Assembly (NCBI GenBank): GCA_023231475.1
Contig: JALJEE010000615.1
Coordinates: 1 to 40,679, forward strand
Direction of reading: 5' to 3'
DNA: 40,679 nt
Source of the DNA: Seison nebaliae
Lineage: Eukaryota; Rotifera; Pararotatoria; Seisonacea; Seisonidae
Part shown: positions 1 through 40,679 of the stretch, one piece after another
Position numbering within the stretch: the stretch's first letter is position 1
Layout: every line of letters starts with the position of its first letter
Program-made: the position numbers and the translations under genes
Notes under the pieces: model-generated
What the model was told of the DNA's origin: nothing
The model's database searches: none
What the model saw: the letters and a program-made list of their open reading frames with translations, nothing else

Positions 1-1282
1 AAACTTATCAAAGCAAGATATCGGAGAAAGGAACACTTTCTACTTCCAGTATTGTACTGAGATACTTTATACGTCATCGGTGATAGATATGTAGAATTGA
101 TGAGCATTAACGAAAATATTATCCAAAACTGAAACATTTCACAAGAAATAACTTTTCTGATTTGAATTTTATTCCTAATTCTGAAACATTTTTATGCAAC
201 TATATTCGATCAATAAATTTTTTATTTCAATTTATTAAAACGCGCCAAACGGACGGAAATATATCTTACGTTAAGTAAATTTCTCAACTTACAAGTGTAA
301 TTATTTTAAGTATGTAAATATATTCAAGTTAGTATTTCTTAAGATCTCAATCAATTTAAGTATATTAATGGTATTTATGAAATAGTTTTTTATTCACTTT
401 TTATCATCAACTTTGTGCCGCCAAACAATATTTTGCAGTAGCTTAATGTTAAAGATACTATATACACTAGTATATATATATATATATGGATTTAGAGCTA
501 AGAAATAAGCGGAAATAATATTAAACAATTGTAATTAGTCATTTTATGATCCGAATAACGTATGATCTCGACAGGCAATCGTTTATTCTCTGGCATCGCT
601 CTCACTTCTTCCATCGTCTTTTTAGTTCATGGATCTACATTCGGTCACTCTATTCATCCGCTCTCGATCGTATTGGAAACAAATTTAACAGAGCGTCCTC
701 CTCTTCTTCACCTATATCTAAATTCGTTCTGTTAAAGATTCGTCTGTTGTTTCTCAGTAGCTTAGTTCTACCGTTGTACTCTTTAGAGATCATTTTCCTC
801 ATTTATCCCGACAGGAATTTCAACAATAATAAATACATAAGAACAATTCCTTTATAAATAATATTATCTTGTGTTCTTAAGAGTTACAAAATGTTAGGAT
901 ATATTTTAGAGATCGTTATAATCGATAAGACCTGATAAATCAAAGGAATTATTTTACTTTCGGAAGTGAACCAGATGCATATTGTACGAAAGCATTGTTG
1001 TTGTTTGGAAGAAAGAATTTTGGAAGAAATCAGATAATGTCAATTTTCGTCTTTTCGGATTATTCACATAAATATGTGATAATTATTGTTATTTACCTTA
1101 CAAGGAAACTGTTTGGATTTACAATTTATTTTTCATTAAAAATTTGCATAGGAATAGAATGAGTCATGATGAGCATTAATTTATTAATTTTATTGGCTAG
1201 ATGTTATTTAGCACTGAATTATCAGTTAAGCCTTGTTAGTTCAATTTAGTATCAAATATTCAAAATTAGACTTTACTCGATG
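1..1282. other. Intergenic / 3' flank, no supported gene
   Basis: This AT-rich stretch lies beyond the 3' end of the ENPP-like gene. It contains a short (TA)n run at about 468-486. The only long open frame (546-857, +) has no recognisable domain and low-complexity composition, and I do not accept it as a gene. I see no RNA gene or transposon end. Confidence 0.5.
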
Positions 1283-2781
1283 TTAATTAATAGATAAATA
1301 ATTATGGATAAAAAATACAAATAGATTAATCAATAAAGACATCCTTAAAATATTGGATGAATTGAAAGGAGTATAATATTCTTTTTTCAGACATCTTTTA
1401 GCCATTCCATTTCTAAATTCTGAATTTTCTTCTATTCCTAAAATCCGAGCAACAATTCGGTAAACTTCAACATTAGGAAATTCGACGGAACGATTTGATT
1501 TTAGATTGAACGCCGGTCCATTCGCTAAAAATATCGATTTCATTTCTTCAATATGTGGGGGATATCCATGATGTCCCACATACGGTGTATAACTTTTTGA
1601 ATAATTTTTGATCGTTATATAAAATCCCATATCAGGTATGAGGAGAATTGGTGGAGTTCGGGAGTGATTAGCGAAATGGAATTCTTTAGGGATGTCTTTC
1701 TTTTCATAAACGGTGATATTGGGAATACTCTTCACCGCTTCCAATACATTGTCATACTAAAAGAAGAAGATTATAAAAATTAGAAAGTAAATTAAAACGG
1801 CTCCATCTTTTGGATAGATGTGGGATGATATTGTTTGAGGTAAATCTTTATATTTCAAATCTTCCAAATCTAAATATTCTTTTAGTTTAATTTGGTTCCG
1901 TCCTTCAGCCATTCCATGATCCGATATTATGATGATGTTGATATTCTTCGTCTTTTCAGACGAACGAAAAAGATCCACCAACATTTTAATGGCAGAATCG
2001 ACTTTTTGTAACTTTCGTAAGAAAATGGAGGAAAAATTTGAAAACAAATTATTAACCATTTTGTTCATTTCAGGTGAATCGGGTCCAGAAACATGACCAG
2101 TATGATCAGGTTCATTGAAATATAAATATCCCAAATCTAAATTGAGATCAGTAAACCAAGAATGGACACCATAAACTCGTTCTTCGAACGGCATATTATC
2201 CGAATATTTATATTGGTAGATGTGAGGCAATTGCATTGATTTATTTCGTTTTGATGCGTCCAATGGTGACATTTGAGAACCGGGCCAAAACATCACTCCA
2301 ACTTTCTTTCCCTAAACATTATTTGAATATTTCATCAGTTTTTATTATGATGGAAACTTCTTCTCGAGCTGCAGCCCAAATTGTTTTGGAAGTATAAAAT
2401 GATCTTGTTTCTTCTTGTTTAGCTAATAAACTGATGGATTTGTTTGAATTTGCCACCGGTAATTTATTATTTAGAATTCCATGTTCCTCCTCATATTTCC
2501 CTGGAATTTACTGAATTACAGATATGACAAATGGAATTAGAACCTGTGGCTAATGTATAGAAATTTGGAAAAGTTAAAGTTGCATAAGAAGCAATCATAC
2601 ATTTGGCACGAATTCCTTCCTTAACAAATTTGGAGATATTCGGAATATAATTCTTCCTATTCAAATATTCACATCGAAATCCATCCAAACCAATCACCAG
2701 AACTTTCCGATGTTCTTCACATCTTATCTTGTTCAATAATAAAATAATTAACAAAATTAATATGTTGGAATAATTATTCAT
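1283..2781 (-). CDS. Ectonucleotide pyrophosphatase/phosphodiesterase (ENPP family), 4 exons, about 455 aa
   Basis: Spliced model, exons 2781-2544, 2500-2358, 2311-1799, 1756-1283; all junctions keep frame. ENPP enzymes hydrolyse phosphodiester or pyrophosphate bonds of extracellular nucleotides or phospholipids at a two-zinc site. Residues 1-22 look like a signal peptide; the first ATG (2781) is chosen over a GTG three codons upstream. The whole metal and nucleophile set is visible: Asp33 in GLDGF, nucleophile Thr70 in TLTFPN, Asp196 and His200 in EPDHTGH, Asp258 and His259 in SDHGM, and His361 in GHHGY. The motif after the nucleophile (TGKYEEEHGI) is assembled only after removing the 43 bp intron 1, which supports the model. 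Length fits the short ENPP4/5/6-type enzymes, without somatomedin or nuclease-like domains. The hydrophobic C-terminal end (last about 20 residues) suggests a GPI signal or membrane anchor. The exact ENPP subtype and substrate cannot be told. Confidence 0.93.
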
Positions 2782-3736
2782 GATCCTCACTATCCCATGA
2801 AACTATTTACGAAACTAAATATATTTTTAACATTTTTCGTAAACATCATATTCATGTCCATGATGATGGTTTAGGGTCACAAGTACAACGAACATCTTTT
2901 AACAAACTAATCTTTGTTCAACAAAATATTCGACAACAACCTTACAATTCTTAGACATTTTTATAAAGTTTTCAATAATTTAATTATTCTCAAATAGTTT
3001 ATTACTTCTCATCAATTCCATCAATCATTCTAAATTTGTAATATCTAATTATTCCTTTGATAATTGTTTAAGAAAACTTTAAATTAAATTAAACTTACTT
3101 TAAGATAAATTAAATTTCAAAAAAATATTAAATATTTCTGTAAATAAAATAATACATATATATAACTCAATATAAAGATAATATGTATAATAGCATGTTT
3201 AGATGTAATTTTACTTAAAAATTATGAATAAATTAGAAGATGAAATCTGATGAATGAAATTGACGACAAAGAGAGTTGGAAAATGGATGATAATAAATAA
3301 TATAGATATATGTACAAATTAAAAGAGAATAAAAAATTTAAAATGAATTTTATTGTTCAGAACAGAAACATGTTGAAATTGGAAGGAAAGAATGAAATGG
3401 TCGTTTAATTGTTTGCAATTGAATAAAATATAGATGAAAAAGATAAAATTAAATTTTCAGAAAAATTCATTGTACAATACAAAAAAAAAGGTGTGGAGAA
3501 GCAAATCGGAAAAATTTCACTAAAATAGTTATGGAATGAATTTCCTCCAATTTTCCATGTTGTTGTTCTCTGTGAGAATATGAGGGAAATTAAGGATTAT
3601 TAGATCGAAGGAAAACTATTTTGCTTTCCACATCTAACAAATTGATATGAAATGTTCTCGGAGGAAATATTCCTTAATGATGTGACAGGAGGCGAATATT
3701 GTGCGGAGCGAATGTTGTCTTCATCGTCGTTCTTCT
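2782..3736. other. Intergenic, ENPP promoter side / Ral 3' flank
   Basis: About 950 bp between two minus-strand genes. It should hold the ENPP-like promoter (2782 upward) and the 3' UTR of the Ral-like gene. It is AT-rich with no supported ORF or repeat. The short plus-strand frames at 3652-3910 run antisense to the Ral 3' end and are shadows. Confidence 0.5.
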
Positions 3737-4420
3737 TTACAATATTCGACATTTATTTCTTTTTTTCGATTTCGAATCTTTCTCATGTTTCTTTTTTGGA
3801 AGTTTTGCATCTCCCCGTTCATCCATGTTATCTGCCATTACATGATTATTAGATTTGGAGGGATTATTTCGATTATTATCTTGTTTACTTCGATCAATTA
3901 CTCGAACTAATTCATGGAATGCTTCATTGACATTTTCACATGTTTTGGCTGATGTTCGAAAATATGGAATTTCCCACGATGACGCCGTTTGTTTTGCTGC
4001 ATCATCCGACACTTGAATATTAGTTGTTAGATCACATTTATTGGCAACGAGAACCATCGGAATTGGTGTGGCATTCATTCCGGGACCATTGGGATATTTA
4101 ACTCGTAAAATTTGATCCCGAAATTCATTCAGTTCTTCAAATGAATCAGTATCAGTCAATGAGAAGACGAGAAGAAATCCTTCTCCAGTTCGAAAATAAT
4201 TATCACGAATCGCTGCATAGTCTTCCATACCAGCCGTATCGAGTATATCCAATTCACATTTCTTCCCATCCAAATCAACTTTCTGTTTATAAGTGTCCAC
4301 TTTCGTCGGCGTATAATCTTCATTGAATTCGTCATAAAGAAATTTCAATGTTAAGGCACTCTTACCAACACCTCCAATACCCACCATTATCACTTTATGT
4401 ACCGGCACTTCCATTGACAT
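3737..4420 (-). CDS. Ral-type Ras-family small GTPase with Met in place of the catalytic switch II Gln, 227 aa
   Basis: Single-exon Ras-superfamily GTPase, closest by eye to RalA/RalB, which act in exocyst-dependent vesicle delivery and signalling. Start taken at ATG 4420 ([10 protein letters not shown]); the frame extends upstream only through a TTG. G-box motifs are present: P-loop GIGGVGKS (14-21), the effector region DYTPTK typical of Ral, DTAG (61-64), NKCD (127-130) and TSAK (156-159). The C-terminus is Lys-rich and ends CRIL, a CAAX box whose final Leu predicts geranylgeranylation, as in Ral (CCIL). Oddity: the residue after DTAG, normally Gln (Ras Gln61, Ral Gln72), is Met65, read directly as ATG in the DNA. 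A CAG acceptor-like site (4446-4444) lies 23 nt before the ATG and may be a trans-splice or 5' UTR splice site. About 20 residues longer than human Ral, mostly in the C-terminal hypervariable region. Confidence 0.93.
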
Positions 4421-6511
4421 ATCGAAAAGTAAAAATTTAAATTCTGTCAAAAATTATAAAAGAGAAAAAGAAATAAATATTTAAAAAAAACAAATTAATT
4501 TGAATAGAAAAAAAAATTGTGAGATTTATAGAAATTTCTCTTGATATTTATAGTAATTGTGAATAATGTCATTAATTTTGCCTTATACGAAGAAGACAAT
4601 GCAATAAATTGTACAAAAAAATAACAGCATAAATGAATTATTCATAATCTATTTATGTACCATGACGACTGTTGTTGTTGGATTATTCGAAGTGACATCA
4701 AGCTTAACTTTCAAATTTTTTCAACGTCTTTCTCATTTTTCTCTCACTTTATTTCGTTTTTTCTCTACGTTCTCGTTCGGACTGAATGATAATTATTTAA
4801 ATACAATAACACAACATCATTTTTATTGTTATACATATCTATTTCCTTTATGAGAAAATTTTCTGCACTAATATTATTGTTCATATATTGAACAATGTTG
4901 AACAATTATTAGTTAAATAATTGATATGGAACAGAAGAAATATTTTAATTCTAAATAGAAAATAAAGATATAGTGAATGAAAGGAAACATTGATCTTTTG
5001 TCTATCAATCACCTTCTATGTTAATAATGATCATGAGAAAGCATCTGTTTCTTTTCTAGGTCGAAATAAGGGAATAAAATTCATTTTCTATTCAAAGTAT
5101 TACTTCGTTTGGCAGATCATTTAAAGAAAAGTCTCCTTATGAATAATTGATGGACCGATTTCATTTTAATTAGTTTAATGTATTTCTCTAACATGCGATC
5201 TGTCAATTGAATGAAACAATTTATTCGAAACTATTTTCAAAATAGAAAGAGAAAATTTTTTGAAAATTTCAACTCATTTGACTCATTTACCTTTTACGTA
5301 AGAATTTTCCATTGACGGATATTTAAGGTGAAACGATAAAAAATTCGATCGTAATAATTGTGATTAACCGATAAAATCATTTTTAATTTTATTAATTCTT
5401 TCAACTTGCCCTATCAGTTTCCGCCCAAAATTAATTCAAAAATAATTTATGTAATTAAAATTTTTTGTATTTCAATCTGAGTATTCGTCGAGTAGAATTT
5501 ACGAGAAATTTTATTTCTTTTTAATCGACCATTAATTAAAAGCCTTTTAATAATTTGACAATTTGATTGTACAATCTGTATTGAGCATGTGATTATAAAT
5601 TTTTTCATTTTATATTTCCTCGATCTACTCCGTTATTGATTATTATATATCGTTTAAATATTATATATCATCCATTTTTTTTCTAATCTAATAAGTAATT
5701 TTTGAAATCGATAGAAAATAATACTCTATTTTCCCATTTGCACGTACTGGAAAGTGTGGTTGGTAATAAGGCATATGAATTGTACATAAATTCAGAAATA
5801 AATTATGTAATTTATATACTAGTTCTCCTCTATTTCAATGTAAATTGCGATTTGAATGAACTTCTTACTCCTACTTCTTACTACTTACTATTCATTGTTA
5901 ATTGGAAAGAAGAACTTTTCAAGTGAGTTGAAAGGAGAACGAGCATAAACATTTGAAAGAACTTCAACATATTTATAAAGTTGGTGTAAATGTTAGAAAA
6001 TAAATTTGGAATGAAAAACTCGTGACGATTTATGAGTTCATCATTTCCTTCACATTTCCAATTTCTTTCAAACATTTTCTTCTTAATTACATTTTTATAG
6101 TTCAATTTTTTATGTACATAGGCAGAAAGAATGTGATTATAGAAATGCAAGAAAGTAAAGTGGGAAATCAATGAGCCTTATGATTTAAAATTGAATATTA
6201 TTCCTCCCCGAAACATTCTCTCTATGATGATGATTGAATGGTGAAGAGCTATTCTAAATTCTTTTTATTGAAGATGAATCTCTCGGCTATTTTAATTCGT
6301 AGGCGGATGGAATTGTATGTAATCTTCTCGCAGATTCATCAGTGAAAAGAAATCTAATTGAAATTTTTCATTATTTCCCTTAACACAAACACTTCTATAG
6401 AGTCTGTATGATATGCTCTCATACAAATCTACCTTCTCTCTCGTCAAATGGAGAGAATATTAAAATATCCAAAAACATTTTAAAATTTAAATTTATAAAA
6501 ATTTTTCACAA
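4421..6511. other. Divergent intergenic region between Ral-like (-) and SMAD4 (+) genes
   Basis: About 2.1 kb separating two divergently transcribed genes, so it should contain both promoters. It is AT-rich with short homopolymer runs. Open frames at 4662-4853, 5702-5926 (+) and 5881-6171 (-) have no domain, no codon bias and no splice partners. No tRNA-like or transposon-like structure was seen. Confidence 0.5.
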
Positions 6512-9049
6512 ATGGAATTATCAATTCCCGCCAACACTCCCCAAATCGTCCAAACGTTGATGGTGCATCGACAACCCAATCGTGAGAACGATGATTTCAT
6601 TCGACGAGCCATCGAAAGTTTAGTTAAGAAACTGCGCGATCGTCCCACCGAATTGCAAAGTCTTTTTCATTCGGTGACGACCGACGGCAAATCCGTCGGT
6701 TGTTGTGTCACCATCCCACGAACATTAGACGGCAGATTACAAGTGGCTGGACGAAAGAATTGTCCTCATATCATGTATGCACGGATTTGGAGATGGCCAG
6801 ATCTCCATCGTAATGAAATTCGATCAACCAATTCTTGTATTCATGCGTTCGATGCCGAACCGAGAACTGAACGGATTTGTGTTAATCCATATCATTATGA
6901 ACGTGCAACTATCGGTGGTTCGATTTTCTCCTTTCCTCTTCATCTCATCTTCAATTAGAAAGTTTCAATAAACAATTCAAACTACTCAAATCATCAGAAA
7001 GTAACGAAAATAGTAGTGAATCAGTTCGAAATTTCAAGAATTTTTCCCATAATCTTCCAATTAAATTTTTAGAATGTTGAAATTGATTTGGGAAATTTCC
7101 AAAGTGAAAATTTTTAATTTTTTTAAAATTTTTTTAAAACTCATCAAAATAGATAATGCGATGGAGAATATGGATCGAGAGAAGTCGATTATCTCACCCA
7201 GTTCTCATAGTGACACGTCAGTAACATCTGGTTTCCCCTAAATTTTATTTGATTAAATTTTTATAATAAAATTTTTCGAAAAATATTTTGAAGGACAATC
7301 AGATATTAGTACGAAACGAGTATTGTTCAATCAATTGAAATCACTTGTAGAATGTGAATTGGAGCGAGTCGGTTAAATTTTGTGAAAAATAAAAAATTTC
7401 AATTATTTTTCAGCTCTAGCCGATTTGTCGTCTTGGTGTGAAATAACTTATCATGAGAATAATCAAATTGTCGGTGAATGTTTCATTGCTAAGAATAACA
7501 CCAATTCGGTCATTGTTGATGGTTTTGTCGATCCATCAGGGGGTAATCGGTTTTGTTTAGGAGCAATTCCCAATTTACATCGATCAGATAAAGTAGAGAA
7601 AACTCGGTTCGTTTTCTAATAACTTTATTAGGAAAATTAATGGTTTTTTCCAGATTACATATCGGTCGAGGGATTTGTTTGGATCGAATTGGAAATGATA
7701 TTTGGTTGACGAATGTATCGGATCATGCAACGTTTGTCGAATCACAGCATTTAACTCATGTGAGCGTGAACGGTTATTCGTTTAATGAACAAGACGGTTT
7801 GAAATTGATAATTAATTATTAGAGATTAATATTGGCTTTTAATTAATTAGAAGATTTAATTGAACAAATGGTTGACGTTCCCCATAAAATATTTCCTGGA
7901 AATGACAAAATTTCAGTTAACATTTTTTTGTCGAATCTTTCTGTTGCAAATTTTGTTTAACAAATTATTTTTCCAAAAAAATTTTTTCTCAATTTTCTTC
8001 TAAAAAATATTTTGGGATTTTTTTAATTAAATTTTATTTGAAGAAAATTTTGTCAATTTTTTTTTTTCCAAAAATTTTCTAACAATTTTTTAATTTTTTA
8101 GATTTTTAATTTTAAAATGACCGTAGAATTCCTGTTAATGAAATTGTATGATCCTTTAATCACTCTCATGCAACATGGATGTCAAGTTGCTCATATACCT
8201 CAGGTGATGCGTCAGATGCAGGATAAATTGTCGTCGATCGATGTGGAGAAGTTGAGGAGATCATCAATCTTCAAATGTAGTTTTGTAAAAGGTTTGAGAT
8301 TTGTTTGTTTGAAGAAATTAAATTGATGGGAGATATTAGGTTGGGGACAGAAACAATATCCTTTGAGAGTGACAATATCCGATTGTCCATGTTGGATAGA
8401 TGCACGTGGATCGAAAGGTTTCGCTGCTCTCGATACGATGATGAATCCAAGTTTTATTCGTCATATTCTCGATATTTTGGTGAATGATCGAATGGGAAAA
8501 TTGATGAATGCAATTCCATCAAATAAATCATCGATGTCACATTTGGTGAAAGCGCAAAATATTTCCGATCTGCTCCCAAAGAAGATGGAGCAGATATCGA
8601 TGGATCATTCATCTGATAAATTGAAATCGAATGATGGTGATGATTGTTATAGGAATGTTGATGAGAAATCATATCATAATAATCAATCATCATATCAATT
8701 AATGAATATTTATCAGAATGAGAAAATGAAGAATAATAATCAGAATCATTCGATAGAAGAGAATAATTCTTTAAATTTTTATAATCAACAACATGACAAC
8801 CAACAACAACAACAACAATCATCTCGAATTAATGAACAGAATAATAATCTTCAATTCCCAATTTCGTCGATGAATCCACTACAATCGTTCAATAATGAAT
8901 TGTTCAATTTAACGAATGATCTAACCACTTCCAGTTCAGCGTCATTCAATTTATTTAATTCAACATCGAATAACGAAACTCATCAACCACCTTCATCCAT
9001 ATTTTCACCTCATCGTTCTAATAATTTTTCATTGTTTCCTGGTAATTAA
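6512..9049 (+). CDS. Co-SMAD (SMAD4-like) transcription factor, 9 exons, about 633 aa
   Basis: Spliced model, exons 6512-6914, 6959-7000, 7153-7230, 7294-7371, 7414-7606, 7654-7796, 7851-7915, 8102-8291, 8340-9049; phases all match. SMAD4 is the common partner of receptor SMADs in TGF-beta/BMP signalling and binds DNA in the nucleus. The MH1 domain (about 1-134) has the DNA-binding hairpin region TLDGRLQVAGRK and the zinc-site end CVNPYHYER. The MH2 domain (about 200-445) shows WCEITY, VDGFVDPSGGNRFCLG, RLHIGRG, SDHATFVES, PHKIFPG, a FVKGWG turn and CPCWID, in SMAD4 order. There is no SSXS tail, as expected for a co-SMAD. The MH1-MH2 linker is only about 65 residues, much shorter than in vertebrate SMAD4, while a Gln/Asn/Ser-rich tail of about 190 residues follows MH2. 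Exons 2-4 and 7 are short and are the least certain parts. Confidence 0.93.
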
Positions 9050-9546
9050 CCGTTTTGCAATATTACCTGCTAAATTCCAATTGCTCATCATTCATCATCT
9101 TCTTCCTGATTTTGCTCCTCAATATACGCGCTGCAATATTATTGGGAGGTAATTCATTAAATTTTATCGTTCTACTATTTCTTTCTTTTCCTCTTCTGCA
9201 ATTTAACTGGTGAAATTCTTCTATTGTATTGTATACTTAATTGCTCTTCTAATTATTCGAGAAGTCTCTTTCCCAACATCCGGTAAAGAGTCTAACAACA
9301 CAAATTTTATATTTCTCATTCAAATAAACAAATTTTATCGTTTATTTTTTTTTAAACTTAAAATTTTTTTAAATATTTAAATTTCGTTTTTTCCATATTT
9401 TTTAAAAAGAAAATGGTGAATTAATTCCATTGAATGGAACCGTTCGTGGTTATTAATTTTCCCAGTGTTGTTCAAATTAATTTAGACTATTAAGTTTTTA
9501 TTTAATGAAATGAAAACTCTACTGAAATGAATAGTTGTTGAACTCG
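9050..9546. other. Convergent 3' region, SMAD4 and 7B2
   Basis: About 500 bp between the stop codons of two convergent genes, holding both 3' UTRs. AAATAAA-like sequences occur (near 9323). Nothing else was recognised. Confidence 0.5.
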
Positions 9547-10214
9547 TTAAATCTTATGTGAAAAGACGGAGAACTCTGGTGATTTCTTAGCGCCATGTGC
9601 CTGTAAATTCTGGAATATTGCCCCAACATTTCTTGATTGTGTTCGTTCTCTTGACGGCATCAATTGACAAGTTAAAATCGAATGTTCCCGATCACAAGGA
9701 CATGCACCGGAACTTATTTGTTCAATTTGGTAATGACGATTGAATTCCATTGTCAATCCATTGGAATCATTAAATCTGTCATAAAATCGTATTATTCTTT
9801 CTCTCATATTATTCACATGAAATTTAACTTTTCGCATTCTGCATAACCTTTGTATCCAACTGGACATGGATTGGGTGGTGGACAATACGCAGGTAAAACC
9901 GAATCAGTTTTAATACTTTCTTTATTATTGAAATTTCCGTTTGGTGAGAGATGTTGGAGACCTTCACCAGCACCACCGGACATTAAATGTTGTTTATGTA
10001 AATTGTTGAAGAAATTTTCGTTCAAATCTAGCCGACTATCCGTTACCAAATCTTTCGGATAAAAAGGTGAAGGTGTTTCATTCGTGTTGAAATCTTTCAT
10101 GAACATATATTGAAGTAATCTCTCCACAACGTCATTATCATTTACATCAGCCAATAACGATCCCTCACTACTGATGACAATAATAGCGAGATAAATAAAG
10201 AACATCCATTTCAT
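9547..10214 (-). CDS. Neuroendocrine protein 7B2 (secretogranin V), 2 exons, about 204 aa
   Basis: Exons 10214-9829 and 9775-9547, with a 53 bp intron in phase 2. 7B2 is the chaperone and inhibitor of prohormone convertase 2 (PC2) in the regulated secretory pathway, where neuropeptides mature. Residues 1-18 form a signal peptide. Two family hallmarks are visible: GGAGEGLQHL (80-89), matching the conserved segment of vertebrate 7B2, and the proline-rich PC2-binding motif PPPNPCPVG (112-120). After the intron, a Cys-containing segment ending CPCDREHSILTC follows. Near the C-terminus GAKKSPEFS resembles the PC2-inhibitory CT peptide, with its Lys-Lys pair. I see no polybasic furin site before the CT peptide, unlike vertebrate 7B2. 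A strong acceptor-like TTCTGTTGCAG ends 9 nt upstream of the ATG, suggesting a trans-spliced or intron-split 5' UTR. Confidence 0.93.
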
Positions 10215-11285
10215 TATTTAAACCTGCAACAGAAAATTTAGCATTATTATTGGAAAGTTAAAAGAAATTGTTGAATTCTTTTCAAAAGAAAACTTTAAAG
10301 AAATTTAAAATTCTTCTTCGAAAAACTTTAAAGAAATTTATAGTTCAGGAATTGTAAGAAATCTAAGGAATTTCATAGAAATCTGTCAAGAAACTATTGG
10401 AACGAGGGGACTACCTACAAAAAATATGTTTGAAAAGAAATTTTAGGGAAAGGCAATTGAACGTATCAACATTTTTTTAATATTCTAATGGCATTTCATG
10501 TAGTCGCTACGCTAGCAGGACTATGGATAAATGTCTTGAAAAAACATTGAATTAAGTCAACTACATATCAGAAAGCGATAACGGAAATTAGTTCATTTAT
10601 TTCTCAACATATGTATATATATTATTCCGGATGGATAATGTTTATCGGAAAAATTCTCCCTGTGCATGACGATAACATCATTAGGTTTGCACGAAAATAC
10701 CCTCCGATTACATAAGACCTTCATGTAAGTGTTAAAGTACATAAAATTAACTTCCTTAACGATTTATTTCTTTCTAATAATTAGCTCAACTGCATCATTT
10801 ACATCAAAATTCTATTACATTCCGAATTGAACCACCTACTCACTCATTTTGAAACTATAGTCGACTTCGTAGATATAACACAGTTATAATATTACTATCG
10901 ATTTTGTTATCGATTAAATTTTATTATTCTGCGATAAATTCATGTCAAGATATCCTCTGTTTTTATTCAATTCTTTTAAGGAGTTTAATTTCAGTTTCCA
11001 TTATTCACAGAAAGTCTAGCTCAACATTTTAACATGTTTCCTTCTCAATCTAATTAACTGTTTGTTATCCGTTTTCATTCACTTTTCTTTATCTACTGCT
11101 TTTTCTCTAGTTATAGTAAGTAACTTTTCTTTTTGTATCTTACCGTCGAATCGTTTGAACGAGGCCTCCTCCTTTAATTTTCCTTCAAGAATGTAATTGA
11201 GGAAAATAATTTCATTGAAATTATGACGTCATATTTTGATAAAATTAATTTCAAAAAAAAAATTGTAATAGTCAAATTTTGAAAA
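10215..11285. other. Divergent intergenic region, 7B2 (-) / sulfotransferase (+)
   Basis: About 1.1 kb that should contain the promoters of both genes. It carries one perfect CRE/ATF palindrome (11224-11231), listed separately. No coding signal was seen. Confidence 0.5.
11224..11231. promoter_or_regulatory. Perfect CRE/ATF palindrome TGACGTCA upstream of the sulfotransferase
   Basis: An exact 8 bp palindrome, the consensus site for CREB/ATF bZIP dimers, 55 bp upstream of the start ATG at 11286. It is one of three perfect copies that I found in this window, all just upstream of start codons. Binding is inferred from sequence only. Confidence 0.45.
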
Positions 11286-12739
11286 ATGGATATCAGGTTC
11301 AAACACAAATATCTGCTGTGTTCAGTCGTCATTCTGTCCTTTATCATTACCATACCTTTATTTTTATTTAGATCAAAACCGAACAGTTTTATTTTCAAGT
11401 ATAATATTCCTAATTTATTTCTATTTCGAAAGAGATTGTGTTATCTTATGATCAGATTCCTGTTGAAACCGCAACAGAAGTTCCAACGAATGAACAAATT
11501 AAATATAAACGAATATACTTCCTTAAAACTCACAAAACTGCCTCGTCAACGCTACAAAGCATATTGTTCCGTTATGCCAATACGTATAACTTATATGTTG
11601 GAATACCAGAATCATCTCATCAATTGAATTATCCGAAACTATTCGAAGCAAAATCCTTTGCGAAATTTCATCATGAAATTAAAGATGTCGATATAATTTG
11701 TTTACATCATCGATTCAATTATGACGAATTAGATAAAGTTTTCCATTTTGATTATGATGCCGTAGACAATTGGTTAAGCTTAACCATAATGAGGAATCCG
11801 ATTAATCGTTTTATTTCTGCGATTAACTTTTATGGTTTTAATCAATCCATCAACCGATCATTCAAAGGAACGAATGAACAGAAAGTTCAACAATTTTTGA
11901 TGCAACTGAAAAAGAAAAATTCCGTCAAATCATTTACCACCGGTCACGTTCTCCAACGGAATCATCAATTATACGATATGGGAATTGATAACGCAAATTC
12001 CTTAGAGAATTCAGAATTTCTCAAGAAATTGGACATGTTCAAAGATTTTTTCGATTTCATTCTCATGTCCGAATATTTCGATGAATCACTAGTTCTCCTC
12101 AAACATAAAATGGATGTCGATTATTCAATTTTTGCTTATACAAACAAATTGAAAAATTCATATTCGAATGACGTTTGGACGGAAAAAAATCGTGAATTAG
12201 TTGCACAATGGAATTCGTTAAAATTTCTTCTCAATTTTTCAAAATTTCATTTCCATTCTCATTCTAGAGCGGAAATGATTGCGTATGAATATTATAATAA
12301 GACTTTTTGGGAACAAGTCAATGAGTTTGGTAGAGAACGAATGAAATCGGAAATAATTCGATTGAGTGAAAGTCGCGAAAAGGAATTAGGGAAATGTATC
12401 AAAGATAAAGAAGGTGCTATCAGATTGATGGAAGTAAATGGAATCACAACATTCACAGATTTCCTTAGCCAATACTATGCGAATTCGACTATCGATTTTG
12501 ATAATTTTAATTGTGCAACTTATGTTACAAGAGAAATAGAAATCGTTCAATATCTTCGCAATCAATTCCGAACAGTTTTCTCAAAAATGCACCAAATTCC
12601 AAAAGCCGATTGGGAGTCATTAATCAAACTTTTTCAAACGAATCACAAACTGATTAGTAAGAAGAAAGCGCCAAACATCAATTATCAAAAGAAAACCATT
12701 CGTCTGAATGAAAGATCACAAACAAAATCTTCTAAATGA
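11286..12739 (+). CDS. Galactose 3-O-sulfotransferase-like Golgi enzyme, 2 exons, about 468 aa
   Basis: Exons 11286-11385 and 11433-12739, phase 1. The family (Gal3ST/galactosylceramide sulfotransferase) moves sulfate from PAPS to the 3-OH of galactose on glycolipids or glycans in the Golgi. Exon 1 encodes a short basic N-terminus and a hydrophobic stretch (about 9-28), a type II signal anchor. The 5'-phosphosulfate loop is FLKTHKTASSTL (63-74), a near match to the family motif FLKTHKTGGST. The 3'-phosphate motif is IMRNPINRFIS (152-162). The splice choice at exon 1 rests on frame: the donor at 11386 (GTTTTA) is the only one that joins the anchor to the catalytic frame. The more consensus-like GTATAA donor 14 nt later breaks frame. 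Several NxS/T sites suggest a lumenal glycoprotein. The acceptor sugar is unknown. Confidence 0.9.
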
Positions 12740-14820
12740 ATTTCAAGTTCCGATAACCAAAAAAGATAATTCTAACCAAACTATAATTATGTCGAAAAAA
12801 AAATTATAATTATCCTGATAAAAATTACGATTATATATTTTATTTTTAATTCACTAATCGCAGAATAATAAAGATACATTGCGTGATGGATTAAACATAT
12901 GTCCAAACATTATTTCCAATAAATCAATAATCTCCTAAGGATAATACTTTTCTTCTAAATGAGCTAAATGGAAAAATTAGAAAATTTCAAGGAAGCAAAC
13001 TATACAATGAGATTTAGATTTTTGTTTATTCCAAAATGACGACTATGAATCACAAAGGAAACTCTCTTACATTTCGCCAATGAGAATAGTATTTGAGTAA
13101 TTCAATAAAGTTTAAAAGAAAATTATTTTAATGTGATATAATTATCAAAAAACTATATAATACAAGAAGACTATATAAATTGTTTTTCTATGTTTTCCTC
13201 CCAGTGGCGATTTTTCGCACAAAAAAAAAACGATCAAATTTAATATAGAAGAAATTAATGGGAAGATGAAAAACTTATAGTAACTAAATGTTGGCTTAAT
13301 GAAAATTGAAGTAATTTATGGAAGATGGTAATGAATTTACTAATTTCATTTGGTATTCTTATTTCGTAATAATTCTCTCTTAATTAATTAAGAAATTGAT
13401 TAATAGTATGGAAATTGTATGGAATGGAAAAATGTGTCATTCGGTGTGTAATTTATTCCAACTCAAGCTGTGCCAATAATTCCTCACAACAATTTTGTAA
13501 TTTTCAACATTTACAAATTGAGTAATTGTGTTCATTAAATTAGGGTAGCGTAGTTGTGTTTATAAAAAAGAGAAGTGTAATTTAATATCAATTGAGAGTT
13601 AGTTCGTGTAATTGGAAATGGGGGAATTATAATGCGTATCTTTCCACCATCTCTACGAGTATAATAGAGTGGAGATGATTTTAATCCTGTCCATTGAGAA
13701 GAAACTATCGAACTTCTTCGAAAGGATTGATGACATGAATTCTGCGGTTGGAATTAGCCGACTCGGTTTTACCTCTAATCTTCCACACTATAACCAATCA
13801 TGAAAGGGATATTTATGGAGAGAATGGAGAAGAGAAATAAATGAGTTTTATTTACATTAGATTCGAAATTGTTGTTTGTGTATACGTATTGGAATGTATT
13901 GGATGTGTAAGGTAAAATGGTCTTCCCCTCCCTTCCTAATAAGAGAGAATGAATAAACAGGAAACAATGAACATATTCATCTTATAAATTGTGGAAGATA
14001 TGGAAGACGTTGTCCTCTCCTCACTAAATCATCTTCAATTCAATAATTGAATATTGAATTCCTGTCTTCATTTCATTTACACATACACACACACACATAT
14101 AACAAACAGACATGTATTTGAGGAAGATATAAATCTTTCGAAATTACATAAGAAATCTTATTAATCTGTTTTAGAGAAGAAAACATGATTCATTTCTTTC
14201 TCCACTAAACTTTTCTGTGAGAGAATGATCTAGATGTCTGGACATTTAAAGTTGATTCAACGGAAAAAACATATTCAATCCTTCTCCAACATGTAGAAAT
14301 TCATTACAGTTCTAAATGGAAAAAATCAGCAGTTATTTTCCACCGTGTTGTTTGTGGAGAATCTTGGAGGATATAAATTTTTTTCATACAAAAATCTGTA
14401 TGAATAAGATCCAATCTCTCTCACATCCAATTAACATGTATTTATTAACCACATTTCAATCGCCATTTCATAATGGAATGAGAAAATACAATTTTGTTTT
14501 CTTCGTATATATCTGTCAAAAATAACAAAGAAATTGGAACTAATTCATAAGTTTTATCCTTTCTACTATAATCTTCCCGAAATGCGATTTTCAACTTTCC
14601 GACCGACATCTAACGAAATCGTTAACGGATAAGTAGTATGCAATGAAATCGGTTTCCATTGTATCACGCTGTGTGAGAAATCGTTCTCTATTCAGAAAAA
14701 CAGAAGGTCCCCCTCTCTCATTCGGTGATGTGCAATTATCGATGTCAATAATCGATGTGGATTAAACAATTCATTCTTTCTACACATTTATTGGATCCCC
14801 TTACTATTTGTGTGTATGTG

Positions 14821-14852
<32 letters not shown>

Positions 14853-16213
14853 AATGTGAATGTATTGTGAAATAGTATGAATTTTTAATACAAACAATCA
14901 TGTGTGTTGTATACCAATTCTCCACAAAAGAATATTTTATTTTTATTAAACAGAATAAATTATAATTAATGGCGATTTTCCTTTTACTGCGATTGTCTCT
15001 ATCATTCTTCTTTTTTGTGCGTTCGCCCACTCTAAATTTTGTGCGGTTGTGTGTGAATAGAGTTTATTTTTTACTGCAACGACTTTAATTTCAATTATTC
15101 TTTCGTTCAATTATTTTAATGAGGTTTCGGAAGCTATTAGCAAATGTCCGATTTCCTAATTAATTAATGTCCAATCTTTCCACTGTTACATTTGCGCTTA
15201 ATAGCCAGCTGCCAATACACATTCTATACATGCAACACATTTGTTGTCATTCGAAAGATGGTCATATAAAGGGAAATGCCACTACTTAGGAGAGGAGTGG
15301 TAGAGGTCGAAGTGACGACCATTATAACAGATATTGATGAACGGAATAGTCATTGAGACGAAGAAGTGTGAGAAAAACCACTAGTAATCCCCTTCCCGTG
15401 TAAAAATGTCTTTCTCTTCCCACCGTACATAAATTTATTTCTCTTCAACATTTTTCTCAGATGAAAACATTTTTTTCTCATTCTTTTTTCTCCTTTCGTC
15501 CCCTAAACAAATGGACGATAGGTGACGATACTTAATTTCATTAGAATAAATAAAACACTTATTATTTATTTATTTCGTCTTTATTTCTTTCTCTCATATA
15601 TTTCTTCAGTTTTTTCTCTTTCTCTTTTTCGTTGGTTTTTGGAATTTGGTGGTGGGAATTTCGGGAGTGATGAGATCATTCTTTTGCCGTTGGTCATGTT
15701 CCCCAATCTCTTTTTCTCCAATAACGAATTCTTTTTATCAATTCATTTATGTACATGTATTCTATTATTATTATTCTTCTTCTTATTCTTATAATTCTTA
15801 TTATTCTTATTCTGATAATTCCGGCTGATAAATCATAAGAATGAAATGTGGAACGATAATGCCAATGAGATATGGTAAATAAATTAGAGAAAATTAATCG
15901 AGTAATTTATTTAATAATTACAATTGTTTCTTTAACAATTCAACATTTTCCCACAACTTCTGTTGTTGAATGAATTGTTATTTGAATGAAAGTTAAATGT
16001 TAATTATCATCTACATTTCTCCATCAGATGGTGAAGAGATTTTGAGTGTGAGAGAAATGAATATTTGTGAGAATAAAATTATAAAATTTTTTCTTTTTCG
16101 GAAATGGTAGATTGAATTCTATATAGATTTTATGTTTATTATTATTTAAAAAAATTCTTTAAAAAATTTTATTTAACAAAAAAAAACAAAAACAAAACGG
16201 AAAATTGTGAAAG
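12740..16213. other. Long non-coding stretch upstream of the THAP gene
   Basis: About 3.5 kb without a supported gene. It holds a short (CA)n tract near 14083-14098, a compound TG/TA microsatellite (14809-14852) and a pyrimidine-rich zone (about 15400-15830) with TTA/TTC runs. Open frames at 14316-14525, 14788-15030, 15522-15794 and 15646-15828 are low-complexity translations of these tracts. It probably holds the THAP gene's 5' UTR and regulatory DNA and the sulfotransferase 3' UTR. Confidence 0.5.
14809..14852. repeat. Compound (TG)n/(TA)n microsatellite
   Basis: A run of TGTGTGTATGTG, then (TA)n, then an uninterrupted (TG)n of about 22 bp. It translates on the minus strand as a His-Thr run, a meaningless shadow frame. 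Confidence 0.9.
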
Positions 16214-19108
16214 ATGCCGCGTGTGTGTTATGTTCGCGGTTGCAGTAGTGTGGACGTTCGACAAATGAAAGAGAATGGAGTGAGTTTCCATCGTTTCCCT
16301 CAAGATACGACAATGCTCGCTCAATGGATGAAAGTGCTACCTAAAGTGGAATCGCGTCGTGAAGATCTTTCGGTGAAATATATTTGTTCTTTACATTTTG
16401 AAAAAAAATTTCTTCGTTCACGTGGCTATCAGACGATGTTGGATCGAATAGCCTTGCCATCATTGTCGTTGGATTCGGAGCCGGTTCCAAGGAAACGTCC
16501 AGATGTGTTAAGAATGCGTCAGAATCAAGCAAAAATAAAAAAAGAGAAAATTGAAGCGAATAAAAAATTGAATTGTTCCAATGGGAATACTGGAGTAACA
16601 ACAACAACAACAACGACAGGAATTTCAAATGGAGCGCCATCAACAACGATGGGATTGAACAATCGTGTTCCGATGAGGAAATTTAAACAGAAAATTGATA
16701 ATAAAAATATGAATAATATAAATAATAAGAATTTCTTACCAAACAACAACAACAACATGAATAACGGTATGAGAAATTATTTTGAGTGTGAAGAACCGGA
16801 GAAATTGTATTCGGGTGGAAGAATTCTCAGTTTTCGACATTTGGAAGAATTATTATTGAAACGAGTTTTCATTTCTCCACAACCGTTCTTAAGCGTCGTT
16901 ACATCGGATTATATTATATTTTATACAATCGCTTTAGAAGAAGAAGAATTGAAAGAAAATATTTTTTCTCCATTTTCTTCTACTGTTCCATCGTCTGAAT
17001 CATCAAATTTACAACAAACGATGAATAATCAACAATCGAATCTCCATCCAAATAATTTACAACAAAATAAAATGCCAATGAATGAGAATATACCAACGAA
17101 CAATAATAATAACAACAACAACAATAATAATAATAATAATAATCCGTCAATATCGGTGAAGAATGAACCGGTGACATTAATGGAGAAAATGGAAATAGAT
17201 AAGAATCCCCTGATGAATAAGAAGACAGGAAAAGTGACAGGTGCAACAACGAAAGCATCGAAGAAATTGGTGAATTTGGCATTTCCTCAAATATCGTTTG
17301 CCGTGCAGGTGGACAAGAATTTGGATGTGAAAATTTCACATAATTCCAAAGTGATCGATTGTGATGGAAATATTTTGAAATATATCGGCAAACGACAGAA
17401 AGTGACGACAACTAATAAATTGAAACGATTACTTGATTATTTGACGACGAAAGATAAAACGACAATTATTAATCCGAAACCGTTTTTCTTTTCCAAAATT
17501 GATTACGATTTCTACAACCGACAAAAGATGGAGAAACAAAAATTCGTCAATATTGATAATATGAATACCAACAACAATAACGTCATCAACAACAACAACA
17601 TCAACAATAATAATAATACAAATAATAATATAAATAATAATATAAATAATAATACGAATAATAATAATAATAATATTATTAATAATAATAATAATTATCA
17701 TCAAAATTGTTCACCGTCTCGTTATTTATGTTATCCAGTGGACAAAGATGGTTGTACATCATTAATTCGATCGAATAAAGATAATAATCGTTATCAGAAT
17801 GAATATGTCAACAACAACAATAACAATAATAACAACAACAATAATATAATAATGAATAATAATAATATGACATATAATGGAATGAATAATGGATTTCCAG
17901 TAACATCGAATAATTATGGAATCAAATCGGAATATTATACCGATTCCAAAAATGATGTTAATCGATTCGAGACCATTCATGATATGACAAACAGTGATTT
18001 GATTTCATTGAATTCTCAGCCGAATATGTTGAAGAATCCGTTGAAGATGGAACCGGTCAAAGTCTCTACTTCCCTCAATTGTGCGTCGTTGACTGGTGGA
18101 GGTCTTTGTGACAATAAGAATAATCAGCGACCATTCCAAAATCAGAATAATCCTCCATCAAATCTCACCACTAATTATTTGTCATCTGCCGTCACCACGG
18201 AAAGCTTATTGACATCTCCGTCGATGATTACCGATCCAACATTAACATCGACTAATAACCATCCTCCACCACCTCCACTCTCAACATTCAACACTTTAAC
18301 TAACGCGTTTTGTGACGATGATCCTTTCCATGATCAACAATTGAATTCCATCACTTCCAATGGATCAGTAAATCCTTCACCTGATTTCCTTTCCGATAAC
18401 GTCAATTTTACTCTGGCACAATCGACAATTTACGATTGTTTCGCTGCCGAAGGAACGCCAATACCTGACAATGAATATTTTCATATGAACGATGAGAATA
18501 ATCTGAGATCATTAACAACAGATAATCATCGGAATGATCTCAAGAATTCACAAAATGACATGTTACTCAATTCCGACAATTATAATTTCCAAACAAATTA
18601 TTATTCGTCAGAAGGTGAAGAACACATTTTCACCCCAGTAGTTAACGAGAATACTTTGACGAATAATTGCATAAATCCAGGTGGATCGAATCTCTTACCA
18701 AATTCCGTTTCCACTGTCAACACGAGAACTAGACCAGTTTCTCCTGCCCTCTCCACCGTTCATAATCAATCAGAAAACATTTCTTCTCCCTCAACCACAT
18801 CGATAGCTAATTCAGATTATTCAACTAACGAGAATCGTCCACTCATTACATTTCGACGTGATGCTGCATGTAAAAGGAAATCATCATTATCACCATCAAA
18901 CGGTGGACGAAAAGCCAAAATATCAGAACATTTATACGCCTCACCCGAAGAGACATTGAACGGTTTAATTCGTAATGATTCCATGTCCGATGTTTGTTAT
19001 ACTCCCGCCTACGAAGATCAAGTGATGTCGTGTCAAATCGGTACTAGAAATCGATATGTTCCATTTCCATCACAACGACAAGTCCCTTTATTACATAGTC
19101 GATTCTAG
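16214..19108 (+). CDS. THAP-domain zinc-finger protein with long Asn runs, single exon, 964 aa
   Basis: The THAP domain is a C2CH zinc-dependent DNA-binding module of about 80-90 residues shared with P-element transposase and found in many animal regulators. It lies at the very N-terminus: Cys5 and Cys10 (MPRVCYVRGC), the conserved FHRFP (25-29), Trp38, and Cys58/His61 in YICSLHF. A second, non-repetitive block (about 190-240 and 355-440) holds GGRILSFRHLEELLLKRVF and NSKVIDCDGNILKYIGKRQK; I do not recognise it. The rest is Asn/Ser/Thr/Pro-rich, with several runs of 6-15 Asn written with mixed AAT and AAC codons. The frame stays open for 2.9 kb without an intron, unusual beside its intron-rich neighbours. 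Probably a transcription regulator; target genes cannot be inferred. Start ATG 16214 is fixed by the THAP N-terminus. Confidence 0.88.
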   Translation: MPRVCYVRGCSSVDVRQMKENGVSFHRFPQDTTMLAQWMKVLPKVESRREDLSVKYICSLHFEKKFLRSRGYQTMLDRIALPSLSLDSEPVPRKRPDVLRMRQNQAKIKKEKIEANKKLNCSNGNTGVTTTTTTTGISNGAPSTTMGLNNRVPMRKFKQKIDNKNMNNINNKNFLPNNNNNMNNGMRNYFECEEPEKLYSGGRILSFRHLEELLLKRVFISPQPFLSVVTSDYIIFYTIALEEEELKENIFSPFSSTVPSSESSNLQQTMNNQQSNLHPNNLQQNKMPMNENIPTNNNNNNNNNNNNNNNPSISVKNEPVTLMEKMEIDKNPLMNKKTGKVTGATTKASKKLVNLAFPQISFAVQVDKNLDVKISHNSKVIDCDGNILKYIGKRQKVTTTNKLKRLLDYLTTKDKTTIINPKPFFFSKIDYDFYNRQKMEKQKFVNIDNMNTNNNNVINNNNINNNNNTNNNINNNINNNTNNNNNNIINNNNNYHQNCSPSRYLCYPVDKDGCTSLIRSNKDNNRYQNEYVNNNNNNNNNNNNIIMNNNNMTYNGMNNGFPVTSNNYGIKSEYYTDSKNDVNRFETIHDMTNSDLISLNSQPNMLKNPLKMEPVKVSTSLNCASLTGGGLCDNKNNQRPFQNQNNPPSNLTTNYLSSAVTTESLLTSPSMITDPTLTSTNNHPPPPPLSTFNTLTNAFCDDDPFHDQQLNSITSNGSVNPSPDFLSDNVNFTLAQSTIYDCFAAEGTPIPDNEYFHMNDENNLRSLTTDNHRNDLKNSQNDMLLNSDNYNFQTNYYSSEGEEHIFTPVVNENTLTNNCINPGGSNLLPNSVSTVNTRTRPVSPALSTVHNQSENISSPSTTSIANSDYSTNENRPLITFRRDAACKRKSSLSPSNGGRKAKISEHLYASPEETLNGLIRNDSMSDVCYTPAYEDQVMSCQIGTRNRYVPFPSQRQVPLLHSRF

Positions 19109-20053
19109 TCGATCTAATCGAATAATTATTTCTATTACTTATTTATTTCTTCCGATAATCATCAACTTTTTTTTTACAAAAACCAATTCTCATATCTCTC
19201 CATTAATTCCATCTTCCATCCATCAAAATTCATCCAATTATATGGATCCTTTTCTTATACTTTTGTCGTTGATCTTCCACTTTTTTCTCAATAACATTTA
19301 TTTTTTATCAATCGACATATTCCTCATCTAATGCAACAGATAATCACTTCTACATCAACTTTATACAAATCGTCTCTATAAAATTTTTCAATTTTTATCA
19401 TTTTTTTTCTAATTTTCTCTTATTTTCTAACAAGAATTTTCTTTATCATTACCGTTACCGTCGAACAATTCAAAAAATTTTTTTTCAAATTTTTGATAAT
19501 TTCATATATTTTCACGTCTCCAATTGAGGAGGATCACAACGTTCTTCTATTCATTTTTGTTTTGCACGAAAATTATTCGAATAGAATTTAGTCAACAACG
19601 TTATCAGGTTTTTTATTCATATTTTCCACTCAATTTTACCAACTTCTAACCACCATTCTTTGACGCAATTTTTTTGTTTGTTAAACTTCACCAAATTCTT
19701 TCATCGATCGGGAAGTTTAATGCGAAAAATTTCGATAAATTTTTTTATAACTTATATTCTCCAAATCCATCGACACACATTCTACCTCACTCATTTATCT
19801 ATTCCGATAATTATGAATTGGACAACATAGTAAAATTATTATGGTTATGCAAGAATTATTTTCGCAATCCAAATGATCTCACTAATTATTCTACTACTAA
19901 CCTCTTTTATATTAAATTAATCGTTATTTTCATAAAACGTTCAATAATAAAATAAAATTTATTAAAAAAATGCGCGAAAATTATTCGAATTTTCTTCTTA
20001 ATCAATAAATTAATAATCAATAAATATCGATAAATTTTCATTGGTCAAATGAA
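19109..20053. other. Intergenic, THAP 3' flank / Ig-protein promoter
   Basis: About 945 bp of pyrimidine-rich and AT-rich DNA. The frames at 19056-19331 and 19674-19955 lack domain or coding character. Near 19951-19958 an AATAAAA occurs that could serve as a poly(A) signal. Confidence 0.45.
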
Positions 20054-22183
20054 ATGAATAATCGATTATCGTTCATGATGGTACATATTTCGTTAATCTT
20101 CTTTATTTTCATGTTGAATCTCATAAATTGTTTGGATCAAACTGGAATACATGAATTTCGCACCATATTTGTAAAGAAGCGCGATCGATTAAATATCGAA
20201 GAACATATCGATATGGAATCATATTTCAGTTTTAAATTATTGTTTAATCCCATGTTTCACATTCAATTTAATCGTAGACGAAGTAAAGCAATCGACGCAC
20301 ATTAATATTCAATGGACAAGAGGATATCGAGAAATTCAACATTCCTTACCAGATTCCATCATATTTGATGATAGTGTTAGATAATTAAATGAGTAGAATG
20401 AACAAAAAAATTTTAATTTTAGTTTCCTTTATTAAGTAATGATGTATTGGCGACGAATGGAACTTATACGATTTCAGCTGATTTAAATAATGGAGTATTT
20501 GGATTATATCGTTCAACCACATCATGGACATCAGCTGGTGCATATTTTCTCATTATAAAAATTCTTGATAAAAAGAAAATTATTGATAAGAAAATTGTAA
20601 GAAATAACATCATAATAATCGGTTCAATTTTTCAATGAACAAATGAATAATTATTAGATACTTCGAATTAGATAATAAGATTTCTATTAATGTCCAGAAA
20701 GATGCATCGGTTGATCAAGGAGAAATAGAATATGAATGTGAAATAGAGATCAGTGCACTTCCCAATTTCCAGAAAATATTCACGATCGTTCTTGAAGAAG
20801 GCACTAAATCTTCAAGTTCATTTATTGTCTTTTTTGATTTTTTGAAAAAATTCGAATAATCAAATTATTTTGGAATTATAATCAGTTCCAAAAATTAACG
20901 ACTTTGGTTATGCCAATGAACATAATCCTGGTGGTGCCAAACTTTATCGTCTGAGTATGATTCATTATATCGTACCAGTTGTTGCGTTGACGGATGGCGC
21001 ATTTATTTGTCGAACGAATGTGAATACTGATCGTTTCGAAAAGATAACTAGTGAAGCGCCAATCACTTTCCAATGTTAAAATTTTGTAACGCGAAATTAT
21101 TTTATGAAATTTATAGACGCAATAAAGAAGAAGAAGTTGGACGAACATGTTCGAATTGCAAAGGATTTAAGAGAGAATACTTACAATATTACTTGTCTTG
21201 GTTTTCATGGTAATCCAAAACCGTTCTACCGATTTTTCTTGAATGATATTGAACTGTTCTCACCTGAAAAGAAAAGACCCTGGGTCATTTTCATCTTCTC
21301 ATATTTCATAACTCATCATTTAAAAATGAACAGATGGAATTTATTTTACCCGTTTGGTTAGAACGTAATGTGAGAATGACAGGGACATGTCTGGTAACAA
21401 ATTATTTGGGTTCGGTAGAACATACTCGTATATTTTATGGTCGAAGTTAAATTTAGGAAAAATTATTTTGTTGAAATTTATTTTGAAAAAAGTTTATAGT
21501 ATTTATCATCGAGAAACGATTAGTAGTGTCGCTGCTCATCACAATATTTTTTGTTGGTATTTTTCATTTGTTATTCGGACACTAAACAAATTGTTTTTAA
21601 TAGCGGAATTTAATTTAGAAAATCCCGAAGGTTAGACAAATTATTTAATTTCTCAATTTTACTTGTATTTTGTTTAAAGTGATTGAAAATAGAATTTATG
21701 GATCGATTGTTGCATTATTAGTTGTCCTAGGCTTTTGTATAGCCAGTCTGTTTTACACGTGCATTAATATGTTGCGTATCTTACGTACCAATAAGGCGAT
21801 GTTACACCAAGTGCAAGAACGTCCTAATGTTGAGTTCGATCAATTAGAAGACGGGAAACTTTATATGGATGACAGTAACAAGAACTTTAACAATAGTGCT
21901 ATTATTGAAAAATTCACGAAACTACAAAGTGCAGTGAGAACGAATTTCTCTCGATTGACTTTGCCGTGGTTCAAAAACGATAATGTGATGAAGGTTCATC
22001 CGAACACCCATCATACCGTATCAAGCAAGGAAAAATTAGAAGTTGCATCTGATCTAGATCCGACAATTCAAAGTTAAGTTGTTCTTGCAACGATGTTAAG
22101 TAATAAATTCGATTTATTTCGTCATAGGTAATCAAATGAGTATTGATGAGATCCAAAGATCGAATTTTGTCATTGAAGAATAA
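20054..22183 (+). CDS. Immunoglobulin-domain single-pass membrane protein, about 11 exons, 539 aa
   Basis: Model, exons 20054-20228, 20278-20375, 20423-20621, 20672-20815, 20886-21074, 21117-21283, 21334-21445, 21493-21552, 21604-21630, 21680-22072, 22128-22183; every phase matches. A signal peptide (about 1-31) is followed by an N-terminal Ig-like region without the Cys pair (NIQWTRG...SAGAYFLI). Two Cys-paired Ig-like regions come next: YECEI with DGAFICRT, and YNITCLGFHGNPKPFY with TGTCLVTNYLG. A transmembrane helix (IYGSIVALLVVLGFCIASLF) and a cytoplasmic tail of about 130 residues complete it. Overall plan resembles small Ig cell-surface proteins such as the basigin group, but I cannot assign a subfamily. 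The exon 3-exon 4 junction (20621/20672) and the 27 bp exon 9 are the least certain parts. The gene leads a run of three plus-strand genes. Confidence 0.8.
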
Positions 22184-22508
22184 GTCAATCTGACATCACA
22201 AATAGAAAACAGCAAGAAAATGTATTGATGTCGAGTTGTTGAGACCTTCGCGCTAAAAAATCATTTTTACTTTTTACCGAATAAGAAGAAAAAAACATTT
22301 TCACAATAAAAGAAAACAAAGCAACATTTCGAATTTCGCTTGAAAATTTTTCTCATCCAATTTATTTCTCGCAACCGTTATCCAGATTCATTCATCCATA
22401 TATCTATGTCCTCATCTTTCGCCCAACTTCCTTATTAAATTAAACTGAAATTATCATCTCATAGATTTTTTTTCTTAATATTCATTTATTCTAATCATCT
22501 TTCATCAA
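22184..22508. other. Intergenic spacer, Ig gene to Pro/Gly/Cys-rich gene
   Basis: 325 bp between two same-strand genes; AT-rich. CACAATAAAAG near 22302 may be a poly(A) signal for the upstream gene. No other feature was seen. Confidence 0.4.
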
Positions 22509-23763
22509 ATGGGCAATCGAGGTAGCCGAAGTTACTTTAAATGATATAAATGATGATATCTTATTCTTATAATAGTTCCTCCACCGGCTCCCTTACCTCC
22601 AGGTGGTGGTATGTATCCTCCCGGTGGTGGATTTCCACCTCCTTATCCACCTGCTGGCGGTGGATTTCCACCTCCATTTCCACCCGGTGGTGGTGGCGGT
22701 TATCCTCCACCTGGTGGTGGTTTTCCTCCACCTGGTGGTGGTGGTTTTCCTCCTCCTTATCCTCCACCCCCAGGAGGATTCGGAGGAGGGTATGGAGGTC
22801 ATAGACCTCCACCATTCGGAGATGGATATGGACCCGGCGGTGGCCCTTATGGTGGAGGCGATTCGTTCGGTTTAGGTGGTTATGGGTCAAGACCATATGA
22901 TGGTTAGTTTAGGTTTGAAATAATTTTTGATGTTTTTCTTGCTGGCAGATATCAGAGGTGGTGGTTGTGCTACAAAATGTGAAACTGTGTGTTGTACTTG
23001 TTGTCAACCTCCTCCTCCTCCACCTCCGCCAAACGTTCAATCTAATCCACCTCCAATCACTTATATTCAAAGGACTCCATTTGTTACGACGAAAGTGACA
23101 AAAATAGAAACAGTGCCAATGGGACCACCAACCTGTGATAGTTTCACAGAACCAGGTTGTGGTATGGGCAATTCATTCGGTGGATTTCCTAGTTCAATGT
23201 TACCAAATTATGGTTTACCTATGGGTTGTTCGATACCTCAAAATTTCGGTGATGGATGTTGTCTACCGCAATGTTGTCCTCCGCCGTGCTGCCCGCCCCC
23301 GTGTTGTCCTCCTCCGTGCTGCCCTCCCACATTCTGCCCACCACCTTGTGATCCTTGCTGTATTCCATGTTGTCCCCCTGCAGCACCTCCAATGCAATAT
23401 TCAGCGCCTCAACCGCAAATTGCTTATGCTGCACCTCAACCCGCTGTACAGCAAACGATAGCACAACCAGCAGCAGTTTGTCCGCCAGGCACAGTGCCAG
23501 TAACTGTCAATTACACAACACAATCATCAAAAAAACCTGCATGTAAACCAGGGAAAGTCGGAAGAGACGAGAAAGGTCCATTTGTTTATAAGAAGAAATA
23601 TATGTCGTCGGAACTGGAAAACGAACTGTCAAATATTTGTCGAGATGGGGGATTTGCTCGAGCTGCTGCTACAGCCAAATCAGCTCCAATGGTAAGGACG
23701 GCCGCTAAAAGTGGATCAATGATCAAATTCGACTCGAAGAAAATGAGTTTCTCCAAAAAATAA
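22509..23763 (+). CDS. Pro/Gly-rich and Cys-rich protein with a basic C-terminal domain, 3 exons, about 384 aa
   Basis: Model, exons 22509-22521 (13 nt), 22576-22902, 22949-23763; phases agree and intron 2 has GTTAGT...GGCAG borders. The first part is built of GGGFPPPYPP-like Pro/Gly repeats. Next come a Cys-rich patch (CATKCETVCCTCC), a Pro run, a tandem CCPPP repeat, and a conserved-looking basic C-terminus (about 310-384) containing KPGKVGRDEKGPFVYKKKY and NICRDGGFARA. Such Pro/Gly/Cys composition is common in extracellular matrix or cuticle proteins, and the C-terminal block may be a nematode-type ground-like relative, but I am not confident. No signal peptide is seen in this model. The tiny first exon would start the protein MGNR, an acceptable N-myristoylation-like context; alternatively a more distant exon supplies a signal peptide, or translation starts at the Met at 22611. 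Confidence 0.7.
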
Positions 23764-23974
23764 TTACTAATAAATATCGAACAGTTTTTCTATATTTCTT
23801 AACGAATATACTTTCAATATTTATCATGAATCAAATTCACAAAAATAAATTTTTCATCAAATGACGTCACAATTTTCACATTAAAAATCATTATGTAAAG
23901 GAGATATCATTCTAAAGATAATTTTAGATATAATAATATTATTCGTCAACAATTTTAAATAATTTTCAAAGAGA
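23764..23974. other. Short spacer before the tetraspanin gene
   Basis: 211 bp between same-strand genes with AATAAA-like signals near 23769 and 23843, plus a CRE/ATF palindrome (separate entry). It is short enough for the tetraspanin promoter to overlap the upstream 3' UTR, or for the two genes to be cotranscribed. Confidence 0.4.
23862..23869. promoter_or_regulatory. Perfect CRE/ATF palindrome TGACGTCA upstream of the tetraspanin
   Basis: An exact TGACGTCA 105 bp upstream of the tetraspanin ATG (23975), within the 211 bp spacer. Second of three such sites in the window. Function inferred from the bZIP consensus only. Confidence 0.4.
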
Positions 23975-25111
23975 ATGGAAAATGAGAATTCAAATTCGAC
24001 GAAACGACAGATCGATGAAACTGATACAAGTGAAATCGAATATTCTCGAACGGATAAGAAGATTATCATCTGTTATGCTATTTCTATGATTCTTCTGGTT
24101 AGTTATTAAAGAAAGAAAACTATAAAATTTGTTTAGACTGTTTGCGTTTTCATAATGCTTATATCCATCATCTGGTATATGGCCAGTAGTTCCGATTTCA
24201 GGAAAATGTTAGATATCTTCGATATTTCATTCAAACGACTTTTGACCGGTTTATTTTCTTAAAATAATATCTCTAAATTTTTCTTTTAGCTGAAATTGTA
24301 ATTTTGATCGCATGTTTCGGTTTTTGTGGAATTGTAGGTATTCTGGTTTATCGATTGATCTGGAAAAAAGAGAGTTTCTATAAAGCGTTCAATGGAAGAT
24401 TTGGTCATATAGTTTCGAATTAATTTCCTGCTTATAAAGAATAATTTTCGTTTACAGGTTTACAATTTCACCCCATTGATATTGGGAATAGTTTTGATAA
24501 TTTCCATCATCTGTTTTTTGACGTTCAAACAAAAAGTGAAGAATGATGCACGAGGACAATTGGCGTTGTTGAAGGGTAACATGCGAAAATTTGATAATAT
24601 GACTCTCAATGAGAAGACGAATGAATTACAGGAGGAAGTTACATTCTATTGAGAAATAATTCAAATAATTTTTTTATTAACTTCAAGTTAGAATGTTGTT
24701 CAATTTATTCGTTTCACGATTATGACATAAAAGAAGATCAATGTAGCGCCAAGAATTGTACGCAAATATTTGATTTCCGCCTACCTCATAGTTGTGATGT
24801 CGTTAAGAAATATTTAAAGGTTTATCTCTCTCATATTACAATTATCTCATACAATTATTTATTGTGCATCATCGTATGAAAAGGAGGAGAGTGACATACC
24901 ACATTATGTTTGTCAAACGGTTATCGACGATAATAATCGGACATTGGATCGTATCACTGTAATTACCATAGCTCTTCTTGTATTAATTGTTAATTTCTTT
25001 TCATATTTACAAAAATTATCATAATTCCTATTTTTCTAGATATTAATTCCGCTAATGGCACTAGTCTCATTCTTGTGGATTACTCATCGATTTTGCTTTA
25101 AAAACTTTTAA
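23975..25111 (+). CDS. Divergent tetraspanin, 7 exons, about 271 aa
   Basis: Model, exons 23975-24097, 24137-24248, 24290-24411, 24458-24637, 24688-24819, 24884-24958, 25040-25111; total 816 nt, all in phase. Tetraspanins organise membrane microdomains and partner proteins. Four hydrophobic segments are visible: about 31-56, 79-100, 122-139 and 249-266. The large loop between TM3 and TM4 carries the family's Cys signature: Cys182-Cys183 (ECCS in place of the usual CCG), the PxSC motif as PHSC (212-215), further Cys198 and Cys203, and a distal Cys233. Introns are 39-80 bp. The donor after exon 3 (24412, GTTTCG) was preferred to the nearer GTCATA because only it yields the third transmembrane helix. 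CCS for CCG and a short small extracellular loop make it a divergent member. No specific orthologue can be named. Confidence 0.8.
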
Positions 25112-25215
25112 TTTTATTCTTTAAAATTCAAATAAACTATTCATTAAACAGATCGATGAATATTAACATCAATGAAAATTTCCTATAAATATTTTAAAAG
25201 CAAATTTTAATTTCT
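25112..25215. other. Convergent spacer, tetraspanin and Thr-rich gene
   Basis: 104 bp between convergent stop codons. It contains AAATAAAC near 25129 as a likely poly(A) signal for the tetraspanin. Confidence 0.4.
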
Positions 25216-25825
25216 TCACTGTTTTGTAGATGATGATTCTTCGACAATCGTTTCCATTTCCTGAGAAATTGTTTGAATAGTCGTTTCTGCTGGAATCGAG
25301 TTTGTTGTTATTGTTTTATCGGATGATGATTCGAAATTCGCATTTGTCATCTTTTGATTATTTGAAGATGATATTTCATTAGGATTAATCGGTAACTCCG
25401 ACTCATTAGAAGTTATTTCATTTGTCACAGTTGATGTCTCTCTTGTTGTTGTTGTTAGAACAGCCAAGGTGATTAATTTTGCTTTTTAAAAAAATAGAGA
25501 AAGAAAAATTAAATAATGTCAGGAAATTAATGAAATTGCAAATAAACCTTGAGTGGCAGTATTAGTGGTTGTTGTTGTTGTCGTTGAAACGGTGGTGGTT
25601 ACATCTTTATTATCTGCTTCGTCTGCTATATCTACCATAAAAACCGCTATTGTTACGGCTGCAATAGCTAATGCGAGACATGAAATGAAAGTACTTTAAT
25701 ATGAAAATTTATTAAGAAGGAAAAAACGGAAAAATGACAAACGCTACGGTAATGAATGAGAGCATTCCGGCACCTTGTTTCTTCCTATTTCGTGACATAT
25801 CATAATTCTTTGATTTAGATAACAT
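25216..25825 (-). CDS. Small Thr/Ser-rich single-pass membrane protein, 3 exons, about 164 aa
   Basis: Exons 25825-25743, 25693-25548, 25481-25216; the 495 nt total is in frame. No family was recognised. A basic cytoplasmic start (MSRNRKKQGAG) is followed by a hydrophobic helix (about 21-49: SFITVA, then FISCLALAIAAVTIAVFMV). A Thr run and a Ser/Thr/Asn/Glu-rich tail of about 110 residues come next, mucin-like in composition, probably extracellular and O-glycosylated. The positive residues before the helix favour a type II or signal-anchor topology. The donor at 25742 (GTTTGT) was chosen because it alone keeps the helix in frame. The gene lies tail-to-tail with the tetraspanin. A perfect CRE/ATF palindrome lies 70 bp upstream of the ATG. 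Confidence 0.7.
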
Positions 25826-26252
25826 ATTTTTCTCTTTTCCATTTTCACTTCCTCATCTTCTCCTTTTATAGATATTTTTTAAACTAAAATAATTTGACGT
25901 CATTATTTAGGGCGTATTACGTTTTTGCCCACATTTCGATTATAATAAAGTTCATAGAATAATAAGTCAAATTGAAAGAAGAATTAAAAGAGAAGAATTC
26001 CAAGATTTGTATAGAAGAAAATTTTATTTTACTAAAAATCGTTTTCGAAAATGGAAAATGGAGTTTTTTTTACAATACTGAAACGGAGGAATACTATTAG
26101 AAAAAGAATTATATTATTATTGTCACAAATGAGTAATCGGGTTAGAATAGTTGGTAAGAATAATAATAATTGAAATTTTCTAAGAAAAAAATTTTGTTGG
26201 AATGAATTTGAATTTGTTTTTTCGAAAAGTAAAATTTCTCATTTAAAACTAT
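25826..26252. other. Spacer between 4.1-like gene 3' end and Thr-rich gene promoter
   Basis: About 430 bp; both flanking genes are on the minus strand. It holds the CRE/ATF palindrome near the Thr-rich gene and the 3' UTR of the 4.1-like gene. Nothing else was recognised. Confidence 0.4.
25895..25902. promoter_or_regulatory. Perfect CRE/ATF palindrome TGACGTCA upstream of the Thr-rich membrane protein
   Basis: An exact TGACGTCA 70 bp upstream of the minus-strand ATG (25825). Third of three such sites in the window. Function inferred from consensus only. Confidence 0.4.
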
Positions 26253-29200
26253 TTATGATTCCTCTTGAATACTGGTGAAGTTGATACGACTAACTGACAA
26301 GTCCAAAGGTAATTTAGTCACTCGTCGAATCGCAGCCAACATTTGATCATTTAAATCGTTCTTATTCATCAATTGATGATCAATGACTGGAGTTGACATC
26401 TTGATAAAATTCTTCTCAATCGAATTAACTTTTTCATTATTATCCAGATGTAAAACGGCAGAAATCCGCTTGTCCATAACAGAATTATCATCATTGAAAT
26501 GACGTGGGGGAATTGGAGGGGGCGCTACAGCTCCATTAGAATTGGGGGAGTTTTCTCCTTTAATTTTCGGTTGTAAAAATGATGATGCATTGACGTAACT
26601 GATGGAGAGAGAATAATGAAATTTAAAATATGAAGAAAAAAGGGAAACTTTAATCGATTTCCCAAATTTGTTGACGACGAACCATAACTGACTTGTTCTT
26701 GATGTGACGTTCTACGAAGACGTTCTTCTTCTTCTCTTTTACGTTTCTCTTCCAATTCTTCATATTCTTGTTTGAGTTTTTGTTCTTCCAAATATCGTTG
26801 TCTTTCTTCCTCTTCTTTTGCACGTTTTTCTTGCAACTCCTGATATTCTCGTTGTTTTTGTTGTTCTAATAAATGTTTTTCTTGTTTGAGTCGTAGTGCC
26901 TCTTCCTCTTCTTTTAATTTCCGATAATAATCCTGTTTCTCCTCATATAATCGACGTTCTTCTTGTTCTTTTCTCAATAATTCTTCTTCTTTTTCTTTTC
27001 TTTCAAATTCTTCTTGTTGTTTTCTTATAAATTCTTCTTTTTCTTGTTCTTGACGTAAACGATCCTGTTGTTGTTGGTGATGGTGGCCTAAACGATCTTG
27101 TTGTTGTTGATATTCTTCGTCTTTCAACTTTCTATTCCTTTCATTTTGTTGATGATCATAAAATAATTGATTATTCGTAATAGTTGAAGGAGAATTAGTT
27201 CCATTAGAAACGAGTGATGCATCGTTGTAGATGTTTCTAAATGGAAGATTATTCATTAATTTATTTTGAGTTTTCAATTGATTTGATGGTGGTGTATTGA
27301 TATTGGTATTTGGTGTAAGATTTCCACTCTTATCGATATGAGCCAAATTGGGTAAATTCAATCCGCCAATTCCTAATTGTTTGTTATCGATATTGTGATT
27401 GGGTCCCATTGTCATATTGTTCTGATGGAAATTATCTTGATTCATCGTTCGATTTATCAATTGTTGTTGAGATTGTTGTGAAGGAGTGACGGGAGTCAAC
27501 GGCGATACGGGACCAACTTGAGTATTGATGATATTATTGATGGTTGTTGATGGAATGAAGTGATTGTTCGTAGCGAGTGGAGATAGACCACCATCTTGTG
27601 ATAATTTATCCATTAAACTGAATTGTGGTTGAATTTTTGCATTCTGTAATTTCGAATAAGGAAACTCGCCATCAGTCTTATCTAGTTGATTATTTGGGAA
27701 ATTGATGTTATTTTCTTGATTCTGATTCTCATTTGGTGTATCACCCAATTTCTTCCTATTCGATTCTTTCTTCAATTTGAATGGATTAATAATATTGAAG
27801 ATTCCATGATTTTTCTCTTTTTCTTCTTCTTCTTTCAAATGATCCAGATTCGGATCAGCTGATTGATTCCTCTTACGAATATCGGCATAAAGTTCTTTAT
27901 TTTCATCAATTCTCGATTTTCGATTCTTTCCTTCATCATTCTTCACACCATCAACATTCTCATTCAATACATGTGTACTTTTCGAAAAGTTCAATCGTCG
28001 TTCTTCTTCTTCTAGTTCATCAGCTGATAATTGATTATTCATTCCGTACGCTAACGAGTTTGCGAGACTTTTACTCAAATTCTTTTTACTAATTCCTCTC
28101 TAAAAGAAATAAAGAAATTATTTAAAATTTTGAATAAAACGAACCACAAAATTGACTGAAGGACGATCCATTGGCAATTGTTTTATCTCATGTAATGTTC
28201 TTCCTGAATAAGTGAATTTATTAGCAGCCAAACTCGACATCGAATTGTAATTGGCGGAATGTTCTAATTTGACGCTTTTCGTACGGAAAAAGGTATGATG
28301 CTCACAAGCTATCTTCCATAAACGATAGGCTGCTTTCTGATTCTGACATCGAAATCCGATTGTCTGTTCGATTTGCATCTAAAATATTGATTTTTAATGA
28401 AATAATTATAAATTATTATTTCGAATATTTTAAGAACTTCGGTTGCTCGTAAGTGAACGTAGAAGTAGGAACGTTTATACGAAATCTTCAATATCTTCGG
28501 CCAAGAAAATCCATTGATTCTGGTATTATCTCGATAGATTTGTATACCAGATGCTGAAACACCAATTAATAATTGATAGCTATCGGTGTCAGTTGCTCGA
28601 TGTAAATCTACTCCATATAACGGTAATTTTTGTGCATTCTCCAAATATTGAATATCGGCTTGAGAAGGCGATAAACCGGCCAATTTGGAATGGACGTCTT
28701 TAATACTCTTCACTAATTCGAATGATGTTGTTGGAGCAAATTCATAAGCATCTAGATAATTCTCATTTTGATCTTGATAATCTCCAAAAACTGATTGGGC
28801 CGTATAAGCTCCCAATATCGAGTAAGTGGCAAATGTACAACGTAAACGACCAGTTCGAATATCTTGACGGATTTGTTGACATACCAGATATCTGGTCATT
28901 TCGTCACGTAGTTGTGTTGGTTCGGCAGGATAGAATTTCACCTCGAAATAAAAAACTGCTGGTGCCGCTACAGAATTGAAGAAAATATTGTGGAAGAAAT
29001 TGAAGAAATTAAAGAGATTTGTTAATAGGAAAACCTTTCAACATATCTTTCAATTTCCTTTCGGGTTGAATCCATAACTAAAATATTCCATAAATAAATG
29101 TTAATTATTTATTGAAGAAATATTCAAATTAGAATTTAAACTTTCATCTCATTAATATCTCGATATGTCAAACTGAAATAATCTTTTTCCGATTCTGCCA

Positions 29201-30091
29201 ATTGAATATAATCACAAGCAGCGTTGAATAATTGAGCACCAGTCGTTGTTTTCATCTGAATAAGATGGAGAAGTGGAATTTGAGAGAGAGAGAGATGAAA
29301 AATTAAACATCAAAAATTCTGAGGAATTCAGATTGATCCAAAAGAAAGACGACACATTCTAAGTCGTTATTCTTCCTCTTCAAACTTAATGTACTTCCCG
29401 AAGCCAATCGGTGACTACTAAGACCGTGATTCAATGTTAATACTGATGGCATCATATGTGCACGAGATTGATATATACTACCATTCGGATTAACTGGAGG
29501 TAGTTGATTCGCCGTTTCATATTGAGATTGTAATGGTGAATCTGTGTGTTGACGATTCTGTTGATTAATCGTTTGTTGTGGAGAAATTGGCGTTTGAACA
29601 GATTGTTGTTGTTGTTGTTGTTGATATTGCTGTTGTTGTTGTTGATGCTGTTGTTGTTGTTGTTGATTACGATTTAAAGTTGACGATAAATCAGATGGTG
29701 ATGGTTGTTGGAATTCCAAAGATTGTTGATGAATTGGAGTTTGTCTCTGTTTATTTGATTGTAAATATGATTGTGACTGATTCATCTTTTGTCTTTGCTG
29801 CTCTTGAAGTTGTTGTTGTTGAAGTTGTTGCTGTTGTAATTGTTGTGGATTAATCGAATTATTTTGCTGGTTAGCTAATTGATTCTGTTGAATGATAGTC
29901 TGCATGATTGATGATTGATTCTGTTGTCTTTGTAATGAATCATATTGTTGTTGTTGTTGTGCTTGTTGTGATATATTATTAAATTGTTGAATATCAGGAA
30001 GTTGTTGTGATTGTGGTTGTTGTTGTTGTTGTTGAATATGATTATCTTGTTGAAGATGTTTCTTCTGTTGTTGTTTGAAGAACATATTCAT
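26253..30091 (-). CDS. Protein 4.1-type FERM protein (coracle/EPB41-like), 7 exons, about 1166 aa
   Basis: Exons 30091-29309, 29255-29142, 29077-29035, 28967-28438, 28378-28145, 28099-26649, 26598-26253; 3501 nt, all in phase. Protein 4.1 members link membrane proteins to spectrin-actin and build septate-type junctions. Residues 1 to about 240 are Gln-rich. The FERM domain (about 245-530) follows. F1 has CVVFLLDQSEFLRIFD and KDYFSLTYRDI; F2 starts at VFYFEVKFYPAEP with YLVCQQIRQDI; F3 has YGVDLHRATD, ISYKRSYFYV and AAYRLWKIACEHHTFFR. The segment after it (KFTYSGRTLHEI, then MDRPSVNF) matches the 4.1 family's FERM-adjacent start. The remainder is low-complexity, with a Glu/Arg/Gln-rich predicted coiled coil at about 890-1035. 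I could not recognise a spectrin-actin-binding or classic 4.1 C-terminal domain. Upstream exons could exist beyond the ATG at 30091. Confidence 0.9.
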
Positions 30092-32469
30092 GATTGGAAT
30101 AATTAATTAATTAGGTAAATCGTTGGATATTACTTTACCAATTCGATCAGATATATTTCATCTATTTAATTAACATAATTATTATTAATAATCGCCTCTC
30201 ATTTATCATCGACATAAATGTAAATTGAATAATGTCATTAATTGAATAAACTTTTCAATCGAATCATTATCAATAAGAGGAAGTAGAATAGAAAGGACTA
30301 TAATACTTTAGTAGGTAGGTAAAAAAGGGGAAATGAAGGAAAGAACTATATTTATTAGGAGGAATCTCCTTTATCATTTGCTTATCTCGTTCGAAGGAAA
30401 TATCACCATAATTTACGACATAACATTAGATAATCATCATTTTAATGTTGTTGTTACGGAAATTAAATGAAATTAAAAGAATGAAAATGTTCGTTTGACG
30501 AAAAATCATTTTCTCCAATATTTCATTCTTATCATTCCATCCAACATATTCACCAGTCTATCCCTCCCAAACACACTTCTCCTCTCAAACATGAATGTCA
30601 TCGATTTTCCCCCCGATATATTATCTCCTCCCGCATCATTTATGTATTAACGAAATCGAACTAAATTAATAATTTATTAATCATTATCATATTCATTCAT
30701 ACACAATCACTTCATCATCTCTCCGCACACATACGACGCAACACAAAGAGAACGGTTGACATTGAATGAAACATGTGTAGATGTTTAGAATTGAATCTAT
30801 GGCAACAGCTTTCCACCAATATAACATAAGGTCATTCTCAATCATTCTCTTCTAACAGAATTACATAAGAGAACATAAGAAAATTTTTAATTCCATTTTC
30901 CATTTCCCTTCCATTTCTCAATATATTTCCAAGAATAATTCTCTTTCATTCGTCATAATAGTACGAATAAGAAAGGTAAAATAATAAAAATTTAAATCGA
31001 TCAACACTAATAAATTTCTTACTCTTCTCTTACTATCCTTCCTGACTACATAAAATTGTTGAGTTACATAATGTAACATCATATTAAGTTTCTTCATTAA
31101 TTTCCCGTTCTCTTCTTTTGTTCGTCATTAGACAATTGTTATCATTTACAACAACAACCATTTCTCTCATGTTGTTCATGTTCGATTTTTTTACACTCCA
31201 TTCTCAGTTTCTCTATTACTATTCGACTAATATCTAATACCAGATACAGGTGATTTTCTTCTTTGGTGAAGGAACAGGTAACGACTGTTACCTTGAAATT
31301 GTTCGTTCGCTCTTCAAAAACTCCTTCCCGCCATATTTCGACAATCACATCACTTCATATTTCTCTTCAAATTATTCATCCTTCAAAACCTGAATAAAAG
31401 TTCAAATGATAAGGAAATTTTTACAAACATCAATTTCTCTTCTCCAATTGAATCTCATGGAAATTACATGAATGATGTAACATCATTTATAATTTGTACA
31501 AACTTACAACGATCAATTATCATTTCCAAATTGTTCTTCAACTAATTTGTAAATCCAGTTCATAAATTCGCGGATTAGTTCAACACTTCTAATCTTATCT
31601 CATATCGAACGCTAGACAATAATTGCTCACAAATCTCAATTCTTTCAAGTTCCTTTCAACAATAAGTCTACCTTATTACCTAGGAAAGGAACGAGAAACT
31701 GTTATCAGAAATAGAATGACAACTTGAAAATAATTAAGTAATAAAAGGAAAAAAGAGAAAGAATAACTGTAAAGAATTACGAGAACGATTGAGTAAGAGT
31801 AATTTATATATTTATTTATCTTCCATTCCAACATTGTTAGTGTCAACTCGCCCTTATTTACTTAAGAGAAGTGAAATTTAATTCGGACAAAATACTAATA
31901 TAAAAAGGATGAACAATATTATGTCTACGTGTATGCATGATATTCTTTCGCATCACTTCCATTAAAATTAACGTAAACTTATTACGAATGTTTTCTCCGA
32001 ATTCATTCCTTTTACTAAAACAACCGCAAAACTATTCCTCTTCCACAATTATCGTTTCTCATAAACTTATCGTAAAGATATGAACAATTTATTTCAAGTA
32101 TTTTCCCAATTTGTTATAATGACTAATATTTTATTTTAAACTACAAATATTTATCCTTATTATATTCCTGTATTATTAGTTTAATTTTTGAAATCAATCA
32201 TTTCTTTCACATTCACAGTTGTCAGTTATTAAATCTAAAACTTTCGTCATTATCTTCTTTTACTCAAATTGGGATTGTGTTTTCAATAAAATAATAATTA
32301 TTATTTTCAAAATCAATTAATTGAAAGCAATTAAATTTTTTAATGAGAATATCAAAAATTAATGCAACCTAAGAAAAATAGTCAAAATCTGTTAAATGTG
32401 TCTAAATTAAATATTGAGAAGATCAAGCGCGGTAAAACTCCGTTTTGAAATTGTTTAATGTCAAAATTA

Positions 32470-33060
32470 GAGTTAACTACTGTTCGATAAAAACTAGTTT
32501 TTTTAATAAAAGCTTTTTTTTCTTTTAAGTCTAGTAGTTTTTATCCATATATCAACTAATAGTTTAAACTCACAAAGTCGATTGATAAAAACTCAATAAA
32601 AACTTACTGTTGTTAGACTAATTTATAACTTAACTTGAGACTTGAGTTTGAAACTTAACTGAAATTTTCTCCACATTCAACCATATAGAGTAGTAGATAA
32701 AATTAAGGACTATATCATCAATTAAATTACTCCCTTCAAATTCATATTGGGAATATATGAAAACACCTATTAAGATGGGACGTAAGAAGAACGAAAAACT
32801 TTACCTATCGGCTAATTTAACACCTAAGGGGAAAAATGCAACATGTGTATTAAATGGCCCCAATAATAGTATATTTGGAAAGCTAATTAAAGGAAGCACC
32901 TCCGCTCACATTGTAAGACTAAAAAAAATTTGTGAGTTTTTATTTTAAGTTTAAACACAAGTTTTTATTTCGACTAAAAACTTAGTAAAGCCCAGATTTT
33001 TTCGACTAAATATCGACTTTTAAAAAAAAATTTTAATTTTTATCGAGCAGTAGAGTTAAC
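32470..33060. mobile_element. Non-autonomous hAT-like DNA transposon (575 bp) with 8 bp target duplication
   Basis: The element spans 32478-33052. Its ends are 16 bp terminal inverted repeats, TACTGTTCGATAAAAA on the left and the complement of TACTGCTCGATAAAAA on the right, differing at one base. It is flanked on both sides by the 8 bp direct repeat GAGTTAAC (32470-32477 and 33053-33060), a target-site duplication. An 8 bp duplication and short inverted repeats are typical of the hAT superfamily. Copies of AAAAACT and AGTTTTTAT-like motifs recur inside both ends, as subterminal repeats. The interior frame (separate entry) looks like a broken BED finger. It is too short to encode a transposase, so it must have been mobilised in trans. 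Confidence 0.8.
32757..32948 (+). pseudogene. Fragment inside the hAT-like element, possible decayed BED zinc finger
   Basis: A 63-codon open frame within the transposon. The stretch GKNATCVLNG and the later GSTSAHIVRLKK echo the C-x2-C and GST-x-LxxHL layout of BED-type zinc fingers found at the N-terminus of hAT transposases. The second Cys and the zinc-binding His residues are absent or replaced. This is read by eye and is weak on its own; its location inside an element with hAT-type ends makes it more credible. Confidence 0.4.
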
Positions 33061-33329
33061 CATAATAAATATTTGAAATAAAAAGAATGTAAAAAATTTG
33101 AATTATAAGGAAGATTAGAAAATATGAATAATGAGAGAGATGAATAGATGGAAGAGAAAAATGTGAGAAAAAATGATCCGATGGAACATTTCAGACATTA
33201 AGCTTCAATTGTCGACGTAATAACTATTGAATTTCTCTTCTCATCAATTTTATTAAATTATTATTTATCAGTTGGATTCCGTTAAATTTCTTCGTTTTCT
33301 CCGTTCATTTCATTGACATCGAATTGGTC

Positions 33330-34568
33330 ATGGATCAATCGACGAATGGCAATATTCAATTGAAGAAGTCTCCATCCACCGAACAGATCTTGCGAGAAAC
33401 GGTCAAAAAGAAATATAGTTCATTATGTGAACTCTCCACGAAATATGTGAAGATGCAGGAGGAATATTTGCAAGTACAAGAGGAATGTGTTCGAGATTAC
33501 AAGTTGTTGGAGAAGGACATTGATCGACTATCGAATAATTTGAAAGAGAAAAAGAACAAAGGAAAAATGTTAGAGAAATGCAAAAAAGACGATGACTTTC
33601 GAAAAGACACGGATGAATCAAAATTGGAGAATTGTGAGAAATTAGTGACAGATGCTAATGCTTTATTAGGACGACTGGACAGTTTATTGCCAAAACCGAG
33701 TGGGACATATCTTCACATAATTCTGGGAAATATCGACGTGTCAATCATGAACAAGAGTGACAAGTTCAGATATAAAGAGAGTTATGAAAAGTTCAAAGTA
33801 ACTCTCACATTAATTACCATAGCCATTTCTGTAATTTGTCTCATATTTGGAATGAGATTTGTTGACGCTTTATTTCATTTTCTCTTAGTCTGGTATTATT
33901 GTACATTGACGATTCGTGAGAGTATTCTTGCAGTGAACGGTTCCAATATCCATTTTTGGTGGCGTCTACATCATTTCATCGCTACCGTTTGTAGTGGCAT
34001 TCTACTCATTTGGCCTGATGGTGAATCATATCGACAATTCCGAACACCATTTCTCATATTTTCATTCTATGTCAGTTTCGTTCAAGTTCTCCAATATTAT
34101 TATCAGAAAGGAACACTCTATCGTCTACGAGCGTTGGGTGAAGCGGAGACGATGGACATAACAGTCGAAGGAGTTCAAATTTGGATGAGACGAGGACTCT
34201 CTTTCCTTTTTCCTTTCCTCTTTCTTGGATATATTCTACAATTCTATTTATCTTATGTTCTCTTCAAAATCTCGTTGAATAATGAATGTTATGAATGGCA
34301 TGTTCCCGTTCTCTCCATCATCTTCCTCGTCTTATGTATAGGCAATATCATAACAAGTATTTGGACATTTTATGATAAAATCAAAATCGATTTAAAACGT
34401 GTGAGAGATATGAGTTTGAAATATCAACCGTTATCTGGAATAAAAGAATTTCTGGTAAATCGTGAAAAATCAATTCCCTCAAACTTGTTCAATTATTTCA
34501 GTCATTTCGATCTACGGGAAACGAACGAAGATGAAGAAACTGATGAGAATGAAGGACATTTCCAATAA
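33330..34568 (+). CDS. TMEM120 (TMPIT/TACAN) family membrane protein, single exon, 412 aa
   Basis: TMEM120 proteins are six-helix membrane proteins of the endoplasmic reticulum and nuclear envelope with a bound coenzyme A; roles in adipocyte differentiation and, debatedly, mechanosensing are reported. The N-terminal half (about 20-125) is a coiled coil rich in Lys and Glu. The membrane part carries conserved stretches: FHFLLVWYYCTLTIRESIL, WWRLHHF, TWPDG-like IWPDGESYRQFR, FVQVLQYYYQ, LYRLRALGEAETMD and GVQIWMRRGL. These match the vertebrate family closely across its length. Start: the frame opens with TTG at 33324, but ATG 33330 is the first Met. It is intronless, unlike most neighbours. The Gly/Glu-rich last 25 residues (NEDEETDENEG) are acidic and not family-typical. 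Confidence 0.95.
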   Translation: MDQSTNGNIQLKKSPSTEQILRETVKKKYSSLCELSTKYVKMQEEYLQVQEECVRDYKLLEKDIDRLSNNLKEKKNKGKMLEKCKKDDDFRKDTDESKLENCEKLVTDANALLGRLDSLLPKPSGTYLHIILGNIDVSIMNKSDKFRYKESYEKFKVTLTLITIAISVICLIFGMRFVDALFHFLLVWYYCTLTIRESILAVNGSNIHFWWRLHHFIATVCSGILLIWPDGESYRQFRTPFLIFSFYVSFVQVLQYYYQKGTLYRLRALGEAETMDITVEGVQIWMRRGLSFLFPFLFLGYILQFYLSYVLFKISLNNECYEWHVPVLSIIFLVLCIGNIITSIWTFYDKIKIDLKRVRDMSLKYQPLSGIKEFLVNREKSIPSNLFNYFSHFDLRETNEDEETDENEGHFQ

Positions 34569-34984
34569 TTTACCGTTCCCCTCTCCTCTTGTATCTACGA
34601 ATCAATCTCTTTCATTATTTCTATGGAAATTATTTATTATTCTATTCCTGATTCCTAATACCAATCATACCATTATCAAATAAATGACATTTTCTCTGGA
34701 AATAAAAATAGATCAGTCAAAACCGATTTTCAAAAAATTTTCGAAAAACTTTTTCCTTTCAAAAACTTCTTTCAAAAAAAAAATTTTCCATTCAAAAAAA
34801 AAATTTTCTGAATATTAAAAATTTTGAATGAATATTATTGTTGAAATAAATTTTCTAACATTTTTTGAAAAGATTATTTTTTTTTTGAAAATTTATAACG
34901 AAAAATTTTTTTATAAGAACTTTTATTTTGAGAAAAATTGATAAAAGAATAAAATTTTCTTTAGCAATTTTTCTAGTGAAACGT
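34569..34984. other. Convergent 3' region, TMEM120 and RPL10A
   Basis: About 415 bp between convergent stops. It is extremely A/T-biased, with poly(A)/poly(T) blocks and a nearly repeated unit, ATTCAAAAAAAAAATTTTC-like, at about 34771-34810. No gene was seen. Confidence 0.45.
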
Positions 34985-35851
34985 TTAAAAGACTCGTCGA
35001 CTTGGACCCATAGTACTCTTCAAGTACAATGCTTTCACATTCTGCCAATTCTTTTTCAACAATGAAACGAGGAAATTGATACCGAGAACAACATTTTGGT
35101 ATAGTTGTTCGTCTGTCATTGCCACATTGCCGATAGCGACGTTCAAGCATAAAACTTTCTTCATTTGGAATTTGACCGTTGATTTTACTTCCTCCACTTT
35201 CTTCAACAAATCTTCGTTGTGACTGACTGATGTGGGGAATTTTCCAGCTTTGTTCAAACCCGGACCAAGTACTCGAGGAATATTTTTGATAATACTATCA
35301 GTTGCAATGAATGCATCAAATCTTCGAGCTAATTTTATAGAAAATTAAGATGAGAAATTTAGAAGAAAAACAAACCCAGTTTTTTCACGAGCTTTTTGTC
35401 TTTCTTCAATGCAGCCAAATTGTCCATAGTCAAGAACTCGATGTCATTCTTCTTCGCCAAATCACAATGACGTTCATCTCCGATGAGACAAACTTTCATT
35501 TGTGGTCGAGGAATGTACTTCAATCTGAAATTGACAAGAATTGAATAAAATTATTTTTACATTTCCTCTCCCCAAATTATTTAATGACTGATGGGTTTAA
35601 GTCTCAAATGAAAAATTGCATTGTCTATTGCACACTCACCTGGTGGTACCAGAGAAACGTTTGTCACGATTCTGGTCATAATTCTTCAACGAGATTTGTA
35701 GTTCCACTGTTTCCAAGAACTTCCTCTTCTTCTCTGTTGATAATTCAAGAACTTCCTTGATCGATTGGCGGAGATTGTCTTTATTGACCTTACTAAAAAT
35801 TGAGAAGAAAAAAATAATTTTTCAGAACATTCCCAAAGATACAAACCTCAT
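34985..35851 (-). CDS. 60S ribosomal protein L10a (uL1), 4 exons, 216 aa
   Basis: Exons 35851-35847 (ATGAG only), 35792-35640, 35524-35376, 35328-34985; 651 nt in frame. uL1 forms the mobile L1 stalk of the large subunit and assists release of deacylated tRNA from the E site. The protein matches the eukaryotic L10a along its full length: [84 protein letters not shown] and the terminal [11 protein letters not shown]. Length equals the family norm (217 in human). The first exon carries just five coding bases, a common layout for ribosomal protein genes. Because no other nearby ATG keeps frame into [15 protein letters not shown], this start is well supported. Confidence 0.96.
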
Positions 35852-36189
35852 TTTTGTATCTTAACACAAATTTGTTATAATCGAAAGTTTGATATTAATA
35901 CTTCTGAAGTAACTGTTATTGTTATTTCGAAATTTCAAAATTAAATTTATTTTTCTTAAGTAAAATTATATTTTATATTTTTTTCATATTCAAATTTTAT
36001 TTTGAAGCTTTTTATCTCTTATCCAATGTCACACAAAGAAAAATTTGAGAAATGTTAATATTTAACATTACACAACATATATTAATATTAAAAGTAAATT
36101 AAAAATTTACAAATTTTATTTTTTGGAAAATTTCAATAATTATTTTAATAAATAAACGACACGAAAATGAAGTGAGGTGAGGTTGAATA
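35852..36189. other. Spacer between RPL10A promoter and fusion-gene 3' end
   Basis: 338 bp between two minus-strand genes; it should hold the RPL10A promoter. AT-rich. Nothing else was seen. Confidence 0.4.
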
Positions 36190-37734
36190 TTATAAGAAAA
36201 ACTTGATAATAAAATAAGTTTCGTTAAGAAATCGACTATGAAAAATGATTTGGGAATGTGTAGTTGTTTTGGGATGATATGGGAAGTACTTCTCCCACAT
36301 ATCTCTTACATATTGAGGTTTATTGGGTTCGATTAAAAGGATTAATGCTGCAGCGAAACGATTATTTCGATTTAATCTCTCGAAAATAATTGGGAGTAAA
36401 CGATCAATCATCAATTCCCTTCCATCGTCATTTCCACCATTGAATGCTAATTTCTCTAATTGAGAAGTTATTGATGTTCCTTCAATTTCCTCATCGGAAT
36501 TATAGGGAACATATGGTGGATTACTTACGATTAAATCGAATTTCCAATCTGATCTAATATTCTCAATTAAATTCATTCGAATTACATCGATATATTGTTC
36601 TTCCAATTCTTTCGTCATTTGAACGGCTTCATCATTCAAATCGGTTGCTATAGCTATTGAAAATGGAGAAGCGAAGAATTTCTTTATAGAATTTATGACG
36701 AAACCGGAACCACTGCCAATTTCGAGAAAACTTGTAAAATTTGAAAATATTTCCGAATTTCTCCAATCCACATCTTTTTCATTTGATGATGTTGCTAACG
36801 ATTCAACAATTAATTGTTTCTGATATTTTTCAATTCCTGAACATAGAGCAAATGTATCGGAATATGGTTTGTAAACGTTCGGATATCTTCTCTCTAACAA
36901 TTCCGTTCGAATGGTTCCCCACAACTCACATTTCCCAATCGATTTCTCCAAATCGATAAATTTCATTTTTAATTTTTTCAAAAATTCTTTTCTTTCTTTT
37001 CCTGGTTTCATTAAAAAATACCGTTTTTCAGTATCAGAATATTGTGTTTTTGATTTTATCAAACATGATCGATAAGAACCGTCTTGCCAAGTCGTATTGA
37101 AACGATACAATAATTCACTTTTCTTACAATTATTTATCTTCAATTCACTTTCATAATTTTTTGTGGAATAAAACGGGAAATTGAATAATTCGCCCCAATC
37201 ATTCTGCACAAGAAATGCAGCGCGGAAAGCAAACCATCCACCAAACTCCGGATGAGACGAACATCCGAAAATACTTTTTAAATTTTTTAATTTTTCTCTA
37301 TAACATTCTCCATTGGCACAATCACAAAAATCGTCAACATCTTTCGATTGATAATATGGAATCTGTTTAGTGATATGTCCAATCGTTTGGAAGAGAAGAA
37401 TTGGTCGTCTCGTTGGAGTTACATCGAAATCATAAACAAATTTACTATTCTTATCTCCAGATATTTTCAGATATTTTTCAACGAAAAATTTCGTAAAATC
37501 GTTAATTGGATGAGTAATTTCTTCCAATTCGTCATCGGTCAATGAGAAGATATATGGAAGAAATGCTTTCTCGAACATCGACGGTTCACTAATTATGAGA
37601 AATGATCGAATATTATCGTTTGATGGAAATGGCTCATATTTCCTCTCATTTATCATCAATTCGTTATATTCATTTAAATTGAATTCGAAGATCTGAAAAC
37701 CAAAATTTTCCAAATTTTTAAATTTCTTCTCCAT
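36190..37734 (-). CDS. MMACHC (cobalamin-processing) domain fused to N6AMT1/HEMK2 methyltransferase, 514 aa
   Basis: One uninterrupted exon with two normally separate proteins. Residues 1 to about 255 resemble MMACHC (CblC), the cytosolic enzyme that strips the upper ligand from cobalamin and passes it on toward methionine synthase and methylmalonyl-CoA mutase. Matches include PFGFEVY-like FGFQIFEFN, TPTRRPILLFQTIGHI, PYYQ, HPEFGGWFAFRA, and TWQDGSYR with RYFLMKPGKER. Residues about 280-514 resemble N6AMT1/HEMK2, the SAM-dependent methyltransferase acting (with TRMT112) on eRF1 Gln: VYKPYSDTF, SAM loop FLEIGSGSGFV (336-346), ATDLNDEA, catalytic SNPPYVPY (404-411), GGNDDGRELM. A linker of about 30 residues joins them, with no stop, intron or internal start of note. 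Start: ATG 37734, next to an in-frame GTG. Both catalytic halves look intact. The gene lies 338 bp upstream of RPL10A on the same strand. Confidence 0.88.
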   Translation of the reverse strand: MEKKFKNLENFGFQIFEFNLNEYNELMINERKYEPFPSNDNIRSFLIISEPSMFEKAFLPYIFSLTDDELEEITHPINDFTKFFVEKYLKISGDKNSKFVYDFDVTPTRRPILLFQTIGHITKQIPYYQSKDVDDFCDCANGECYREKLKNLKSIFGCSSHPEFGGWFAFRAAFLVQNDWGELFNFPFYSTKNYESELKINNCKKSELLYRFNTTWQDGSYRSCLIKSKTQYSDTEKRYFLMKPGKERKEFLKKLKMKFIDLEKSIGKCELWGTIRTELLERRYPNVYKPYSDTFALCSGIEKYQKQLIVESLATSSNEKDVDWRNSEIFSNFTSFLEIGSGSGFVINSIKKFFASPFSIAIATDLNDEAVQMTKELEEQYIDVIRMNLIENIRSDWKFDLIVSNPPYVPYNSDEEIEGTSITSQLEKLAFNGGNDDGRELMIDRLLPIIFERLNRNNRFAAALILLIEPNKPQYVRDMWEKYFPYHPKTTTHSQIIFHSRFLNETYFIIKFFL

Positions 37735-39350
37735 CACTTCCTCATTTATCGTCTCGTATAACAGTCGACTACACTTTCAAAATTTTCTCGGATTTCTCCT
37801 TATTAATTATAAATAATTTTCGGGTAAACATTTTATTTATGAGCTAACACTTATCGTAAATCGAATTTTCTATTTCGTGACTTGAGAAATAGAAAAAATT
37901 TTTGATTAATTACAACATCACTGATCGATGATTTTTTATAGTTTCTGTGCAAATTTCATGTAAATTATGATCTGAATTTTATTCTGATTATTTTTCGAAA
38001 CAGTTGTCTAAACATTGAGGAAATTGGGAAAGAGTGCACAACTTGTGCACAAAATCAAAACTATCCGATTTTATTCAATTAATCTAATCGAGATGTCTAT
38101 TCAAAGATTTGATTTATTGATTTTATTAATGGAAATAACGTTGAGTAAATTAGATAAGAATAAAAGTAATATTATTTTCACCTAATTTATGTACAGAAAT
38201 TTAAGGTCAGTTCTAGTATATGAACAGTTTTATCTAAAGTATTCGTCTAACTATTTGAGAATATGACGGATGGAAAGCTAGAGTTGTGAGAGATATGTAT
38301 GATGAGGTTTCCTTTATCATGTACAACTCAATATGTCGCACAGATGGAAGATTAGGGAGAAGAAAAAGAGAATCGTACTTGACATTGGAATTGATCTCTG
38401 TTTCATATGAACTGTAAAAAAATGTTTGTACCGTCTTCTTATTTATTATCATTCAATCATGAGTGAAATAATTACTCTCCTTAACGTTGGATGACATATT
38501 ACACATATTTTCTTACACATATACAACCCAATTAACGATAAATAAAAAGAAGCATTTAATATAGATTTCTATCCGACATTCGCTTCTTTTCTGCTTCTTC
38601 CCAATATTTATATTATTCTATAACATCTTTCTCTTACTTTTTCCTACTCTTCTTTACATTCGAGGAATTTCTAATACTTTCTAACACATTCTCTTCAAAC
38701 AATTTCGTCTGTATACGAAAAATTTTCTTTTCCTCTCAGAATTCCATTTCTAATTGTTCTTCTCGTACATGCATTATATCTACCGTTATTTGTTATTTGT
38801 TACGACTCATATTACATCATCCACTATTAATTCAATTAATATTCCTTCTCTTGTTATTCTAACATTCATCCAATTCATCATAAGATGATGCATTTTCAGA
38901 AGAATGCTACATTGTCAAATTCCTTTCATTATTTACTCATTCATTCATTCTTCTCATTAATAATTTTCCATTATCAATATTTGAATTCCTCCAATTTACT
39001 CTCTATATTGAAATATTCTCATTTTCAATTTTCCGTCAATATGGTTTTCTTCTCACGAAAAGAAAACTTTTCGATTACTATAATAATTTACTTTCGATTT
39101 TCTGTCTTCGAGCGCTATATTGGAGAAACTAATAAAATGTTTTTAAATCGTTAAATATTTGTAGAGTTATTCAGATTAGAACTTATTTTTAAGGTTTTTA
39201 TGCTGGACACAAATGATTGATGGTTAAACAGTTTTAATTTATGTAAATGGGAAAATTTGAGGATTAATTTGTGGAAATGGAATAATAAAGAACTTATGGA
39301 TGATCAATAAAATTGAAATAAATTATTCATCAAATTAGCTGGTTGGGAGG
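37735..39350. other. Divergent intergenic region, fusion gene (-) / four-helix membrane gene (+)
   Basis: About 1.6 kb, AT-rich. It contains a 17 bp inverted repeat at 38034-38050 (separate entry). Frames at 38234-38452 (-) and 38885-39154 (+) have no domain or splice support. Confidence 0.45.
38034..38050. promoter_or_regulatory. Perfect 8 bp inverted repeat GTGCACAA-C-TTGTGCAC
   Basis: A 17 bp dyad with a 1 nt spacer, 300 bp upstream of the MMACHC-HEMK2 start codon. The layout suits a dimeric DNA-binding protein, but no factor can be named. A looser GTGCAC...GTGCAG pair occurs near 39933-39948. Confidence 0.3.
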
Positions 39351-39812
39351 ATGGAATGTAAAAATAGATACAAATTATCCGAATGGTTATTCGTCATCTG
39401 TTGTACCATCGACCTATTATTAGCATTTATGCATGTTGTATTGAATACAATCACATTATCCAGTTCATTCAATTACCAAATTGATTACCAGCTCTATCTC
39501 TCCCTCTTCCTTATGGACATCTTCAACATTTGCATCTATCTCGTCAGTTACGTGAATGTACTCAAACGGAATCACGTCTTCCAACGAACACTTTCCTATA
39601 TTTATTTTACGAATATCGTCGTTCTTGCTTTCCTCACCGGATTCATGGCTGCAAGATTCATCCAAAATATTCCAATAACTAATTCATTCCCTTTCTACAA
39701 ATATCGATACATCGAAGTATTTTATCGAACTAAATTGAATATTGTCATTGCTGTTCTTTTAAATATCGGTTGTTTACTATTGACATGGTTGAACATCCAT
39801 TTACACTATTGA
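39351..39812 (+). CDS. Unknown small protein with four predicted transmembrane helices, 153 aa
   Basis: Single open frame from ATG 39351. Four hydrophobic segments are visible at about 11-33 (WLFVICCTIDLLLAFMHVVL), 46-66, 83-103 and 129-150, with short loops and a charged region (FYKYRYIEVFYRTK) before the last helix. The even spacing, and the lack of a rival frame on either strand, suggest a real gene. I recognise no family: it lacks the Cys pattern of tetraspanins and claudins. Extra exons up- or downstream are possible; the stop is followed by AAATAAAC at about 39817, a plausible poly(A) signal, which supports the 3' end. Confidence 0.55.
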   Translation: MECKNRYKLSEWLFVICCTIDLLLAFMHVVLNTITLSSSFNYQIDYQLYLSLFLMDIFNICIYLVSYVNVLKRNHVFQRTLSYIYFTNIVVLAFLTGFMAARFIQNIPITNSFPFYKYRYIEVFYRTKLNIVIAVLLNIGCLLLTWLNIHLHY

Positions 39813-40074
39813 ACTTAAATAAACTTTTATTTTTCATTTTTTTTAAAATTATTACTAAATTTATTGATTTTTGTAAAAAACATGTATGGAATTTTAGAAT
39901 CATCATCTACGTAATTGTTATATAAATATTTTGTGCACGTTTCGTGCAGAAAACTTAAAAAAAGTTTTTAGAGAATAATTTATCAATTTTTAAATGTCAA
40001 TATATATTCAAAATTTTGATTAAAATTAGTAAAAAAAATGTCTAAAAGAGAAAAAAAAAATTTTTTTTTTCGAC

Positions 40075-40275
40075 ATGAACAAATCTACTGATAGTACATC
40101 TCTCAACAACTCCGCGTGCTCAGGCCTCCTCCAAGGAGCAACCCACCGATCACCGCCAATCACCAACCAACCCACCCGCTCTAAAAGGGAACGACCTGGA
40201 TCCCCCAGTCCGTCCCCAGAAAACGAAGAATCTGAACAAGAACTCCGCTCCGAAGAGAGTGTCGAACGTCCTTAA
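40075..40275 (+). other. Orphan ORF in a GC-richer patch, possibly a mobile-element fragment (66 aa)
   Basis: The frame starts just after a poly(A)/poly(T) stretch (40042-40070). It is Ser/Pro/Glu/Arg-rich (RSKRERPGSPSPSPENEESE), with far more C and G in all codon positions than any other gene here. No domain was recognised. Just downstream, in another frame, ANQQIIIGTDNKTINCQICEKG holds a CxxC and could be a frameshifted continuation. The abrupt change in composition suggests an insertion, such as the start of a retroelement, but the window ends before any proof. Confidence 0.35.
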
Positions 40276-40460
40276 AGATCTGAATATGCAATTACCTTAA
40301 AGATCATTATAGCTAATCAGCAAATTATCATTGGGACAGACAATAAAACGATTAATTGCCAAATCTGCGAAAAAGGCACGAATTCTCGCGATCAAAGAAA
40401 GATTACATACTGAGACCTCCGTCAAATCGAGAACCAATGAGTCCTCGATCCCGAGTCTAG

Positions 40461-40570
40461 GACATAAGAGCCACGAGACATAAGAGCCACGAGACAAAAG
40501 AGCCACGGCACAAAAGAGCCACGAGACAAAAGAGCCACGGACAAAAGAGCCATGGACAAAAGAGCCATGG
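40461..40570. repeat. Short tandem repeat, seven units of 15-16 bp
   Basis: Seven adjacent copies of a GACAAAAGAGCCACGA-like unit: starts at 40461, 40477, 40493, 40509, 40525, 40540 and 40555. The first four are 16 bp, the next two 15 bp, the last 16 bp. Variation is limited to A/T at the fifth base and to the CACGA/CACGG/CATGG end. A 16 bp period shifts frame every unit, so it is not a coding repeat. Confidence 0.85.
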
Positions 40571-40679
40571 CAGACTTCTAAAAATGAGATATTTACTATA
40601 TTATAGATTCATTATTCTATAGATAGATTCATTACTATTCATGCCTTTTCTGTCTCTACTCCTAACTGAACCTTCTCCT

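Follow-up and report, generated by a model that had tools for sequence, protein, structure and literature searches.

A locus in Seison nebaliae raises the question of whether two enzymes, the cobalamin-processing protein MMACHC (CblC) and the eRF1 methyltransferase HEMK2/N6AMT1, are encoded there as one protein and, if so, what such a fusion means. The window analyzed (40,679 nucleotides, 40.7 kb) is the whole of a single contig (C202) within an assembly of 36.03 Mb in 846 contigs. A 514-codon frame was translated from the minus strand (positions 36190..37734), with MMACHC encoded first, the ATG at position 37734, the stop codon at positions 36192-36190 and a product of 514 residues; the plus strand across 36190-37734 contained stops throughout in the frame that was translated. 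The sequence-only reading of this DNA had claimed such a frame without giving its strand, and both the frame and all of the motifs quoted from it were recovered in the translation. In 200 windows simulated from matching neighbor-base frequencies (Markov-1), the longest stretch free of stops reached 228 codons, and the fused frame is therefore not a product of chance. The gene is apparently free of introns, as judged from the open frame and from the alignment of both domains without a missing block. An AATAAA hexamer (36115..36120, minus strand) located about 70 bases past the stop codon is a possible poly(A) signal; hexamers of this type are frequent in the local AT-rich DNA and one is also found within the fused frame.

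The N-terminal half corresponds to a complete MMACHC domain (residues 12-250, positions 36985..37701, minus strand). The Pfam profile PF16690 matched these residues over profile positions 1-214 of 216 with a score of 136.4 bits (cut-off 27, E = 1.3e-39), so that residues 1-255 do contain the profile match on which the proposed MMACHC identity of this half depended. A search of solved structures (PDB) returned seven distinct MMACHC sequences (best E = 4.8e-22), including 5ujc, an entry named "MMACHC-like protein" that we take to be from C. elegans. The fused protein shares with MMACHC/CblC the whole domain, the QTxxH and HPxFGGWFAxR motifs and the three arginines of the glutathione pocket. These arginines are R161, R206, and R230 in the human protein, as described in an excerpt of PMC10740964, and all three are retained in the alignments as R171 (37222..37224), R222 (37069..37071), and R248 (36991..36993, with a one-residue indel adjoining), each on the minus strand; the human residue numbers were counted by hand along the aligned PDB chain, starting from R161. 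The main difference lies at the end of the domain, where human MMACHC continues into a Pro-rich tail whereas the fused protein carries a methyltransferase. A second difference is a cysteine-containing stretch, FCDCANGECY (residues 136-145, window positions 37300-37329, minus strand), that follows YYQ..DV in the MMACHC half; the six aligned relatives are shorter at this place and cysteine-free.

The C-terminal half (residues 285-514, positions 36193..36882, minus strand) was assigned to the HEMK2/N6AMT1-type methyltransferases based on profiles, structures, and a phylogenetic tree. Of the proteins with a solved structure, N6AMT1 matches it best (six distinct sequences, E = 2.6e-9 to 4.2e-9), and the VYKPYSDTF signature and the GG..GRE block are kept as in N6AMT1 and in an algal HEMK2-type protein from Closterium (P0011). 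Alignment further identified the SAM-binding motif I (LEIGSGSG, residues 337-344, 36703..36726, minus strand) and the catalytic NPPY motif (residues 405-408, 36511..36522, minus strand), and the acidic residue D365 is intact; the fused protein thus contains all elements of the HEMK2/N6AMT1/Mtq2 pattern (VY.P..DTF, LE.GSGSG, D365, NPPY, and GG..GRE). It differs from these proteins in its position behind MMACHC and in its divergence (27-28% identity to P0011 and 33% to pieces of human N6AMT1), and all 13 NCBIfam models listed for this half scored below their own cut-offs. The top model was a "putative methyltransferase" (60 bits), followed by the HemK2/MTQ2 model TIGR00537 (57.6 bits vs. a cut-off of 87), which scored higher than TIGR03534 (49.7 bits). 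The algal P0011, at 79 bits, misses the cut-off of TIGR00537 as well, indicating that this threshold may not suit eukaryotes. Of the two Pfam profiles named in the sequence-only reading, MMACHC scored far above its cut-off, and the small methyltransferase profile (MTS) reached 22.7 bits, just short of its cut-off of 23. A tree of 15 rows (the query, two HEMK2-type proteins and 12 bacterial PrmC proteins), which has long branches and represents human N6AMT1 by two aligned pieces, joined the C-terminal half to human N6AMT1 and P0011 with 100/98 support, separate from the 12 PrmC proteins. An assignment to bacterial PrmC or to a general methyltransferase was rejected on this tree placement and on the motifs, both of which favor HEMK2. 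PrmC/HemK belongs to the same NPPY methyltransferase family but has its own N-terminal domain, which in the fused protein is replaced by the unrelated MMACHC. Overall, the HEMK2-like identity that had been proposed for this half is upheld by the structures, motifs, and tree.

The divergence of the methyltransferase half and its scores under the family cut-offs could also indicate a domain that is no longer catalytic and is kept as a scaffold, for example to bind TRMT112. HEMK2 depends on TRMT112 and acts on the GGQ loop (PMC10804810, excerpt), and the genome that carries the fused gene also encodes TRMT112 (L008) and eRF1 (L016) with the GGQ loop kept. The last part of the TRMT112 gene alone scored 19.7 bits, below the cut-off of 22, while the whole open reading frame reached 25 bits and matched TRM112 in the PDB with E = 1.7e-19. 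A METTL5-like gene is present as well, as judged by eye, and TRMT112 has further clients; finding TRMT112 in the genome is by itself weak evidence against a scaffold role. Even so, a scaffold role appears improbable, given that LEIGSGSG, D365, and NPPY are unbroken and that TRMT112 and the eRF1 GGQ loop persist with no other HEMK2 found to serve them. On the cobalamin side, MMADHC, methionine synthase, and methylmalonyl-CoA mutase were found in the assembly. Genes for 7B2, SMAD MH1, and TMEM120 mark the genome as that of an animal; a search for the nematode cuticle-collagen family returned a single weak match (E = 0.38), and an 18S pattern had no match.

The assembly was searched for further copies in six frames and exon by exon, a design in which a copy split into very short exons could escape. 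The MMACHC profile matched once in the 36 Mb, at the fused gene. The HemK2 model gave five matches with the fused gene as the best (E = 5.8e-15; next E = 0.002), and the PrmC model gave 11 matches, again led by the fused gene (E = 1.6e-12) and followed by a locus that is METTL5-like by eye (E = 1.4e-6). No NPPY motif was seen in the open reading frames at the other four HemK2-model matches, one of which, the PRMT7-like L006, is visible only as one short exon. Eight of the 11 PrmC-model matches have loci, and NPPY was present in the open reading frames read there only at the fused gene; the remaining three lie on C834 (where L006 is located), on C232 (E = 0.027), and on C64 (E = 0.043), the last two of which were left out of the NPPY reading. 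As candidates for HEMK2, the other HemK2- and PrmC-model loci were rejected as PRMT3-, PMT-, and PRMT7-like and one kinase-like open reading frame, and further loci as METTL5-, TGS1-, PRMT4/CARM1-, EEF1AKMT2-, and AS3MT-like; these names were given by eye, and only PRMT3 and PMT were also matched to a library. The search for separate MMACHC and N6AMT1 genes that the sequence-only reading had advised thus returned the fused gene only, and a second detectable copy of either gene was rejected within the limits of the exon-by-exon profile searches. If the organism does process cobalamin and methylate eRF1, these sequence comparisons revealed no candidate for either task other than the fused gene.

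Two other methyltransferases were observed during the inspection of these loci. A 505-residue phosphoethanolamine methyltransferase (L005:385-1902, minus strand) has both methyltransferase domains in one chain. It is closest over its full length to the solved structures 5wp5/5wp4, presumably from Arabidopsis, and matches only by halves 4krg and 4ine/4krh, which we take to be the worm proteins PMT-1 and PMT-2; the predicted two-domain chain is a plant-like layout within an animal. The second is an AS3MT-like arsenic methyltransferase, identified by eye (L024). A link to the methylation of arsenic has been described for N6AMT1 as well (PMC3114810, excerpt).

The junction between the two domains was analyzed for signs of a boundary between separate genes. 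The MMACHC profile stops at residue 250 and the HEMK2 similarity starts at about residue 285, leaving a stop-free linker of 34 codons (residues 251-284, 36883..36984, minus strand) that is coding-like. Its coding log-odds score is 0.244 bits per codon, compared with 0.314 and 0.260 in the halves on either side, and a score at least as high was obtained for 0.285% of 20,000 random 34-codon pieces drawn from both strands of 1.8 kb of intergenic DNA. The lack of a stop over 34 codons is not rare by itself (10.9% of the intergenic pieces), and the linker can also be read without a stop in one of its reverse frames, which scores 0.284. No break in codon-position G+C or in coding score was found at the join. 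The short contig of just 40.7 kb leaves some room for an assembly error that falsely joined two separate genes, but such an error would have to delete the spacer and the stop codon while preserving the frame, and both domains are complete, joined in frame and continuous in both measures; an artefact of this kind is very improbable.

Two separate products could in principle still be made from the locus, with an internal promoter, a splice acceptor, or a poly(A) site near the junction and HEMK2 starting from Met257. In-frame methionines at residues 242 and 257 are possible starts for a separate HEMK2 and a variant poly(A) hexamer, ATTAAA, is located near the join, each of which is weak evidence. 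Met257 sits 30 residues ahead of the VYKPYSDTF signature and thus near the point at which separate HEMK2 proteins start, and the ATTAAA and a weak acceptor-like site (...ACCAG) are close to it. However, the MMACHC half has no stop codon and a separate MMACHC mRNA would therefore lack one, the acceptor-like site is not accompanied by a T-rich run of the kind that inspection by eye showed for two of the three introns in the neighboring RPL10A gene, and the linker reads as coding. A search for the canonical nematode SL1 leader that allowed up to one mismatch was negative, a result that has no bearing on other leaders. Separate products from this locus are thus unlikely.

The explanation favored here, and held to be probable, is a single bifunctional protein, likely cytosolic, that arose when two neighboring genes merged at a dispensable MMACHC tail. 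One chain would be made from the fused gene; we infer its location, the survival of both activities, and its origin. The MMACHC half would process cobalamin, as its conserved motifs and the presence of its partners suggest, and the HEMK2 domain together with TRMT112 would transfer a methyl group from S-adenosylmethionine to the glutamine in the GGQ loop of eRF1, again as predicted from motifs and partners. The two genes would have been neighbors in a compact genome that lost the spacer between them and joined at the C-terminal tail of MMACHC. Residues 236-282 of human MMACHC form a Pro-rich region that is dispensable for MMADHC binding (PMC4705923, excerpt), and the fusion point therefore falls within a tail that can probably accommodate it. 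The fusion may be near neutral or may merely tie the expression of both enzymes together.

The next gene downstream of the fused gene encodes the ribosomal protein uL1/RPL10A (34985..35851, minus strand). Its ATG is 338 bases past the stop codon of the fused gene, a spacer that exceeds the linker in length, and it contains three short introns whose positions were assigned by eye, so that introns do occur nearby. Elsewhere in the window, an open reading frame with CCPPP-type repeats (22927-23763, plus strand) possibly encodes a cuticle or matrix protein and matched nothing in a Pfam search at E 0.1, and a 16-base tandem unit is present in 6.8 copies close to the contig end (40461-40567).

To our knowledge, no description exists of a protein that combines MMACHC and HEMK2. 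The statement in the sequence-only reading that no described protein has this domain pair agrees with the database and literature searches, in which none turned up, an absence that is not proof of novelty. A search of 5.8 billion proteins, in which the 7,999 candidates sharing most words were scored, returned six proteins including the query; the other five were two MMACHC proteins alone and three PrmC-like proteins, and none combined both domains. The database is seemingly animal-poor, as a search with the MMACHC half gave six relatives from 352 candidates. Prokaryote genomes were also scanned with the fused protein by a method that detects only close relatives; none of the 41 pattern matches was confirmed as a relative. 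Titles and the opening parts of abstracts contained no study on a link between MMACHC or cobalamin and N6AMT1; both genes are mentioned together in a blood expression profile whose subject is unrelated, as far as its title and abstract opening indicate, and N6AMT1 occurs together with cobalamin in three papers that, by the same measure, deal with other subjects. A wider search on MMACHC and protein fusion matched 9,369 papers, and MMACHC is absent from the 30 that were listed.

Methionine synthase makes methionine for SAM, and MMACHC and HEMK2 thus belong to one metabolic chain. Functional coupling, in which the fusion was selected as a link between cobalamin processing (supplying methionine and SAM) and the methylation of eRF1 by HEMK2, could act through a local SAM supply, a cobalamin-dependent shape change, or a fixed ratio of the two activities. 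The retained active-site motifs in both halves and the failure to find other copies are consistent with such a link, and an interaction of MMACHC with methionine synthase and its reductase has been reported for the human proteins (Bassila et al. 2017, cited in PMC8085122). On the other hand, MMACHC is located several steps upstream of SAM and does not produce it, no relative shows that the fusion is conserved, and the titles and abstract openings mentioned above revealed no paper on the connection. Coupling as the reason for the fusion is accordingly judged unlikely. Its more specific form, a selected device in which HEMK2 would be active or stable to a degree set by the cobalamin load of the MMACHC half, so that B12 status directly tunes eRF1 methylation and termination, is more doubtful still. 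The sequence-only reading had proposed coupling (cobalamin status acting on eRF1 methylation, or both activities at one site) from the fusion alone, which is possible, but the simpler reading is a merger of two housekeeping enzymes at a tail that tolerates it.

The pairing of MMACHC and HEMK2 looks real from its sequence and may be new. Both halves are well-studied enzymes in humans, and the natural fusion of two genes without other copies is a classic hint at a functional link (the Rosetta Stone argument). With the fused gene, one construct is enough to assay the processing of cobalamin side by side with the methylation of eRF1, and even if neutral, the fusion would show that the MMACHC tail and the HEMK2 N-terminus tolerate joining.
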